NCBI GenBank assembly: GCA_026225415.1
Contig: JAMFSS010000001.1
Coordinates: 186,001 to 250,000 of the forward strand
DNA length: 64,000 nucleotides
Direction of reading: 5' to 3'
Source of the DNA: Alphaproteobacteria bacterium
Lineage (GTDB): Bacteria > Pseudomonadota > Alphaproteobacteria > UBA9219
The notes beneath the pieces were generated by a model that saw nothing but the letters and a program-made list of their open reading frames with translations, searched no databases and had not been told where the DNA came from. Below, in pieces: positions 1 to 64,000 of this stretch (its first letter is position 1; the number at the start of each line of letters is the position of its first letter). Made by a program: the position numbers and the translations under genes.

Positions 1-158
1 ATGGTACATGGGATGAAGAATATTACACGGCAGTCGGTTTTCCGCGCGTGTTTTACCTGCGCTATCACGGGTACAAGGCGTTCTTCCCGCAATGGGCATT
101 GTCGCGTTATAAGAATTTGACCAGCGGGAATGCTGCTTCTGTTCTATGGGGGATGTAA
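1..158 (+). CDS. shc: Squalene-hopene cyclase, C-terminal end (partial)
   Basis: The frame opening at base 3 is cut by the window edge and runs to TAA at 156-158. It reads GTWDEEYYTAVGFPRVFYLR followed by YHGYKAFFPQWALSRY, which matches the conserved C-terminus of squalene-hopene cyclases (GFPRVFYLRYH, then FP.WAL.RY). The enzyme cyclises squalene to hopene at the inner membrane, the first committed hopanoid step. The next gene starts on the last base of this stop region (TAATG), so the two are probably translationally coupled. Only about 51 residues are present, so nothing can be said about the active site. Confidence 0.9.
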   Translation, partial: GTWDEEYYTAVGFPRVFYLRYHGYKAFFPQWALSRYKNLTSGNAASVLWGM

Positions 159-556
159 TGTTAAATGAACGTTTTTATGAAAGATTTGCGGATTTCAATA
201 AAGCTTTGACTCGCTTGCAAGAAGCACTGGCATTGCAAGAAGACGATATTATACGCGATTCAATTATTCAGCGGTTCGAATTCACCTATGAATTATCTTG
301 GAAAACAATGCGGCTGTGGCTGCAATCCAAAGACATCGATGTGCGGAATGCAAAAGACACTTTGGCAGAAGCTCTCACGCAAGGCATCCTGGACGACGGA
401 AGCCTATGGTCAAAGATTCATGAGATGCGTAACTTATCCAGCCATACCTATGATGAGAGTTTGGCCAAAGAGATGGTCACTTTTTTAAAAACTTCCGGGT
501 TTGCGGCTTTGCAAACATTTCAAAAGAAAATGGAAATGTTGAGTAACCATCCATGA
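158..556 (+). CDS. HEPN-domain protein (HI0074 family), likely toxin of a HEPN/MNT pair
   Basis: This 132-residue helical protein belongs to the nucleotidyltransferase-substrate-binding (HI0074/HEPN) family. From the ATG at 158 the motif RNLSSHTY gives Arg91, His96 and Tyr98, exactly the RX4HXY signature of HEPN toxins. In characterised pairs this motif is an RNase centre and its Tyr is AMPylated by the partner MNT protein. I chose the ATG at 158 because a GGGGGA stretch lies about 6 bases before it and it overlaps the shc stop; an in-frame ATG at 146 would add four residues. It overlaps the MNT gene by four bases (ATGA). Base composition is more AT-rich than the hopanoid genes on either side, suggesting transfer. 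The toxin role is inferred from family and layout. Confidence 0.85.
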   Translation: MLNERFYERFADFNKALTRLQEALALQEDDIIRDSIIQRFEFTYELSWKTMRLWLQSKDIDVRNAKDTLAEALTQGILDDGSLWSKIHEMRNLSSHTYDESLAKEMVTFLKTSGFAALQTFQKKMEMLSNHP

Positions 557-861
557 CCTCTTTTGGCATTGATCAGGATATTCTGAATAAAATAGTGGGT
601 GTCCTACAACAATACCCTATAGTGGAATGCGCGGGCATATTTGGTTCACGTGGTCGCGGAGATTATAAGGATTATTCGGACATCGATATATCCTTGCATG
701 GGGCACACATAGATACTTTGGGATATATGGATATTAAAAAGGATCTGGGAGACTTGCCGATTATATATAAAATTGATGTTGTTCATATCGATAGTTGTGG
801 CAACCCAGATCTTGCAGCAAAGATTAAGCGAGATGAAAAATTTTTTTATATCAAGGATTGA
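553..861 (+). CDS. MNT-family nucleotidyltransferase, likely antitoxin partner of the HEPN protein
   Basis: This 102-residue minimal nucleotidyltransferase (HI0073/MNT class) has the pol-beta-superfamily motif GSRGRGDYKDYSDIDIS at residues 31-47, with metal-binding Asp43 and Asp45 and a probable third acidic residue at Asp75 (KIDVVHID). In studied HEPN/MNT pairs the MNT protein neutralises the HEPN RNase by adding AMP to the Tyr of RX4HXY. The start overlaps the HEPN stop (ATGA) and the stop lies only five bases before hpnG, so all three are probably one transcript. Length is normal for the family. The antitoxin assignment rests on family and arrangement. Confidence 0.85.
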   Translation: MTSFGIDQDILNKIVGVLQQYPIVECAGIFGSRGRGDYKDYSDIDISLHGAHIDTLGYMDIKKDLGDLPIIYKIDVVHIDSCGNPDLAAKIKRDEKFFYIKD

Positions 862-866
862 AATAA

Positions 867-1505
867 ATGCTTGGTATCCTGTGCGGCCTTGAATCCGAAG
901 CGAAGATTGCGCGGAAAATATCCGGCGCGATTGTAGCCTGCGCGGCGGCTCGCCCGCACAAGGCGCGTGACCTTGCGCGTGAATTGGTGGGGCAGGGCGC
1001 CACAAAACTTCTCAGCTTTGGTATCGCTGGTTCCCTCTCGCCCGCGATTGGTTTGGGCGATGTCGTCATCGGCACACGTATCGTGTCGACCTGTGGCCAA
1101 TGGAATTGTGATGCTGCATGGGGCGATGAATTGGCATCCAAAATGCTACAGGCTAAACGTGGCGGGGTGTATGGTTCCGAAACTTTGGTTGCAACCGGCT
1201 TTGAAAAACTGGCGTTGGGCAAGGAGCATGATTGCGCGATTGTCGATATGGAAAGCCAATGCATGGCCGAAATCGCGGCGGAATATAAGCTGCCGATGCT
1301 GGTCGTGCGCAGCGTGTGCGACGATGCGAGCATGAATGTGCCGCCTGTCGTGATGGCGGCGATAGCCGAAGATGGCAGCGTCGACGTTATTCGTGCCATC
1401 ACCCATCTGGCGCGTCACCCCTCGCAATTTGTGGGTTTGTTCCATGTCATGCGCGGAACGGGGTGGGCTTTGGGTGCATTAAAGCGTATCTGCGATAAAA
1501 TATGA
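867..1505 (+). CDS. hpnG: HpnG, hopanoid-associated nucleosidase/phosphorylase
   Basis: This 212-residue protein of the purine-nucleoside phosphorylase/MTA-nucleosidase fold has an N-terminal GILCGLESEAK, a GIAGSL loop near residue 51 and an acidic active-site stretch VDMESQCMAEIA. HpnG removes adenine from adenosylhopane, giving ribosylhopane for extended C35 hopanoids; HpnH, which supplies adenosylhopane, is also in this window (7644-8822). In most alphaproteobacteria hpnG follows shc directly; here the HEPN/MNT pair sits between them with five bases to the hpnG ATG. Alternative: another nucleosidase of the same fold, but the hopanoid neighbourhood argues for HpnG. Confidence 0.88.
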   Translation: MLGILCGLESEAKIARKISGAIVACAAARPHKARDLARELVGQGATKLLSFGIAGSLSPAIGLGDVVIGTRIVSTCGQWNCDAAWGDELASKMLQAKRGGVYGSETLVATGFEKLALGKEHDCAIVDMESQCMAEIAAEYKLPMLVVRSVCDDASMNVPPVVMAAIAEDGSVDVIRAITHLARHPSQFVGLFHVMRGTGWALGALKRICDKI

Positions 1506-1518
1506 TAAGAAGGGCAGG

Positions 1519-3768
1519 CTAGCCGCCCGCGGCATGCATATCCGTTTTAATCTGCTGCATATGGGTGTCCAGAATGCCCAAAGTTGCCACCAGTTCCGAC
1601 AGAATTTGCGTTTGCTGTTCGATCTGGCGCTGGGTTGAATAATCGGCGGCGGTACGCGACAGGCTGTTGGCCGGTTTAACGGAAATACGGTTTTCCATCT
1701 TTTCGATCTCGCTGGTAATTGCGTCGATCAGGCTGCTGCGCGAAGCCTCGATCTGTGCTGACATCTGGAACCATTGGTCGGCCAATTGTTTTTGCACATC
1801 GATCGCCGTGTTGCTCGTTGGCTTTCTGACTTCCGCTTGAGTCTCGTCCACCACCCGTTTTGTGGCGGCCAGATTTTCTTCAAACGCCGCCAGCCTTTGC
1901 ACAATAAGGCCCAATTGTTGCGCCATTTCGGGCGGCAATTCGGTCTTTGGTGCGGGCTTGCTGATTTCGGCCTGTGTTGCCTCCACGGCGCGTTGCGTGG
2001 TGGCCATAGAATCTTCAAGGATGGAAAATTTCTGCGTGATGGCCGTCAATTGCTGTTGCAATTCGGGCGGCATCGTCGCTTCGACAGATGCCGGTGCATC
2101 ATGCTGAGGCAAGGTCGCGATTTGCGCGGTGATCTTGTCGAGGCCTTCCTGTAGACCATTGCGCAATTGCGTCGGCAACACGCTGGTCAGCACAAACAGC
2201 TTGTTCTGCAAATCGGCGAGGGCTTCCGTAATGGTGCTATCGAGGGGGGGCGCCACGATTTCGGTTCTGGTTTCCGCCTGTGCCGGGCCTCTATCCATCT
2301 GCGTGATCTGGCTGGAAATATGTTCGGAAATTTGCCGGGTCATTTGCTCCAACCGTTCGGTAAGCGGTTCCAGCGAAACCTCACCCGCCTGAACGGAAAT
2401 GCCTTCGGCAAAACGCGTTTTAATATCGTCCGTGGTTTCGGCCAGAACTTTGCCGCTGGCCTGCAGCAAATTAATCGCGCCGAACAACCGCTCGCCCAAA
2501 TCGTCCGCTGTCGTGGAAATTTTTGCCAGCGTTTCGCTGACCTGTTCGGCATTGATCTTCAAACCTTCTTCGCTGGCTGACAAAGAATGCAGCGTATGGC
2601 TGATCTGCTTGCCGGTGATATGGGTGATTTCGGCCAATCCCTGCGCGCGTTCCTGAATATGCGGGATCAAACGGTTAAGTTGATCGATGGCATGCGAATG
2701 GGCGTTTTTCAGGTTTTCGGTCGAACCGAACATATCGGCAATCGCTTGTTTAATCATTGCGTCGCCATTCTGGCCGCGCTGTACGATATTTTCCAAAACG
2801 CTTTCCACCTGTCCTGATAATGCGCTTATGGAATGTTGTTGTTGTGTTACGATGCTGGTCAGGTTGGATGAAAGCGTGTGGATGTTTTCGCTGTCGCGCG
2901 AAATCGCCTGCATCATCGCTTCGAATAACGAACGCGACCCGCCTTCAAAACGCATGCGCACAGGGCCTTGTTCGCTCAGCAACGACAAATCGGGCAAATG
3001 GCTGAAATGGTAGCGGGCGATATCCACCGCGCGCGCCAATTCGCCGATCATATCCTGACGTTCTGTTCCCCAAATGGCGGTACGCATATCGCCACGCGCC
3101 ATGTTTTGAATGCTTTGTGCCAAGGCGCGCATCGGGGCGGAATGTTTATCGCGCAAGGTCAAATAAATACCGGCGGCACAGGCCGATGCGATGATAAGGC
3201 TGCACCAACTAACGAGCGTCAACATCATCGCCCAGAATTGCATTTTGCTTTGCGCGGCAAAACGCGTTTCGGCGTTGGTCGATGCCACCCGCGCATCCAA
3301 AATGGGCAATGCGGCATAAAGCGCGGAAAGATTTTCGGCGGAAAACTCGCCTGTCATTTCGCCCGAAGGGGCGGTAATTTTTTGCATTGCGCTGTCAAAT
3401 GTTGCCACGATCGCTGTGACTTCATGGCGCATTTCCGCAGGGGTTTTATCGGGCATGTGCGCCGCGATTTCATCGGCGGATTTTATTTCCGCCTTCATTT
3501 CGCCAAAGCCCGACGCGTCATGTGTTAGGGCATAAGCCTGTGCGTGCCCCAGAAAACCGCCATACCCCAAATCGCGGCGCAGGCGGGTGAAAACGTCCTG
3601 ATCGCTGCCCAGGGCATTGTCGGGGGCGGCCAGCGTTGATGTGCTGCGGTCGAGTTGATATTTCAAATAGCCGGTGCCACCTATCATCACGACGCAAGTA
3701 AACACGACCAGGCCGAGAACAAGGGCGGTAAATCGGCCTACGCTGGGGGAGGGACTGGGTGTGGACAT
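1519..3768 (-). CDS. Inner-membrane HAMP-domain protein with long coiled coil
   Basis: This 749-residue protein has a short Ser/Pro-rich N-terminus, a membrane helix at about 13-35, a periplasmic helical region to about 177, a second membrane helix at about 178-203 and a HAMP-like linker at about 204-258. Everything after that is long heptad-rich helix with repeated TMPPELQQQL / ELPPEMAQQLG-like units. That is the topology of a chemoreceptor, but I see no conserved MCP signalling tip, no histidine kinase and no cyclase domain. It may be a divergent receptor or a scaffold; the function is unknown. It converges on hpnG with 13 bases between stops and is probably transcribed alone. Confidence 0.75.
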   Translation of the reverse strand: MSTPSPSPSVGRFTALVLGLVVFTCVVMIGGTGYLKYQLDRSTSTLAAPDNALGSDQDVFTRLRRDLGYGGFLGHAQAYALTHDASGFGEMKAEIKSADEIAAHMPDKTPAEMRHEVTAIVATFDSAMQKITAPSGEMTGEFSAENLSALYAALPILDARVASTNAETRFAAQSKMQFWAMMLTLVSWCSLIIASACAAGIYLTLRDKHSAPMRALAQSIQNMARGDMRTAIWGTERQDMIGELARAVDIARYHFSHLPDLSLLSEQGPVRMRFEGGSRSLFEAMMQAISRDSENIHTLSSNLTSIVTQQQHSISALSGQVESVLENIVQRGQNGDAMIKQAIADMFGSTENLKNAHSHAIDQLNRLIPHIQERAQGLAEITHITGKQISHTLHSLSASEEGLKINAEQVSETLAKISTTADDLGERLFGAINLLQASGKVLAETTDDIKTRFAEGISVQAGEVSLEPLTERLEQMTRQISEHISSQITQMDRGPAQAETRTEIVAPPLDSTITEALADLQNKLFVLTSVLPTQLRNGLQEGLDKITAQIATLPQHDAPASVEATMPPELQQQLTAITQKFSILEDSMATTQRAVEATQAEISKPAPKTELPPEMAQQLGLIVQRLAAFEENLAATKRVVDETQAEVRKPTSNTAIDVQKQLADQWFQMSAQIEASRSSLIDAITSEIEKMENRISVKPANSLSRTAADYSTQRQIEQQTQILSELVATLGILDTHMQQIKTDMHAAGG

Positions 3769-3937
3769 GTGTTAACAGGCTGGAACGACGGACATATCTT
3801 CATTATGGTAAATTTTTGGCAAAAAAGCAATCACTTCAATGCAATACACTCCGACTTTCATAGATAAGATTATTGCTGGTTTCTTTATTGGCGAAAGCGG
3901 TAAGGTTCTTTGCGGTTTTTCCATCTTGTGAGGTTCT

Positions 3938-4483
3938 ATGGCCATTTTGTTCTTTGCCGGTGCGTTGCGTACGGATTCCAGCAATAAAAAATTCGCCCGT
4001 GAAGCGCTGCGTCTGGCGGAATCACTGGGTAAAAAAGGCCAATTCGTTGATCTGCGCGACTATGACATGCCCCTTTATGACGGTGATGTGGAGGCCAGCA
4101 GCGGCATTCCTGCAGGCGTTAAAAAACTAGGTGAAGCCATTCTGGCCGCAGACGCGCTGGTGATCAGCATGCCGGAATATAACAGCTCGATTTCCGGCGT
4201 TTTGAAAAACGCGCTTGATTGGGTTTCGCGTATTAAACCCAGCCCTTGGGACGGCAAACACACTTTGTTGTTAGGCGCGTCGCCGGGTGCAATGGGCGCC
4301 ATTCGTTGCCTTTATCATGCGCGTCAGATTTTCGATGCGTTGGGTATGTATGTTTTTCCCGGCACAATGGGGTTGGCCAAATCCTATGAAGCATTCGATG
4401 AAAACGGCAAATTGAAGGACGAAAAACAAATTCAGCAATTGCAATCATTGCTGGAAAAATTCATCAAGCACGCAGGCATTTGA
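3938..4483 (+). CDS. NAD(P)H-dependent FMN reductase family oxidoreductase
   Basis: This 181-residue flavodoxin-like reductase has an N-terminal phosphate loop FAGALRTDSSNKKFA and the family signature MPEYNSSISGVLKNALDW at about residues 77-94, as in chromate/azo/quinone reductases of the NADPH-dependent FMN reductase family. It should bind FMN and transfer electrons from NAD(P)H to quinones or other acceptors in the cytoplasm; the natural substrate cannot be read from sequence. A GAGG stretch precedes the ATG. It converges on rodA with the two stops adjacent, and nothing nearby suggests a pathway. Confidence 0.88.
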   Translation: MAILFFAGALRTDSSNKKFAREALRLAESLGKKGQFVDLRDYDMPLYDGDVEASSGIPAGVKKLGEAILAADALVISMPEYNSSISGVLKNALDWVSRIKPSPWDGKHTLLLGASPGAMGAIRCLYHARQIFDALGMYVFPGTMGLAKSYEAFDENGKLKDEKQIQQLQSLLEKFIKHAGI

Positions 4484-5623
4484 TTATTCGTTTAAGCCGG
4501 TGCGGGAAATGCGCATATCGCGATGCACGGATATAGATAGCAAAATACCGCAGGCGATCAGCAACGTGAACATCGCGGTGCCCCCATAGGAAACCAGCGG
4601 CAGGGGGATGCCAACCACAGGAATGGTGCCCGTGACCATCGCGACATTAACGAAAACATACAAAAACAAGGTGGTGGTCAGCCCAAACGCCGCCAGCCGT
4701 CCGAACTGGTTGCGACAGGTCAACGCGATCATAAAACCATAGGCGATAAGCAGGAAATAGAGCCCCAACAAAAACAACGCGCCGACCATGCCGAATTCCT
4801 CGGCTAAAACCACAAAGATAAAATCGGTATGTTTTTCGGGCAGGAATTGCAATTGACTTTGGGTGCCTTGGCCAAAACCGCGCCCGAACAACCCGCCGGA
4901 ACCCAGTGCGATTTTCGATTGCAGAATGTTGTAGCCATGGCCCAGCGGGTCTTCATCGGGATGCATAAAGGTCAAGAGCCGCGCTTTTTGGTAATCATGC
5001 AAATGGTGCCAAGCCACCGGCAAAATCGCGGCGGCTATGCCAATCACGATAATAAATTTCCACCAGCGCACGCCGCCGGTAAAGAAAATCGCGCCGCTGG
5101 CCAAGGTCAGCAATAAAGCGGTGCCAAGATTGGGTTGCAATAACACAAGCCCGACGGGAGCGATAACCATCGCGATCGGCGCGACCAGTTTAATGGGGTG
5201 GCCGATATCCTCGATCGACAGCCCGTGAAAATATTTTGCCAGACCGAGCGCCAGCGTAATCTTCATGAGTTCCGACGGCTGGATGACAAAGAAGCCCAGA
5301 TTAATCCAGCGTTGCGCCCCCATGCCGACATGCCCCATCACTTCGACAACGACCAGCAGGAACAGCATCGCCCCATACATGGGATAGGCGAATTGCAGCC
5401 ACACGCGCACATCGGTCAGGGCGATAACCATCATGATGCACAAGCCCACGGCGAACCGCGCCAATTGCGGCCCCGCCCAAGGGTGCCAGCTTTTGCCACC
5501 CGCCGAATACAGCAACGCAATGCCGATCAGCCCAATGATAACGATAAGCGCAATCATACCCCAGTTAAGAAGCCGCAGCTTCTCGGAAAGGCCAAGATGG
5601 TCGGATGTGGAAAGACGGGACAT
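4484..5623 (-). CDS. rodA: Peptidoglycan glycosyltransferase RodA
   Basis: This 379-residue SEDS-family polytopic membrane protein carries typical motifs: [45 protein letters not shown] and a C-terminal [12 protein letters not shown]. RodA polymerises lipid II into glycan strands along the cell side wall with PBP2 (MrdA). An mrdA gene is usually upstream in the same operon; here the next gene upstream (purQ) is divergent, so rodA appears to stand alone. FtsW is the alternative SEDS protein, but the length and [10 protein letters not shown] fit RodA better. Confidence 0.93.
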
Positions 5624-5703
5624 TGTTCTACCGAAGGGCTTTTATTCGGGGTGAAAATGCCCTAGATTGGCGGCGATTTCCACTTATTTCAGGACTTACC
5701 GCT

Positions 5704-6366
5704 ATGCAATCCGCAATCGTCGTTTTTCCGGGCTCTAACCGCGAACGGGATGCCTCCTTGGCGTTGGAACGCGCCACAGGCAAAAAACCGCATCTGGTCT
5801 GGCATGCCGATGCCGATTTGCCCAAGGTTGACCTTATCTTGTTGCCCGGCGGGTTTTCCTATGGCGATTATCTCCGCACCGGCGCTATGGCTGCGCATGC
5901 GCCCTTGATGCAGGAAATCAAAAAACGGGCGGCACAGGGTGTGCGCGTTTGGGGTATTTGCAACGGTTTCCAGATTTTGTGCGAAAGTGGTTTGCTGCCC
6001 GGTATTTTGTTGCGGAATAAAAGCCTGAAATTCATCTGCAAGCCGGTGACGTTGAAGGTCGAGAATACCGACAGCGATTTCACGAGGCTGTGTAAGAAAG
6101 ACCAGGAGCTGCGCGTAATCGTGGCACATGGCGACGGCAATTATTTCGCCGAAGGCGAAACATTAAAGCAGGTCGAAGGCAATGGACAGGTAGCGTTCCG
6201 TTATGCCGAAAACCCCAACGGTTCGGTCAACGACATCGCCGGTATTTTCAACGACAAGAAAAATGTCCTTGGCATGATGCCCCACCCCGAAGATGCGGTG
6301 GAAGATTTACACGGCAGTCTGGACGGAAAGTTTCTGTTCGACAGCGTTGTAGCGGCGTTGGGCTAG
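5704..6366 (+). CDS. purQ: Phosphoribosylformylglycinamidine synthase subunit PurQ
   Basis: This 220-residue class I glutamine amidotransferase subunit feeds ammonia to PurL in the fourth step of de novo purine synthesis. The nucleophile lies in [13 protein letters not shown] (Cys86), and His/Glu of the triad in [10 protein letters not shown] near the C-terminus; FPGSNRERD is the N-terminal signature. The ATG at 5704 is preferred: the open frame extends upstream to 5605 but that part runs into the rodA start and does not look like PurQ. purS and purL, often adjacent, are not in the window. The stop is followed after eight bases by an exporter gene. Confidence 0.93.
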
Positions 6367-6374
6367 GGTTTTTC

Positions 6375-6995
6375 ATGTGGGTTGCCTATGGCAGGGGGCT
6401 GTTGCTTATGGCCACGCTTATTGTGGCTATTGGTGTGCAGAACGCTTTTGTTTTGCGGCAAGGCATTAAACGCGAAGGCGTTTTTATTTCCGCCACCATT
6501 TGTTTTCTTTGCGATGTATTGATGGTATGCGCCGGGGCTATGGGGCTGGCCGCTTTATTCGCCGCAAGCCAGATTTTAAGCGTCGTGGTTTCATTCGGCG
6601 GGGCTGCCTTCCTCGGCACTTACGGTATTCGTTCGTTGAAGGCGGCCAAGGCTGCCAAGGGCATCGATCTTCACGCGGCCGATACTGTTTCGCGTTCCAG
6701 CATTGTGACGACTTCGCTGGCGCTAAGTCTGCTGAACCCACATGCGATTATTGATACCATTGTGATCGTCGGTGGTCTAACCGCCCGTTATCAAGGGGGT
6801 GAACGTGTGGCCTGTGTCTTGGGTGCCGTTACGGCTTCGGGGATTTGGTTTTACGGCCTTGCCTATGGTGCGCGACAGACCGCTCCCGTTCTCTCTAAAC
6901 CCAAAGTTTGGCGCATGATCGATTTGGGGATAGGCGTGATGATGTTGGCGTTGGCCGTCAGCCTTGCGGGGGATGGCATCAAGCTCCTTCTTTAG
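6375..6995 (+). CDS. LysE/ArgO-family amino-acid exporter
   Basis: This 206-residue membrane protein has about six hydrophobic helices and the LysE-family N-terminal signature IGVQNAFVLRQGIKREGV, plus SLLNPHAIIDTIV in the second half, where the family has a conserved Asn-Pro. These transporters export lysine or arginine when the pool is high. The near-exact GAQNAFVL-type motif places it with LysE/ArgO rather than the broader RhtB group. It lies eight bases after purQ and may be cotranscribed. The substrate is inferred from family only; no LysG-type regulator is adjacent. Confidence 0.85.
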   Translation: MWVAYGRGLLLMATLIVAIGVQNAFVLRQGIKREGVFISATICFLCDVLMVCAGAMGLAALFAASQILSVVVSFGGAAFLGTYGIRSLKAAKAAKGIDLHAADTVSRSSIVTTSLALSLLNPHAIIDTIVIVGGLTARYQGGERVACVLGAVTASGIWFYGLAYGARQTAPVLSKPKVWRMIDLGIGVMMLALAVSLAGDGIKLLL

Positions 6996-7023
6996 ATAAC
7001 CAGTTGATATTCATAAAAAATAC

Positions 7024-7053
7024 AAAAAGTTGTTAAAAGTTGTAAAAAGTGAT
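7024..7053 (+). promoter_or_regulatory. Three 10-bp tandem repeats, candidate antitoxin operator
   Basis: Three contiguous decamers, AAAAAGTTGT, TAAAAGTTGT and AAAAAGTGAT, lie in phase one helical turn apart, 28 bases before the RHH antitoxin ATG at 7081. RHH antitoxins usually autorepress by binding tandem short sites in this position. The repeat is visible; the role is inferred. Confidence 0.5.
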
Positions 7054-7080
7054 ACCCTTCTTGGATAGGGAGGTCGATAT

Positions 7081-7347
7081 ATGCAAACCAAAGGCGTGAA
7101 ATTAGACGAACAAACTCAACAGCGGCTTGCTGCTTTGGCCGTGTTGCGTGACCGATCGCCGCATTGGATTATGTGCAAAGCGATTGAAACTTATCTAGAG
7201 CATGAAGAAAATTATGAACGCGAAAAACGCGAAGATATGGAACGCTGGGAAAAATATCAATTAACCGGCATTGCCGTGTCGCAAGAAAAAGCTACTGCCT
7301 GGTTGCAGGATTTAGCAAAGGGTAAGGTTGCGTCTTGTCCAGAATAA
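7081..7347 (+). CDS. RHH (CopG-type) antitoxin
   Basis: This 88-residue protein begins with a ribbon-helix-helix pattern (VKLDEQTQQRLAALAVLRDR, then SPHWIMCKAIETYLEHEE) followed by a charged helix and a tail that could wrap a toxin. It is the upstream gene of an overlapping pair with a ParE/RelE-like toxin; the genes overlap by 13 bases. RHH antitoxins bind DNA as dimers and neutralise the toxin by direct contact. A GGGAGG Shine-Dalgarno run lies shortly before the ATG. The tandem decamers upstream support autoregulation. Confidence 0.85.
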   Translation: MQTKGVKLDEQTQQRLAALAVLRDRSPHWIMCKAIETYLEHEENYEREKREDMERWEKYQLTGIAVSQEKATAWLQDLAKGKVASCPE

Positions 7348-7625
7348 AATGGTTGCCTGAGTCGTTGGTGGATATTGAAAGGCTTTATGCGTTTCTTTAT
7401 GAAAAAAATCCTGAAGCGGCGGCGCGCGCGGCGCAAGGTATTTTAGATGGTTCTCGATATTTAGAAAAGATGCCGGATATGGGGCGCCCGATGCAGGATG
7501 ACACAGGGCGACGTGAATATTTTATTCCCTTTGGCGCAGCCGCCTACATATTGCGTTATAGGCGCGACCAAGATGCCGTTATCATTCTGCGCGTTTGGCA
7601 CAGCCGCGAAAATAGAGCGAATTAA
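7335..7625 (+). CDS. ParE/RelE-superfamily toxin
   Basis: This 96-residue protein has the ParE pattern: MSRIKWLPESLVDIERLYAF at the N-terminus, a helix with PEAAARAAQGI, GRPMQDDTGRREYFIPF and a C-terminal strand VIILRVWHSREN. ParE toxins poison DNA gyrase and RelE toxins cleave mRNA in the ribosome; sequence alone favours ParE. The start is a TTG at 7335 inside the antitoxin gene, which suits coupled, lower translation of the toxin. It converges on hpnH with 18 bases between stops. Confidence 0.85.
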   Translation: MSRIKWLPESLVDIERLYAFLYEKNPEAAARAAQGILDGSRYLEKMPDMGRPMQDDTGRREYFIPFGAAAYILRYRRDQDAVIILRVWHSRENRAN

Positions 7626-7643
7626 AGAGCCGCATGGGGCGAA

Positions 7644-8822
7644 CTACTCCGCCGCCGCTTCCTCAACCGCCTTCGCATTCGCCGCTGCCGTTTTGTTGAT
7701 ATGGATTTTATCCATCACTTCGGCGACATGCTTGCTGAACATATATTCCGCAGGGCGTTGCTTGGATAAATCAATTTCCTTGGCCATCGCGCCTTCGGTC
7801 TTGATGCCCTTGATCGCCAGCCATGCCATTTTCCATGGTTTGGCAAAGGCGTCATTGGCGGCGGTCGGCTCATACCCGCAATGCACCATGCAATTGGCGC
7901 ATTTTTCATACTTGCCGGTACCGTATTTTTCCCATTCGGTGCCGTCCATTAGCTCACGATAGGTTTTCACAAACCCTTCGCCCAACAGATAGCAAGGCTT
8001 CTGCCAGCCGAACACATTACGCGTCGGCAAGCCCCAAGGGGTGCATTCATAGGATTGGTTGCCCGCCAGAAAATCCATGAACAAAGGCGATTGGCTGAAA
8101 CGCCAAGGGGTTTTGCCGGCCTTGACGCGTTCTTTGCCCATGCGGAAAATGTCGCGGAAGATGGTCTTGGTCGCTTCGCGTGACAGGAAATGCTGTTGAT
8201 CCGGCGCGCGTTCATAGGAATAGCCGGGCGAAACGGTGATATCAGTCAAACCGATATCCATCATATGGTCAAAGAAATCGGCCATACGTTGCGGCACTGC
8301 ATTGTTGAACAAGGTGCAGTTGATATTGACGCGGAAGCCACGCGCAAGCGCGGCCTTGATGGCGGCTTCGGCCTTCACATAAACGCCATCCTGACACACG
8401 GAATGATCATGGTCTTTGACATCGCCGTCCAGATGCACCGAGAAATTGAAATAGGGCGAGGGGGTGAATTGATCGAGCTTCTTTTCCATCAGTAAGGCAT
8501 TGGTGCAAAGCGTGACATATTTTTTCTTGGCGATCAGCTTGCGCACAATCTCAGGCATTTCGCGGTGAAGCAGTGGTTCGCCACCCGGAATGGAAACGAT
8601 AGGCGCGCCGCATTCATCGACCGCATCAAGGCATTCCTGTACCGTCAAGCGTTGGTTAAGGATTTCATCGGGATAATCGATTTTGCCACAGCCTGCGCAC
8701 GCCAGATTGCAACGGAACAAAGGTTCCAACATCAAAACAAGTGGATAACGTTTATTGCCTTTAAGCTTTTGCTTGATGATGTAAAGGGCGACGTCGAATT
8801 GTTGGCGCAGGGGTACAGACAC
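7644..8822 (-). CDS. hpnH: HpnH, adenosyl-hopene transferase (radical SAM)
   Basis: This 392-residue radical SAM enzyme has the cluster motif CNLACAGC (Cys38, Cys42, Cys45), a GGEPLLH glycine motif and an HpnH-type C-terminal Cys region (CTPWGLPTRNVFGWQKPCYL; CANCMVHCGYEP). HpnH adds the 5'-deoxyadenosyl group to diploptene to give adenosylhopane, the entry to extended hopanoids; HpnG acts next. The C-terminal EPTAANDAF and the Ala-rich tail are normal for HpnH. It is separated from shc/hpnG by about 6 kb and on the other strand, whereas these genes are usually one operon. Confidence 0.95.
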   Translation of the reverse strand: MSVPLRQQFDVALYIIKQKLKGNKRYPLVLMLEPLFRCNLACAGCGKIDYPDEILNQRLTVQECLDAVDECGAPIVSIPGGEPLLHREMPEIVRKLIAKKKYVTLCTNALLMEKKLDQFTPSPYFNFSVHLDGDVKDHDHSVCQDGVYVKAEAAIKAALARGFRVNINCTLFNNAVPQRMADFFDHMMDIGLTDITVSPGYSYERAPDQQHFLSREATKTIFRDIFRMGKERVKAGKTPWRFSQSPLFMDFLAGNQSYECTPWGLPTRNVFGWQKPCYLLGEGFVKTYRELMDGTEWEKYGTGKYEKCANCMVHCGYEPTAANDAFAKPWKMAWLAIKGIKTEGAMAKEIDLSKQRPAEYMFSKHVAEVMDKIHINKTAAANAKAVEEAAAE

Positions 8823-9099
8823 TGTGTTTTTCCCGGAAGTTGTATGAAGCGACGCTTATAAACGCTTAGTAGCCGTGGGGTCAATTGTTGTAAAATGGGC
8901 GCAAATACCGGAAAAATGAAGCTTTTTGGAATTTGGCTGATTTGCCTGTGATTACAGTATGATATTGGTTTTTTTTAAGGTTGGCCTGCCCTAAAACCTG
9001 CCCGTAAAGGGTAGGGTGGCGCAAGATGACGCAGAAAAGAATGAGGGAATCAGATTCTTCTTCAATCCATCCGGCGCAGCCCCTATGTTGTTTTCCGAT

Positions 9100-9176
9100 G
9101 TGCCCGTAGCTCAGCTGGATAGAGCACCAGTTTCCTAAACTGGGGGTCGGCGGTTCGAATCTGCCCGGGCACGCCA
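9100..9176 (+). tRNA. tRNA-Arg (anticodon CCT)
   Basis: A complete 77-base cloverleaf can be drawn: acceptor GTGCCCG/CGGGCAC, D-arm GCTC...GAGC, anticodon stem CCAGT/ACTGG with loop TTCCTAA (anticodon CCT), T-arm GGCGG/CTGCC with loop TTCGAAT, discriminator G and encoded CCA. It reads AGG codons. The gene downstream converges with its stop codon starting at the next base after CCA. Confidence 0.97.
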
Positions 9177-9743
9177 TTAAAACTTACTGTAATGCACCCC
9201 AATAGAACCCGCTTTGAATTGAACTGTTTGTTTCAGGTGTAAATCAACGCGAGAGTTAATGCCTTTAAACATTGGGATGCCACCGCCCAATATTAATGGA
9301 TTGATCGTGATAACATACTCATCAATCAGACCAAGCTGCATGAGAGAATGTACGAGACCGGGGCTACCAAAAATCATGATATTTTTGCCCGGTTCGTTTT
9401 TTAAATGTGTGATTTCTGCAGCTACATTGCGATTGATCAATTTTGTATTCTTATCGTCCAGGCTGCTTAGGGTTGTAGAGAATACAACTTTCTGGGCTTT
9501 AGAGTACCAGTGCGCATGTGATAATTGATGGCCGGACGCGGTCGGGTCTTTTAAGACCTTTGGCCAGTGCGCCTCCATCATGCCAAATGTTTTGGGGCCA
9601 TACAGTCCCATGTTTGCCTGAATGATGAAAGAATCTACAAATGTAAAAACGTCATCATCCATTTTAATCCAGCTCATCTCGCCTTGGGCACCTGCGACAA
9701 AGCCGTCCAGTGACATATGCATAAGAGATACTATTTTTCTCAT
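9177..9743 (-). CDS. Dihydrofolate reductase-like (RibD C-terminal domain) protein
   Basis: This 188-residue protein starts MRKIVSLMHMSLDGFVAG, the usual opening of the DHFR/RibD C-terminal domain family, with YGPKTFGMM, MIFGSPGLVHSLMQLGLIDE and NPLILGGGIPMF as further family motifs. Members bind NADPH, but most are uncharacterised; this is not the housekeeping FolA. The stop codon abuts the CCA of the convergent tRNA-Arg gene, leaving no room for a terminator. It is more AT-rich than neighbouring core genes and may be an acquired accessory gene. Confidence 0.88.
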   Translation of the reverse strand: MRKIVSLMHMSLDGFVAGAQGEMSWIKMDDDVFTFVDSFIIQANMGLYGPKTFGMMEAHWPKVLKDPTASGHQLSHAHWYSKAQKVVFSTTLSSLDDKNTKLINRNVAAEITHLKNEPGKNIMIFGSPGLVHSLMQLGLIDEYVITINPLILGGGIPMFKGINSRVDLHLKQTVQFKAGSIGVHYSKF

Positions 9744-9926
9744 GATATTACCTTATTCTTCCCCGACATCGGCCTTAAGCGAACGGTGGCCTCGCACTAC
9801 ATTAGACTAACCTATATTTATAACTAAATTCCAGTGCCCAGATTTATCCTGTACGGCACACCAATTTGAAATAATACCATAACGCATGCCTATCGACCCC
9901 AAGCGATTGAACAACGATTATAGGCT

Positions 9927-10934
9927 TTAGCCAAAAAAGGCCTTAATCAAACCGCCAATTATTCCTGTGCCCACAGCATGGGTGCCGGGACGCTTATATA
10001 TCTGGGGATCAATTTTAGGCGCTCCAAACATGTTAACTGAGTGATGTACAAATAGCTTGGTATGTGTATGCACGATATCCGCGTTAATGGGCGTATTAAC
10101 CGAAATGCTGCAAATGGCGCGGGCTTCATTCGACGGATTGATATAGATTCTGGTGTTGGAATTCTCTGATACTTGGGTGTTATGCGTTGCCGCATAGTAT
10201 CGGTGTTTGCTGCCGTCATATATATGCGAAGCGACGAACCTTTGAAGCTCCTGATTATCCTTTAAAGCAAGAGGATTAAAGTTCATCTGCTTGTAAACAT
10301 TATCATGGATGAGATGTTGTTCAAAAAATGCATCCGGCACCGGCACATGAATATCAAGTTTAGGGTAACCTTGTTCGTCATAGTTTAATGTATAATCTAT
10401 AGGCGGGTTTACGCGATCCGAGTATCGCCAGCCTATGCTTTGCGCGCTTTTGTCTATTAAAGCGATATCCGTGGCCGAAAATAAAACATTCATTATGGAT
10501 GCGATTTCCGGCTCGACCATTTCCAGCGTGCGCGCTGGTTCTGTAATGCCCGCGGCGGCGTTAATGACATGCATAATGCGCGCGACATCATATTCGCCGT
10601 CCAGCATCAATGTCGTCACATCATGAACGCATTTCTGTTTAACCAGGCGCACAGCAACCGTGTTTTGATTTTTATCGTTTATTTGATTGAGCGATTGGTT
10701 GCTTAAGAGATCATCATAGGATGCCTCGCTTGTAAGCGTATGCATCAAATCTACTGAGAAAAGGCTGTCCGCGGTATCCTGGATTTCCTCCACTTCTTTT
10801 GTCGTTCCCATAAGGATTTCAATATTTCCTTTAGTAATTTTATGAACCACATAGCCGTCTGGGAAAGATGTTTCATAGCTTATATCGTCTATATGACGCG
10901 CCAGATCTTTGCGAAGTGTTTTGATGTTTCCCAT
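9927..10934 (-). CDS. Protein of unknown function
   Basis: This 335-residue, mostly soluble protein matches no family I recognise. It has no signal peptide; the only hydrophobic part is a short Gly-rich C-terminus (GTGIIGGLIKAFFG). It is rich in Asn, Asp and His. I chose the ATG at 10934 because AGGATC lies about six bases upstream; a TTG at 10949 would add five residues. The gene is AT-rich and sits alone between the DHFR-like gene and upp, in a block beginning at a tRNA, which suggests an acquired gene. Function cannot be inferred. Confidence 0.7.
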   Translation of the reverse strand: MGNIKTLRKDLARHIDDISYETSFPDGYVVHKITKGNIEILMGTTKEVEEIQDTADSLFSVDLMHTLTSEASYDDLLSNQSLNQINDKNQNTVAVRLVKQKCVHDVTTLMLDGEYDVARIMHVINAAAGITEPARTLEMVEPEIASIMNVLFSATDIALIDKSAQSIGWRYSDRVNPPIDYTLNYDEQGYPKLDIHVPVPDAFFEQHLIHDNVYKQMNFNPLALKDNQELQRFVASHIYDGSKHRYYAATHNTQVSENSNTRIYINPSNEARAICSISVNTPINADIVHTHTKLFVHHSVNMFGAPKIDPQIYKRPGTHAVGTGIIGGLIKAFFG

Positions 10935-11074
10935 TGTCGATCCTTTCAAAACTTTCTTAAAAAAATAAACAGCGTTTTTATAATCTTGTTCTCTCGCAGG
11001 CCATCACGACAGGATTACGCCACGCAAACGTAGCAGATTGATTTACAAATTCCAATAAGCAGTTAAACAGCCTC

Positions 11075-11725
11075 TTATTGCGTCCCATACAGCCGGTCGC
11101 CCGCATCGCCCAAACCGGGCACGATATAGGCATGTTCGTTCAGTTTTTCGTCGAGCGATGCGCAGTAAATGCGGATAGTCGGGTGATGTTTCACGAATTG
11201 CCGCACGCCTTCGGGCGCGGCGACCAACGCCATCACATTGATTTTTTCGGGGTCGACGCGGTGGGCAATCAACAGATCGCAAACATGTGCCAAAGAATTG
11301 CCGGTCGCCAGCATCGGATCGACGACAAAGAAATTTTGCCCGACATTTTTTGGCAGGCGAACGAGATATTCGACAGGTTTTTTGGTGTCATGGTCGCGGT
11401 AAACGCCGATATGCCCGACTTGCGCGGTGGGCATCAAATCGACCAGACCTTCGGCCATGCCCAGACCCGCGCGCAAAATCGGCACGATACAGGGGTCTGG
11501 CACTGCCAAGGTTGGCGCTTCCATTTCCGCCACGGGCGTACGGATGCGGCGCGTGGTCAGTGGCAAATCGCGCGAGATTTCATAACCAATCAGCAGCGAT
11601 ATTTCGCGCAGCAAAGTGCGGAAGCCGAAAGATTTGCAATTCTCGTCGCGTAATTGCGTCAGCTTGTGTTGGATAAGCGGATGATCGACACAGAAGAAAG
11701 ACGGAAATTCGGGATAAGTTTTCAT
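11075..11725 (-). CDS. upp: Uracil phosphoribosyltransferase
   Basis: This 216-residue type I phosphoribosyltransferase converts uracil and PRPP to UMP (pyrimidine salvage). The PRPP loop is VVDPMLATGNS at about residues 134-144, and the C-terminus PGLGDAGDRLYGT is the uracil-binding signature. The ATG at 11725 has AAGGAAC before it and lies ten bases after the pyrD stop; the longer frame from 11785 would start inside pyrD. It forms a pyrD-upp unit, joining de novo and salvage routes to UMP. Confidence 0.95.
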   Translation of the reverse strand: MKTYPEFPSFFCVDHPLIQHKLTQLRDENCKSFGFRTLLREISLLIGYEISRDLPLTTRRIRTPVAEMEAPTLAVPDPCIVPILRAGLGMAEGLVDLMPTAQVGHIGVYRDHDTKKPVEYLVRLPKNVGQNFFVVDPMLATGNSLAHVCDLLIAHRVDPEKINVMALVAAPEGVRQFVKHHPTIRIYCASLDEKLNEHAYIVPGLGDAGDRLYGTQ

Positions 11726-11735
11726 GTCTTGTTCC

Positions 11736-12812
11736 TTATTTAAAATCGGCGCCGACAGCATCGGCAAGGCTTGTGTATCCGTCACGCTTCAACAACGCGG
11801 CGAGTTCGGTGGTGATGCGGGCTATGACAAACGGCCCTTCGTAAATCAACGCGGTATAAAGTTGCAACAACGACGCGCCCGCGCGGATTTTGGCATAGGC
11901 GTCTGCGCCCGTGAAAATGCCGCCGCAACCGACAAGCGGGATTTTGCCGCCGGTCAGTTGATACATTTGCCCCAGTATTTTTGTGGAGATATCAAACAAA
12001 GGCTTGCCGGAAAGGCCGCCCGCCTGTGCCGCCATTGCTGGGGGAACGGATGCCGGGCGCGATGTCGTGGTGTTGCCGACAATCATTGCATCAATGCCAC
12101 ATAATAAAGACACTTCGGCGATATCGCGAGCCTGCGTTTCGGTGATATCGGGCGCGATTTTTAAAAACAGTAATGGCTTTTTATCTGCCTGCGCCAATGC
12201 TTCGCGCGCGCGTTGCAGAAGTTCGGTCAGGCTTCCTCGTTCCTGTATACCGCGCAGGCCGGGCGTGTTGGGTGATGAAATATTAAGCGTGAGGAAATCG
12301 GCAAAGGGTGCAAAGTTCTGAATACCGCGTACATAATCATCGGCGGCATCGATTGTGTCTTTATTCTTGGCCAGATTAATGCCGACAATGCCGGTGTCAG
12401 TTTTCATGTCGCGATAGGCCGCCAGCCTTTGGCGAAAAATATCCGCGCCCACGCTGTTGAAGCCAAAGCGGTTGATAATAGCTTGGGTTTCGGTAAGGCG
12501 GAACAAACGTGGCGACGGATTGCCCGGTTGCGGTACCGGCGTTACGCCGCCAATTTCGGTAAAGGAAAACCCAAGATTTAAAGTCTGTCCGACCACTTCG
12601 GCATGTTTGTCGAAACCCGCGGCAAGGCCGAGCGGATGCGCGAATTTTAATCCGCCCAATTGACAAGCAAGAACGGGATCATGCGACGGCTTGCAGGCTG
12701 GAAATAATCCGTGTTTCAGGAAACGAACAGCCAGTTTATGCGCCACTTCCGGGTCAAGGCTGAAAAACAGCGGGCGCAATAAAGGATAAATATCGAAGGG
12801 GAGAGGCAACAT
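11736..12812 (-). CDS. pyrD: Dihydroorotate dehydrogenase (quinone), class 2
   Basis: This 358-residue FMN enzyme oxidises dihydroorotate to orotate with a membrane quinone. It has the class 2 N-terminal helical extension (YPLLRPLFFSLDPEVAHKLA), the FMN-binding AAGFDKH, and NISSPNTPGLR with the catalytic Ser (179 or 180). It is first in a pyrD-upp unit. In the opposite direction, 70 bases upstream, lies the terminator of the small membrane-protein pair. Confidence 0.95.
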   Translation of the reverse strand: MLPLPFDIYPLLRPLFFSLDPEVAHKLAVRFLKHGLFPACKPSHDPVLACQLGGLKFAHPLGLAAGFDKHAEVVGQTLNLGFSFTEIGGVTPVPQPGNPSPRLFRLTETQAIINRFGFNSVGADIFRQRLAAYRDMKTDTGIVGINLAKNKDTIDAADDYVRGIQNFAPFADFLTLNISSPNTPGLRGIQERGSLTELLQRAREALAQADKKPLLFLKIAPDITETQARDIAEVSLLCGIDAMIVGNTTTSRPASVPPAMAAQAGGLSGKPLFDISTKILGQMYQLTGGKIPLVGCGGIFTGADAYAKIRAGASLLQLYTALIYEGPFVIARITTELAALLKRDGYTSLADAVGADFK

Positions 12813-12881
12813 GGATAACCCAGTTTAATGTCCGGCTCCTTTTTAACAGTCTCCGGCTATCCCATGCAAGCGGACACAAAA

Positions 12882-12907
12882 AAGGGGCGGAAACGCTTCC
12901 GCCCCTT
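12882..12907 (-). terminator. Rho-independent terminator
   Basis: An 11-bp stem (AAGGGGCGGAA with its complement, 4-base loop) is followed on the minus strand by TTTTTT and lies 20 bases after the stop of the small membrane protein at 12927. It should end that two-gene transcript before pyrD. Confidence 0.9.
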
Positions 12908-12926
12908 CTTATAATCGCGTTCCAGC

Positions 12927-13298
12927 TTATGGTGCCGGAGCAGTCGCTGGTTCTTCTGGAGCCATAGCGGCTGGCGCAGCAGGAGTCGCTGGCGCCGAAC
13001 CGGCGTTCGGGTTTTCCTGAACATTGACGCCGTTCTTTTTCAGCTGATCGATAATAGCCACAGCGGTTTTGTCACCGGCATTGGCCAAACGCAGCGTACC
13101 GACGGCCAAACCATTGGCCTGATCCTTAACCTTGTTGGCATCGGCCAAAGGCTTGTCTTGCGCCACATGAGCCGCTTGCAGCGACGCGCGGTCGTTGAAC
13201 AGCAAGGTGGTTTGGAAAGCCAGAAAACCGGCCACAGCCACCGAAAGCAGCAAAACAGGAAGAAGGATTTGCGCAGGCGTAATTTTTTCTTGTGCCAT
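12927..13298 (-). CDS. Small membrane-anchored protein, Ala/Pro-rich C-terminus
   Basis: This 123-residue protein has one membrane helix (about 13-35, ILLPVLLLSVAVAGFLAF), a helical region with DKPLADANKVKDQANGLA, and an Ala/Pro-rich tail from about residue 95. I chose the ATG at 13298 because GAGG precedes it; a GTG at 13310 overlaps the upstream gene. It resembles the upstream gene product in layout (membrane helix, Gln-rich helix, then a repeat-like LAxAGDKTAVAIIDQLKKNGV versus AEAAKNGDTQARDLLASQGL), so the two are probably tandem paralogues. Function unknown. Confidence 0.72.
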   Translation of the reverse strand: MAQEKITPAQILLPVLLLSVAVAGFLAFQTTLLFNDRASLQAAHVAQDKPLADANKVKDQANGLAVGTLRLANAGDKTAVAIIDQLKKNGVNVQENPNAGSAPATPAAPAAMAPEEPATAPAP

Positions 13299-13306
13299 AA
13301 TAGACC

Positions 13307-13609
13307 TCACTTCTTTGCGGCTGGGGATGGGGCGGTTGTTTTCGCCGCATCGGATTTCAGACGAAGACCTTGCGACGCCAACAAATCACGTGCCTGTGTG
13401 TCGCCATTTTTGGCGGCTTCGGCCAAACCTTGGGCGATAAACTGGCTCAGCTGGCTGAAAGTCTGCACAGAACCGATGGCAGCCTGACGTTGTTGCACGT
13501 CCAGTTGCGTGGCGCGGTTGGCATTGGCCAACGAAACATTTACGACCAGCAAAACAACGGCAACGCTGCCGCAAATGACGGAACCCCAGTAGGGAAGTCT
13601 TGTATCCAT
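13307..13609 (-). CDS. Small membrane-anchored protein, probable paralogue of next gene
   Basis: This 100-residue protein has one N-terminal membrane helix (about 10-29, VICGSVAVVLLVVNVSLANA) and a soluble helical tail ending AAKTTAPSPAAKK. Its stop lies eight bases before the ATG of the next gene, which has the same plan, so they form an operon of two related proteins ending at the terminator at 12882. It is divergent from the phosphate transporter gene, 88 bases away. No family recognised. Confidence 0.72.
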   Translation of the reverse strand: MDTRLPYWGSVICGSVAVVLLVVNVSLANANRATQLDVQQRQAAIGSVQTFSQLSQFIAQGLAEAAKNGDTQARDLLASQGLRLKSDAAKTTAPSPAAKK

Positions 13610-13697
13610 GGTTTATTTCCTCCAGATCAGATTATGGGGTAAGATTGTGATACAAGCGCTATCATGCCCTTGGGTGATTCGCAAGAAAGCCGGATGA

Positions 13698-14723
13698 ATG
13701 CTGGAACATGCTTCCTTTCTGATTCTTTCCGTTATGGCGATAGGGTTGGCGTTTGATTTCGTCAACGGCTTCCATGATGCGTCGAATTCAATTGCCACCA
13801 TTGTTGCGACGCGGGTTCTCAAACCGCGTCAGGCCGTTTTATGGGCCAGTTTTTTTAATGTCGCCGCCATGCTGTTGTTTGGCACCGGCGTCGCCAAAAT
13901 GGTGGGGTCGGGTTTGGTGTCGTTGGATGCCATCACGCCGACGGTGGTGTTGTGCGGATTGGCGGGCGCGACTTTGTGGGGAATTATTACCTGGCGATTG
14001 GGTGTGCCGGTCAGTTCGTCACATGCTTTGTTGGGCGGTTATGTGGGCGCGGCAATGGCGCATAGCGGTATGATCAACGGGTGGGAAAATTTTGATCATC
14101 CAGTTATTGCGACGGGTTGGATCAAGGTGATTATGTTCATTATAATTGCGCCGGTGATGGGCGGCGCGCTCTCGGTTTTTTTTATAAAATTATTGATGTT
14201 TTTGCAGCGCCGTTTTTCTTTCGCGCCCTCGGAAAAATCCTACAAAAAAATTCAACTCGCTTCTTCCGCGTTTCTCAGCTTGATGCATGGCGGTAATGAT
14301 GCGCAAAAAACCGCAGGCATTATCACCAGCGCGTTGGTCAGCGGCGGGGTGTTGTCGGAATTCGCGGTGCCGGTTTGGGTGTTGGCATTATCTTACGGCA
14401 TGATGGGGCTGGGCACTTTGTTTGGCGGTTGGCGCATTGTGCGCACCATGGGCATGCGTTTAACGCAACTGGATGCGCGCGGTGGCGTTTGCGCCGAAAG
14501 CGCATCGGCCTTGTCGATTATGGTTGCGACTTTGTGCGGGTTGCCAGTATCGACCACGCATGTAACAACAGGCGCGATTTTGGGCGTGGGCGTTGCGACC
14601 AATCCGCGCAAGGTGGGGTGGAAAGTCGGGCGGCGCATCGCATGGAGCTGGATCTTGACGATACCCGCTGCGGCGTTGGTCGGGGCCGCGCTTATGGTTC
14701 TTATAGACAAGTCAGGTGGATAA
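13698..14723 (+). CDS. pit: PiT-family low-affinity inorganic phosphate transporter
   Basis: This 341-residue polytopic membrane protein has both PiT signature repeats: DFVNGFHDASNSIATIVATR near the N-terminus and SLMHGGNDAQKTAGII after the central loop, plus GLPVSSSHALLGG and GLPVSTTHVTTGAI. These transporters take up phosphate as a metal-phosphate complex driven by protons or sodium. No PhoU-like partner gene is adjacent. The stop overlaps the ATG of the DUF3108 gene (TAATG), so the two are coupled. Confidence 0.95.
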   Translation: MLEHASFLILSVMAIGLAFDFVNGFHDASNSIATIVATRVLKPRQAVLWASFFNVAAMLLFGTGVAKMVGSGLVSLDAITPTVVLCGLAGATLWGIITWRLGVPVSSSHALLGGYVGAAMAHSGMINGWENFDHPVIATGWIKVIMFIIIAPVMGGALSVFFIKLLMFLQRRFSFAPSEKSYKKIQLASSAFLSLMHGGNDAQKTAGIITSALVSGGVLSEFAVPVWVLALSYGMMGLGTLFGGWRIVRTMGMRLTQLDARGGVCAESASALSIMVATLCGLPVSTTHVTTGAILGVGVATNPRKVGWKVGRRIAWSWILTIPAAALVGAALMVLIDKSGG

Positions 14724-15601
14724 TGCGTTTTGTTCAAGTTATTTTGGTGAGTTTTTTGGCAGTGATGTTGCCTTTGGTCGCGCACGCCAAAGCGGCAAAA
14801 TATCCGGTGGCGGAAGTACAGATTCTGCCCGTTTTACCACCCGTTGAAACCACCTATGATATTTATGTCGGCGGCCTGCATCTTGTCACCGCGCATATTT
14901 GGTTTGAAGAACAGGGTAATGTTTTTCACACCATTGTCCGCGCCCAGGATCTTGGGCTGCTGGCGCGGTTTTTACCGTGGAATACGATTTTGGAATCTTA
15001 TGGCCGCATCAAGGGCGATCATTTCGAACCTAAGGAATTTTTCACGCGCGATGAATGGAACCATAAACCGAAAATCACCAAACTTCATTTTAACGCCAAG
15101 GGCGATATCACGCCCGAATTCATTCCGCCCAGCGGCCCCGAAAACCGCGAAGAAGTGACATTGGAACAACGCATCGGTTCGCTTGACCCCGTCACGGCCT
15201 TATTGCAAATGCTGGCGCATGTTGCGGTCGATAACAGTTGCGCCATCCCTGTGCCGGTGTTCGATGGCAAGCGTAGGTTTGATATTGTCGGGCGTGATGA
15301 TGGCAATGACACGCTGAATGAACCCGATTACGAAGCCTATAGCGGCAAGGCGCGGCAATGCGCGGCCGATTTCAAGATGATTTCCGGTGAATGGAAAGAC
15401 GCCGAACATGCGCGTTTTTGGAAAAAGACCGAAAGCGAAGCGGGACGCGAACCGTTTCATATCTGGCTGGCATCACCCGCCAAGGGCATGCCCGAAATTC
15501 CGGTGCGGATGGAAACCGGCAGCATAGCCGGTCTGGTGGTTATCCATTTAACTTCATGGCATTATGTTAGCGCCGCCGATATCAAAGCCCAGGCGCCCTA
15601 G
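14723..15601 (+). CDS. DUF3108-family exported protein
   Basis: This 292-residue protein has a cleavable signal peptide (about 1-22, MRFVQVILVSFLAVMLPLVA followed by HAKA). The mature part looks like the DUF3108 beta-rich family: TYDIYVGGLHLVTAHIWFEE near the start, then DPVTALLQMLAHV and FDGKRRFDIVGRDD, seen in periplasmic or lipoprotein-like envelope proteins of unknown role. The frame is open upstream to 14375, but that part is a shadow of pit; the ATG at 14723 gives a signal peptide and coupled translation. Its 3' end overlaps gph (convergent) by 48 bases. Confidence 0.85.
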   Translation: MRFVQVILVSFLAVMLPLVAHAKAAKYPVAEVQILPVLPPVETTYDIYVGGLHLVTAHIWFEEQGNVFHTIVRAQDLGLLARFLPWNTILESYGRIKGDHFEPKEFFTRDEWNHKPKITKLHFNAKGDITPEFIPPSGPENREEVTLEQRIGSLDPVTALLQMLAHVAVDNSCAIPVPVFDGKRRFDIVGRDDGNDTLNEPDYEAYSGKARQCAADFKMISGEWKDAEHARFWKKTESEAGREPFHIWLASPAKGMPEIPVRMETGSIAGLVVIHLTSWHYVSAADIKAQAP

Positions 15602-16249
15602 GGCTTGCGCCAATTCGCCGAAAGTCTTAATGATTGCATCGGCGCCCAGAGTGGCGACATTATCGGCATAACCATGCGCAACGGCAATGGCGGGAATCTT
15701 TGCGGCTTGTGCGGCGCGGATATCATTGATGCTGTCGCCAATCATCGCGCAATTCTGCGGTGGGACTTTCATTCCATGTGCCACGCCCAACACATGCCCC
15801 GGATGTGGTTTGTAGACAGAGAAAGTATCGGCACCCGCGATAAAATCAAACAACCCGCGAATACCAATTTCATCCAGCAATTTAATCGTCGGCAAATAAA
15901 GCTTATTGGTGCAGAGGCCAATTTTTACACCGGCGGCGCGAAAGGCTTCGATTGTTTCCATCACCTGCGGATACAGTTGATCAATACCGGCTTTCTGGTT
16001 CCGATAAAAACCCAGAAAATCCTGAAAGATAGTTTGCGCCCCGCGTTCGGGCAGGGGTGCGCCGGTGGCGGCAAAGGCGCGTTTAAGCAAGATATTCATG
16101 CCGTCGCCAATCATGGATTTGGTCTCGTCCAACGTTACGGTGCGATGCTCATGCGCCACCAGAATGGCGTTTAGGGCATGGTGCAAATCGGCGGCGCTGT
16201 CCACAAGGGTGCCGTCCAAATCAAAGATAAGGCCGAGAAGTTGAGTCAT
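15554..16249 (-). CDS. gph: Phosphoglycolate phosphatase, HAD family
   Basis: This 231-residue HAD hydrolase has all four motifs: DLDGTLVDS at about 9-17 (nucleophile Asp), a Ser/Thr motif II in LCTNK, a Lys in YKPHPGHVLG, and MIGDSINDIRAA for the metal. Gph removes phosphate from 2-phosphoglycolate formed in DNA repair or oxygenase reactions. The start MTQLLGLIFDLDGT at 16249 is preferred over the upstream extension to 16324. Substrate is by family; other HAD phosphatases are possible. It is divergent from glmU by 50 bases. Confidence 0.85.
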   Translation of the reverse strand: MTQLLGLIFDLDGTLVDSAADLHHALNAILVAHEHRTVTLDETKSMIGDGMNILLKRAFAATGAPLPERGAQTIFQDFLGFYRNQKAGIDQLYPQVMETIEAFRAAGVKIGLCTNKLYLPTIKLLDEIGIRGLFDFIAGADTFSVYKPHPGHVLGVAHGMKVPPQNCAMIGDSINDIRAAQAAKIPAIAVAHGYADNVATLGADAIIKTFGELAQALGRLGFDIGGANIMP

Positions 16250-16299
16250 TTGAATCGTTGTGCTATTAAATCTAACCCTCTTTATGGCAGACATTCCCC

Positions 16300-17646
16300 A
16301 TGACACAAAACGCTTCTTTACCAAATTTGGCCTCTGTAATCCTCGCAGCGGGGCAAGGCACGCGGATGAAATCCGACCTGCCCAAGGTTTTGCATCCTGT
16401 TGCGGGCTTGCCCATGATCCGCCACGTATTGAACGCCTGCGGCGAATTATCCCAAGGCCAAATCGTTGTTGTGGTCGGCCCCGACAGCAAACAAATCCGG
16501 GAAGCCGTCGTACCCAACCGCTGTGCGATACAGGCAGAATCCCTTGGCACCGGCGATGCAGTTAAAGCCGCACGAAACGAGTTGGCGGGATTTGTGGGCG
16601 ATGTGGTTGTGTTGTTCGCCGATGGCCCCTTAATAACCTCGGAATCGATTAAATTGATGCAGCAACGCAAGGCCGAAACAAAGGCCGCTTTGGTGGTCGC
16701 CGGATTTTCGCCGCAGAATCCCGCCGCCTATGGCCGTTTGGTGATTGAAGGGAACGGTAATTTATCGAAAATTGTGGAGGCTTCGGAAGCCACACCGGAA
16801 CAACTGAAAATCACTTTGTGCAATGGCGGCGCGATGTTATTTGATGCCGCGACATTGTGGCCGATGCTTGACCAATTGCGCGACGATAATGCCAAGAAAG
16901 AATTTTTCCTGACTGATTGTGTGGCGTTGGCGCAAGCGGCTGGCCATGGCTGCGTTGTCGCCACCCTTTCCGCCGATGATGTGTTGGGCGTGAATAACCG
17001 TGTCGAATTGGCGCAGGCCGAAAAGATTATGCAGCGCCGCTTGCGTGAAAAAGCCATGTTGGCCGGTGTGACAATGACCGACCCCGACAGCGTGTTTCTG
17101 TCAACCGACACTATTCTGGGGCGCGATATCGTGATTGGCCCCAATGTTGTGATCGGTGCGGGCGTGGAAATTGCCGACCATGTGGAAATCCGCGCCTTTT
17201 GTCAGTTGGAACAGGTGCGTGTCAATGCGGGTGCTATCATCGGACCCTTTGCGCGTTTGCGCCCCGGTTCGGTGATCGGCGAAGCCGCGCATATTGGCAA
17301 TTTTGTCGAAATTAAAAACAGCGAAATCGGCAAGGGTACCAAGGTTAATCATTTGTCTTATGTCGGCGATACGACCTTGGGCGACAAGGTCAATATTGGT
17401 GCTGGTACCATCACGGCGAATTATGACGGGTTCCGCAAATTCCGCACTGTTATTGGCGATAACGCCTCAACCGGATCCAATTCCGTTTTGGTGGCGCCCG
17501 TCAATGTGGGCGAGGGTGCCTATATCGGCGCGGGTAGCGTTATCACCAATGATGTGCCCGCCAACGCTTTGGCGGTGGCACGCGGGCGTCAGGAAAATCG
17601 CGAAGAATGGGCCAAGCGCATGCGCGATGCCAAGTCGAAGAAATAA
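16300..17646 (+). CDS. glmU: Bifunctional GlmU (UDP-GlcNAc pyrophosphorylase / GlcN-1-P acetyltransferase)
   Basis: This 448-residue cytoplasmic enzyme makes UDP-GlcNAc for peptidoglycan and lipopolysaccharide. The N-terminal half is a pyrophosphorylase with LAAGQGTRMKSDLPKVLHPV (residues 15-34). The C-terminal half is a left-handed beta-helix of hexapeptide repeats (from about 250) containing ENREEWAK-type end sequences and GAGTITANYDG of the acetyltransferase site. Length fits alphaproteobacterial GlmU. glmS is not adjacent. A strong hairpin directly follows the stop. Confidence 0.96.
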   Translation: MTQNASLPNLASVILAAGQGTRMKSDLPKVLHPVAGLPMIRHVLNACGELSQGQIVVVVGPDSKQIREAVVPNRCAIQAESLGTGDAVKAARNELAGFVGDVVVLFADGPLITSESIKLMQQRKAETKAALVVAGFSPQNPAAYGRLVIEGNGNLSKIVEASEATPEQLKITLCNGGAMLFDAATLWPMLDQLRDDNAKKEFFLTDCVALAQAAGHGCVVATLSADDVLGVNNRVELAQAEKIMQRRLREKAMLAGVTMTDPDSVFLSTDTILGRDIVIGPNVVIGAGVEIADHVEIRAFCQLEQVRVNAGAIIGPFARLRPGSVIGEAAHIGNFVEIKNSEIGKGTKVNHLSYVGDTTLGDKVNIGAGTITANYDGFRKFRTVIGDNASTGSNSVLVAPVNVGEGAYIGAGSVITNDVPANALAVARGRQENREEWAKRMRDAKSKK

Positions 17647-17650
17647 AAAA

Positions 17651-17686
17651 TGCCGATGCCACTCGTTTGATCGAGGTGCATCGGCA
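17651..17686. terminator. Bidirectional hairpin terminator between glmU and sodB
   Basis: A perfect 9-bp stem, TGCCGATGC with GCATCGGCA, encloses an 18-base loop that can partly pair (CACTCG/CGAGGTG). It starts four bases after the glmU stop and lies 17 bases before the convergent sodB stop; T-richness follows on both sides. It probably serves both genes. Confidence 0.8.
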
Positions 17687-17703
17687 TTAATTTGCGCGGA
17701 AAA

Positions 17704-18306
17704 TTAAGCGCCAAGTCTTTCGTTAGCGCGATCCCAATCCAGCAATTTATCAATCACCGCATTCACGAAATCGGCGCGGCGGTTTTGATAATCCAGATAA
17801 TAGGCATGTTCCCATACATCGATCGTCAGCAGGGGCGTAGCGTTGCCGGAAATAGGCGTTTCGGCATTGCCGGTTTTCTTGATCGCCAGCTTGCCGTTTT
17901 CGGAAACCAGCCAAGCCCAACCGCTGCCAAACTGTGTGATGGCTGCTTGCGCAAAGTCCGTTTTGAATTTGTCATACCCGCCCAGATCGCTGTCGATCAT
18001 GCTGGCCAGTTTGCCGGTCGGTTTGCCGCCCGCAGATGGCTTCATGCTTTCCCAGAAGAAAGTATGGTTCCAGATTTGCGCGGCGTTGTTAAAGATGCCT
18101 GCTTTTTCTTTGTCGCCTGCGGTTTTTTTGATGATGTCGGTCAACGATTGTTGGGCGAAATCGGTGCCGTCAACTAGTTTATTCAGATTATCGACATAGG
18201 TTTTATGGTGCTTGCCATAATGGAAGCCCATCGTGTTGGCGGAGATGACCGGCGCAAGCGCATCATCGGCATAGGGCAAAGGGGGCAGGGTGAAGGGCGC
18301 GGACAT
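17704..18306 (-). CDS. sodB: Superoxide dismutase [Fe]
   Basis: This 200-residue enzyme dismutates superoxide in the cytoplasm. Metal ligands are visible at His29 ([10 protein letters not shown]), His81 (IWNHTFFW), Asp163 and His167 ([15 protein letters not shown]). [11 protein letters not shown] and GSGWAWLV favour the iron form, though cambialistic use of Mn cannot be excluded. An AAGGAG Shine-Dalgarno run precedes the ATG. It is monocistronic, ending at the shared hairpin. Confidence 0.95.
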
Positions 18307-18417
18307 GGCAGACTCCTTTTGGATTGGTTGTTCAGAACCGAACGAAGTGAAATATAAGGGAGAAGATGCAAGAGTCGAGTAAAAAAACCATATTTTTCAA
18401 AGCTATTTGATTGTTCT

Positions 18418-18472
18418 TGGTAATTTGAAACGAGATATGGTAATTTGAACTAGATAGTTAAACGATATATGG
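18418..18472 (+). repeat. Tandem ~20-bp direct repeats before the RHH gene
   Basis: TGGTAATTTGAAACGAGATA at 18418-18437 is followed immediately by a near copy (TGGTAATTTGAACTAGATA) at 18438-18456. The half AAACGA-ATATGG of the first copy recurs at 18460-18472, next to the gene's Shine-Dalgarno region. The ATG follows at 18483. The pattern looks like an array of sites for an RHH dimer, most simply the adjacent protein itself. Confidence 0.7.
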
Positions 18473-18482
18473 AGAAAAAATA

Positions 18483-18734
18483 ATGGGCAAATCCAAATCA
18501 GCAAGATTTTCTGTCGCCCTTCCAATTTCTCAAGGAGAAGCTTTGCGAAAAATGCAGGAAGAAACCGGCCTTTCAAAGAATGATCTCGTTCGTCAAGGCG
18601 TTGCTCTTTTGACGGCAATGGTGGTCGCGCAAGAAAAAGGGTTGGACACTTGTTTCGTTAAAGACGGAGACATTGTGACCAGACTCCAAGTCGTTGGATT
18701 GCCGGTGCATGGCACAAAGTTAGCTTTAGGCTAA
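18483..18734 (+). CDS. Small ribbon-helix-helix-like protein, no toxin partner
   Basis: This 83-residue protein has an RHH-like pattern: a basic N-terminal strand (KSKSARFSVALP), then two helices (GEALRKMQEET and SKNDLVRQGVALLTAMV). The C-terminal part (VTRLQVVGLPVHG) is of unknown fold. It could be a lone antitoxin or a transcription factor; the next gene is the convergent smc, so there is no downstream toxin. A GGAG run lies before the ATG, just after a repeat array. It is AT-rich, suggesting recent gain. Confidence 0.7.
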   Translation: MGKSKSARFSVALPISQGEALRKMQEETGLSKNDLVRQGVALLTAMVVAQEKGLDTCFVKDGDIVTRLQVVGLPVHGTKLALG

Positions 18735-18739
18735 ATAGT

Positions 18740-21700
18740 TCACGCCGCCCGCACATCCCGCAAAGCTTCTTCGGCCTTTGCCCCGTCGCGGATGGCGACT
18801 GCGCCTTCCAGATCGACCGACACAAGTTGTGACACGCCTTTTTCGCCCATCGTCACGCCGAACAACCTGTCCATACGCGCCATCGTCAAACGTTGATGCG
18901 TGATGATAAGGAAGCGTGTACCCGTCTCGCGGGCGATGGTTTCTACCAACTCGCAGAAACGTCCGATATTGCTTTCGTCCAACGCCGCCTCGGCTTCGTC
19001 GAGGACGCAGATGGGGGACGGGTTCGTTTGGAACACGGCGAACAGCAATGCCAGCGCGGTCAATGTACGTTCACCACCCGACAATAATGTCAGCATCTGC
19101 ATCTTCTTGCCCGGAGGTGCCGCAAAGATTTCCAGACCGGAATTCATCGGGTCTTCATTATCGACCAATTCCAGATAGGCGCGGCCGCCGGTGAACAGTT
19201 TTTTGAACAAATTCTGGAACCGTTCATTGACCAGCGTGAACGCGCTTTGCAGACGTTCTTTGGCTTCCTTGTTCAAATGGCCAATCCCCTGGCGCAATTT
19301 GGCAATCGCGGCGACCAGATCGTCTTTTTCTTTGGTCAGAGTATCAATTTGCGTTTGTAAAGTTTCCGCTTCGACTTCGGCACGCAAATTAACAGGCCCC
19401 ATATTTTCGCGTTCGCGCACATAACGCGATAAGGCTTGATCCAGTTCGGCTGCCGCCGGAATCGTTTCGCCTTCCACAAATTCTGCGATGCCGACCAATT
19501 CTTCCGGTGTGCAGTTCAGCTTTTCCTGCATGCGTTCGCGTAGGATATTGAATTGCTCTGTCGCGGCTTGCACCGCGCCTTCGGCACGCACGCGGTCTTC
19601 ACGCGCTTCGGCAGATTTGTTTTCGTCGCGTTTCACTTGTTGTTCCACGGAAGTCAAATTGCGTTCGGCGGAAATCAACGAATCCGCCGCCGATTTGCGG
19701 TTGCTTTCCGCGCTGCTCAACTCGCTCAATAAAGTTTCGCGGTGCGCTTCGATTTCGACAGGGCGTTGACGCAATTCACCAATACGTTTTTCGATTTCGG
19801 CGATGCGTGACGACAGCGATTCGATTTGCTCGCTGGCGTTCGACAGGCGCGATTGCCATGCCGTGATTTCTGCCGTGACAGTTGCGGCGCGGTTCGCGCT
19901 GATGTTTTGTTCGCGCGTCAAACGGTCGCATTCATTTTGCTTGGCCGATTGCTGGCTGCGCAATTCTGCCAATTTGACGCGACTTTCGTTGATGTTAGCG
20001 CGTGCGGTGTCCAAATCGGGCAACCCGCTTTGTTCTTCGCTTACCGCGCTTTGGCGCGTAGTGATTTGTTCCAAATCTTCGATAACCTGACGCAGCGTAT
20101 CGTCCAATGCGGCCAGTTTCGATGTAATGGCCGTGGTTTCTTTTTCCTGTTGCGCATAATTTTCGCGGGCATCATTCAGGGCTGCGAATGCGGCCTTGAG
20201 CGCTTCACGCGCCGAACGGTCTTCGGCCTGGCGTTGTGTCAAAAATTCCGTTGCAGCCACTAACGCATCCTGATTTTTTTGCGCTTCGTTCGCCGCGGTT
20301 TCGATTTCGCCAACCAAGGCCGCCACACGGTTGCGTTGTTGCAAACGCAAAGCTGTCGACGTTTTGGCTTGCGGGGTCAAAGTGAAACCATCCCAACGCC
20401 ATGCCCATCCATCGCGGCTCACAATCGTTTGGCCGGCGCGAATGCCCGCCAAAGCGGCTTTACCCGCAGCTTCATCATCAACCAAACCAATTTGCGACAG
20501 GCAACGCGCCAGTGCAGGGGGTGCTTGCACAAAATCGGCCAAAGCGGTAACGCCATTTGGCAATGCAGGCATGTCGGCTGCACCGCCTTCTTGCCAGAAT
20601 TTTGCGGCGTTCGGGTCGATTGCCGCCGTCAAAGCTTCGCCAACCGCAACCGCCAAAGCGTTTTCCAAACCCGGCGTGACGGTGATTAAATCGATGACTC
20701 TTTCGCTATTCTGGTCATCGGATTGCAGCAGATTCATAAGCGCGTCATTTTCGGCGCGCAATTTGGTGACATCGGCCTGTGCTTGCTGCGCCAGATCGCG
20801 GGCTTGCGATTGCAGCTTTTCGGCTTCGCGGTAAAATTCTTCTGCCGTGTGCGCTTGTTGCTGACGCTTGGCAAGCTCGCTTTCGGTTGCTTCGACCATA
20901 GCGGATGCCAGCGCCAGATCGGGGCGTGCCGCCGCGGCCAAAGCCAATGCCACGCGCTGCGTTTCCATTTGCTCGCGGCGTTGCGCGATATGGGCATGGC
21001 GCGAAGCCAGCGTTTCAATTTCTTTTTCCAATGCATGTTTGCGGGCTTCGGCGGTCGCCGTTTCCTGCATCAATTGGTTAAGCGCCGCATCCAGCGTTTG
21101 CACTTCTTGCGTTGCGCTGGCCAATACATCGCGGGCACCCGGCAGGGTTTCTTCAATCGTCGCCTGTGTCGCCGCCAATTGGGTTGATTCTTCCTGCAAT
21201 TTAACAATGGCTTCTTCGCCGTCCTTGCTCCGCGCAACTTCGCGGTCGCGGTCGGTGTTGGCTTGCGCCAAACGTTGTTCGCATGCCGCCGTTTCGTCGG
21301 CAATACGTTTGGTTTCGCTGTCCAATTGTTCGCGGACAAGCGTCAGTTTTTGTACAACGGCTGCTGCCGCCGCTTCGACTTGGCGCATCGAAGGCAGCAA
21401 CGCGGCGATCTCGGTACGCGCCGTATTGCCTTGCGTGACAACCGACAGCATTTCCATCACGCGGGCTTCCGCCGCTTCCAATGCCAGCTTGACCGTTTCC
21501 GCATTTTGTCCGGCTTCCGCCCAACGCATGTGAAGCAACGCGGCTTCGGTCTTGCGGATATGGTCGGCCAGATTGCGGTAACGCGACGCCTGACGCACTT
21601 GCGTTTTCAGGCTGCGCAATTGCGTGTCATAAGATTGCAGAACATCATCAACGCGGGTCAGGTTTTGTTCCGCGCCTTTCAATTTCAATTCGGCTTCGTG

Positions 21701-22231
21701 CCTGCGCGCATGCAGACCGGCTGTTCCCGATGCTTCTTCCAAAATGGCGCGGCGGTCTTGTGGCTTGGCGCGGATAAGCGCGTCGATCTGCCCTTGACCG
21801 ACCAGATTGGTGGAATGGGCGCCTGTCGCTTGATCAGCGAACAATAATTGCACATCGCGGCGGCGCAAAGGCTTGCCGTTCAGCTTGTAATCGGAACCTT
21901 CGCCGCGTTCGATCTGGCGTGTGACCAATAAGGTATCTTCATTGTTAAATTCCGCTGTCGCGCTGCGTCCTGTGTTATCCAGCTCCAACGTCACTTCGGC
22001 CAGATTGCGCGAAGGGCGCGTTGCGGTGCCGCCAAAAATCACATCATCCATTTCGCCGCCGCGCATGGATTTGGCCGAATTTTCGCCCATCACCCAACGC
22101 AACGCTTCGACGAGGTTTGATTTACCGCACCCGTTCGGCCCGACAATGCCGGTCATGCCGGTGCCGATATGCAGATCGGTCGGTTCGACAAAGGATTTAA
22201 ATCCATGAAGGCGAAGACGGGTAAAATGCAC
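18740..22231 (-). CDS. smc: Chromosome segregation protein SMC
   Basis: This 1163-residue protein has the SMC layout: N-terminal Walker A GPNGCGKSN at 31-39, long coiled coil, hinge at about 500-630, second coiled coil, and a C-terminal head with the signature LSGGERT (1050-1056) and Walker B VLDEAEAALDE (from 1076). With ScpA/ScpB it forms condensin, loading at ori and aligning the chromosome arms. scpAB are not in the window. It follows the DsbA-like gene by 36 bases; smc beside a DsbA-like and a DUF721 gene is a common alphaproteobacterial order. Confidence 0.97.
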   Translation of the reverse strand: MHFTRLRLHGFKSFVEPTDLHIGTGMTGIVGPNGCGKSNLVEALRWVMGENSAKSMRGGEMDDVIFGGTATRPSRNLAEVTLELDNTGRSATAEFNNEDTLLVTRQIERGEGSDYKLNGKPLRRRDVQLLFADQATGAHSTNLVGQGQIDALIRAKPQDRRAILEEASGTAGLHARRHEAELKLKGAEQNLTRVDDVLQSYDTQLRSLKTQVRQASRYRNLADHIRKTEAALLHMRWAEAGQNAETVKLALEAAEARVMEMLSVVTQGNTARTEIAALLPSMRQVEAAAAAVVQKLTLVREQLDSETKRIADETAACEQRLAQANTDRDREVARSKDGEEAIVKLQEESTQLAATQATIEETLPGARDVLASATQEVQTLDAALNQLMQETATAEARKHALEKEIETLASRHAHIAQRREQMETQRVALALAAAARPDLALASAMVEATESELAKRQQQAHTAEEFYREAEKLQSQARDLAQQAQADVTKLRAENDALMNLLQSDDQNSERVIDLITVTPGLENALAVAVGEALTAAIDPNAAKFWQEGGAADMPALPNGVTALADFVQAPPALARCLSQIGLVDDEAAGKAALAGIRAGQTIVSRDGWAWRWDGFTLTPQAKTSTALRLQQRNRVAALVGEIETAANEAQKNQDALVAATEFLTQRQAEDRSAREALKAAFAALNDARENYAQQEKETTAITSKLAALDDTLRQVIEDLEQITTRQSAVSEEQSGLPDLDTARANINESRVKLAELRSQQSAKQNECDRLTREQNISANRAATVTAEITAWQSRLSNASEQIESLSSRIAEIEKRIGELRQRPVEIEAHRETLLSELSSAESNRKSAADSLISAERNLTSVEQQVKRDENKSAEAREDRVRAEGAVQAATEQFNILRERMQEKLNCTPEELVGIAEFVEGETIPAAAELDQALSRYVRERENMGPVNLRAEVEAETLQTQIDTLTKEKDDLVAAIAKLRQGIGHLNKEAKERLQSAFTLVNERFQNLFKKLFTGGRAYLELVDNEDPMNSGLEIFAAPPGKKMQMLTLLSGGERTLTALALLFAVFQTNPSPICVLDEAEAALDESNIGRFCELVETIARETGTRFLIITHQRLTMARMDRLFGVTMGEKGVSQLVSVDLEGAVAIRDGAKAEEALRDVRAA

Positions 22232-22267
22232 GGTACTACCTCTAATAATCGTTTCTAACTGTAGGAA

Positions 22268-22876
22268 TTATTTCTTTGCCGCAAGCAAGCGATCAAACAC
22301 CGCACCAAAAGTTTCGGGGCTTTGCGCGCCCTTAATCACTTCCGCGCCGTCATTCACAACAAATGTCGGCGTCGCTTCGACGGCATATTTGGTGCCTGCG
22401 GCTTCACGCGCTGCAATAATCGCGTCTTGCAACTTGGCATCATTGGCGCATGCCTTGGCTTTGTCGGCGGGCAAGCCGCCCAATGTCGCATATTGGATCA
22501 AATTGGCTTCGGGGTTGCCGCCCCCGAATGCCCATGTCATCTGCGCCGCATACAAGGTTTTGATGAAAGGAAAATATTCATCAACCGGCATGCACCGCGC
22601 CACGGCCGATGCTTTCAGGCTTACGCCATCCAGCGGAAAATCATGCATCACAAATTTCACCTTGCCGGTATCGACATATTTCTTTTCTAAAACGGGCAGA
22701 GTATTGGTGTAAAAATCGGCGCAATGGGTGCAGGTCAGCGATACAAACTCATCGACCTTAACGGGGGCATCAGCCTTGCCTAAAACGCGTTCCACCATGC
22801 GGGCATCGTCTGCGGCAAAAGCAGAGGACGCGGCCAGCAAGGCGAAAAGGACGAAAAGGCGCGATACAAAAGCCAT
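22268..22876 (-). CDS. Periplasmic DsbA-family thiol-disulfide protein
   Basis: This 202-residue protein has a signal peptide (about 1-21, ending AFA) and a thioredoxin-fold domain with active site CTHC (Cys49, Cys52) in FVSLTCTHCADFY, and the cis-Pro loop EATPTFVVND. The TH dipeptide is atypical of classical DsbA (PH) and common in the Thioredoxin_4 group beside smc in alphaproteobacteria. It probably oxidises or isomerises envelope proteins; its redox partner is unknown. A CtrA-like box lies about 57 bases before the ATG. Confidence 0.9.
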   Translation of the reverse strand: MAFVSRLFVLFALLAASSAFAADDARMVERVLGKADAPVKVDEFVSLTCTHCADFYTNTLPVLEKKYVDTGKVKFVMHDFPLDGVSLKASAVARCMPVDEYFPFIKTLYAAQMTWAFGGGNPEANLIQYATLGGLPADKAKACANDAKLQDAIIAAREAAGTKYAVEATPTFVVNDGAEVIKGAQSPETFGAVFDRLLAAKK

Positions 22877-22932
22877 TAACCACCTGAAATGTACGAATCA
22901 TACGTAAGGAAACTATAAGGGAAATTCGGGTA

Positions 22933-22948
22933 TTAACACAAGGTTAAC
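22933..22948 (-). promoter_or_regulatory. CtrA-like box (TTAA-N7-TTAAC)
   Basis: TTAACACAAGGTTAAC is an exact match to the CtrA consensus TTAA-N7-TTAAC. It lies about 57 bp upstream of the DsbA-like ATG, between it and the dciA-like stop. CtrA is the master cell-cycle/motility regulator of most alphaproteobacteria. A chance match is possible. Confidence 0.5.
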
Positions 22949-22954
22949 GAGTGT

Positions 22955-23437
22955 CTATCCGTTGCTTTTCGCGGCCATAGCCTCGCCAAATCTTTCAAGA
23001 GCCTCGCGCAACTCACTGTTTTCTATGACAGAGGCTTGTTCTCTAATCGCTTTAACGGCTTCGGGGCTGGCTGTGGCGGTTTTTTTGACGGGCGGCGGGG
23101 GCAGGGAAGCGGCATCCAATGCCACGCGAGCAAAGGCTTCATAGCCGAAATAGCTATTGATACGTTGGCGGATAAGGTCGGCTTTGAAGCTGAACTCCAT
23201 CGCCAAGCCTTTGGGCAAGCGCACCGTTAAAACGCCGTTTTTGCGCTGTGCCTCATTGGGTTGATAGGGAAAGTGGATTTTAACAGGCGTTGTGACGCGG
23301 GCATACTCGGTGCCGACAATTTCCGCCCAATGATCCAGCAAACTGGCATATAATCCCCAATCCTTGCCTGCGGTCTGGCGGGCAACCTTATCGACGGCGC
23401 TGGCGATCGTGCGCGGTATAAAATTATTGGGTTTCAT
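22955..23437 (-). CDS. DciA-like (DUF721) protein
   Basis: This 160-residue protein has an N-terminal DUF721/DciA-like domain (LYASLLDHWAEIVGTEYARV, then NGVLTVRLPKGLAMEFSFKA) and a C-terminal low-complexity and helical tail. DciA proteins load the replicative helicase in bacteria lacking DnaC/DnaI; alphaproteobacterial DUF721 proteins are thought to belong there. I take the ATG at 23437, since the open frame beyond it (to 23524) crosses a palindrome and reads as an unlikely hydrophobic stretch. It is divergent from mutY, with only nine bases between start codons. Confidence 0.82.
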   Translation of the reverse strand: MKPNNFIPRTIASAVDKVARQTAGKDWGLYASLLDHWAEIVGTEYARVTTPVKIHFPYQPNEAQRKNGVLTVRLPKGLAMEFSFKADLIRQRINSYFGYEAFARVALDAASLPPPPVKKTATASPEAVKAIREQASVIENSELREALERFGEAMAAKSNG

Positions 23438-23446
23438 GAGGGCAGT

Positions 23447-24580
23447 GTGGCGGTGAAAGCGGCAAAAGTCAAAAGAGAGAGGAAGAGGGAGCAAAAAGCA
23501 GAGGGAAAGAAGAGCAATAGACAATTATTCTCTTCTGCTTCTCGTCTTCCCTCTCCCTCTGCTCTTCTTCGTTGGTATGACAAAAACCGCCGTATCATGC
23601 CGTGGCGGGCTTTGCCGGGGCAGTCTGCCGATCCGTATCGTGTCTGGTTGTCCGAAGTGATGCTGCAACAAACGACTGTGGTGACGGTCGTGCCGTATTT
23701 TCAAAAATTCATCCAACGCTGGCCGACATTAAAAGATTTGGCCGCCGCCGATCTGGATGATGTCATGCGTCTATGGGCTGGCTTGGGTTATTACCGTCGC
23801 GCCCGCATGTTGCATCAATGCGCCTTGACGGTGTGCGATAAATATAACGGCGTTTTTCCAAGCGATGAAAAATCATTGCTCGCGTTGTCCGGTTTTGGCG
23901 CCTATACCGCCGCCGCCGTTCGCGCGATTGCCTTTGGCCAAAGCGCCAATGTGGTCGACGGCAATGTCGAGCGCGTTATGGCGCGAATTTTCGCGGTAAC
24001 GGACCCAATGCCCAAATCCAAGGCAAAATTGCGCGAAGCTGCCGCGACTTTGGTGCCGCAAAAACGCTGTGGCGATTATGCGCAGGCTTTGATGGATTTG
24101 GGCGCGACGATCTGCACGCCGCGTTCGCCGAAATGCGGCTTATGCCCGTGGCAAAATAACTGTGCCGCGTTTGCAAAGGGCATACAGGAAACATTGCCGC
24201 GCCGTATAAAGGCCAAGGCCAAACCCGTTCGCCGCGCGGTGGCCTTTGTTTTGTTGAACCCGAAAGGCGAAGTCTTCATCCGCCAACGCCCACCCCAAGG
24301 GTTATTGGGCGGCATGATGGAAGTCCCCAGCAGCCCGTGGCTGGAACAGGAAATGCCAAGCCTGAAAGATGCAAAGAAACACGCGCCCAAAGACGCGAAA
24401 TGGCAGCTATGCACAGGCACCGTCATTCATGTTTTTACGCATTTTACGTTTGAAATAAGCGTCGCCGTCGCCCGCGCCCCCTCTGGCAAAGGCCATTATG
24501 TAGCTCCCGACAATATCAAAAACGAAGCGTTACCGAGCGTCATGAAGAAAATTATTCACCACGCCCTAAAATCATTATAA
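23447..24580 (+). CDS. mutY: A/G-specific adenine glycosylase MutY
   Basis: This 377-residue repair enzyme removes adenine paired with 8-oxoguanine. Catalytic Glu70 lies in WLSEVMLQQT and Asp171 in VDGNVERVM; the 4Fe-4S ligands are Cys223, 230, 233 and 239. The C-terminal half is a NUDIX-like 8-oxoG-recognition domain (VAFVLLNPKGEVFIRQRP). The start is GTG at 23447 (or GTG at 23453); no later ATG/GTG/TTG occurs before the conserved LLRWYDKN, so the basic/Ser-rich residues 8-38 must be translated. That stretch is encoded by a purine/pyrimidine palindrome and has no counterpart in E. coli MutY. Confidence 0.93.
   Translation: MAVKAAKVKRERKREQKAEGKKSNRQLFSSASRLPSPSALLRWYDKNRRIMPWRALPGQSADPYRVWLSEVMLQQTTVVTVVPYFQKFIQRWPTLKDLAAADLDDVMRLWAGLGYYRRARMLHQCALTVCDKYNGVFPSDEKSLLALSGFGAYTAAAVRAIAFGQSANVVDGNVERVMARIFAVTDPMPKSKAKLREAAATLVPQKRCGDYAQALMDLGATICTPRSPKCGLCPWQNNCAAFAKGIQETLPRRIKAKAKPVRRAVAFVLLNPKGEVFIRQRPPQGLLGGMMEVPSSPWLEQEMPSLKDAKKHAPKDAKWQLCTGTVIHVFTHFTFEISVAVARAPSGKGHYVAPDNIKNEALPSVMKKIIHHALKSL
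23470..23571 (+). repeat. Imperfect palindrome within the 5' end of mutY
   Basis: A purine-rich arm at about 23470-23518 (for example GAGGAAGAGGGAGCAAAAAG) faces a pyrimidine-rich arm at about 23529-23571. The reverse complement of the second (GAGGGAGAGGGAAGACGAGA) matches the first with mismatches and small gaps over some 35-40 bases; the loop is near CAATAGACAATT. The two halves make a strong hairpin in RNA and encode residues 8-42 of MutY. Confidence 0.65.
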
Positions 24581-24609
24581 TGAAATTCCTTTCAGCCGGA
24601 TGAAATCCC

Positions 24610-26531
<1,922 letters not shown>

Positions 26532-26555
26532 CTATAGAGTTTAAGAACTCGTAAA

Positions 26556-26569
26556 GAGTCTTTTGAATC
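26556..26569 (-). promoter_or_regulatory. Two GANTC sites in the ccrM upstream region
   Basis: GAGTC at 26556-26560 and GAATC at 26565-26569 lie 28-41 bases before the ccrM ATG at 26528. In Caulobacter the ccrM promoter region carries GANTC sites whose methylation state affects expression. The sites are visible; the control is inferred. Confidence 0.55.
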
Positions 26570-26575
26570 ATTCGC

Positions 26576-27232
26576 TTATGCTTTTTGGCTTAATATGTCG
26601 CGCACCGGCGCAAAACTGGCGCGGTGCCATTCGGTTGCGCCATGTTGAGACAAAGCGGCCAAATGTTCCGCCGTTCCATAACCGGCATTATGTTCCCACC
26701 CATAATGGGGATGTTGGGTTGCCAGGTCTTTCATCAAACGGTCGCGATGCACTTTGGCGATAATCGATGCCGCCGCGATGGAATATGATTTATCGTCGCC
26801 TTTGACAATCGGCGTGGCGGGGCAGCCTAGTTTGGGTATGCGATTGCCGTCAATCAACGCCATATCAATTCTGGCATTCAACCCCATAACCGCCCGTTGC
26901 ATCGCCAACATGCTGGCCCATAAAATATTCAACTGGTCAATTTCCGCGATAGTGGCTTCGGCGATTGCATAGGCGCAATGGGCAATAAGCGCGGGGTAAA
27001 TCTTCTCACGCGACGCTTCGGTCATTTTCTTGCTATCGCGGATTTGCGCCAGAATATCGGCGGGAAGATCGCGCGGCAAAATAACGGCAGCCGCGATAAC
27101 AGGACCCGCCAAAGGGCCGCGGCCAACTTCATCGACGCCGCAAATTATTTTGCCGGCATCGCGTCCGTGACTCATTTCATGGGAAAAATCTGGCATGTTT
27201 TGCATACAGGGATTCGGGAAGAACTTGCCCAT
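26576..27232 (-). CDS. rnhB: Ribonuclease HII
   Basis: This 218-residue nuclease cuts RNA in RNA/DNA hybrids and misincorporated ribonucleotides. Motif GVDEVGRGPLAGPV contains the first Asp and Glu of the DEDD centre; further acidic motifs are in ALIDGN and KVHRDRLM. The C-terminal half has HYGWEHNAGYGTAEHLAAL. The true start may be the ATG at 27205 or 27196 rather than 27232, since the first residues are unlike RNase HII. It lies 47 bases upstream of ccrM on the same strand. Confidence 0.94.
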   Translation of the reverse strand: MGKFFPNPCMQNMPDFSHEMSHGRDAGKIICGVDEVGRGPLAGPVIAAAVILPRDLPADILAQIRDSKKMTEASREKIYPALIAHCAYAIAEATIAEIDQLNILWASMLAMQRAVMGLNARIDMALIDGNRIPKLGCPATPIVKGDDKSYSIAAASIIAKVHRDRLMKDLATQHPHYGWEHNAGYGTAEHLAALSQHGATEWHRASFAPVRDILSQKA

Positions 27233-27429
27233 TATATAGCCTAATTAACCCTATAAAAAAACTGTTGTATGTTTTTTGCCGAATGGATTAGGATTGCCCC
27301 CAGCACGAATAGGAACGCGTTGATTTGGTCACGCCCCCTTCGTTGAAAACAGGCTTTCTTGCGAGAGATAAAAAGAGCAAGCAAGCATAAGCGTATAAAT
27401 TAAGACGCAAACAGGAACGGTTCAAAAAC

Positions 27430-28053
27430 ATGAGACAAGGTCAAGGTCAGAGTCAAAACGGCAGACGTCCCCGCAGTCGTCATCACAGCGGTGGCGGTGG
27501 TAACGGCGGGGATCGTGGCAATGGCGGCGGGGGTCATAGCGGCAACCACAGCAGCAGCCGTGGCGATATGGGCGGTAACCGCCCCCGTTCGGCGGCCTCG
27601 TTGCGCCACCAATCTTTTGACAGCAATTGCGGCGATCTGCGCGTGCGCGGCAATGCCTGGCAGGTTCATGAAAAATATCAAGCTCTGGCGCGTGACGCGC
27701 AATCGGGCGGCGACCGCGTGGCAGCTGAAAATTATTTGCAGCATGCCGAACATTTTTTCCGCATCATCGAAGCGATCAACGAAGCGACGGCAGCCGAACA
27801 GCGTTTGCGCGGCGAACCGGTGCAGAATTTGAATCAGCAACCCGAAGTCCCCAATAATTATTACGGCGGCAATGCGCCCCAGCCGCAACCGGGTGGCCAA
27901 CCCAACGGCAATATCGCGCAACAACCTGATCAACAGCCGCAGTCACAAGCCGAAGCCACTGTTCAGCAGCGCCATCAACCCAGCGCGTTTTTCAGCCAGG
28001 AAGAAGTTGAAGAACATAATGGCGGCAACTCGCCTTTGTTGGCAGTTCGATAA
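27430..28053 (+). CDS. DUF4167-family protein
   Basis: This 207-residue protein has a basic, Gly/Ser/Asn-rich N-terminus (residues 1-56, rich in RPRSRHH and GGGG), a conserved core NAWQVHEKYQALARDAQSGG followed by DRVAAENYLQHAEHFFRII, and a Gln/Pro-rich tail. The core is the signature of DUF4167, an alphaproteobacterial family probably linked to RNA binding given the basic repeats. In many genomes it lies downstream of prfA-prmC; here it is alone, preceded by a 197-base non-coding region and followed by a long palindrome. Confidence 0.9.
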   Translation: MRQGQGQSQNGRRPRSRHHSGGGGNGGDRGNGGGGHSGNHSSSRGDMGGNRPRSAASLRHQSFDSNCGDLRVRGNAWQVHEKYQALARDAQSGGDRVAAENYLQHAEHFFRIIEAINEATAAEQRLRGEPVQNLNQQPEVPNNYYGGNAPQPQPGGQPNGNIAQQPDQQPQSQAEATVQQRHQPSAFFSQEEVEEHNGGNSPLLAVR

Positions 28054-28077
28054 AATTGGTTATGTCCCGTCCGCTTG

Positions 28078-28159
28078 AAAACCTGAAAAAGTTTTTCGTC
28101 GCCTTGGTACAAAAACTTAAGAAACCAGGCAGGCGAGACAAAAAACTTTTTCAGGTTTT
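28078..28159 (+). terminator. Long inverted repeat between DUF4167 and dapF, terminator-like
   Basis: A perfect 19-bp arm, AAAACCTGAAAAAGTTTTT at 28078-28096, pairs with its complement at 28141-28159. Inner sequences (GTCGCC/GGCGAGAC and TTGG/CCAGG) can extend the stem. The 3' arm is followed by a short T run and then by dapF. It could end the DUF4167 transcript or attenuate dapF. It overlaps a longer reading of the dapF frame from ATG 28056. Confidence 0.65.
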
Positions 28160-28199
28160 TAAGTTGACGGAATATATCTCTTCGGAAACCACCAAGCCT

Positions 28200-29027
28200 G
28201 TGCCGTTTGTAAAAATGCATGGGCTTGGGAATGATTTTGTCATTTTCGATGACCGCACAACCGATATCCCCACATCCGAAAAATTCCTGCAATCGGTTGC
28301 CAACCGCAGACGCGGCGCGGGCTGTGACCAGATTATTATTTTGCGCCCCGCCCAATCATCCGACGCGCATGTTCACATGGCAATTTACAACGCCGATGGT
28401 ACACAAGTCGGCGCATGTGGCAATGCAACCCGTTGCGTGGCCAATCTGTTATTCAAGGAATTAGCTGCCGAAAAATGCGTCATTGAGACCATTGCCGGTC
28501 TGCTGCCTTGCTGGCGCGAAGGGGAGCTTGTCGCGGTTGATTTCGGTGCGCCGCGTCTGAAATGGGCGCAAATTCCCCTGACGCGCGAAGTCGACACGCT
28601 TTTGGTGCCCGTCACTGCTGGCGGTTTGCTTGCGCCTTGCTGCGTCAATATGGGCAATCCGCATGCCGTGTTTTTTGTGCCCGATATTGCAGGCGTCAAT
28701 CTGGCAGAGATTGGCCCCAAGCTGGAACATGACCCGATGTTCCCCGAACGATGCAATATCGAAATTGCGCAAATCCTATCGCCCGATCACATCCGCATGC
28801 GGGTATGGGAACGTGGTTCCGGGATTACCGAGGCTTGCGGTTCCGGTGCCTGCGCCACTTTGGTGGCTGCAGTTCGCCGTGGTCTTTGCGGGCGCCGCGC
28901 GACGATAACATTGGATGGTGGTGATCTGGTTATCGAATGGCGGCCAGATGATCATGTGATCATGATTGGTTCCGCGACGCTGGCCTATCACGGCATTTTC
29001 GATGCGCAGGGCGCAGGGTTGGCATGA
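28200..29027 (+). CDS. dapF: Diaminopimelate epimerase
   Basis: This protein of about 275 residues interconverts LL- and meso-diaminopimelate for lysine and peptidoglycan. Both catalytic-Cys motifs are present, ACGNATRCVANL and EACGSGACATLV, plus the N-terminal VKMHGLGNDFVIFD. I chose GTG at 28200, which begins just before KMHGLGNDF as usual in the family. The open frame continues upstream to ATG 28056, but that part passes through the palindrome and adds 48 unrelated residues. It overlaps ftsY by four bases (ATGA). Confidence 0.9.
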   Translation: MPFVKMHGLGNDFVIFDDRTTDIPTSEKFLQSVANRRRGAGCDQIIILRPAQSSDAHVHMAIYNADGTQVGACGNATRCVANLLFKELAAEKCVIETIAGLLPCWREGELVAVDFGAPRLKWAQIPLTREVDTLLVPVTAGGLLAPCCVNMGNPHAVFFVPDIAGVNLAEIGPKLEHDPMFPERCNIEIAQILSPDHIRMRVWERGSGITEACGSGACATLVAAVRRGLCGRRATITLDGGDLVIEWRPDDHVIMIGSATLAYHGIFDAQGAGLA

Positions 29028-29956
29028 GCGAACAAGAACAAAAATCCGGCTGGCTCGCGCGCCTTAAATCCGGCCTGCAACGCAGTTCAAATAAAATCAC
29101 CGAAGGTATCACCGGCGTATTGACTAAGCGCAAATTGGATAATGAAGCGTTACAGGAATTGGAAGACCAGTTAATCGCGGCCGATATGGGGCCCACAACG
29201 GCAGCGCGATTGGTTGCGGACTTCGGCAAAACCCGTTTCGGCAAAGATGTGAGCGATGCAGAAATCAAAGAGTCGCTGGCATCGCAAATCACAGAAATTT
29301 TAACGCCGGTCGCCAAACCTTTAGTGATAGATAAAACAAAAAAACCTTTCGTGGTGTTAATCGTCGGTGTGAACGGCACCGGCAAAACAACGACGATTGG
29401 CAAGCTGGCGCAAACCTACACCGCGCAAAATCTCAAAGTCACCTTAGCCGCAGGCGACACCTTCCGTGCCGCTGCGATAAGTCAATTGCAAATCTGGGGC
29501 GAACGTACGGGCGCTACTGTGGTGGCGGGTGAAGCAAACGGCGATGCCGCCGCGTTGGCCTACCGCGCGTTTGAACAAGCGCGGGCGAATAACAGTGATG
29601 TGTTGTTGGTCGATACGGCAGGGCGGTTGCACAATAAAAATGATTTGATGCAGGAATTGGCCAAAATTGTCCGCGTGATAAAAAAATTGGATGCCGATGC
29701 ACCGCATGCAACAATTTTAACGCTTGATGCCACCACGGGGCAAAACGCGCATGCGCAAGTCGAAGCATTTCGCGATATGACCCAAGTAACGGGGTTGGTC
29801 GTCACCAAACTTGATGGCAGCGCCAAAGGCGGAGTGATTGTGGCGCTCGCCGACCGTTTTAAATTGCCGATTTACGCCATTGGCGTGGGCGAAGGGGCGG
29901 ATGATTTACAACCCTTTAACGCTGAAGATTTTGCCAAAGCCCTGGTTGGTTTGTAA
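29024..29956 (+). CDS. ftsY: Signal recognition particle receptor FtsY
   Basis: This 310-residue SRP-type GTPase has the P-loop GVNGTGKTT at 115-123, DTAGRLHNK, TLDATTGQNA and TKLDGSAKGG; the N domain covers about 20-100. It has almost no acidic A domain, only a short amphipathic N-terminus. FtsY docks SRP-bound ribosomes at the inner membrane. The start overlaps the dapF stop; in many alphaproteobacteria an mtaB gene lies between the two, which is absent here. Confidence 0.96.
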   Translation: MSEQEQKSGWLARLKSGLQRSSNKITEGITGVLTKRKLDNEALQELEDQLIAADMGPTTAARLVADFGKTRFGKDVSDAEIKESLASQITEILTPVAKPLVIDKTKKPFVVLIVGVNGTGKTTTIGKLAQTYTAQNLKVTLAAGDTFRAAAISQLQIWGERTGATVVAGEANGDAAALAYRAFEQARANNSDVLLVDTAGRLHNKNDLMQELAKIVRVIKKLDADAPHATILTLDATTGQNAHAQVEAFRDMTQVTGLVVTKLDGSAKGGVIVALADRFKLPIYAIGVGEGADDLQPFNAEDFAKALVGL

Positions 29957-29986
29957 TTTCTTAATCAATTCGCGTGAAAATAGGGT

Positions 29987-31498
29987 ATGAGTGTAAAGCC
30001 CTTTCCGCCCACCAAACCAAGCCAAGCGCAAACCTATACCGATGCGGCGCAAGCCGTTGCGCGGGTGCGCGAAATTTACCAAACCAACACCGGCTATCTG
30101 CGCGATGAATTTCAACGCATGGCCAAGGGTGAAAATACCGGCGGGCGCATTTCGGCGCATTACCCCTATGTTGCCATCACCACAACCAAACCGGCCGCAG
30201 TCGATAAACGTCTGGCCTTTGGCTTTGTGCCTTCGCCCGGGCGTTATTCAACCACGCTGACGCGCCCCGAACTTTTCGACAGCTATTACCAATCGCAATT
30301 CGACCTGCTGCTTGAAAACCATAATGTGCCTTTGGAAGTGGGGGTCAGCAACTCGCCCATCCCGCTTCATTTCGCGTTCAGCGACGGGGTGCATGTCGAA
30401 GGTAGCCTCGATGCCTCGCGCATTACCGGCTTGCGCCAAATTTTCGATCTGCCGAACCTCAGCGATATTGACGACAGCATTGCGAACGGCACCTATCCCT
30501 ATCGCGAGGGTGCGGAAAATCCGCTTGCGCTTTTTACCGCCCCGCGTGTCGATTATTCCTTGCACCGCCTGCGCCATTACACCGGCGGCAGCCCCGAACA
30601 TTTCCAGAATTTCGTTATCTTCACCAACTATCAATTTTACGTCGATGAATTCCTGCGTATGGGGCAGGAGATTATGAGCAAGACTTCCGACCCCGCACAG
30701 GCGGAGTATCGTAAATTTTACACCAAACTGGTTGAGCCCGGCGGCTATACGACCTTCAACGATAATCTGGGCAATAAAACACCGCTCGGCGAACGGCTGG
30801 CGCGACTGCCGCAAATGCCCGCCTATCATCTGGTCGGCGAAAACCGCAATGGCATTTCGATTGTCAATATCGGCGTGGGGCCCAGCAACGCGCGGACAAT
30901 CTCCGACCATGTTGCGGTTATTCGCCCCAGCGCATGGATCATGTTGGGGCATTGCGCGGGTCTGCGCGATACGCAAAAACTCGGTGATTATGTTTTGGCG
31001 CATGGTTATGTGCGTGATGATCATGCGCTGGATGATGAATTGCCACTATGGATTCCGGTGCCGAATTTGGCCGAGGTACAGCACGCATTGGAAGATGCCG
31101 TTGCCACAGTCACCCATCTGGAAGGCTATGATCTGAAATCGGTCATGCGCACCGGCACCATTGTCACAACCGATAACCGCAATTGGGAAATCGGCGGTTT
31201 CGCCAAACTGGTCGAACGGTTTAACCAAAGCCGCGCCATCGCGCTTGATATGGAATCCGCCGTTATCGCCGCCAACGGTTTCCGCTACCGCGTGCCTTAT
31301 GGAACCTTGTTGTGCGTTTCCGACCGGCCTTTGCACGGCGAAATCAAATTGCCCGGCATGGCGAACAGTTTTTATCGTCAACAGGTCGACCAGCATTTGC
31401 ATATCGGCATCAAGGCGATGGAGTTGCTGCGCGCGACGGGTTACGAACGGTTGCACAGCCGCAAATTGCGCGGTTTTTCAGAAACCGCTTTCCAGTAA
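29987..31498 (+). CDS. amn: AMP nucleosidase
   Basis: This 503-residue protein has the Amn-specific N-terminal domain (AHYPYVAITTTKPAAVDKRL, TLTRPELFDSYY) and a C-terminal nucleoside-phosphorylase-like domain (GVGPSNARTISDHVAVIRP, then LDMESAVIAANGFRYRVPYG with the active-site acidic residues). It hydrolyses AMP to adenine and ribose-5-phosphate, adjusting the adenylate pool. Length fits E. coli Amn (484). It starts 30 bases after ftsY and its 3' end overlaps the convergent TPR gene by 21 bases. Confidence 0.95.
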   Translation: MSVKPFPPTKPSQAQTYTDAAQAVARVREIYQTNTGYLRDEFQRMAKGENTGGRISAHYPYVAITTTKPAAVDKRLAFGFVPSPGRYSTTLTRPELFDSYYQSQFDLLLENHNVPLEVGVSNSPIPLHFAFSDGVHVEGSLDASRITGLRQIFDLPNLSDIDDSIANGTYPYREGAENPLALFTAPRVDYSLHRLRHYTGGSPEHFQNFVIFTNYQFYVDEFLRMGQEIMSKTSDPAQAEYRKFYTKLVEPGGYTTFNDNLGNKTPLGERLARLPQMPAYHLVGENRNGISIVNIGVGPSNARTISDHVAVIRPSAWIMLGHCAGLRDTQKLGDYVLAHGYVRDDHALDDELPLWIPVPNLAEVQHALEDAVATVTHLEGYDLKSVMRTGTIVTTDNRNWEIGGFAKLVERFNQSRAIALDMESAVIAANGFRYRVPYGTLLCVSDRPLHGEIKLPGMANSFYRQQVDQHLHIGIKAMELLRATGYERLHSRKLRGFSETAFQ

Positions 31499-32962
31499 AT
31501 TTTTCAAACGCGAAATCGCACTGTCCCAATCGCCATGTTTGGGTTGACGAACAAGCGTGACTGACGGGTATAAATCCGTCGTTTCGCCCGTCACGCCCCA
31601 ACGCCAATCGGGACAATAGGAAATCAGCAAAAATGTTTTCACGCCCATCGCACCTGCCAAATGCGCGACGGCGGTATCGACGGTGATAAGGCAGTCCATC
31701 TGTTTCAACAAAGCGGTTGTATCGGCAAAATCATCAATCAGATGATCAAGGCGGATAATGGGTAAATCACCGATATCCTTTAATGCCTCGCCTAAAAACG
31801 GTGCATAAAAATCCGCTGCAACAGAATCCAAAATCGGCGCAACCCTTGCCAAGGGAATGGAGCGTTCGGCATCCCGCCCATGCGTCGGCGACCCTGCCCA
31901 GACCAAGCCGATTTTCTTTTTGTGCGCGCCTTCCGGTAAAAGGGGCGTCGCAGGTGTCTGTAAAACAATTGTCGATGACACAGGATGTAAATGCTGGGTT
32001 GCCAAAGGCAAAGACATCATCGGCACATAATAATCACATGCGGGCAGGGAGTTTTTTTCATCCAGAACTTCGCCACGCAAAATGCCCGATAACAAACGCA
32101 CCAATGCTTTCGGCACAGCCCAAACCAAATCGCCGCCGGCTATAAATTTCTGATAGCGGCAAAATTGAATGACGTCGCCCAAACCCTGCTCGGCAACAAT
32201 CAATAATCTTTTGCCGGTTAAATCCTCGCCTTGCCAACGGGGGCAGGTGGGGTGCAACCGCAACGTATGTGGCATTTCTAACCGCGCTTCAAATAAGCGC
32301 CAACCCGTTTCAAAATCACCCGCTAACAAACGCGCCAATGCTTCATCATGCCGGAACACAGGTTTGTCTTCAATCGCCCGCGCGGCGGCAAATAACGGCC
32401 ATGCTTTTTCAAAACGCAACTGATCCACTTCCAAATTGGCGCGATTGCAAAGAATATCGGGATTATGGGGCGCGGCATCATGTGCGGCCTTGTGCGCAGC
32501 TTCCGCCTCGGCATGCTTGCCTTGTTTGGCCAGCGCAAGCCCAAGGCAATTCATCGCCTCCGCCTCATTTGCGCCATGCACCAATGCCTGCCGCGCCATC
32601 GACTCCGCTTCGACAAATTTATTTTGCTTGCGGTAAAGGTTCGACAGATTGCCATAGGCTTCGCCCTGTGTTGGATTGACCCACACACATTCCAACTGGC
32701 TGGCGACAGCTTCGGCAATCGCACCCGTCTTTTCTTCCGCAATGCCGCGGTTGAGCCAGAACATCGCCTGTGCCGGAAATTTGCCCGTCGCTTGCGTAAA
32801 TGTTTCCCGCGCCGCATCCCAATCTTCCATCGCGCTTTCGGCCAGACCTTTGATAAGGAAATGCTGAACCGCATAATCGCCCGCATCCACCGCCGCGATT
32901 TCGGCGCGGGCAGCAGGAAAATCCTTGTTTTTCAGGGCATTCAGGGCTTTTTCGAGTGACAT
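31478..32962 (-). CDS. TPR-repeat protein with glycosyltransferase-like C-terminal domain
   Basis: This 494-residue protein has N-terminal tetratricopeptide-like repeats (to about residue 200: FWLNRGIAEEKTGAIAEAVA, AYGNLSNLYRKQNKFVEAES, CLGLALAKQGKHAEAEAAHK) and a C-terminal domain with EQGLGDVIQFCRY, VWAGSPTHGRD and VDTAVAHLAGAMGVKTFLLI, resembling GT9/GT41-like transferases (heptosyltransferase or O-GlcNAc-transferase type). Such fusions are common in alphaproteobacteria, some modifying flagellin or envelope proteins; the substrate here is unknown. No glycan operon adjoins it. Confidence 0.82.
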   Translation of the reverse strand: MSLEKALNALKNKDFPAARAEIAAVDAGDYAVQHFLIKGLAESAMEDWDAARETFTQATGKFPAQAMFWLNRGIAEEKTGAIAEAVASQLECVWVNPTQGEAYGNLSNLYRKQNKFVEAESMARQALVHGANEAEAMNCLGLALAKQGKHAEAEAAHKAAHDAAPHNPDILCNRANLEVDQLRFEKAWPLFAAARAIEDKPVFRHDEALARLLAGDFETGWRLFEARLEMPHTLRLHPTCPRWQGEDLTGKRLLIVAEQGLGDVIQFCRYQKFIAGGDLVWAVPKALVRLLSGILRGEVLDEKNSLPACDYYVPMMSLPLATQHLHPVSSTIVLQTPATPLLPEGAHKKKIGLVWAGSPTHGRDAERSIPLARVAPILDSVAADFYAPFLGEALKDIGDLPIIRLDHLIDDFADTTALLKQMDCLITVDTAVAHLAGAMGVKTFLLISYCPDWRWGVTGETTDLYPSVTLVRQPKHGDWDSAISRLKNLLESGF

Positions 32963-33017
32963 GGTCGTTTTGGCTGGACTTGGCGGGGGCTTTTGACTAC
33001 AAAACCCCTGTGAAATC

Positions 33018-33095
33018 GGTGTGGTAGGCGTTCTTCATTCACATAATACCCGAAGAAGCCGCACCACGCCACCCGTCACTTGCCAGCAAGTGACG
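33018..33095 (+). promoter_or_regulatory. Structured leader upstream of rplK
   Basis: The 226 bases before rplK contain an imperfect inverted repeat (GTGGTAGGCGTTCTTC near 33021 with GAAGAAGCCGCACCAC near 33052) and a perfect 9-bp hairpin CGTCACTTG/CAAGTGACG at 33074-33095. A TTGACT (32993) could be a -35 element, but I see no clear -10. A cis-acting role for L11/L1 control is only a guess. Confidence 0.4.
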
Positions 33096-33188
33096 TGGCT
33101 GGGGGTACAAGTTTTTCCCATCACAAGACTGGTTTGTTTTCTATGCCATACGGCATAGGAAATTTTTGTGTTTTAACAGGAGAGAAAT

Positions 33189-33620
33189 ATGGCAAAAGAA
33201 ATCGTTGGCTATATCAAGCTTCAGGTTCCGGCTGGTGCCGCGAATCCGTCGCCGCCGATTGGCCCCGCGCTCGGTCAGCGTGGTCTGAACATCATGGAAT
33301 TCTGTAAGCAGTTCAACGCCAAGACGCAAGGCCTTGAAAAGGGCATGCCGATTCCGGTCGTTATCACCGCGTTCTCGGATCGCACATTCACCTTTATCAC
33401 CAAGCAACCGCCAAACACCTACTTCATCAAGAAGGCGGCCAAGATTGAGAAAGGTGCCAAGACAACCGGCACCGAAACCGTTGGCACGATCACCATGGAT
33501 CAAATCCGTGAAATCGCCGCCAAGAAAATGGTCGACCTTAATGCCAACGACATCAATGCCGCGGCGCAGATGATCAAAGGTTCGGCACGTTCGATGGGCC
33601 TTCAAGTGGTGGGAGAATAA
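33189..33620 (+). CDS. rplK: 50S ribosomal protein L11
   Basis: This 143-residue protein has the L11 hallmarks: [20 protein letters not shown] and [18 protein letters not shown] at the N-terminus, and a C-terminal rRNA-binding domain. With L10 and L12 it forms the GTPase-associated stalk base. nusG, normally just upstream, is absent; the neighbour is an unrelated minus-strand gene. It is two bases from rplA, forming a rplK-rplA unit. Confidence 0.97.
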
Positions 33621-33622
33621 TC

Positions 33623-34321
33623 ATGCAAGGTAAAAAAATCCGCGCTGTCTCCAAAAACGTAGACCGCAACAAAACCTACACTCTCGCCGAAGCCGTCAAA
33701 CTGGTTATGGCAAACAGCAAGCAAACGGCCCGCAAATTTGTGGAATCGGTTGAATGCGCCATTAATCTGGACATCGATACCAAGCAATCCGACCAATCCG
33801 TTCGCGGCATGGTTCAATTGCCAAAGGGTACCGGCAAAACCATCCGTGTCATCGTGTTCGCCAAGGGCGACAAGGCCGATGCCGCCAAGGCCGCCGGTGC
33901 CGATTTCGTGGGCGCCGACGACCTCAAGGAACAAATCCTTGCGGGCAAGAGCGATTTTGACCGTGTCATCGCAACGCCAGACATGATGGGCGTTGTGGGG
34001 CAGTTGGGCAAAGTGCTTGGCCCCCGTGGTCTTATGCCTAACCCGAAACTGGGAACAGTGACACCAAACGTTGCCGACGCTGTTAAGGCCGCCAAGGCTG
34101 GTTCGATCGAATTCCGCGCTGAAAAAGCCGGCATCGTTCAAGCCGGTATCGGCAAGGTCAGCTTCAGCGAAGACGACATCCTGACCAACGCCAAGGCGTT
34201 TATCAGCGCTATCGTCAAAGCCCGTCCCGCTGGCGTCAAAGGCAACTATCTCAGCCGCATCACCCTGTCCTCCACAATGGGCCCGGGCGTGAAGGTCGAA
34301 TTGAGCAGCGTTAACGAATAA
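33623..34321 (+). CDS. rplA: 50S ribosomal protein L1
   Basis: This 232-residue L1-stalk protein shows [40 protein letters not shown] and [17 protein letters not shown], the standard L1 motifs. In many bacteria L1 represses translation of rplK-rplA by binding its own leader. It follows rplK by two bases and is followed by a leader region before rplJ. Confidence 0.97.
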
Positions 34322-34586
34322 AGACTCATAAAGTGCTTGCTTCCATGCCCCAAATCGGGGTATGGAAGCCTCGCTTTAGCAATAAAGCGAACCTGTCCGA
34401 GACTGCGGGCGCTTCGTAGGAAGCTTAAATTTGCCAGCAATAGACGGGAATAGACGCTACCAAGGCCGCGTTCATCGCCCGCCGGTATGTCTCTTTCCAT
34501 CTTTCCCTCGTACAGCCATAAGAATTTTTGCTGCATTTGCGTGCGGCATTTTGTCGAGTTTCTGAAACACAGTGGAAGGATACTAC
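34322..34586 (+). ncRNA. L10 leader region with hairpins
   Basis: The 265 bases between rplA and rplJ hold a strong hairpin GCTTCCAT/ATGGAAGC with inner CCCC/GGGG at 34339-34369, a second small one CGCTTTA/TAAAGCG (34372-34389), then a stretch with GTCCGAGACTGCGGGCGCT typical of alphaproteobacterial L10-leader RNA, which binds L10(L12)4 to repress rplJL. The first hairpin may terminate or process the rplKA message. The match to the L10-leader class is from memory of its conserved core. Confidence 0.7.
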
Positions 34587-35114
34587 ATGACCACACACAG
34601 CCCGAACCGCATTGCCAAAGAGCAACGCGTTACGACCTTTGACGAAGCGATCAAGGACTCCGGTCTTATCGTCGTTGCACATCAATTGGGTTTGAACGCC
34701 GACCAAACGCGTAACCTGCGCGTTGAAATGTTCAAAAACAATGTTGGCTTCAAGGTCGAAAAGAACAAGCTGGTCAAGCATGCCATCAAGGGCACCAAAT
34801 TCGCTGGCCTGGAAAAATTCCTCACGGGGCCAACCGCTCTGGCCTTCTCGAAAGACCCTATCGCGGCGGCAAAGTCGGCGGTGGAATTCGCGAAAAAGAA
34901 TGACAAGCTGAAAATCGTCGGCGGCATCATGGGCGACCAGATTTTGGAAGCCGCGCAAATCACCGCGCTCGCCAGCCTGCCATCGCTCGATCAACTTCGC
35001 GGCAGGCTGTGTGGCTTGCTGCAAGCGCCTGCAACCAAGATCGCTGGCATTCTGCAAGCGCCTGCCGGTCAGCTGGCGCGTGTTTTGTCGGCTCGTGGCC
35101 GTCAGGAAGCGTAA
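34587..35114 (+). CDS. rplJ: 50S ribosomal protein L10
   Basis: This 175-residue protein anchors L7/L12 dimers on the ribosome. It has the N-terminal RNA-binding part (EMFKNNVGFKVEKNKLVKHA) and a C-terminal helix (LARVLSAR). I chose the ATG at 34587, with GGAAGGA six to seven bases before it; a GTG at 34572 overlaps that ribosome-binding site. A structured leader precedes it and rplL follows after 81 bases. Confidence 0.96.
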   Translation: MTTHSPNRIAKEQRVTTFDEAIKDSGLIVVAHQLGLNADQTRNLRVEMFKNNVGFKVEKNKLVKHAIKGTKFAGLEKFLTGPTALAFSKDPIAAAKSAVEFAKKNDKLKIVGGIMGDQILEAAQITALASLPSLDQLRGRLCGLLQAPATKIAGILQAPAGQLARVLSARGRQEA

Positions 35115-35195
35115 TCTATTTAACGAACAAGGCCGCAAGGCTGAGTAATCACTACAACCACTAACTAACGTAAGTTCAACAAAGGAGAGAGTAAC

Positions 35196-35570
35196 ATGTC
35201 GAAGCTTGAAAAATTGGTCGAAGAATTGTCAACCCTGTCGGTTCTGGAAGCCGCAGAATTGTCGAAGCTGTTGGAAGACAAGTGGGGCGTTAGCGCTGCT
35301 GCTCCTGCCGCTGCCGCTGCGCCTGCTGGTGCCGCTGCCGCTCCTGCTGGCGAAGAACAAACCGAATTCACGGTTATTCTGAGCAAGGCTGGCGACAAGA
35401 AGATCGAAGTCATTAAGGAAGTCCGCGCTATCACAGGTCTCGGCCTGAAAGAAGCCAAGGATCTGGTTGAAGGCGCGCCAAAGACCGTTAAGGAAGGCGC
35501 TTCCAAGGCCGATGCAGAAAAGATCAAGAAGTCGCTTGAAGCCGTCGGCGCTGCTGTCGAACTCAAGTAA
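35196..35570 (+). CDS. rplL: 50S ribosomal protein L7/L12
   Basis: This 124-residue stalk protein has an N-terminal dimerisation helix ([20 protein letters not shown]), an Ala/Pro-rich hinge (about 33-52) and the C-terminal domain [20 protein letters not shown] with [16 protein letters not shown], which recruits translation factors. An AAAGGAGAG ribosome-binding site precedes the ATG. In most bacteria rpoB follows; here two hairpins and the convergent trpS follow instead. Confidence 0.97.
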
Positions 35571-35591
35571 TTTTTGGCTTTGCCAAAAATT
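35569..35591 (+). terminator. Hairpin directly after rplL
   Basis: AATTTTTGGC/GCCAAAAATT, a 10-bp stem with a 3-base loop, begins in the rplL stop codon. It is A/T-heavy and may act with the stronger hairpin at 35633. Confidence 0.55.
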
Positions 35592-35632
35592 ATCACGCCA
35601 TAGCTCTTGCGAAGGCGGATGATGAGAAAAAG

Positions 35633-35662
35633 AAAAGGCGGGGTGAAAACCCCGCCTTTTTT
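35633..35662. terminator. Strong bidirectional terminator between rplL and trpS
   Basis: AAAAGGCGGGG pairs with CCCCGCCTTTT around loop TGAAAA, followed by a T run on the plus strand and by T-rich sequence on the minus strand. It lies between the convergent rplL and trpS genes and should end both transcripts, which confirms that rplKAJL does not run on into rpoB. Confidence 0.92.
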
Positions 35663-35681
35663 ATTGCCCGAATTTTAGGGA

Positions 35682-36683
35682 TTACATCAAACTCCACAAC
35701 CCGACAATCTCCTTCACCTCGCGCAAATGTTTTTGCGTCAGGGCATTGGCATGTTCCGCGCCGTGAATTAAAACACGGTCAATCTCCACAGGGTCTTGTA
35801 GCAATTCGCGCATTTTTTCTGTGATGGGCGCGAGTTTGGCAACAGCGATATCAGCCAAGGCAGGTTTGAATATCCCCCAGCCCGAACCCGCATATTCTTC
35901 CAGAACAGAGGCGCGGGTGCGGTCCGTAAGCGATGCATAAATCGTCACCAGATTATCGGCTTCAGGGCGTTTAACTAAATCCGCCAGATTGTCCGGCAAG
36001 GCATCAGGGTCGGTCGTCGCCTTCTTGATTTTCTTAGCAATCATATCGGCATCATCCGTCAAATTGATGCGCGAATAATCGCTTTCGTCCGATTTGCTCA
36101 TCTTCTTGGTGCCGTCACGCAACGACATCACCCGTGTTGCGTCGCCCAGAATCTGCGGCTCGGGCAGGGGGAAATAATCGACGCCATAATGACGGTTGAA
36201 GGCGCCCGCAATATCACGGGTCAACTCCAAATGCTGTTTTTGATCTTCACCGACCGGCACATGTGTCGCTTTGTAAATCAGAATGTCTGCCGCCATTAGA
36301 ACGGGATAGGAATAGAGGCCAAGCAATTCCAAATCCTGGCTCTTGGCCGATTTTTCTTTGTATTGCGTCATGCGGTTCAACCAGCCCAGCGGCGTCAGCG
36401 TCGACAAAATCCACATCAATTCCGCATGCGCGGAAACCGCGCTCTGCACAAACAAGGTGCTTTTGGCTGTGTCGATACCGGCGGCCATATAGGCGGCTGC
36501 CGTTTCGCGCGCCGATTGGCGCAGTTTTTCCGGCGGTTGCGGCACCGTTATGGCGTGCAAATCAGCCAGCATGTAATAACATTCAGCATCATCTTGCAAC
36601 GCGACCCAATTCTTCAACGCGCCCAGATAATTGCCAAGGTGAAGATTGCCGGTCGGCTGCATGCCGGAAAGAATACGTTTCAT
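35682..36683 (-). CDS. trpS: Tryptophanyl-tRNA synthetase
   Basis: This 333-residue class I synthetase charges tRNA-Trp. It has the HIGH-type motif PTGNLHLGNYLG near residue 10-21 and the KMSKS-type KKMSKSDES in the second half. Length is usual for bacterial TrpS. It follows murJ by 15 bases in a run prepilin peptidase-murJ-trpS; murJ beside trpS is a common alphaproteobacterial order. Confidence 0.97.
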   Translation of the reverse strand: MKRILSGMQPTGNLHLGNYLGALKNWVALQDDAECYYMLADLHAITVPQPPEKLRQSARETAAAYMAAGIDTAKSTLFVQSAVSAHAELMWILSTLTPLGWLNRMTQYKEKSAKSQDLELLGLYSYPVLMAADILIYKATHVPVGEDQKQHLELTRDIAGAFNRHYGVDYFPLPEPQILGDATRVMSLRDGTKKMSKSDESDYSRINLTDDADMIAKKIKKATTDPDALPDNLADLVKRPEADNLVTIYASLTDRTRASVLEEYAGSGWGIFKPALADIAVAKLAPITEKMRELLQDPVEIDRVLIHGAEHANALTQKHLREVKEIVGLWSLM

Positions 36684-36698
36684 AAAGCTGTCTCCTGA

Positions 36699-38264
36699 TT
36701 ATTCGGGTAATTGTACGGGTTTTCTGTTCATAACCGCAACAACATCCCGCCATCGCATAGCGCCCGTGATATGCAGCGACAAACCAAATGCCAAGGCCGA
36801 CAGGCCGATTATCACCGTTAACACGCCGATTTCCTGCGCATAATTGGTAAAGGGTATCAGGTTCCAGATAATCTTCATCAAAAAGCCCGTTACCACCGCC
36901 ATTACGGCGGCAGAAAAAACAATTTTCTTAATCCGTGCGGGTAATTTGTCATCGCCAATCGGCACGCCCTTGCGGCGCAAGGTGCGGTATAACAGGGCGG
37001 CATTCACGCTCACGGCAATACCGCTGGACAGCGCGATACCGACATGCCCCAACGGGCCGAGCAGCAACACGGATGCAATCACATTGACGGCAACAGAAAT
37101 CACGGCGATTTTCACAGGCGTTTTGGTGTCATGACGCGCAAAAAATCCGGCTGCGAAAACTTTCACCAATAAAAACCCGGGAATACCGATGGCATAGGCA
37201 CGCAACGCGCTAACGGTCGCCAGCGTATCTTCTTCGGTAAACGCGCCATGTTCAAACAAAATATGGATGATGGGACGCGCCAAAACGGCTAAGCCGATCA
37301 TCGCGGGCAAGCCCAGCACCAAACAAAATTCAATCGCGCGGCTGCTGTAATGCCGGGCTTTGTCTTCCGCGCCCGCCACAATATGGCGTGACAGCAAAGG
37401 CAGCAAGGTCGTCGCAATCGCAATGCCGACAATACCAAGCGGCAATTGGTTCAACCGGTCGGCGTAATTCAAATGCGACACGGCACCGGTTGGCAACCGC
37501 GACGCAAGGCTGGTCGATATCAACAAATTTAATTGATAAACCCCCGCGCCAATCGCGCCGGGGCCAATGCGGTGAAACAAACGCTTGCTGGCTGCGCTCA
37601 GATGCGGGCGCAAAATGGGAATAGCCGCGCGGGCGCGGTAACAACTTACCGCCAGCCACAAACATTGCACCACACCGGAAACGGTGACCGACCACGCCAG
37701 CGTATAACCAACATCCCAGCCAAAGAAATGCGCCGCCAATAACCCGGCGATAAGCACGATGTTCAACGCAACCGGTGCCGCCGCGCCGGGGCCGAATTTG
37801 CCGCGCGCATTCAAAACGCCGGTTTGCAAAGCGGTCACAGAAATCAATGCCAGATAGGGAAAGGTAATCGTGCCGAAATCCACCGCCAACTTGTATTTCT
37901 GTGGATCGCTTTCAAACCCCGGCGCAAGCACCAACATCACTTGCGGCATGAACATCATCACCACAACGGAAAATGGCACCAGCATCGCGAGCAACAACAT
38001 CAATGCCTGTCCGGCGAATTGTTGTGCGGCTTCTGCCCCGTGTTTTTCCTGTTCGGAAGTATAAAGGGGAACAAAGGCCGCCGAAAACGCCCCTTCGGCA
38101 AACAGGCTGCGGAACAAATTCGGCAAACGTTGCGCCACAAAAAACGCATCGGCCACGGGACCCGCGCCCAGAAACACTGCGGTTAAAGAGTCGCGGATAA
38201 AACCGCCCACGCGGCTGACAATTGTCAGGCTGCTAACGGTAAAGAGCGAACGCGCGAAACTCAT
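36699..38264 (-). CDS. murJ: Lipid II flippase MurJ
   Basis: This 521-residue membrane protein of the MOP superfamily has about 14 helices and the MurJ motifs SRVGGFIRDSLTAVFLGAG, AFFVAQRLPNLFRSLFAEGA and FSAAFVPLY. It flips lipid II across the inner membrane for peptidoglycan synthesis. I chose the ATG at 38264 (MSFARSLFTV), overlapping the upstream stop by four bases; the frame to 38360 adds a Cys-rich stretch that is not MurJ-like. Confidence 0.95.
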   Translation of the reverse strand: MSFARSLFTVSSLTIVSRVGGFIRDSLTAVFLGAGPVADAFFVAQRLPNLFRSLFAEGAFSAAFVPLYTSEQEKHGAEAAQQFAGQALMLLLAMLVPFSVVVMMFMPQVMLVLAPGFESDPQKYKLAVDFGTITFPYLALISVTALQTGVLNARGKFGPGAAAPVALNIVLIAGLLAAHFFGWDVGYTLAWSVTVSGVVQCLWLAVSCYRARAAIPILRPHLSAASKRLFHRIGPGAIGAGVYQLNLLISTSLASRLPTGAVSHLNYADRLNQLPLGIVGIAIATTLLPLLSRHIVAGAEDKARHYSSRAIEFCLVLGLPAMIGLAVLARPIIHILFEHGAFTEEDTLATVSALRAYAIGIPGFLLVKVFAAGFFARHDTKTPVKIAVISVAVNVIASVLLLGPLGHVGIALSSGIAVSVNAALLYRTLRRKGVPIGDDKLPARIKKIVFSAAVMAVVTGFLMKIIWNLIPFTNYAQEIGVLTVIIGLSALAFGLSLHITGAMRWRDVVAVMNRKPVQLPE

Positions 38265-39037
38265 GGAGACCCAATCAATTGATAAATAATGCACCCCGCC
38301 AACGCGGCACACAGGGCAGGGGCAAAGGGAAACTGTTTGTCGCCACCGGCGTGTTGCCACGCAAAATTAAACCCAATGCCCAAAATACCGCCCGCCGCCA
38401 AAAACCACGGTGCCGAATGGGCATGAAGCCACAAACCGCTGGCGGCAAAAAATTTTACATCACCGAGACCCAGCATCTCGCGTCCGCGCCATTTGCTGTA
38501 AACAATTGCCAGAAATAAACCGAGGCTCAGCAACACGGCGGCAACCGCCAATGCCAGATAATAATCGCCATCGCCCATCATAACGAACAAGAATCCGAAT
38601 ATCCCCAAAAGCAAATTCAACCCGTCGGGAATAATGCCGAAATGAAGATCGATCAGGGCAATGGCGGGCAACAACCCAATGCCGATGCACAGGGGGATGG
38701 ATGCCCAGGACCAATCCTGAAAATACATGGCCGCGACACCCAGCGCGAAACCCGCAACCTCACACAAAGCCTGCGGCCAATACCCTTTTTTCAGGCCACA
38801 CGGACAAGTGAATTTCAACGTGTCGGGGCGCAGCAACCACCCAAAAAGGGGCGAAATTTCCTGCCATGTGAAGGGACGGTAACAAAACACGCATTGCGGC
38901 ATGCGGCTTTCGCCCGGCAAACGGTCTGCCGATCTCCAACCGAAAACCATCGCCAAACCAGCTGCGACAAGCCCCAAGCCCCCGCCCGCAAGCAGATGGA
39001 GGATGTTGGCGATAAGATGATGATTATGATGGTGCAT
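38261..39037 (-). CDS. Prepilin peptidase (A24 family)
   Basis: This 258-residue membrane protein has the N-terminal Cys-rich cytoplasmic loop (PQCVFCYRPFTWQEISPLFG and CPCG) of bifunctional prepilin peptidases/methyltransferases, and both aspartate motifs of A24 proteases: ALIDLHFGIIPD and GLGDVKFFAA. It should cleave leader peptides of type IV pilins or pseudopilins. No pilus genes lie in the window, so its substrate is unknown. It has a His-rich N-terminus (HHHNHH). It overlaps murJ by four bases. Confidence 0.88.
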   Translation of the reverse strand: MHHHNHHLIANILHLLAGGGLGLVAAGLAMVFGWRSADRLPGESRMPQCVFCYRPFTWQEISPLFGWLLRPDTLKFTCPCGLKKGYWPQALCEVAGFALGVAAMYFQDWSWASIPLCIGIGLLPAIALIDLHFGIIPDGLNLLLGIFGFLFVMMGDGDYYLALAVAAVLLSLGLFLAIVYSKWRGREMLGLGDVKFFAASGLWLHAHSAPWFLAAGGILGIGFNFAWQHAGGDKQFPFAPALCAALAGCIIYQLIGSP

Positions 39038-39103
39038 AAAAGGTTCGGCTCGAAGGGTGCTTTCGCGCCATTCGAGCCGAAGTTATAGCGAAGTGCAACG
39101 GAA

Positions 39104-39385
39104 TTATTTGCTGCCTAAACCAAGCGTTGGCAGTGTGACCACTGCGCTTTTCGCCTGAGGGCGGGCTGCGCTTTGCGGAGCAAAAGAAGTTCCCGAACCG
39201 GCGCCAACCAATTCATGCGTATTGTTGATGGCATTGGTAATACGCTTGCTGATTCCATCGGCCGCCAAAACGCTGGCCAGACCAACTGCGCCCAAAACCA
39301 GATTACCATACGCATTTTGTTTGCGGGTTGTGCGTGCCGCGCGGGCTTCTACGCTCTGCACTGGGCTGGTCAAAACATTATTCAT
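39104..39385 (-). CDS. Small protein of unknown function
   Basis: This 93-residue protein has a weakly hydrophobic stretch at about 27-44 (YGNLVLGAVGLASVLAADGI), a Ser/Ala-rich region after about 60 and ends VTLPTLGLGSK. No family recognised. Its start overlaps the stop of the upstream gene by eight bases, so the two are a unit. It lies 66 bases before the prepilin peptidase gene, and may be part of that transcript. Confidence 0.6.
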   Translation of the reverse strand: MNNVLTSPVQSVEARAARTTRKQNAYGNLVLGAVGLASVLAADGISKRITNAINNTHELVGAGSGTSFAPQSAARPQAKSAVVTLPTLGLGSK

Positions 39386-39794
39386 TGTTATCCTCCATCG
39401 TTGCTAAAATTGCCTTCATTCTTTTTATGTGTTCTGGCGCTTCCTTGGCATCATAGTAAATCGCATTTCTATCAACATCCGAAAAATAGGCGTCACAAAC
39501 TTCGCGCCATTCTTTAATCGCCGGCTCAACCTTCTTGCGCATATCAAGGCTGCACTCCAGAAGGCCAGCTTCCATCTCTGCAATCTGTTCATATAAGTGG
39601 GTTTTCAATTCCACGTCAACATTGTCCTGGATCTTGGAATCTTCAAAATCCTTCATCACCTTGTAAATCGTGTCTTTAACAACCGGCCATTGGTCGCCAC
39701 TGCCCATTTCCTGGCTGGCGACCAGCATCGCATTACGAACCAGATAGATCATCTGTTCTTCGTTCATGGGCTTGGTTGTTGTCGCTTTTTCCAT
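39378..39794 (-). CDS. Acidic helical protein of unknown function
   Basis: This 138-residue, acidic, mostly helical protein has no signal peptide or membrane helix; composition is rich in Glu, Asp and Met (for example EMEAGLLECSLDMRKK). No family recognised. It overlaps the small gene downstream by eight bases. It may be the first gene of a longer minus-strand unit through murJ and trpS. The long non-coding stretch upstream holds a CtrA-like box about 190 bases away. Confidence 0.62.
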   Translation of the reverse strand: MEKATTTKPMNEEQMIYLVRNAMLVASQEMGSGDQWPVVKDTIYKVMKDFEDSKIQDNVDVELKTHLYEQIAEMEAGLLECSLDMRKKVEPAIKEWREVCDAYFSDVDRNAIYYDAKEAPEHIKRMKAILATMEDNNE

Positions 39795-40180
39795 ACCTAA
39801 ATCCTAACATGGAATTCTGAAACTAAATCACAAATAATCACTGTGGCACAAGCACTAAGTAACATTTTTATGTTTAAGGAAGGCTTAAAAACGGGGTGAA
39901 AAACGACCGGTTTCGGTGTGAGGTGGCGCTTTCGACTTATTATTACCGTTTGATATCATGCAACTAATGTAACTAAATCGTGGTTTTAATAAACGCTTAA
40001 GGATAAGGGTGTCGATCGCAGGGAGGGGGAAGGGTGAGATTAATCAAAATGTGAGGACATTTTGACCCCAATTGGGGCGTCGGCCAAGAGGCCTCCGTCC
40101 AAAATTATTCACTTTTTGTTTGCGCTTCGCGCTACGAATAATTTTGTCGAACTCGGTTTGTACTTCACTTCATCCCGCCG
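39795..40180. other. 386-base non-coding stretch with palindromes and CtrA-like box
   Basis: No gene is seen. The stretch contains TTAA-TAAACGC-TTAA at 39986-40000, matching the CtrA half-site spacing; CCCCAATTGGGG near 40065; and an inverted repeat CAAAATTATTC (40100-40110) with GAATAATTTTG (40136-40146) enclosing a small GCGC/GCGC hairpin. Short frames here are AT-rich and lack support. Confidence 0.6.
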
Positions 40181-40218
40181 CCATAATAAAAGCCCCCATT
40201 TGGGAGCTTTTATTATGG
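40181..40218 (-). terminator. Terminator of tRNA-Ser
   Basis: CCATAATAAAAGC pairs perfectly with GCTTTTATTATGG, with inner CCC/GGG around ATTT. The stem begins at the CCA of the tRNA-Ser gene and gives a T-rich end on the minus strand. Confidence 0.88.
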
Positions 40219-40305
40219 CGGATGGGGTGAGATTCGAACTCACGGTGAAGTTACCCCCACGCCAGTTTTCAAGACTGGAGCCTTAAACCGCTCGGCCACC
40301 CATCC
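40216..40305 (-). tRNA. tRNA-Ser (anticodon TGA)
   Basis: A 90-base tRNA with a long variable arm, as in class II Ser tRNAs: acceptor GGATGGG/CCCATCC, D-arm with GGCCGAGCGGTTTAAGGC, anticodon stem CCAGT/ACTGG with loop CTTGAAA (anticodon TGA), variable arm, T-arm GTGAG/CTCAC with loop TTCGAAT, discriminator G and encoded CCA. It reads UCA/UCG codons. Confidence 0.97.
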
Positions 40306-40387
40306 ACAGCTATGTAGTATCAAACTTCGATAAATGGCCTCGCGTTTAAGCTTTGCGTGCCGAGGCACGCGGGCGGCCACCCATCCA
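40293..40387. repeat. 14-bp direct repeat of the tRNA-Ser 5' end
   Basis: CGGCCACCCATCCA occurs at 40293-40306 (the 5' end of tRNA-Ser) and again at 40374-40387, 81 bases apart. The second copy lacks any other tRNA part. It may be a remnant of a duplicated tRNA or a recombination scar. Confidence 0.6.
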
Positions 40388-40491
40388 TCTGTGGCTAACA
40401 TACCGTCCTTCCCAGCATTTTCAATGATTTTTGAGCCATTTACCCGGATTTTATTTGCTGTAAAATGGCGCTTTAGGCGGGGGAAGCGGCA

Positions 40492-41211
40492 ATGGGCATC
40501 TATGACGGGTACAACATCATAGAAACGCGGACGTTGGATGAATGCCGCCGCTATCACCGCATGCTTGAACATGCCTTGCAGGATTCCACCTTGCCACCAG
40601 ATATCCATGCCGAACTTGTTAAACGGCTTAATAAAATTGTCCTGACCGAAAAAGCGATGCTCCGCGCGCTCGATACGGAAGAAGAGGAAAAGAAGGAAGT
40701 AACCGAAGGCGGATCATCGGGCGAAGAAGGCCGGTCGGGGCGCGGTTCCGGCGGCGGGGCGGGCACAGGCGCGGTGCAGCCTAAAAACGATGCACAGGAT
40801 ACAGACACGGAAGACAGCGACGGGCTGGATGATCTGGAAACAATCGCGCTGCTTTTCTTCTTCTCGGAAAGCGATATCAACAAACCGGCTTTGCCGATGG
40901 AATATCCTGAAATTAATTTCGCCGCCGCGGCCGCCGTCGCCACTCTATTTTTCAACCGGCGCGAAGGCATAGCGCATCTGGGCGAAACCTATGCCATTGA
41001 GAACCACAGCGCCAAAGATGTGCCGCATCTGTTGCCGGCATTGGAACGCCACGCCACAAGGATGGGCGCGAATATGATGCAGTTGCGCGTGCCAAGCGGC
41101 ACCGTGGGCAAATTCCGTGGTTATCAGCCGGTGGGCAAAGCCTCCATCCGCAAAGGCAAAACGGTGCAGAAAATCCGTAAAAATCTGCCGCCCGATCTTC
41201 CTACCGATTAA
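40492..41211 (+). CDS. Protein of unknown function with disordered middle
   Basis: This 239-residue protein has an N-terminal helical part (TRTLDECRRYHRMLEHALQD), a Glu/Ser/Gly-rich, probably disordered middle (about 60-115, including EEEEKKE and RSGRGSGGGAG), a hydrophobic stretch DLETIALLFFF, and a basic C-terminal part (GKFRGYQPVGKASIRKGKTV). No family recognised. It overlaps the convergent spermidine-synthase-like gene by four bases. Confidence 0.65.
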   Translation: MGIYDGYNIIETRTLDECRRYHRMLEHALQDSTLPPDIHAELVKRLNKIVLTEKAMLRALDTEEEEKKEVTEGGSSGEEGRSGRGSGGGAGTGAVQPKNDAQDTDTEDSDGLDDLETIALLFFFSESDINKPALPMEYPEINFAAAAAVATLFFNRREGIAHLGETYAIENHSAKDVPHLLPALERHATRMGANMMQLRVPSGTVGKFRGYQPVGKASIRKGKTVQKIRKNLPPDLPTD

Positions 41212-41927
41212 CGCGCTTTTTTCAATGCGCGGCAGGTCAGGCCTTCCATATCCTCTTCCACATCTTCGGGCTCGCGGCCCGAGGGGATGGAATATGTGGC
41301 AACGCCGCCGCCGAGGATAAGCGTGTTGCGGTCTGTCTCACCCGGCCAATCATACAACCGGATAGGCATATCCGCCTTCTGCGCGTTCCGCGCGATTTTT
41401 TCGGCGCGTTTATCGCTGTCTTCCTTGGTGATGACATTCATAACCATAACACCCGTGGGTGACAAAGCCTGTCGTACCGATTGAAACAGGGCAGGGGTGG
41501 TGAAACAGGTTGGCACAGTGTTGTTGGAATCAAACACATCGATCACAATCGCGTCATAGGGCGTTTGCACGTTGCGCAAATACACAACGCCATCTTGCGT
41601 CACGCAATGCACGTCCTTGGGCAGTTTAAAATAATCGCGGGCGATGGTGAAAGCCGTTTCATTGATATCAACGACGGTTACTTTACATTTCATGCGCCGT
41701 AACATCGTTGCCAATGTTCCGCCCGCACAGCCGATAATCAACACATTCTGCGCGTGCGATTGCAGAACCAGTTCGTAAATCACATGGATATAAGCGCAAA
41801 CGCTGACACCGTTTTTATCGGCCTGACTGTGGAAACAACCATTCTGGTAATAGCTCACACTACCATCCGCAGTCTTGGTAATGCGGATCGTGCCAAAAGG
41901 CGTTTTGATCTTTTTCAGAATGGGCAT
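41208..41927 (-). CDS. Spermidine-synthase-like (aminopropyltransferase-fold) protein
   Basis: This 239-residue protein matches the spermidine-synthase/methyltransferase fold: VLIIGCAGGTLATMLRRMKC (SAM-like motif, about 60-79), VTVVDINETAF, YDAIVIDVFDSNN and LFQSVRQALSPTGVMVMNV. Two motifs needed for true spermidine synthases (the DG...D acid pair near the active site) are partly present (IDVFD). It may be a polyamine aminopropyltransferase or a relative without that activity. It is probably transcribed with the upstream fusion gene (47 bases). Confidence 0.75.
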   Translation of the reverse strand: MPILKKIKTPFGTIRITKTADGSVSYYQNGCFHSQADKNGVSVCAYIHVIYELVLQSHAQNVLIIGCAGGTLATMLRRMKCKVTVVDINETAFTIARDYFKLPKDVHCVTQDGVVYLRNVQTPYDAIVIDVFDSNNTVPTCFTTPALFQSVRQALSPTGVMVMNVITKEDSDKRAEKIARNAQKADMPIRLYDWPGETDRNTLILGGGVATYSIPSGREPEDVEEDMEGLTCRALKKAR

Positions 41928-41974
41928 GCAGGCATCTTTAAAAAAAATGTATCGCCCCTATCGTATAAAAGAGT

Positions 41975-43495
41975 TTACGTCTTTTTTCCAGTCTCTTCCG
42001 CTTGCTTCCGCCAATGAACGGCGGTGACCAGATGAATTTTGCCGGCATTGTCTGCCGCGCGCAACAAGGCGGCAAAACTTTGTCTCGTCGTTTCGGGGAT
42101 GACCGTTTCATCCGGTTGCGACAGGGCTTCGCGCAACAGGGCAAAGCTCCATTGCTCGGGGCCATGTTCCAAAAATTTCCACAAAACATTGTTATAGGGA
42201 GCGGGAAAATTGTCGGGATTAAAGGCCTCGGCGCGAACCGGATTCGACAAAGTGATTTCACCGTGAAGGACGTTATGCATGAAAATCAGAAAGGAGAGAA
42301 AAAGATCATAAGGCCAGCCCCCGTCTTTTTTGGCGCGCGAAATGGCGCCGTAATCGATAACAACGGCGCGGCCATCCGGTTCGACAAGAATGTTCCATGG
42401 GCGCAGATCATCGTGGAACAAAGCTGCGCTCTCTAATACCGTCAACTGTGACAGGACATCGCTGATAATAGTCCCGGCATTATAATTCTGTTTCTGTCGA
42501 ATCTTGTCGAACAGCAAATCCCCCTCAATGAATGCGCGTGCCAACCACGCTTCGCGCTGATGCCTCCCATACAAAAAAAGCGGGGGCGTTTCAAAACCGG
42601 CAGGCGGTGCGGACAAAAAAGAGGATTCGTTGATATGCTCGCGCAAATTGGCTTCATGATGGTCGGCATCATCCAATGTAAACAATTTGACGATGTGACC
42701 CTGGCCGAAAAAGTAACGGCGCGTGCCGTTATTCGTACCTTCTGTAAATTCATACGACCCTATTTTCCACGCATGGAAAGCCTCTGCCTGTCCATTGAGA
42801 AACCAGTAATGATTGCTGGCGACATAAAGCGGTCGGCCTGTATCCGACAAATGCGATTTATGACGGGCGAACTCATGCACAAAAGCATAGCCGGACAAAA
42901 GCTGTCGCGGATTTTGTGGCTGCGCAGCAGCCCAATAAAGCGGTTCGCTTGCCAACGCCATCTCAAAAACCGCCGCCGTGGTTTTAACGGCCAGAAGCGC
43001 GAGAACTTTTTGCACAGCGTCTATGCCGCGGTGATAGACCATGTGATGGAAAAGGCTGAACCCCAGCACCAGATCGAAATATCCCGCCGCCATCTGGACA
43101 ATTTTTTCTTCGGCCATCCCAGTTTCAAAAATTACTTCGCACACCGGATGCTCGGCGGCCAGCGCTTTGCACAACACGATATTGGCGTCGAGAAAATCGA
43201 CCCCCACCACTTTGGCGCCTTTTTGCGCGAGGCTCAGGCTGAAATATCCCTGGGCACAGCCGAGATCGAGCACGCGCAAAGGCCGCCCCAGCTTTGCCTG
43301 TAAGGGCTCATAAATTTGCATGATCGATTCCAGCCGATCCTCGCAACTGCGCAAGGCCTGGGAAGAAAATTCGGGATGCGCGAATATCGGTTGATAGATT
43401 TCAGGGAGAGCCATTACTTTTTGCGCAAGGGAATCTGCGGCGTGGGCGGCTCGCGCATCGCTGCATTCTGACATCTGGCTTGCCTCGTGGGACAA
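41975..43495 (-). CDS. WbdD-like methyltransferase-kinase fusion
   Basis: This 506-residue protein joins two domains. The N-terminal one is a class I SAM methyltransferase, with VLDLGCAQGYFSLSLA at 75-90, acidic VVGVDFLD, and LVLGFSLFHH. The C-terminal one is a kinase-like fold with catalytic loop HDDLRPWN (His361, Asp363, Asn368) and VVIDYGAIS (Asp381), preceded by a phosphate-binding-like region. This order is that of WbdD, which caps O-antigen polymannose with methyl-phosphate and so fixes chain length. E. coli WbdD also has a C-terminal coiled-coil ruler; here the protein ends soon after the kinase. No O-antigen genes adjoin it. Confidence 0.75.
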   Translation of the reverse strand: MSHEASQMSECSDARAAHAADSLAQKVMALPEIYQPIFAHPEFSSQALRSCEDRLESIMQIYEPLQAKLGRPLRVLDLGCAQGYFSLSLAQKGAKVVGVDFLDANIVLCKALAAEHPVCEVIFETGMAEEKIVQMAAGYFDLVLGFSLFHHMVYHRGIDAVQKVLALLAVKTTAAVFEMALASEPLYWAAAQPQNPRQLLSGYAFVHEFARHKSHLSDTGRPLYVASNHYWFLNGQAEAFHAWKIGSYEFTEGTNNGTRRYFFGQGHIVKLFTLDDADHHEANLREHINESSFLSAPPAGFETPPLFLYGRHQREAWLARAFIEGDLLFDKIRQKQNYNAGTIISDVLSQLTVLESAALFHDDLRPWNILVEPDGRAVVIDYGAISRAKKDGGWPYDLFLSFLIFMHNVLHGEITLSNPVRAEAFNPDNFPAPYNNVLWKFLEHGPEQWSFALLREALSQPDETVIPETTRQSFAALLRAADNAGKIHLVTAVHWRKQAEETGKKT

Positions 43496-43653
43496 AGGGG
43501 GCGGGAGTCGAGGTTAAAACTCTTGACCCGCACTGCGGCGTTTTTGTGGCAAAATTTTCTGCAACCCTGGAGGGTGGGGGCGTGGTCGATAAAATACGCG
43601 GCATAGGCACCCCCGCGAGGCGCCTCGTCAAACGCAACATGTTCAAGGAATGG

Positions 43654-43730
43654 TGGTGCGCCCTAGGGGATTCGAACCACTGACCTGCCGCTTAGAAGGC
43701 GGCTGCTCTATCCAACTGAGCTAAGGGCGC
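43654..43730 (-). tRNA. tRNA-Arg (anticodon TCT)
   Basis: A complete 77-base cloverleaf: acceptor GCGCCCT/AGGGCGC, D-arm GCTC...GAGC, anticodon stem GCCGC/GCGGC with loop CTTCTAA (anticodon TCT), T-arm with TTCGAAT, discriminator A and encoded CCA. It reads AGA and AGG codons. Confidence 0.97.
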
Positions 43731-43797
43731 ATGACCACAGTTTCGCGTAAGGATGCTAATAATTGGTTAGCTTCGCCGCCGCAAGGGTAAACACAAA

Positions 43798-44388
43798 TTA
43801 ACGGGAAACGTTGTATTTTTCGGCTTTGTCCCACAGGCTTTGCCAATCGGCGGCATAGGCGGCGGCCAGTTTCGGGTCGTCCCATAAAACAATGACATTT
43901 TCCGAATTATGCTGTTCGGCGGCAAAAGTATAGTTGAAAGAGCCTGTTTCGACGCTCTTGCCATCAATGACCATATATTTGTCATGCTGTAATGTGTGGA
44001 CGATATCGACGCGAACGGGGATGTTTTGTGCAGCCATCCAACCCACGGCTGAATGTTCGTCTTTGCGCAGCTGGTCATGGTCGATGACGATTTCCACATC
44101 AATGCCTGCGCGATGCGCATCGGCCAGGGCATCGGCAATGGGGCGCGAGGTAAAGGAATAGGCCGCCATTTTGATATCATGCCTGGCCGCCCGTATCGCC
44201 TTCACAACCAATTCCGTCGCCCCGCCATCCGGCGAAAAAGCAATTTCAACAGAGGCCGGCGGAGGGAGTGTTTGCCCCCCGCCACTGTGAAGACTGGTCA
44301 TTGTCTGTTGAAACAGGGAGGGGGAGGCAAAAGATGATGTGGACACAAGTAATAATACTGCGGCGGAAAAGGCTCGTGCGGTATGCAT
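43798..44388 (-). CDS. Exported phospholipase-D-family (Nuc-like) protein
   Basis: This 196-residue protein has a signal peptide (about 1-21) and one PLD domain with the HKD motif HDKYMVIDGKSVETGSFNYT (His135, Lys137, Asp142). A single HKD domain is the Nuc/PLD6 layout; such proteins act as dimers on DNA or phospholipid. Its export suggests a periplasmic or secreted nuclease or phospholipase. It overlaps the stop of the upstream GNAT-like gene by one base (TGATG), so it is part of a three-gene transcript with an XRE-type regulator. Confidence 0.85.
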   Translation of the reverse strand: MHTARAFSAAVLLLVSTSSFASPSLFQQTMTSLHSGGGQTLPPPASVEIAFSPDGGATELVVKAIRAARHDIKMAAYSFTSRPIADALADAHRAGIDVEIVIDHDQLRKDEHSAVGWMAAQNIPVRVDIVHTLQHDKYMVIDGKSVETGSFNYTFAAEQHNSENVIVLWDDPKLAAAYAADWQSLWDKAEKYNVSR

Positions 44389-45293
44389 CAGCCAGCCGCC
44401 GCCATAGGGGGCTGAGGAGATCTGCCAGTCTGATGGGGTCTCGAGCTGCTATGGCCATTCATGCACATGCCGTCTTTAAAGGTCATGGCATCTTTGAGGC
44501 GCCGAGCTTCTGACCATGACATATTGTGGGGTAGCTTTGTAAAATACCCCTTCTTCTGAACGATCTCGTTAAGCGTATCGCGCAATTCAAGGCCAGAAAA
44601 ATCTAACCCAATTCTTTCACCACGATGATTAGTTATGTATCCTGTTGACACTATATGGGAAAGACTCTTGGCGACGGCATAGAGGTTGCTGACGGGAGCG
44701 CGATAGAAGTTTTTATCGCGCGCAGTGTTTTCATCTCGAGTCGTATCCAAAAAGCTGTTCACCAATTCTTGTGCCGGTTTCATAAGCTCCCACTTCAGTG
44801 GTGATTTTGTAGATTCGGCGCCGGTTACATGATTGATTGTATTAGTCAGGTTAGTTTGAACATCTGCGACAAGGATATCAATCGGAAGTTCAGGTGAACC
44901 AGCCCTGTTGAAAGCCATAATCATGGGAACGCCAAAAAGCAGGACGTTCCAAATGCCGGGAGGCAGATCGTGGTCGTCTTTGCCGTGGTTCATTCTGAGT
45001 ACAGAGCCAAGTTCAACAACCTGACCGCTTTCTTTAACGTCGCCAATGCTGTTGGCAACACAGCCTATGTCCCGGCCTTGCGCAAGACTATACAGGGCGG
45101 AAGAGGCGACGATTGTGTCGTCTTCATCGCGAACGGTCAAAAACAATTTCTTACTAATCTGGCTTGCGATAACTTCTTCATCGCGCAGATACACGGCTTG
45201 CGTACGACGTTCCGTGTCGGCATAAAAGCTCATAACCTTCTCAAATTCTGAGGGTTCCGCGTATTTAAAAATAAATTGCTGGCTTGGAATCAT
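44388..45293 (-). CDS. Probable GNAT-fold protein of unknown function
   Basis: This 301-residue protein has an N-terminal part resembling the GNAT acyltransferase fold: FKYAEPSEFEKVMSFYADTE, SKKLFLTVRDEDDTIVASSA, then VVELGSVLRMNHGKDD where the acetyl-CoA loop would be. The remaining two thirds match nothing I know, and the last 25 residues (HSSSRPHQTGRSPQPPMAAA) look disordered. It lies four bases after the XRE-type regulator and touches the PLD gene. AT-rich compared with neighbours. Acyltransferase activity is a guess from fold. Confidence 0.6.
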   Translation of the reverse strand: MIPSQQFIFKYAEPSEFEKVMSFYADTERRTQAVYLRDEEVIASQISKKLFLTVRDEDDTIVASSALYSLAQGRDIGCVANSIGDVKESGQVVELGSVLRMNHGKDDHDLPPGIWNVLLFGVPMIMAFNRAGSPELPIDILVADVQTNLTNTINHVTGAESTKSPLKWELMKPAQELVNSFLDTTRDENTARDKNFYRAPVSNLYAVAKSLSHIVSTGYITNHRGERIGLDFSGLELRDTLNEIVQKKGYFTKLPHNMSWSEARRLKDAMTFKDGMCMNGHSSSRPHQTGRSPQPPMAAAG

Positions 45294-45297
45294 TATT

Positions 45298-45984
45298 TTA
45301 CCTGCTTATCATTTCAAGTGGTTTTGCATTTTTCCACATAACATTAAATTGATCCCGGTAAGCTTTTGATACAAGTGTTGAAGCTATGACAACAATTTGT
45401 ACAGGCTTGTTCTCATCAAAAACCAGTATTCCTAATTTATCTGCATATACATAAAAAGGAACATTCCCCGCCAGCTCGCTAGACGACTGGCGGTACTCAC
45501 GATAACTGTTGCCTTGCTTCTCATCTTTGCTCAACGTGTGCGGTTTCTCATGCACAAGAATGCGCATCTTTAGTTCACTAATTTCATTCATTCTTTGAAT
45601 GTGGGTTTCAAAAAAATCACCTAAATGCATAGAAAAATAACGGTCATCAACATGGCCAATATAAATTGGCTTGTCCCCGCCATTTTGTGAGAACGGTTGT
45701 TTTGCTGCCTGATAAACATCATCCAGAAAACGTTTAAATCCATCAACGCCTTCATATTTCGTCACAGTGTCTTGGCTCCGCTTGACACCCTCATTCTCCG
45801 TAAACTCCACGCCATGCGTTCCAAAAGCGCGCACAATCGCATCGGCCGTTGTTTCTTGCGGACGGAAGGTGCCGTGTTCGATATTCTTGATCGTTTCCGG
45901 CGAAATGGATGCCGCTTTGGCCAGATCACTTCTGGTCCAATCAAGAAGGCCTCGTGCGGCTCGTAATTGTGCGGCGGTTATCAT
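45298..45984 (-). CDS. XRE-family regulator with TrmB-like sensor end
   Basis: This 228-residue protein has an N-terminal Cro/C1-type HTH (LRAARGLLDWTRSDLAKAAS, then SPETIKNIEHG; residues 6-55). Its C-terminal part (about 105-225) has FYVYADKLGILVFDENKPVQ and KAYRDQFNVMWKNAKPL, which resemble the phospholipase-D-fold sensor end of TrmB-type regulators (an IYGDK..I strand and a FexLWexAkP helix). An HTH of XRE type joined to such an end is unusual. It begins a three-gene transcript. A dyad lies 45-62 bases upstream. Confidence 0.75.
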   Translation of the reverse strand: MITAAQLRAARGLLDWTRSDLAKAASISPETIKNIEHGTFRPQETTADAIVRAFGTHGVEFTENEGVKRSQDTVTKYEGVDGFKRFLDDVYQAAKQPFSQNGGDKPIYIGHVDDRYFSMHLGDFFETHIQRMNEISELKMRILVHEKPHTLSKDEKQGNSYREYRQSSSELAGNVPFYVYADKLGILVFDENKPVQIVVIASTLVSKAYRDQFNVMWKNAKPLEMISR

Positions 45985-46028
45985 AAGATGTGCCCACTAC
46001 TTAAATAAAAAAACAAACTAGCCTAAAT

Positions 46029-46046
46029 CAGGTATAGAGTTACCTG
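46029..46046 (-). promoter_or_regulatory. Dyad CAGGTA-N6-TACCTG upstream of the XRE gene
   Basis: A perfect 6-6-6 inverted repeat (CAGGTATAGAGTTACCTG), with further partial symmetry outside (TAAAT.../...GTTAA), lies 45 bases before the regulator's ATG. XRE dimers bind such dyads; autoregulation is a fair inference. Confidence 0.6.
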
Positions 46047-46283
46047 TTAAAGGGGGTAATAAGCAAGCCCCCGATTAGTTTCGCCCCAAATTTGCGGCTT
46101 TTTTCAATTCACTAAGTCAACTAATAGTTATCAATCTTTTTCGCTGTGTTAAGGGTTCTTAAACCATAAATTGTTTTCATGCAACTATTATTTGGTATGT
46201 TGTTGCCTCTTATTGGCATGTATAATCAAACTATAGAAACACACGGCTTATTTGACGGCATTTTTTAAAAAAAGAGATTTTAC

Positions 46284-46613
46284 ATGACCCCGGTTTACAC
46301 GCAAAAAGATACGCAAGGCAAAGGCACAACCGGCGCGGGTGATAATATCCTGTCCAAAGAAACCTTGCTCCCCCAAAAATGGATGAGCGACATCCGCATA
46401 CCCGAATCGGCCAAACGCCAACCATTGATCAACGCCAACCAGCAAACATCGATCAACGCGATGATTTTGTATATCTCGCATAAATCGGGGCAGAGCGAAT
46501 TCCGCATCGAACGTCGTCTGGCGGATCATTTCCATGTCCCCAATGCAACGCTTTTGCAGGCCAGCGATTTTGACAACGCCATTCGTTATCTGGCGGATAT
46601 GATCGCGGCCTGA
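46284..46613 (+). CDS. Protein of unknown function
   Basis: This 109-residue soluble protein shows no signal peptide, membrane helix or known motif. The second half (INAMILYISHKSGQSEFRIE, then RRLADHFHVPNATLLQASDF) is probably helical and may be a small fold of its own. It is the first of two plus-strand genes (33 bases to the next). The 299 bases upstream are AT-rich and hold several palindromes but no gene. Confidence 0.62.
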   Translation: MTPVYTQKDTQGKGTTGAGDNILSKETLLPQKWMSDIRIPESAKRQPLINANQQTSINAMILYISHKSGQSEFRIERRLADHFHVPNATLLQASDFDNAIRYLADMIAA

Positions 46614-46645
46614 TACACTTCCATCCATCCCGAGGATAGGAATAG

Positions 46646-47089
46646 ATGACCAGCCAAAATTTTTTTACAGTATTTGTTTTCTTCGCGGTTCTTTGTGTGG
46701 GGGACGCGCGCGCCGATTTCACGGTTAATGACGGCGCCCCTGCAAGCACATCGATAGACAACGATAAATTCAATCACATCCTGCCGCCGGCGCAAATTTA
46801 TAACACGAATCCGCCCATTGCCCAGCCGCCACAAATCTACGACACCCATGTGCCCGAAGTCCCGCATGTGACAGAACAACCCTATGTGCCCGAACTCCCC
46901 CAGGCGCCTATCGCGCAACCCGCAATCATTGCGCAACCGGCGCAAAGATTTTACCAATCCACCCATCGTCCAACCGGCGCAACAACCGCCGCCCGCCATC
47001 GTGGCGCAACCGGCGCGTACTTTTATCCCACAGCCAACGATAGCACAGCCCGCGCAAACTTTCCGCCCTTGGTAAAAACCTACCCATAA
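46646..47089 (+). CDS. Exported Pro/Gln-rich AQPA-repeat protein, frameshifted
   Basis: The frame has a signal peptide (about 1-23, ending ARA) and a Pro/Gln-rich body with VPELPQAPIAQPA and IIAQPAQRF. At about 46949-46952 (four T) the repeat pattern jumps to the +1 frame: that frame continues TNPPIVQPAQQPPP, AIVAQPARTFIPQP and TIAQPAQTFRPW to TAA at 47075, while the original frame reads on without repeats to 47089. One extra T would explain this, either a real frameshift or a sequence error. The intact protein would be a short secreted repeat protein of unknown role. Confidence 0.65.
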   Translation: MTSQNFFTVFVFFAVLCVGDARADFTVNDGAPASTSIDNDKFNHILPPAQIYNTNPPIAQPPQIYDTHVPEVPHVTEQPYVPELPQAPIAQPAIIAQPAQRFYQSTHRPTGATTAARHRGATGAYFYPTANDSTARANFPPLVKTYP

Positions 47090-47116
47090 TCTTTCCATGC
47101 TGGGCGCAAATTGCGC

Positions 47117-47177
47117 TTTTTTAAATTTTTGCAACGCGCGTATGTCTAATACGCTTGCCTTACAAAAATTTAAAAAA
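47117..47177. repeat. 15-bp AT-rich inverted repeat with inner hairpin
   Basis: TTTTTTAAATTTTTG (47117-47131) is the exact reverse complement of CAAAAATTTAAAAAA (47163-47177). Inside the 31-base loop, GCGTAT and ATACGC form a second stem. It lies just after the AQPA-repeat gene and may end its transcript. Confidence 0.7.
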
Positions 47178-47209
47178 TCACAATTTTCACCTCAGCCTGA
47201 AAAGATTCT

Positions 47210-47278
47210 GAGCAGGTTTTGGGGAACGGTTTTAGGCAATAAAAAAAACCTGCTCAAGTCGCCCCAAGCAGGTTTTTT
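47210..47278. terminator. Nested, mutually exclusive hairpins; terminator of the 47298 gene
   Basis: Three arms are present: A GAGCAGGTTTT (47210-47220), B AAAACCTGCTC (47245-47255) and C AGCAGGTTTTTT (47267-47278). A pairs with B, and B (extended to 47243) pairs with C. On the minus strand the B:C hairpin is followed by eight T and lies 20 bases after the 47298 gene, a good terminator; on the plus strand C ends in a T run. Confidence 0.8.
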
Positions 47279-47297
47279 AAATTATATCGCGAAGCGC

Positions 47298-48569
47298 TTA
47301 GCGGATATACACATGCACTTCCGGCGATTGCGCCGTTTGCGCCTGTGTGCTGGCAATTGTAATGCGCGAAGGCGTCAAGCCCATCTGGATCAATGAACGC
47401 TTCACTTCTTCCGCGTTGCTCTTGGCGGTTTGTTCTTCATCCGCCAAAGCTGCCGGATCGCCGCTGGAAGGCGACACCGCTACGATCGAAAACTGTGCAT
47501 TGGGGCGACGTTCAACCGCAGTGCCAACCGCTTGTGAAAGCTGTTGCTGATAATCGACATTGGGTTGGTTGTAACGGATAAGAACCAGCAAACGACCAAC
47601 CGAAGGCGCAATGCCAACATTGGAATTACGTGTGGCAATACCCGTAGAGGCATAGCCGCCATTTTCACGCATCAATTCACGTGGTGACATCGGCTCGGGT
47701 CCTAACGCGCCTTGCGTCACGGCCATCGAAGGCGATGCCTGCGGGGCATAGGATGTTGGTCCCGGCACACTTACAACAGGTGATGGGTTCACAATAACCG
47801 GACGGTTGGCAAGGCTGCTGCCCAGCAATTCGCCGCGGCTGATGGCAAACGCCAAAGCCTGAATGTTCGAACGTTCGGTCGTCAGATAGGTCGATTGACG
47901 TTGAATATCGGCGGTCGTCTGATTGCGCAGATAATCCAGCTGAACCACCAAACGGCTCACTTCGTCGCGCAACAATTTCAATTGGTCATGATCTTCATCA
48001 ACCGCGCCCGACAATTCAAATGCCGCCTGTACCGAATCCAGAAGATAGGAAGCCACAGACGCATCGGCATCAACGGCGACTTGCAACGAGTTCAGCTTGT
48101 TCAGCGAGGATGTTACTTCGCCAAGGCTGGCATCGGCTTCTTCCCATTGGCGCAACAGAATAGGGTTGCCCTTGGTTGTGCCGTTTTGCAAACGGGCGGT
48201 GATGGCCGCAACCGTGCTGTGATATTGAACCGCGCCCGCAGCACCGCTGGTACGCAGGATGGCGAATTCGTTGGAGTTCAAATTGACAGATGAGCGCAAA
48301 CGCAAAACTTCATCACGCAAAGCCGAAGCGCGGTTGCCGACAACGGTGCCGCTGGATGGGCCGAAATTTGCCAAGCCATCTGTGCCGTTGCTGGATGTCG
48401 CCATCGCCAGTGAAGGGTCAACCATTGCCGGTGTTGCGGGCGGTGCAGATTCGCTGATGGTTTGTGTATCATCATCGGCAAAAGCAGGGGCGGCGGCGAT
48501 AAGCAACGCCGCGAAAGCGGTCAGGAACAATTTTGACATTTTTACGTCTTGCATCAGCATCTTGGGCAT
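47298..48569 (-). CDS. Exported protein, coiled coil plus OmpA-like C-terminal end
   Basis: This 423-residue protein has a signal peptide from MSKLFLTAFAALLIAAAPAF (about 11-30), a helical region at about 70-210 (QLKLLRDEVSRLVVQLDYLR), a Pro/Ser-rich linker (about 235-290), and a C-terminal domain with LLVLIRYNQPNVDYQQQLSQ and NAEEVKRSLIQMGLTPSRIT, like the end of OmpA/MotB-type or related periplasmic domains (the NA..VK..L...G....RI pattern). It may link an envelope structure to peptidoglycan; function unknown. AAAGGTG precedes the ATG at 48569; the ATG at 48539 would also give a signal peptide. Confidence 0.72.
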   Translation of the reverse strand: MPKMLMQDVKMSKLFLTAFAALLIAAAPAFADDDTQTISESAPPATPAMVDPSLAMATSSNGTDGLANFGPSSGTVVGNRASALRDEVLRLRSSVNLNSNEFAILRTSGAAGAVQYHSTVAAITARLQNGTTKGNPILLRQWEEADASLGEVTSSLNKLNSLQVAVDADASVASYLLDSVQAAFELSGAVDEDHDQLKLLRDEVSRLVVQLDYLRNQTTADIQRQSTYLTTERSNIQALAFAISRGELLGSSLANRPVIVNPSPVVSVPGPTSYAPQASPSMAVTQGALGPEPMSPRELMRENGGYASTGIATRNSNVGIAPSVGRLLVLIRYNQPNVDYQQQLSQAVGTAVERRPNAQFSIVAVSPSSGDPAALADEEQTAKSNAEEVKRSLIQMGLTPSRITIASTQAQTAQSPEVHVYIR

Positions 48570-48738
48570 CTGGCATCACCTTTGTTGGTAAGCGCGAAAG
48601 TGGGGTAAGCGGGTGCTGGGTAAAGCTATCGCTCGAATCTTTATCTGTCTAACGGATAGTTGCCGAAAAACCAAGCCCCGTCCAAACATTTAGGTTAAAA
48701 GGGTGTGGGCTGTCACATTTTAGCCCTTATATTCATGT

Positions 48739-50658
48739 CTAACGCCGCTTGTGGCGACGATTCTGTGGATATTTTTTGGAATTGGCGCGGCTTTCGCCCT
48801 TGGTTTCTTTGCCGCCCGCTTCATCTGTGTCGCCCGCCTCCGCTATGGTTAACGACATGCTGCCGGTCAAACGGTCGGCCATCGCCAGTCTGACCATAAG
48901 AGGTTGCGCCAGCTGATAGGTTTTTTTGGTGCGCTTGCCTACCAAAGCCTGACGTTTTTCATCATGGAAATAATAATCATCGGGCAGGCTGTTCATTGGG
49001 ATAATGCCATCGGCACCGGTTTCGTTTAAACGCGCGAACAAACCGAATCGCGTTACGCCACTGATCCGCGCCGCAAATACACTGCCCACGCGGTCAGCCA
49101 TAAATAATGTGATGAAGCGGTCGGTCGCTTCGCGCTCTGCCGAAGACGAACGGCGCTCGGTGCCGGAAATATGGTCGGCTATATCTTGCAGTTTTTCAAT
49201 TTCGCGTTCGCTCAACCCATCATCACCCAATTTGCACGCGCGAATAAGACCGCGATGCACGATAAGATCGGCGTATCGGCGGATGGGCGATGTGAAATGC
49301 GCGTATTTGGCCAAGGCCAAACCGAAATGCCCGACATTTTCGGGGCTGTAAATCGCTTGCGACTGGCTGCGCAACATCACTTCATTCACGACCTGCGCAT
49401 GTTCGGTGTTGGCGGCATTTTGTAAAATCTGTGTCAGGAAACGCGGATGCAATTGTTTAGGTGGCACCAGCGATATGCCGATGCTGTCCAGAAAATCGCG
49501 CAGCGCGGCAAGTTTCTCTTCGCTCGGCCTGTCATGCACGCGATAAAGACAGATGCCGGATTTGTTTTCCAACTGCGCGGCGGCGGCGACATTGGCGGTG
49601 ATCATAAATTCTTCGATCAAACGGTGACTGTCCAACCGTTCGCGCACAGATATGGATGTAACCTTGCCATCGGTAATGGCAACTTTGCGTTCGGGTAGGT
49701 CCAATTCCAACGTGCCGCGTTTGCCACGCGCATCCAACAAACAACGAAACGCGCCATAAAGATTTTTTAAAACGCTATCGGGCAGGGGGCGCGTCGTGTC
49801 ATCCGGGTGGCCGTCATGTGCAGCCTGCGCCTGTTCATAAGTCAGCCGCGCATGCGATTTCATAACGCCGCGCACAAATTCCCACTTGGTCAGTTCGCCT
49901 TCCTTATCCAACCATAAATGCACGGCCATACAGGCGCGGTCGACGTTAGGCTTTAAGGAACACAGCTCGTTGCTCAGCGCTTCCGGCAACATCGGCACAA
50001 CGCGGTCAGGGAAGTATGTTGAATTGCCACGTTCATACGCGGCTTTGTCCAACGCGCTGTTTGGTTTGACGTAATGCGATACATCGGCAATCGCGACCAT
50101 TAAATGCCAACCGTCACCGTTAGGTTCGGCAAAAACCGCATCATCAAAATCGCGTGCATCGGCACCGTCGATTGTCACTAATGGAATCTGCCGTAAATCA
50201 ACGCGGCCTTCCAAAGTCACCGGCTGTGCGGCATTCGCCTCATCCACCGCTTCCTTGGGGAAATCCATCGGAATATCATTGGTCGCAATCGCAATCATGC
50301 TGACGGCACGCGGTGAATTAATATCGCCCAAAATTTCCACCAGCTTGGCTTCGCGCGCGCGCCATTTCTGCGAATGGGTCTTTTCGGCTAGTGCAATCTG
50401 TCCGACTTCCGGCGTAAACCGCCCTTTGACATGCAGAAGATAATCGCCGCGTTCGCGTTTATTGGTCGATTGTAAAATCCATGTCTCGCCGGTTCCTTTG
50501 GCAATCACACCAACCACGCGGGTGGATTCTACGCGTTCGCGGTGCGGGGCAGGTGCGGCTTTACCTCGGTGGCCGAATTTCTTGCCCGGCTTGCCACGCT
50601 TTTCGGGCTTGCCGGATTTGTCTTTTTTATGTTTGAAGGGTTTTTTCATATTTCTCAT
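48739..50658 (-). CDS. rnr: Ribonuclease R
   Basis: This 639-residue 3'-5' exoribonuclease degrades structured RNA. The RNB domain has the four-Asp motif DGADARDFDDAVF, and the C-terminal half has FTSPIRRYADLIVHRGLIRA and an S1-like domain (GSVFAARISGVTRFGLFARL). The N-terminus is a Lys-rich tail followed by one cold-shock-like domain; E. coli RNase R is about 813 residues with more N-terminal domains. The C-terminus is again basic (RANSKKYPQNRRHKRR). The ATG at 50658 overlaps the fkbM stop (ATGA); another is at 50649. Confidence 0.93.
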   Translation of the reverse strand: MRNMKKPFKHKKDKSGKPEKRGKPGKKFGHRGKAAPAPHRERVESTRVVGVIAKGTGETWILQSTNKRERGDYLLHVKGRFTPEVGQIALAEKTHSQKWRAREAKLVEILGDINSPRAVSMIAIATNDIPMDFPKEAVDEANAAQPVTLEGRVDLRQIPLVTIDGADARDFDDAVFAEPNGDGWHLMVAIADVSHYVKPNSALDKAAYERGNSTYFPDRVVPMLPEALSNELCSLKPNVDRACMAVHLWLDKEGELTKWEFVRGVMKSHARLTYEQAQAAHDGHPDDTTRPLPDSVLKNLYGAFRCLLDARGKRGTLELDLPERKVAITDGKVTSISVRERLDSHRLIEEFMITANVAAAAQLENKSGICLYRVHDRPSEEKLAALRDFLDSIGISLVPPKQLHPRFLTQILQNAANTEHAQVVNEVMLRSQSQAIYSPENVGHFGLALAKYAHFTSPIRRYADLIVHRGLIRACKLGDDGLSEREIEKLQDIADHISGTERRSSSAEREATDRFITLFMADRVGSVFAARISGVTRFGLFARLNETGADGIIPMNSLPDDYYFHDEKRQALVGKRTKKTYQLAQPLMVRLAMADRLTGSMSLTIAEAGDTDEAGGKETKGESRANSKKYPQNRRHKRR

Positions 50659-51359
50659 TCTTTGTAGAAAAGCAGATTTTCGAGATCTTCCTGGCACAGA
50701 GCCATGTCGTATCCCTGGGCGCGCATCAGATCATAGCATTGTTGAATTTCGTCCGGCTTCAGGCTGGAATATTCGATGCACAACAGGCGTGTCTTGTAAC
50801 GCGCAAAATCCACCTGTTTGGCGATCAGCCAATCGGCACCCTCAGCATCAATGACGACCAGATCGACTTTCTCAACCGCATGTTGATCCAGAATTTTTTG
50901 TATGAGGCAGCAGGGGACTTCCATCTCCTGCATATGAGCGGCAAAAGATTCTTGATAATCATCGCGCGCAGGAAATCCGCGATCGGTAAAGCCGGTTGTC
51001 ATGCCTAAGGCTTCTTTAGGCAGCAGTCCTTTAATAACCGCTTCCGGATTAATGCGCCGCAGGGTCAGGGTGCCTTCGTGATCGCTGATGGCGCAATTAA
51101 CTAATCGCAAGTCAGGATGGGTGGCATAGGTTTTTTGCAAGGCGGCGAACATATCGGGTAGCGGTTCAATCAGAATGCCCTGCCAGCCGCCTTGCGAAAG
51201 ATGGGGGTTCAGCAAGTCAAAGAAAACGCCATCCATCGCGCCGATTTGCAAAACGAAGGGAGATATCGTTGTGCTCTTTACTATTCCCACCAATCCATGA
51301 AAAGAAGCGCGAGGCAAACGTTCCAGCGCCGAAGGTTGTTGAGAGGGGGTAGCTGTCAT
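50655..51359 (-). CDS. FkbM-family methyltransferase
   Basis: This 234-residue protein has the FkbM pattern: VLQIGAMDGVFFDLLNPHLS (SAM loop), GILIEPLPDMFAALQKTY, LVNCAISDHEGTLTLRRI, VDLVVIDAEGADWLI. FkbM-type enzymes methylate hydroxyls of sugars or lipids. It overlaps topA by four bases upstream and rnr by four downstream, so it is tightly set in the topA-rnr operon, where no such gene is usual. Substrate unknown. Confidence 0.88.
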   Translation of the reverse strand: MTATPSQQPSALERLPRASFHGLVGIVKSTTISPFVLQIGAMDGVFFDLLNPHLSQGGWQGILIEPLPDMFAALQKTYATHPDLRLVNCAISDHEGTLTLRRINPEAVIKGLLPKEALGMTTGFTDRGFPARDDYQESFAAHMQEMEVPCCLIQKILDQHAVEKVDLVVIDAEGADWLIAKQVDFARYKTRLLCIEYSSLKPDEIQQCYDLMRAQGYDMALCQEDLENLLFYKE

Positions 51360-54064
51360 TCTTTTGCAGTTTTTGTTTTCTTGGGTTTGACTTTTTGCGC
51401 CGCTTTTTCTTTCACGGTTTTTTCTTTGGCCGCCTTCTTGCCCTTCACAAAACTGCTTGGACCTTTGGCAATCTTAGCTGCAATAATCTCCAGCGCCTGC
51501 GTCAATGTTACCTCTTCAGGGTCATAGGCTTTGGTCACAGTCGCCATAACCTTGCCCCATTTGATATAGGGGCCGAAACGGCCGGAATTCAAACTGACAG
51601 GTTTTTTATCTTCGGGATGTTCGCCCAGCAATTTGCCAGCCGTCGCCCCGCCGCCAAAACGGCCCTTGCTTGGTTCGGCCAACAAAATAACTGCGCGGTT
51701 CAAACCAATATTCAAAACATCGTCATCGGCAGCAATGCTTTTATATTGTTGTCCCATTTTGATATAGGGGCCAAAACGGCCAATACCTGCCGTGATCATC
51801 TCGCCGCTTTCCGGGTGTTTGCCAATTTCGCGCGGCAATTCCAGAAGCTTGATAGCTGCTGACAGATCAATCAAATTCGGATCCATACCCTTGGGCAAGG
51901 AAACGCGTTTTGGTTTCGGCGCATCGTCTTTTTTCTTCTTGGCGCGTTTTTTCTTTTTGCCATCTTCGGGTGGCGGTTCCGGCGCGGGTGGCGGCTCGGC
52001 ACTTGGCAAAGGCCCCAATTGAACATAGGCGCCATAAGGCCCGACGCGTGCCGAAACAGGCAAACCTGTCGCGGGGTCATTGCCCAATTCGCGTGGCCCC
52101 GCCATTCCAGCGGCATCATCACCGGTGACGACTGCCAAAGGCCGCGTGTTTTTGCATGTGGGGTAGTTCGAGCAACCAAGGAACGCGCCGAACTTGCCGA
52201 GTTTCAATCCCATGCGCCCCGTCTGGCAACGCGGACAGATACGCGGATCGACGCCTTCGGTGACAACAGGCAGGAAATGCGGCGCAAGTATGTTATCCAG
52301 CACATCGATAACATCGGAAATTTTTAAATCCTTGGTTTCGCCAATCGCCGCCGAAAATCCTGTCCAAAATTCACGCAAAACTTTTTTCCACGCCAGCTTG
52401 CCGTCGGAAATAGTGTCCAGCTTTGTTTCAAGATCGGCGGTAAAATCATATTCCACATATTCCTTGAAAAAGTTTTCAAGGAAGGTGGTGACGATGCGGC
52501 CACGGTCTTCGGGGATAAAACGTTTTTTCTCCAACTTCACATAATCGCGATCCTGCAATACTTGCATAATGCTGGCATAGGTCGAAGGGCGGCCAATGCC
52601 CAGCTCTTCCAAACGCTTGACCAGTGACGCTTCGCTGAAACGCGGTGGCGGTTGCGTGAAATGCTGTTCCGGCTTGATATCTTTTTTATCGAGCCCGTCA
52701 TTTTCGTTCATCGGCGGCAGGCGCGTATTGCCATAACCGTCTTCGTCGGTCTTTTTGTGATCTTCGTCCTGAACTTCCTGATAAACTTTCAACCAGCCAT
52801 CGAATATGACGACGGAGCCGGTGGCGCGGAATACAGCCGCGTTTTTCTCACCGGCGATATCAACCGATACCTGATCCAAAACGGCGCTGGCCATCTGTGA
52901 CGCCATCGTGCGTTGCCAGATGAGGGTGTATAGCGCCAGCTGCTCGCCTTCCAAATATTTCGCCACGGTTTCAGGACGACGTTTTAAATCCGTAGGGCGA
53001 ATGGCTTCATGCGCTTCCTGCGCATTTTTGGCGGTCGATTTATAAATGCGCGGTTCGGGCGGCACAAAATCCTTGCCGAAATCTTCGGCAATTACATCAC
53101 GTGCCGCTGCAATCGCATCCATCGACAAGGCCACGCCATCGGTACGCATATAGGTAATCAAACCGACGGTTTCACCGCCGATATCCGTACCTTCATACAA
53201 ATTCTGCGCGGTGCGCATCGTGCGCGTCGCGCCCATGCCCAGCTTGCGTGAAGCTTCTTGCTGCAAGGTCGAAGTCGTGAAAGGCGGGTAAGGGTTGCGG
53301 CGCGTTTGCTTTTTCTCGACGCTCGCGACCTTGTAGGTCAGCTGGTTAATCAGGCTCATCGCGGCTTGCGCTTCGGCTTCGGTCTGCAGTGCAAACTTGT
53401 CCAGCTTCTTGCCATTCAATTGCGTCAAATGCGCAGGCACGCTTTGGTTCTTCGCAGTGATGAACACCGCTTCAATCGTCCAAAATTCCTGCGCGCGGAA
53501 ATCCTCAATTTCGGATTCACGTTCGCAAATCAAACGCAATGCGACTGACTGCACACGCCCCGCCGATTTCGACCCCGGCAATTTACGCCACAATACGGGC
53601 GAGAGAGAAAACCCGACCAGATAATCCAACGCGCGTCGCGCCATATAGGCATCGACCAAATTCTGGTCAATCTCGCGCGGATTGGCGATAGCGTCGGTCA
53701 CGGTCTTTTTGGTGATTTCGTTAAATGTCACGCGCTTGATGGCGGCCTTTTTATCCAAACCGCGTTCGTGCAAAACTTCTTTGATGTGCCAGGCAATCGC
53801 TTCGCCTTCGCGATCAGGATCGCTCGCCAGATAGATGGTATCGGCGTCTTTGACAGCCTTGGCGATTTCCGAAACGGGGCGGTCTGCGCGGTCGCCCAGC
53901 TCCCATTCCATCGCGAAATCCTCGTCAGGACGCACAGAACCGTCTTTGGGCGGCAAATCACGGATATGGCCGTACGAGGCCAGAACCATGTAATCGCTGC
54001 CCAGATATTTGTTAATGGTCTTCGCCTTGGCTGGCGATTCCACAATGACGAGTTTGTGCGACAC
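51356..54064 (-). CDS. topA: DNA topoisomerase I
   Basis: This 902-residue type IA topoisomerase relaxes negative supercoils. The Toprim part has IVESPAKAKTINKYLG (Glu9) and SDPDREGEAIAWH; the active-site Tyr305 is in GLITYMRTDG. After the core comes a zinc ribbon (CPRCQTGRMG, then FLGCSNYPTCKNTR), then degenerate C-terminal repeats (GRFGPYIKMG, GRFGPYIKWG) and a Lys-rich tail. It lies 137 bases after dprA and overlaps fkbM by four bases. Confidence 0.97.
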   Translation of the reverse strand: MSHKLVIVESPAKAKTINKYLGSDYMVLASYGHIRDLPPKDGSVRPDEDFAMEWELGDRADRPVSEIAKAVKDADTIYLASDPDREGEAIAWHIKEVLHERGLDKKAAIKRVTFNEITKKTVTDAIANPREIDQNLVDAYMARRALDYLVGFSLSPVLWRKLPGSKSAGRVQSVALRLICERESEIEDFRAQEFWTIEAVFITAKNQSVPAHLTQLNGKKLDKFALQTEAEAQAAMSLINQLTYKVASVEKKQTRRNPYPPFTTSTLQQEASRKLGMGATRTMRTAQNLYEGTDIGGETVGLITYMRTDGVALSMDAIAAARDVIAEDFGKDFVPPEPRIYKSTAKNAQEAHEAIRPTDLKRRPETVAKYLEGEQLALYTLIWQRTMASQMASAVLDQVSVDIAGEKNAAVFRATGSVVIFDGWLKVYQEVQDEDHKKTDEDGYGNTRLPPMNENDGLDKKDIKPEQHFTQPPPRFSEASLVKRLEELGIGRPSTYASIMQVLQDRDYVKLEKKRFIPEDRGRIVTTFLENFFKEYVEYDFTADLETKLDTISDGKLAWKKVLREFWTGFSAAIGETKDLKISDVIDVLDNILAPHFLPVVTEGVDPRICPRCQTGRMGLKLGKFGAFLGCSNYPTCKNTRPLAVVTGDDAAGMAGPRELGNDPATGLPVSARVGPYGAYVQLGPLPSAEPPPAPEPPPEDGKKKKRAKKKKDDAPKPKRVSLPKGMDPNLIDLSAAIKLLELPREIGKHPESGEMITAGIGRFGPYIKMGQQYKSIAADDDVLNIGLNRAVILLAEPSKGRFGGGATAGKLLGEHPEDKKPVSLNSGRFGPYIKWGKVMATVTKAYDPEEVTLTQALEIIAAKIAKGPSSFVKGKKAAKEKTVKEKAAQKVKPKKTKTAKE

Positions 54065-54201
54065 TATATAAGGACTCCACTGCTACCCAAATTTAGGAGG
54101 CTAGCATTAGGCGGAAAAGCCCCGCAAAACAAGGGTTTTCAAAGCACGCGGCTTTAGCTTGTCAAAAATACCTTTCAAATACAATGAGATATGGGGCTAT
54201 T

Positions 54202-55314
54202 TTAACCGACCAAAACAACCTTGTGCCCCGCCTGACGCTCCACGCGCCCGGCCAGTTCAAGTTCGAGCAGGACTGTGAGAACGACGGAGGGCGACAATCC
54301 ACAGGCGCGTACCAGCTCATCCACCGACACCGGCGAGGGGCTGAGATTTTCGACAATCTTTTCCCGCGCGTTAGACAGGATGTTTTCATCAATCGGCGAA
54401 CCGCCGCCGTCAAAATCATTGGCGGGTGGTTCGCACAACAGGCGCGGCGTAGCATGGATGTGGTTTAAAATATCCGCCGCGCGTTCGGTCAATATCGCGC
54501 CCTGACGGATAAGATCATTAGTGCCGGTGCAACGTGGATCAAGCGGCGAGCCGGGAACGGCAAAAACCTCGCGCCCCTGATCCAACGCCATTTTGGCGGT
54601 GATAAGCGAACCAGATTGCAGCGCGGCCTCCACCACCACCACGCCCAGACTCAAACCCGATATCAAACGGTTGCGACGCGGGAAAAGTTTGGCAAAAGGT
54701 TCAACACCAAGCGGCATGTCGGAAATGATGCAACCCTGCGCCACCAGCTGGTCATACAAAGTCTGATTTTCCTGCGGATAAACAATATCGACTCCGCCCG
54801 CCAGAACGGCAACGGTGCCGGTCGCCAAACTCGCCTGATGCGCGGCGGTGTCGATGCCCCGCGCCAAACCGGATGCAATAACAATATCCTGTTGCCCCAA
54901 TTCGCGTGCCAGATTTTCGGCCATCTTGCGGCCATTAATCGACGCGTTGCGGGCGCCGACAATGCCAATGCTGCGTTTATGCAACAAATTCACATGGCCG
55001 CGAGCCGTCAACAAAGGCGGCGCGTCTTCGATGGCATGCAGGCTTTCGGGATAATCCGGTTCGCACCACGCGATAATTTTTGCGCCGATTTTTTGCGTGG
55101 CGATGATTTCTTTTTCACAATCGCCGGGCGCGGGGATTTTAAAATTTTTCTTGCCGCCGCGTTTGGCCATTTCGGGCAACGCCTCCAACGCCGCCCGCGC
55201 GGTGCCAAACCTTCGCAGTAATTGCCGGAAAGTTATCGCGCCAACATTTTCGGTGCGCGACAACCGCAACCATTCAAGCCGTTCATTATCCGATAAAGCG
55301 CGACGCTGCATCAT
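54202..55314 (-). CDS. dprA: DNA-processing protein DprA
   Basis: This 370-residue protein has an N-terminal SAM-like part, the Rossmann-type DprA domain (SIGIVGARNASINGRKMAEN, VIASGLARGIDTAAHQASL, LAGGVDIVYPQEN, FPRRNRLISGLS) and a C-terminal winged-helix DML1-like domain (about 300-370). It loads RecA onto incoming single strands in natural transformation. It overlaps plsY by four bases. Its presence is no proof of competence. Confidence 0.95.
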   Translation of the reverse strand: MMQRRALSDNERLEWLRLSRTENVGAITFRQLLRRFGTARAALEALPEMAKRGGKKNFKIPAPGDCEKEIIATQKIGAKIIAWCEPDYPESLHAIEDAPPLLTARGHVNLLHKRSIGIVGARNASINGRKMAENLARELGQQDIVIASGLARGIDTAAHQASLATGTVAVLAGGVDIVYPQENQTLYDQLVAQGCIISDMPLGVEPFAKLFPRRNRLISGLSLGVVVVEAALQSGSLITAKMALDQGREVFAVPGSPLDPRCTGTNDLIRQGAILTERAADILNHIHATPRLLCEPPANDFDGGGSPIDENILSNAREKIVENLSPSPVSVDELVRACGLSPSVVLTVLLELELAGRVERQAGHKVVLVG

Positions 55315-55889
55315 ACACCAATCGTCGGTTCGGTTTTATTAATCAGCCGTTTGATATTCGCGCGGTGGGTAAAGAACACCAATCCCGCCACGACAAACGC
55401 CAACGGCACCAAATCCGTCCGCCCGAAAATCATCACATCAATGGGCGCAAAGGCAAACGCCACAAGCGCGGCCAGCGAAGAAATTTTAAAACGCTTGGCT
55501 GTCCCCGCCCACATCACGCCGATCACCAACCCCGCCGGCCACACCAATGCCGCCATCACGCCAATGCCGGTCGCAACGCCCTTGCCGCCTTTAAATTTCA
55601 ACCAGACGGGAAACAGATGCCCCAGCATGGCGGCGAAGGCCGCGACCACGCCCAGATCAGGCACAAAAAACATCACCAACCGAACGGCAACCGCGCCCTT
55701 GATACCATCCAGAAACAAAGTGGCGGCGGCGAGTTTTTTATTACCGGTGCGCAAAACATTGGTCGCGCCAATATTGCCGGAACCTATGTCGCGAATATCT
55801 CCCAAACCCGCCGCGCGGGTCAGTATGAGACCAAACGGAATCGACCCAAGAAGATACGAAACAAAAAATGCCGCAAGAAATTCGCTCAT
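55311..55889 (-). CDS. plsY: Acyl-phosphate glycerol-3-phosphate acyltransferase PlsY
   Basis: This 192-residue membrane protein with about five helices has all PlsY motifs: YLLGSIPFGLI, DIGSGNIGATNVLR, and FKGGKGVATGIG. It transfers the acyl group from acyl-phosphate to glycerol-3-phosphate, starting phospholipid synthesis. It overlaps pyrB upstream and dprA downstream by four bases each. Confidence 0.96.
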   Translation of the reverse strand: MSEFLAAFFVSYLLGSIPFGLILTRAAGLGDIRDIGSGNIGATNVLRTGNKKLAAATLFLDGIKGAVAVRLVMFFVPDLGVVAAFAAMLGHLFPVWLKFKGGKGVATGIGVMAALVWPAGLVIGVMWAGTAKRFKISSLAALVAFAFAPIDVMIFGRTDLVPLAFVVAGLVFFTHRANIKRLINKTEPTIGV

Positions 55890-56815
55890 GATTGTGTGCC
55901 CATCAACAAATCCATCACCGCCATCCGCACCGCAACGCCCATTTCGACCTGTTCGCGGATAACGCTGTATGTCGGGTCATCGGCCAGTTCGGAAGTGATT
56001 TCAATGCCGCGATTAACGGGCCCCGGATGCATCACAATAACATCCGGCTTTGCCGCCGCCAATTTCGCATGCGTCAAACCAAAGCCGGAAACAAACTCAT
56101 CCTGCCGCGCGGCATCAAACCCGCCGCGTTCATGCTGGATGCGCAACATCATCACCACATCAGCGTCTTTGATGCCTGTCGTCAGATCATGCACAATTTC
56201 CACATCGAATTTTTTGTAATCGGGCGATACCAGCTCAACCGGCGCCACCACGCGCACTACCGCACCAAACTTCTTCAGCAGATGAATGTTCGACCGCGCC
56301 ACGCGGCTGCGCGCCACATCGCCGCAAATCGCCACCACCAAACCTTCCAATGATTTTTTGTGTCGCATCATCACCAACGCATCAAGCAATGCCTGCGTCG
56401 GATGTTCATGCTTACCGTCGCCCGCATTAATCACATGCGCCTTGACATGCGGCGCGATAAATTGCGGCACGCCATCTTCGTTGTGGCGTATCACCAACCC
56501 GTCAATCTGCATCGCATCCAAAGCCAGAACGGTATCCAATAATGTCTCGCCCTTTTTGGTCGAGCTATGTTCGACCGACATATTAACCACATCCGCGCCC
56601 AGATTTTTGGCGGCAATTTCAAACGATGTGCGCGTGCGGGTCGAATTTTCAAAAAACAGATTAACAATCGTTTTACCGCGCAAACGCTGGTTTTTTTTAT
56701 CCGCGCTGCGGTTCTGTGCGGCGTAACGGGTGGCCAGCGTTAAAATAGCTTCGATATCGGCCTTGGACAGCCTTTCGATATCAAGCAAATGGCGATGGGC
56801 GAATGTGTAAGTCAT
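55886..56815 (-). CDS. pyrB: Aspartate carbamoyltransferase
   Basis: This 309-residue catalytic chain joins carbamoyl phosphate and aspartate in pyrimidine synthesis. The carbamoyl-phosphate site is in ENSTRTRTSFEIAAKNLGAD, and HPGPVNRGIEI and DALVMMRHK match the family. In related genomes pyrC follows pyrB before plsY; here plsY overlaps pyrB directly, so pyrC lies elsewhere or is replaced. It is the first gene of a run through rnr. Confidence 0.96.
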   Translation of the reverse strand: MTYTFAHRHLLDIERLSKADIEAILTLATRYAAQNRSADKKNQRLRGKTIVNLFFENSTRTRTSFEIAAKNLGADVVNMSVEHSSTKKGETLLDTVLALDAMQIDGLVIRHNEDGVPQFIAPHVKAHVINAGDGKHEHPTQALLDALVMMRHKKSLEGLVVAICGDVARSRVARSNIHLLKKFGAVVRVVAPVELVSPDYKKFDVEIVHDLTTGIKDADVVMMLRIQHERGGFDAARQDEFVSGFGLTHAKLAAAKPDVIVMHPGPVNRGIEITSELADDPTYSVIREQVEMGVAVRMAVMDLLMGTQS

Positions 56816-56874
56816 TGGCGGGACACTTTAATAGTGGTAGGAGGGAGCATTAAAATTGTAACACAGGTTTTTCG

Positions 56875-57840
56875 ATGTCCAAACTGGAAACACGCAAGGT
56901 TGAAGATGACGAGGCGGGCATACGCCTCGACCGCTGGTTTAAGCGGCATTTCCCTGCGCTTACCCACGGCCAGCTGCAAAAAATGCTGCGCACAGGGCAG
57001 GTGCGCGTGTCGGGCAAACGGGCAGAGGCCAATACAAGGCTGGAGGCAGGACAGGATATCCGTGTGCCACCGGGTGCCGCCGACGGCGCGCAAAAAGCTG
57101 TGGCGCAAAAATCGACCCGTGATGCCAACGACATCAAAAAAATGGTGCTGTTCGAAGACGACGATATTATGGTTCTTAACAAACCGGCGGGCTTGGCGGT
57201 ACAGGGCGGCACAGGCTTGCGCGACAGCATCGACCACATGCTGGCCTCGCTGACGCATGAAAAACACGGCAAGCCGAAACTGGTGCATCGCCTTGATCGC
57301 GACACCAGCGGTGTTTTGCTTATCGCCAAGAATGTTTTTTCGGCCACGCGTTTGTCGGAATCTTTCCGTCACCGCGAAACCCAGAAAATTTATTGGGGCG
57401 TGACGCTGGGCGTTCCGAAACCGGAAAAAGGCCGCATCGATGTGCCCTTGGTCAAACGCGGCGAAACAATGGTTGAAGCCACCAAAAAAGACGAAGACCA
57501 GAAAAACGCCATAACGGTTTATCAGAATATGGAACGCGCCTTGTTTCAGGCGGCCTTTGTCGCCATGTGGCCCATCACAGGACGTACGCACCAATTGCGC
57601 GTCCATATGGCGCATCTGGGCACGCCCTTGCTGGGCGATAAGGTCTATGGCAAAGAAACACCGGATGGCTTGCCTGAAGAATTGGGCAAGGGATTGCATC
57701 TGCATGCAAGGCGTCTCATAATCCCGCATCCCCGCAAAGGGGTGGTTGACGTCAAAGCGCCTTTGGGTGCCGAGATGCGTAAAACATGGAAATATTTCAG
57801 CTTCGACGCCAATGCCGATGCTGATTTTTCCGATGCCTAA
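56875..57840 (+). CDS. RluA-family 23S rRNA pseudouridine synthase (RluC-like)
   Basis: This 321-residue enzyme has an N-terminal S4 RNA-binding domain (about 14-70, IRLDRWFKRHFPALTHGQLQ) and the RluA-type catalytic core with HRLDRDTSGVLLIAKN (catalytic Asp141) and GRTHQLRVHMAHLGTPLLGD. S4 plus this core, and length, match RluC (23S U955/2504/2580) better than RluD. It is divergent from pyrB (59 bases) and three bases from the asmA ORF region. Confidence 0.9.
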   Translation: MSKLETRKVEDDEAGIRLDRWFKRHFPALTHGQLQKMLRTGQVRVSGKRAEANTRLEAGQDIRVPPGAADGAQKAVAQKSTRDANDIKKMVLFEDDDIMVLNKPAGLAVQGGTGLRDSIDHMLASLTHEKHGKPKLVHRLDRDTSGVLLIAKNVFSATRLSESFRHRETQKIYWGVTLGVPKPEKGRIDVPLVKRGETMVEATKKDEDQKNAITVYQNMERALFQAAFVAMWPITGRTHQLRVHMAHLGTPLLGDKVYGKETPDGLPEELGKGLHLHARRLIIPHPRKGVVDVKAPLGAEMRKTWKYFSFDANADADFSDA

Positions 57841-57858
57841 TACTTGTTTGGAGCCACA

Positions 57859-59757
57859 ATGAAAACCCTCGCCAAAATTATCGCCGCCCTTGTCGCCCTT
57901 GTTGTTGTGGTCTTCATCGGCCTGTCTATTTTCATCTCGACATTGGATGCCGATAAATACCGCCCGATGATCGTCAAACAAATCGGCGAAAAGACAGGCC
58001 GCGTGGCGAAACTGAACGGCCCCATCAAATTCTCGCTGGGTCTCAGCGGCGTCAAAATTTCGGTACAGGACGCATCAATCTCCAACCCCGCATGGGCCAG
58101 CCGCCCAACAATGGCGGGCATGGGTAAATTTGAACTCGCGGTAGGCGTTCTGCCGCTTTTGGCGCACCATATTTCCATTAATGAATTGGCGATTGAAAAT
58201 GCCGATATCTTGCTGGAAACCAACGCATCCGGCCAACATAATTGGGATATGGGGATCGCGACGCCAGCGCCCGCAGTGACCCAAACCGAAAAAGCGCAAC
58301 CATCGTCTTCGATGAATGGCTCGCTGGCCATCGACAATTTGACCATCATCAATAGCCAGCTTGCGATGCGCGTCGCGGATGGCAAAACCAGCAGCTATAA
58401 TGTGCAGTCGTTAAAGCTGACAATGGCACTGTCCGGCGCAGTTCTCGCTTTCAAAGGCGATGCCAATGGAGCGCCGATTGCATTGAATGTCAAAACCAAC
58501 ATTCATGACCTGCTTTCCAAATCCGCTTTCACTTTTGATGCCGACCTGAGTTATGCGCCATTCCATTTAACGGCGCAGGGCAAGGCCGATGCCGAAGCCA
58601 GCAAGGCCGACATCACCGCCTATGCGATCAACGCTGGCGCAACCAAAATCACCGGCAATCTGGCCGCCAATTGGGGCGGGGCGCGACCAACCATAACCGG
58701 CGCGTTGAACAGCGACAAAATCACAATGGCCGATTTCAAACCTGCGGGTTCCGATGATGCGCCAACCGCAGCACCCACAGCCAAAACAGATGCCCCCGCA
58801 TCAAAAATGATTTTCAGCCCGGCGCATCTGCCGCTCGACGCGCTTAAATCCGCCGATGCGTCATTCGATGTTTCGGTTGGCGAATTTCCGCAAGGCAAAG
58901 GCTCGCTTAAAAACATTTCTGCCAAACTTTCCTTGTCGAATGGCAATCTGGTGATTGCGCCGGTTAAGGCGATTGCCGCCGGTGCGCCGATTGATATTCA
59001 AGTCAAACTCAACGCAGCACAATCGCCCGCGCATTTAATGGTGGGCATCATCGCCAATGGCGTCGATCTGGGCGATTTGCAAAAACTCGGCGGCATGGCG
59101 CCTTTCATGACCGGCAAAGCGGGCGCGAATATCCAACTGATGGGCGATGGCAACAGCGCGCATGACATAGCCGCAAGCCTCGGCGGCGTGATAACAGTCA
59201 CGGCGGAAAAAGGTGAAATTCTTACAGGCGCCGCCGCAGGCATTTCATCGACATTGGCGACCATCTTCAATCCGCAAGGCGGCGATTCCGCGATCAACTG
59301 TCTGGCCGTACGTTTCCTCGCCAAGGGCGGCGTGTTGACCGATAATGGCATCTTGATTGACAGCGCGGCCTCGACCGTATCAGGCAAGGGCAATGTCAAT
59401 CTGGGTGCGGAAACGGTCGACCTGACACTGCATGCCAAAACCAAACTGGTCGATATCGGCGGGCTGGTGCCGCCCGTGGGTATCAGCGGCACGCTGAAAG
59501 ATCCGCATTATTCGATTGATGCCGTCAGCGCGGTTAAAAATGTCGTGGGCGGTTTGTTGAACGGCAATATGCGGCTCAGCTCATCGGGTGTGCCGGATAT
59601 TCAGGTGGCACCCGCCGGACAGAATGCATGTGTTTATACGCTCGACCATCCCCAGGCGGCGGCCTCGACCGGCATCCTGCCTTCGACCTTGGGCGGCAAA
59701 GCCAGCCAGCAGATACAGAATATAGGCGGCGCGTTACATGGTTTATTCGGTAAATAA
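57859..59757 (+). CDS. AsmA-family inner-membrane protein
   Basis: This 632-residue protein has an N-terminal membrane anchor (about 5-28) followed by DADKYRPMIVKQIGEKTGRV and LNGPIKFSLGLSGVKISVQD, the AsmA N-terminal pattern, and a long beta-rich periplasmic body ending ITVTAEKGEILTGAAAGISS and SGKGNVNLGAETVDLTLHAK. AsmA proteins are thought to carry phospholipids between membranes or affect outer-membrane assembly. I chose the ATG at 57859 with GGAG before it; a TTG at 57844 lies close to the upstream stop. Confidence 0.9.
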   Translation: MKTLAKIIAALVALVVVVFIGLSIFISTLDADKYRPMIVKQIGEKTGRVAKLNGPIKFSLGLSGVKISVQDASISNPAWASRPTMAGMGKFELAVGVLPLLAHHISINELAIENADILLETNASGQHNWDMGIATPAPAVTQTEKAQPSSSMNGSLAIDNLTIINSQLAMRVADGKTSSYNVQSLKLTMALSGAVLAFKGDANGAPIALNVKTNIHDLLSKSAFTFDADLSYAPFHLTAQGKADAEASKADITAYAINAGATKITGNLAANWGGARPTITGALNSDKITMADFKPAGSDDAPTAAPTAKTDAPASKMIFSPAHLPLDALKSADASFDVSVGEFPQGKGSLKNISAKLSLSNGNLVIAPVKAIAAGAPIDIQVKLNAAQSPAHLMVGIIANGVDLGDLQKLGGMAPFMTGKAGANIQLMGDGNSAHDIAASLGGVITVTAEKGEILTGAAAGISSTLATIFNPQGGDSAINCLAVRFLAKGGVLTDNGILIDSAASTVSGKGNVNLGAETVDLTLHAKTKLVDIGGLVPPVGISGTLKDPHYSIDAVSAVKNVVGGLLNGNMRLSSSGVPDIQVAPAGQNACVYTLDHPQAAASTGILPSTLGGKASQQIQNIGGALHGLFGK

Positions 59758-59787
59758 CTGTTTTTGCAAATAAACCGCATTTCTGCG

Positions 59788-59816
59788 TTGACAGAGGGGC
59801 TTGGTTTGCCTAAACC
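59788..59816 (+). promoter_or_regulatory. Promoter of tRNA-Asp
   Basis: TTGACA (59788-59793), a 17-base spacer and TAAACC (59811-59816) form a sigma70-like promoter about 40 bases before the tRNA-Asp gene. A GGACGG/CCGTCC hairpin lies between promoter and gene. Confidence 0.6.
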
Positions 59817-59854
59817 TTGCGGCCTGTTGAACGGACGGTTCGCCGTCCCTCTAC

Positions 59855-59931
59855 GCGGGTGTAGCTCAGTTGGTTAGAGCGTCGGCCTGTCACGCCGAAG
59901 GTCGCGGGTTCAAGTCCCGTCACTCGCGCCA
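59855..59931 (+). tRNA. tRNA-Asp (anticodon GTC)
   Basis: A complete 77-base cloverleaf: acceptor GCGGGTG/CACTCGC (one G-U), D-arm GCTC...GAGC, anticodon stem TCGGC/GCCGA with loop CTGTCAC (anticodon GTC), T-arm GCGGG/CCCGT with loop TTCAAGT, discriminator G and encoded CCA. It reads GAC/GAU codons. Confidence 0.97.
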
Positions 59932-59995
59932 TCCTACGCCTTCGGCTTCGGATGGCGCGGCCACGCTACGATAATTTCTGTGGTAGGCTCTTTTT

Positions 59996-60931
59996 ATGAC
60001 ACTCATCGATCTTAAACCCCGTCATCCGGAAAAAGCGCACAAGCCCGACAATGCGTCGCCGCCGCGCCCCGACTGGATTCGCGTCAAAGCTCCCAATAGC
60101 GCCGAATATCTGGAAACGCGCGAGCTGATGCGCGGCCTGAAACTCCACACGGTCTGCGAAGAAGCGGCATGCCCCAATATCGGCGAATGCTGGAAACAAA
60201 AACACGCGACTTTTATGATTATGGGCGCGACCTGTACCCGCGCCTGTGCGTTTTGTAATGTTGCCACGGGGCGGCCTGATGCGCTGGACGCATCAGAACC
60301 CGACCATGTGGCGGAAGCCGTCGCCAAAATGGGGTTGCATCATGTGGTTGTCACATCTGTTGACCGTGATGATCTGGCCGATGGCGGCGCCGAACATTTC
60401 GCGAAGGTCATTCGCGCCATTCGCAAAGCCGCGCCCGATTGCTCGATTGAAATCCTTACGCCGGATTTTATGAAAAAACCGGGTGCGGTCGAAGTGGTGG
60501 TGGAAGCCCGCCCCGATGTGTTTAACCATAATCTTGAAACTGTGCCGCGCCTCTATACCTCTATCCGTCCGGGGGCGCGTTATTTCACCTCGCTCAATTT
60601 GTTGAAACGGGTCAAGGAACTGGACGAAACCATCTTCACCAAATCCGGCCTGATGGCGGGCTTGGGCGAAGGGCGCGAAGAAATCGCGCAGGTGATGGAT
60701 GATCTTCGCGCGGCGGATGTCGATTTCCTGACCATCGGCCAATATCTGCAACCAACGCCCAAACATGCGGCCATCGACCGTTATGTGACGCCGCAGGAAT
60801 TTGAAAGCTATGCGACATTGGCGCGCGCCAAGGGTTTTTCGATGGTGTCGTCATCGCCGCTCACGCGTTCATCCCATCATGCGGGCGAAGATTTCGCCAA
60901 GCTGAAAGCCGCCAAATGCGCGGGAAAATAA
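59996..60931 (+). CDS. lipA: Lipoyl synthase
   Basis: This 311-residue radical SAM enzyme inserts two sulfurs into octanoyl-carrier domains. It has the auxiliary cluster motif [12 protein letters not shown] (Cys54, 59, 65) and the radical-SAM motif CTRACAFC (Cys80, 84, 87), with the C-terminal Ser motif [15 protein letters not shown]. Length is normal. lipB is not adjacent. A short lipoprotein ORF follows five bases after the stop. Confidence 0.97.
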
Positions 60932-60936
60932 TTTGT

Positions 60937-61044
60937 ATGATCGTGTTTTTGTTTCTCGCCGCCTGCGATACAACCGGCGCGGCGCAAGGCAGCGGCACGG
61001 GCAATGCCGGTCATGCACGCGTCAATCTCGGTATTCCATTTTAA
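60937..61044 (+). CDS. Short lipoprotein candidate (35 residues)
   Basis: The frame ATG 60937 to TAA 61044 encodes MIVFLFLAACDTTGAAQGS and a short Gly/Asn-rich tail ending HARVNLGIPF. The lipobox LAAC has Cys10, and the residues before it are strongly hydrophobic but lack the usual N-terminal Lys/Arg. It follows lipA by five bases and is followed by a terminator, as a small gene at the end of a transcript would be. It is shorter than usual lipoproteins; real expression is unproven. Confidence 0.55.
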   Translation: MIVFLFLAACDTTGAAQGSGTGNAGHARVNLGIPF

Positions 61045-61051
61045 AATGACG

Positions 61052-61080
61052 AAGGGCGCATACAATCTGTATGCGCCCTT
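61052..61080. terminator. Strong hairpin terminator between lipA unit and 61099 gene
   Basis: AAGGGCGCATAC pairs with GTATGCGCCCTT, a 12-bp stem with a 5-base loop. It follows the small lipoprotein ORF and the convergent 61099 gene and probably ends both. Confidence 0.88.
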
Positions 61081-61098
61081 AGCTATTTGACGAATAGA

Positions 61099-61368
61099 TT
61101 AGGTTGGAAAGCAGCCCAGATAGTTGACGCGGCCATTAGGAAGTTGCCAGAAATGTGGAACGTTACCGTTCGCTGCGCAAATGACGGCTGGACGGAATCC
61201 ATTATCAAATAAATCAGTTGTCCAACAGCCGCCAGGATTACAGGTTACCGCCTGTCCGACATAAGCCTGCGCCACAGCAGGGGTGGGAAGGGCGACAGTC
61301 ATTGCCACAGGTGTTGCGACAGCTGTAATTGCTGCTGTTAATGCCTTTGCGGTTTTCTTAAAGTTCAT
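61099..61368 (-). CDS. Small exported Cys-containing protein of unknown function
   Basis: This 89-residue protein has a clear signal peptide (about 1-34, MNFKKTAKALTAAITAVATP, ending AVA QA) and a mature part of about 55 residues with four Cys (VTCNPGGCW, VICAANG, LGCFP), enough for two disulfides. No family recognised. An AGGAGG site precedes the ATG. Such small exported disulfide proteins may be envelope components, inhibitors or effectors; nothing nearby decides. Confidence 0.68.
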   Translation of the reverse strand: MNFKKTAKALTAAITAVATPVAMTVALPTPAVAQAYVGQAVTCNPGGCWTTDLFDNGFRPAVICAANGNVPHFWQLPNGRVNYLGCFPT

Positions 61369-61492
61369 ATGGCCTCCTAGCCAATATTTAAACTCAGACT
61401 CACTACGAATCTGCTTGAGCTATGAGACTACAGACTCAGATATAAAACAATATGGAGTATAAATGTATGATGGACACTATATTTTAAAGGGC

Positions 61493-62083
61493 TTAACCCC
61501 AGGCGCGATCGCGCGGACCCACATCCAGATGCACAAATTCGCTGTCGGGATAATAACCAACGCCGCCGCGATCCATCGCCAAAGCGACTTGATGCAAACG
61601 GGGTAGGGGGGTGCCGTCAAACCGGATATCCGCCGCCATACCACGCATATGGAAACTGTTTTTCGCTACACCGTTCGACGCTTCGCGCAAAAACGCGTTG
61701 CTCTGCGCCGAGCGATAGCCGGAGATAATTTCAATCGGCCTGTCATTCTGCACATGCGCCTGCACATCATGCAGCAAATCCATCAAACGCAAATCCATCA
61801 CATGGCTTTGGCCTGTCCGGTGGTCACGCAACACATGGTTTATCTGCGCCCATGCCTTGCGGTCATAACTTCCATCTTTCCAATAAACGGCGCGCAGCCT
61901 TTCATCGGTATGCAAATTGTGGAAGGCGAGCATGCGAACGCCACTGGCCGATGCGTGATGCGTGACAGATGAAGGTGGCCGCACAACATTCGCAGCCCAA
62001 ACGGGCGCGGCCACGCCGCACGCAATGGCTGTCAGGCCAAGATTTAGAATACGACGTCGTGCTGGGTTGGCGGGTTGTGTCAT
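61493..62083 (-). CDS. DUF882/YcbK-like M15 peptidase
   Basis: This 196-residue protein has a Tat-type signal (RRRILNLGLT and hydrophobic part, about 9-31) and the DUF882/M15A peptidase core: GYRSAQSNAFLREAS, SFHMRGMAADIRFDG (zinc His and Asp) and EFVHLDVGPRDR. Members act on peptidoglycan as L,D/D,D-carboxypeptidases or stay inactive. It lies 52 bases after the YcbB-like transpeptidase on the same strand; in E. coli the equivalent ycbB-ycbK are also adjacent. Confidence 0.88.
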   Translation of the reverse strand: MTQPANPARRRILNLGLTAIACGVAAPVWAANVVRPPSSVTHHASASGVRMLAFHNLHTDERLRAVYWKDGSYDRKAWAQINHVLRDHRTGQSHVMDLRLMDLLHDVQAHVQNDRPIEIISGYRSAQSNAFLREASNGVAKNSFHMRGMAADIRFDGTPLPRLHQVALAMDRGGVGYYPDSEFVHLDVGPRDRAWG

Positions 62084-62135
62084 GCGTTGATGCTAATAAC
62101 CGCCCACGTAATATACAATCAAATTATCGGCCAAA

Positions 62136-63788
62136 TTATAACGCGTTCTTTTCCTTCACTTTATTTATTAACATGGGGTCGTAACCATAAATATCCTTTC
62201 GGAAATTGACCGCGCCGCCATCATCGGGAAACGCATCCCAATACAGAAAATAAATCGGCATCGGCTTGGCCAGCAAAACGGTTTTTGTTTCGCCCGCTTC
62301 AATCTCATGCCCGATACGGGCTTCATCCCAATCGCCATTTTTATCATGCGTATGTTGTAATAAAATCTGCGCGACGCCTTCGGGGTCTTCCAACCGCACG
62401 CAGCCCGAACTGAAATCCCGTTCGGCTTTATCAAAGAGTTCCTGATGCGGCGTACCATGCATATAAACATCGAACGGATTTTTGAAATTGAATTTCAACT
62501 GGCCGAGGCTGTTCAAATCTCCCGGCGCCTGTCGCAACGTATAAGGAAAATGATCGGGGTCGAGTTTCTTCCAATTGATCGTGGTGCCGGCGGGGTCGTC
62601 GGTGCGCCCTTCGATCACCATGCCCATTTTTTCCAGGTAACGCGGATTCTTAACCAGCTTGGGCAGAATATCTTTTTTCGCGAGTTTGACCGGCACATGC
62701 CATGACGGGTTCACAACCATATTGGTGATGCGGCTGCCCACAAACGGCGTGGGGCGTTCCGGTTGACCGTCGACCACGATGCCGCTGTAAATCACTTTGT
62801 TATCTTCAGTGATATCGACCGTGAATGCGGGGATATTCACAACCGTGTAATTTGCGGGCGGAAAACTGTCCGGCATGTGGCGCCACCGTTCCATAGTGGC
62901 GCGTATCTGGTTGATGCGTTCTGCGACAGGCACATTCAGACTATCCACGGTTTTGCCGCCCAAATGCCCGTCGGGGGTTAGTCCATTGCGTTCCTGATAG
63001 GCCAGCAAAGCCTTGCTGAGGCTATCGCCAAAAAGTTCCGAATTATTGGCTGAAGATTCGATGTAGCCCTCGGCGGCCAGACGCGCGCGCAATTGCGGCA
63101 TGCGTGGATCATGGTCGCCCGGACGCAGATTGCCGCCATTATCAATGACCGGCCACGCGCCTTTCGCCGCAATCTCGCGATAATTTTTCAACCCAATCGC
63201 CAAACCGCGATAAGCGGCATTTTGCGGCGCAATCTGGTCAAAGAAAGAACCCAACGTGCTTTCGCGCACCGCCTGACCCATCAGCACCGGCAGATCAATT
63301 GTATCGCGATGAAAATTCCACCCGGGATAGATTGCATCCAGATCAACCGCATCGCCGTGCAGATCATGCGCCAGATGAAACAAACATGCCGTAATCATCG
63401 GCTCCAGTTTTTGTTTGTCGGCGCTTTCGGTGCTGTTGGCCAACCCGCGCATTTGCTCCAACGGATAGGTGGCTTCTTCCAACCCGTGATAGGCAATCAA
63501 CGCGGCGAGAGAGTCGATAAAGGAAACCGCTTTCTTCACCCCGTCTTCATCCGCCAAATTCCATGCTGGATGATTATTGCGCGCGGCATAGAATTTTTCC
63601 AACTCCGCCTTGGTGGCGGGGGATGCCGTGATATCCGTCAGGCTTACATCCGCAACCGGTGCCGCAACGGGCACGATAACCGATGATATATTGCTGGTGG
63701 AGGCTGCCTGCGGAGGCGCAACTTCCTCCTGCGCCATCGCGGCATCAGAACAAAAACACAAAGCAATAAGGACAAAAACAAGAAGCAT
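62136..63788 (-). CDS. YcbB-like L,D-transpeptidase
   Basis: This 550-residue protein has a signal peptide (about 1-20), an N-terminal helical scaffold, a peptidoglycan-binding-like part (about 255-290, SKALLAYQERNGLTPDGHLG) and a C-terminal YkuD catalytic domain with HGTPHQELFDKAERDFSSGC, ending VRL (Cys463). It forms 3-3 cross-links between peptidoglycan stems, as E. coli LdtD (YcbB) does. It precedes the DUF882 gene in the same transcript direction. Confidence 0.92.
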   Translation of the reverse strand: MLLVFVLIALCFCSDAAMAQEEVAPPQAASTSNISSVIVPVAAPVADVSLTDITASPATKAELEKFYAARNNHPAWNLADEDGVKKAVSFIDSLAALIAYHGLEEATYPLEQMRGLANSTESADKQKLEPMITACLFHLAHDLHGDAVDLDAIYPGWNFHRDTIDLPVLMGQAVRESTLGSFFDQIAPQNAAYRGLAIGLKNYREIAAKGAWPVIDNGGNLRPGDHDPRMPQLRARLAAEGYIESSANNSELFGDSLSKALLAYQERNGLTPDGHLGGKTVDSLNVPVAERINQIRATMERWRHMPDSFPPANYTVVNIPAFTVDITEDNKVIYSGIVVDGQPERPTPFVGSRITNMVVNPSWHVPVKLAKKDILPKLVKNPRYLEKMGMVIEGRTDDPAGTTINWKKLDPDHFPYTLRQAPGDLNSLGQLKFNFKNPFDVYMHGTPHQELFDKAERDFSSGCVRLEDPEGVAQILLQHTHDKNGDWDEARIGHEIEAGETKTVLLAKPMPIYFLYWDAFPDDGGAVNFRKDIYGYDPMLINKVKEKNAL

Positions 63789-63831
63789 TCGATTGGGGCT
63801 TTTCGGATGGGGGCGGGAGGGCTATTACTTT

Positions 63832-63904
63832 CTTGCCTTTCCTCTGTGGGAGAGGAAGCAAAAACTAAGACTCACGCTCTTGAAGCGTAAGTCTTAGTTT
63901 TTGC
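63832..63904. repeat. Two overlapping palindromes upstream of the L,D-transpeptidase gene
   Basis: GCAAAAACTAAGACT (63858) pairs with AGTCTTAGTTTTTGC ending at 63904, and ACGCT/AGCGT inside makes a stem of about 20 bp. A second hairpin, TTGC-TTTCCTCT/AGAGGAA-GCAA at 63832-63861, shares the GCAA with the first, so the two compete. It may be a terminator of an upstream gene outside the window or a dispersed element. Beyond it, to 64000, I see no gene. Confidence 0.7.
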
Positions 63905-64000
63905 AGGTGAGGGGTCGCCTTGTTGTGACTCTGGTTTTCAACGACAAAGCAATCTAGCCCGTATCATGCCGCAACATCAAGAAACACGATTAATGCCCTA

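Follow-up and report, generated by a model that had tools for sequence, protein, structure and literature searches.

A candidate autoregulated cassette pairing an XRE/TrmB-type regulator with variable metabolic enzymes in Alphaproteobacteria

The window, i.e. the whole 64,000-nucleotide stretch of DNA that was analysed, encodes three tightly packed genes on the minus strand and a small gene facing them. We call the regulator REG, the adjoining enzyme gene X and the divergent small protein SM. The locus and its flanks comprise the following features.

43798..44388, minus strand: PLD protein (196 aa), a predicted exported Nuc-like single-HKD nuclease; flank, not core
44388..45293, minus strand: X, the enzyme gene of the cassette, 301 aa, highly diverged and very probably of GNAT fold
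45298..45984, minus strand: REG (228 aa), an XRE HTH (residues 1-66) and a degenerate PLD-fold domain of TrmB/TrmBL2 type (residues 70-225)
46031..46044: candidate operator for REG in its own promoter region, GGTATAGAGTTACC (GGTA-N6-TACC); its end is 47 bases ahead of the start codon of REG
46063..46082, minus strand: conserved element GAAA(G/C)TAATC..GCTTGC, which lies upstream of the REG operator and probably belongs to the promoter of REG
46194..46218: candidate operator in the promoter region of SM, GGTA-N6-TGCC-N7-GGCA, kept in eight species
46221..46226, plus strand: TATAAT, from its sequence the likely -10 box of SM, directly after the 46194-46218 site
46284..46613, plus strand: SM, a 109-aa protein divergent to REG, whose C-terminal core is conserved and weakly resembles phage anti-repressors/ORF6C
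46646..47089, plus strand: flank, a Pro-rich protein with a signal-peptide-like N-terminus, 3' of SM
47298..48569, minus strand: flank, an OmpA-like protein, syntenic within the genus

The open reading frame coordinates agree with the spacing given in the first-pass annotation of this DNA, with four bases between REG and X and a one-base overlap between X and the PLD gene (TGATG), which supports the operon-like arrangement proposed there. X and the nuclease probably share a transcript in the genus of the window. The first two genes had also been called AT-rich, which is clear for REG (GC content of 0.437) and less strong for the 301-aa gene (0.480), relative to the PLD gene (0.530) and the window (0.523). 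REG has a lower GC content than its own flanks in 69 of 79 comparable loci (means of 0.479 vs 0.526). Hence, low GC is a trait of the regulator family, not of this locus alone. The first-pass annotation mentions neither the SM gene (46284-46613) nor the conserved sites between SM and REG, nor that relatives differ in their middle gene. Exported Pro-rich proteins similar to that at 46646-47089 occupy the corresponding place in several relatives. At the other end, a tRNA-Arg gene (43654-43730) lies beyond the PLD gene, away from the cassette boundary, and the idea of a tRNA-linked island was dropped. Positions 41975-43474 (minus strand) encode a protein of 499-506 aa in which a class I methyltransferase domain is combined with a kinase-like one.

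The PLD protein matches PLDc_2 (E 2.7e-23), has a single HxKx4D motif (HDKYMVID at residue 135) and a signal-peptide-like N-terminus, all in line with its first description as an exported HKD/PLD protein. Like the single-HKD nucleases Nuc and NucT, it has the motif, appears to be exported and is matched by NucT models (E 3e-13), but these matches fall below the NCBIfam cut-offs for NucT and the protein is a flank outside the cassette. We class it, on these sequence features, as a predicted exported Nuc-like HKD nuclease. A PADLOC search with the three genes returned weak matches of this protein to DrmC and DpdK. We set DISARM/Dpd defence aside, since these matches come from the common PLD domain and Pfam scans of neighbouring genes revealed neither a helicase nor another gene of DISARM/Dpd type.

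The order SM <-> REG - X - PLD is common to six species of the genus, where the locus mostly adjoins the OmpA-like gene and, on contigs that extend far enough, also RNase R and TopA. Protein identities within the genus are 44-73% for REG, 53-67% for PLD, 68-85% for the OmpA-like protein and 68-81% for RNase R; those of X are 18-28%, save one pair at 49%. Relatives of the window's 301-aa protein occupy the X slot in the genomes G009 and G001 (BLASTP E 5e-7; profile E 8.5e-6) and perhaps in G006. In G007 the slot contains a D-glutamate cyclase and a gene resembling methyltransferases, and in G005 a protein that is unrelated but looks like a GNAT.

The nuclease is found behind REG in this genus only (the six species), most REG loci lack it, and in three genomes (G003, G004 and G018) it stands without a REG next to it. 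G003, a congener and a single case, has adjacent OmpA-like, Pro-rich and PLD genes with no cassette between the last two (46% identity for the OmpA-like protein, 42% for PLD). This locus suggests that SM-REG-X was acquired or lost as one unit and that the nuclease is a resident flank. The first-pass annotation had instead proposed that regulator, acyltransferase and secreted nuclease form one system for attack, competition or membrane sensing. The tight three-gene spacing and the REG-X-PLD order in six species fit this proposal, but the absence of PLD from REG loci outside the genus, its presence without REG in three genomes and its position next to the Pro-rich gene in the cassette-free locus make it very improbable. 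The co-occurrence survey suggested with that proposal splits the trio: the REG-enzyme pairing recurs very widely, and PLD follows REG in this genus only. The unit of the cassette is SM-REG-enzyme, not regulator-GNAT-nuclease.

The 301-aa protein has no match in Pfam, NCBIfam or PADLOC. Single-sequence searches of 58 relatives, plasmids and viral contigs retrieved no homologues, and a five-row profile added this locus in four congeneric genomes and nothing else. PDB sequence searches with this profile and with SM gave chance-like matches only. The predicted structure, built from five sequences, is poor (pLDDT 46). All 50 PDB matches listed by Foldseek for this low-confidence model are GNAT folds (best E 3.4e-3), a list that we used for its unanimity only. 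The model indicates that X is very probably a diverged GNAT. The earlier description of a GNAT-like protein and possible acyltransferase is thus retained as likely for the fold, and finds no family match by sequence.

REG has an N-terminal XRE HTH (Pfam HTH_3, E 1e-9). Its structure, which the first-pass annotation had proposed to predict, was modelled with AlphaFold2 from 67 homologues (pLDDT 92.6). In structure comparisons, residues 1-71 fit the controller protein C.Kpn2I (Z 13.0), and residues 70-225 fit the PLD fold (TrmBL2, Z 12.2; NucT, Z 12.1; TrmB, Z 11.1), with an rmsd of 3.1 over 135 residues for TrmBL2 and 135 aligned residues for TrmB. TrmBL2 is also the best Foldseek match (E 5e-7). 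The PLD-fold domain has no HxKx4D motif and is catalytically dead. No Pfam TrmB model, including PF11495, matches the REG sequence, and the TrmB-type winged HTH (PF01978) is not found at its N-terminus, where the HTH is of XRE type. The motif YEGVDGFK and the REG-type C-terminal domain also occur in TrmB-type proteins of CPR bacteria (Gracilibacteria, Peregrinibacteria, Peribacter), after an N-terminal domain other than that of REG. The scan of genome contigs used one sequence as query, since the full REG alignment is without conserved stretches. DUF6879 weakly matches the C-terminal domains of three REGs (E 0.032).

The Pfam match, the predicted structure and the CPR proteins sharing the motif thus confirm the mix of an XRE HTH with a TrmB-like end noted in the first pass. 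Its interpretation as a sugar sensor does not hold. The alignment with TrmB spans chain residues 106-243 only and REG stops where TrmB residue 243 aligns. Hence, REG is missing the sugar-binding C-terminal subdomain of TrmB and TrmBL1, which TrmBL2 also lacks (PMC4877046). REG resembles the TrmB/TrmBL2 proteins of archaea and CPR bacteria in its C-terminal PLD-fold domain and in the motif common with the CPR proteins, but differs by its XRE instead of winged HTH, the missing sugar-binding subdomain and its partners, which are single metabolic enzymes and not sugar transporters. With the XRE controllers of restriction-modification systems of the C.Kpn2I type it shares the HTH fold (residues 1-71) and palindromic sites at its own promoter, but it has an extra 150-residue domain and no restriction enzyme or methyltransferase of these systems nearby.

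Within the order, REG is an expanded family of paralogues. Matches occur in all 33 genomes examined, with up to 42 per genome, part of these HTH-only. Outside the order, 13 of about 380 sampled alphaproteobacterial genomes have the REG C-terminal domain, joined to an XRE HTH in nearly all inspected loci. Among the 126 full-length REGs of the fetched loci, 80 have a same-strand gene at 150 bp or less (mostly -4 to +20), 52 have a divergent SM at less than 1 kb and 48 have both. About a third of REGs lack a nearby downstream enzyme, and some are in tandem. The genes behind REG encode EgtD-like (PF10017) and class I methyltransferases, GNATs, cyclodipeptide synthases, LPG_synthase_C proteins, a formyltransferase, an aldo-keto reductase, a 2-hydroxyacid dehydrogenase, D-glutamate cyclase, an aminotransferase and GCS2, and a good share have no Pfam match. 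EgtD-like PF10017 proteins make up 15 of 48 downstream genes in a first batch and 3 of 25 in a second. Since these loci were picked by REG, we made a reverse test starting from the enzyme genes. REG is directly upstream of 21 of the 25 PF10017 genes of the order (for two of these, the contig ends within REG and just its tail is present) and of four of its six cyclodipeptide synthases. Given some 2000 genes, of which roughly ten are REGs, such adjacency is beyond chance. When enzyme labels are placed on the REG tree, at least 36 changes are needed, for a minimum possible of 16 and a shuffled mean of 50, which suggests that REG-enzyme pairs are inherited for some time and later exchanged.

Several individual loci show this variety. 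The window's genome has a second cassette, SM-REG-EgtD-like (L025), and a second gene of the PF10017 EgtD family with no adjoining REG (L225, G000:C10:49810-50418). About ten REG paralogues are clustered in L051 (G023:C2:1-13000), several in tandem, with no enzymes in between. At L057 and L058 (G014:C30 and G015:C103), the REG and enzyme proteins are identical across genomes assigned to two genera, owing either to a recent transfer or to cross-binning between similar lake metagenomes. Cyclodipeptide-synthase-like proteins are found behind REG at L134:699-1430, L137:6888-7607, L139:4108-4851 and L167:6891-7628, and, judged by eye, in the distant genome L185. The L134 protein matches PDB 5ocd (E 1e-14). 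In the D(Y/F)xxEE segment, three of the four proteins from L134, L137, L139 and L167 have F where 5ocd has Y, which may be a catalytic tyrosine. A recurring protein of 340-380 aa with a TGR.G.W.Y / CWHPN motif, perhaps a member of PF09924, follows REG at L145:3951-4991, L146:1257-2393, L148:4084-5166 and L180:1938-2957, and also in a distant family. An enzyme-less second REG often comes after SM, as in four loci (L145, L146, L148 and L170) where an enzyme-REG1 pair faces SM-REG2 and REG2 is immediately 3' of SM.

The range of partners bears on what the pair might do. REG could be the XRE antitoxin of a type II toxin-antitoxin system with the GNAT-like protein as toxin, given that the two genes are tightly packed and that the REG HTH resembles those of antitoxins (Y4mF, HipB). 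However, the partners come from many metabolic enzyme families with no stable toxin family among them, partnerless REGs are common, the 228-aa REG includes a whole PLD-fold domain, and usual GNAT toxins are shorter than 301 aa; we therefore hold this to be highly unlikely. A role in detoxification or resistance, where REG would sense a foreign compound and induce the enzyme that modifies it (by acetyl-, methyl- or formyl-transfer, or by reduction), accounts for an apparently autoregulated repressor adjoining an enzyme that differs between species, and GNATs, methyltransferases and aldo-keto reductases are usual detoxifying enzymes. Yet cyclodipeptide synthases, D-glutamate cyclase, GCS2 and EgtD-like enzymes are biosynthetic and no known resistance family was matched, which leaves this role quite unlikely.

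Each cassette might also be a synthase-receptor pair, with the enzyme's product acting as ligand for the REG beside it, following a LuxI/LuxR-like logic with other chemistry and giving many private channels per genome. Acyl-homoserine-lactone synthases have GNAT-like folds, and cyclodipeptide synthases and others make diffusible molecules. As in LuxI/LuxR pairs, there is one sensor-like repressor beside a single small-molecule enzyme, sometimes of GNAT fold, with many paralogues per genome. No LuxR-type regulator or LuxI-type synthase (PF00765) was matched by Pfam in REG or in 73 downstream proteins, and the enzyme chemistry differs from one cassette to the next. Moreover, aldo-keto reductases and similar enzymes are atypical signal synthases, the TrmB-type domain of REG lacks the sugar-binding subdomain, and the TrmBL2 domain is not known as a ligand sensor (PMC4877046). 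Signalling of this kind is thus possible but unlikely. It ranks, with the detoxification, toxin-antitoxin and attack readings, below an autoregulated metabolite cassette.

The intergenic region between SM and REG points to such autoregulation. Among 37 intergenic regions between SM and REG, 9 contain GGTA-N6-TACC (shuffle sets give 0.03-0.08 each) and 8 contain TACC-N7-GGTA (0.07 when shuffled); the exact operator is thus found in only a quarter of these regions. An alignment of eight species reveals two conserved blocks, the REG promoter with GGTA-N6-TACC and the SM promoter. Self-regulation is frequent among XRE regulators, which often bind to palindromic sites as dimers (PMC12565409). With palindromes at the REG promoter, autorepression is the natural reading, we infer. 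Two further exact GGTA-N6-TACC sites occur in the window (37637-37650 and 47071-47084), for a total of three vs 0.12 expected, and may be further REG targets.

SM has a core of about 60 conserved residues at its C-terminal end. ORF6C weakly matches 6 of 38 members (best E 0.026). Anti-repressor PHROGs also match weakly (best E 0.0046), and these similarities offer a lead only that SM might be an anti-repressor of REG. When loci were selected by SM, 8 of 18 lacked a REG. The arrangement recalls phage repressor/anti-repressor pairs (Ant, ORF6C), in which an XRE repressor faces such a small protein, but the similarity of SM is weak and no phage genes were seen around the examined cassettes.

Taken together, we consider it fairly probable that SM-REG-X is an autoregulated cassette for a metabolite made by one enzyme. 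REG would act as a dimeric XRE repressor that keeps expression of the cassette low by binding GGTA/TACC inverted repeats in two promoters, its own and the divergent one of SM. Its degenerate PLD-fold domain, of TrmBL2 type, would serve in oligomerisation and receive the inducing signal, directly or via SM. The effector, either a small molecule at this domain or SM, would release REG from DNA. The adjoining enzyme, a GNAT-like acyltransferase in the window and a methyltransferase, cyclodipeptide synthase or others elsewhere, would then make or modify one small, often amino-acid-derived molecule. In the genus of the window, read-through may also raise the resident secreted nuclease.

No description of the pairing of XRE/TrmB-type REGs with enzymes was found in the literature searched (open-licence papers), and these cassettes apparently are a large undescribed family in bacteria. 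If our interpretation is right, the joining of an XRE HTH to a dead PLD domain of TrmB type would be a marker of metabolic one-enzyme loci, and tracing REG would find one-step pathways, among them those of EgtD-like methyltransferases and cyclodipeptide synthases, which may escape searches aimed at large biosynthetic clusters. The REG family, for which a candidate operator is defined, would also be a test bed for the re-wiring of one sensor family to many chemistries. It is conceivable, if doubtful, that this lineage of small-genome Alphaproteobacteria runs many chemical channels in parallel, in which numerous paralogous XRE/PLD-fold sensors would each have an interchangeable one-step metabolite synthase of their own, in some cases a cyclodipeptide synthase, together with a divergent small protein resembling anti-repressors, and enzymes would have passed from one sensor to another in the course of evolution.
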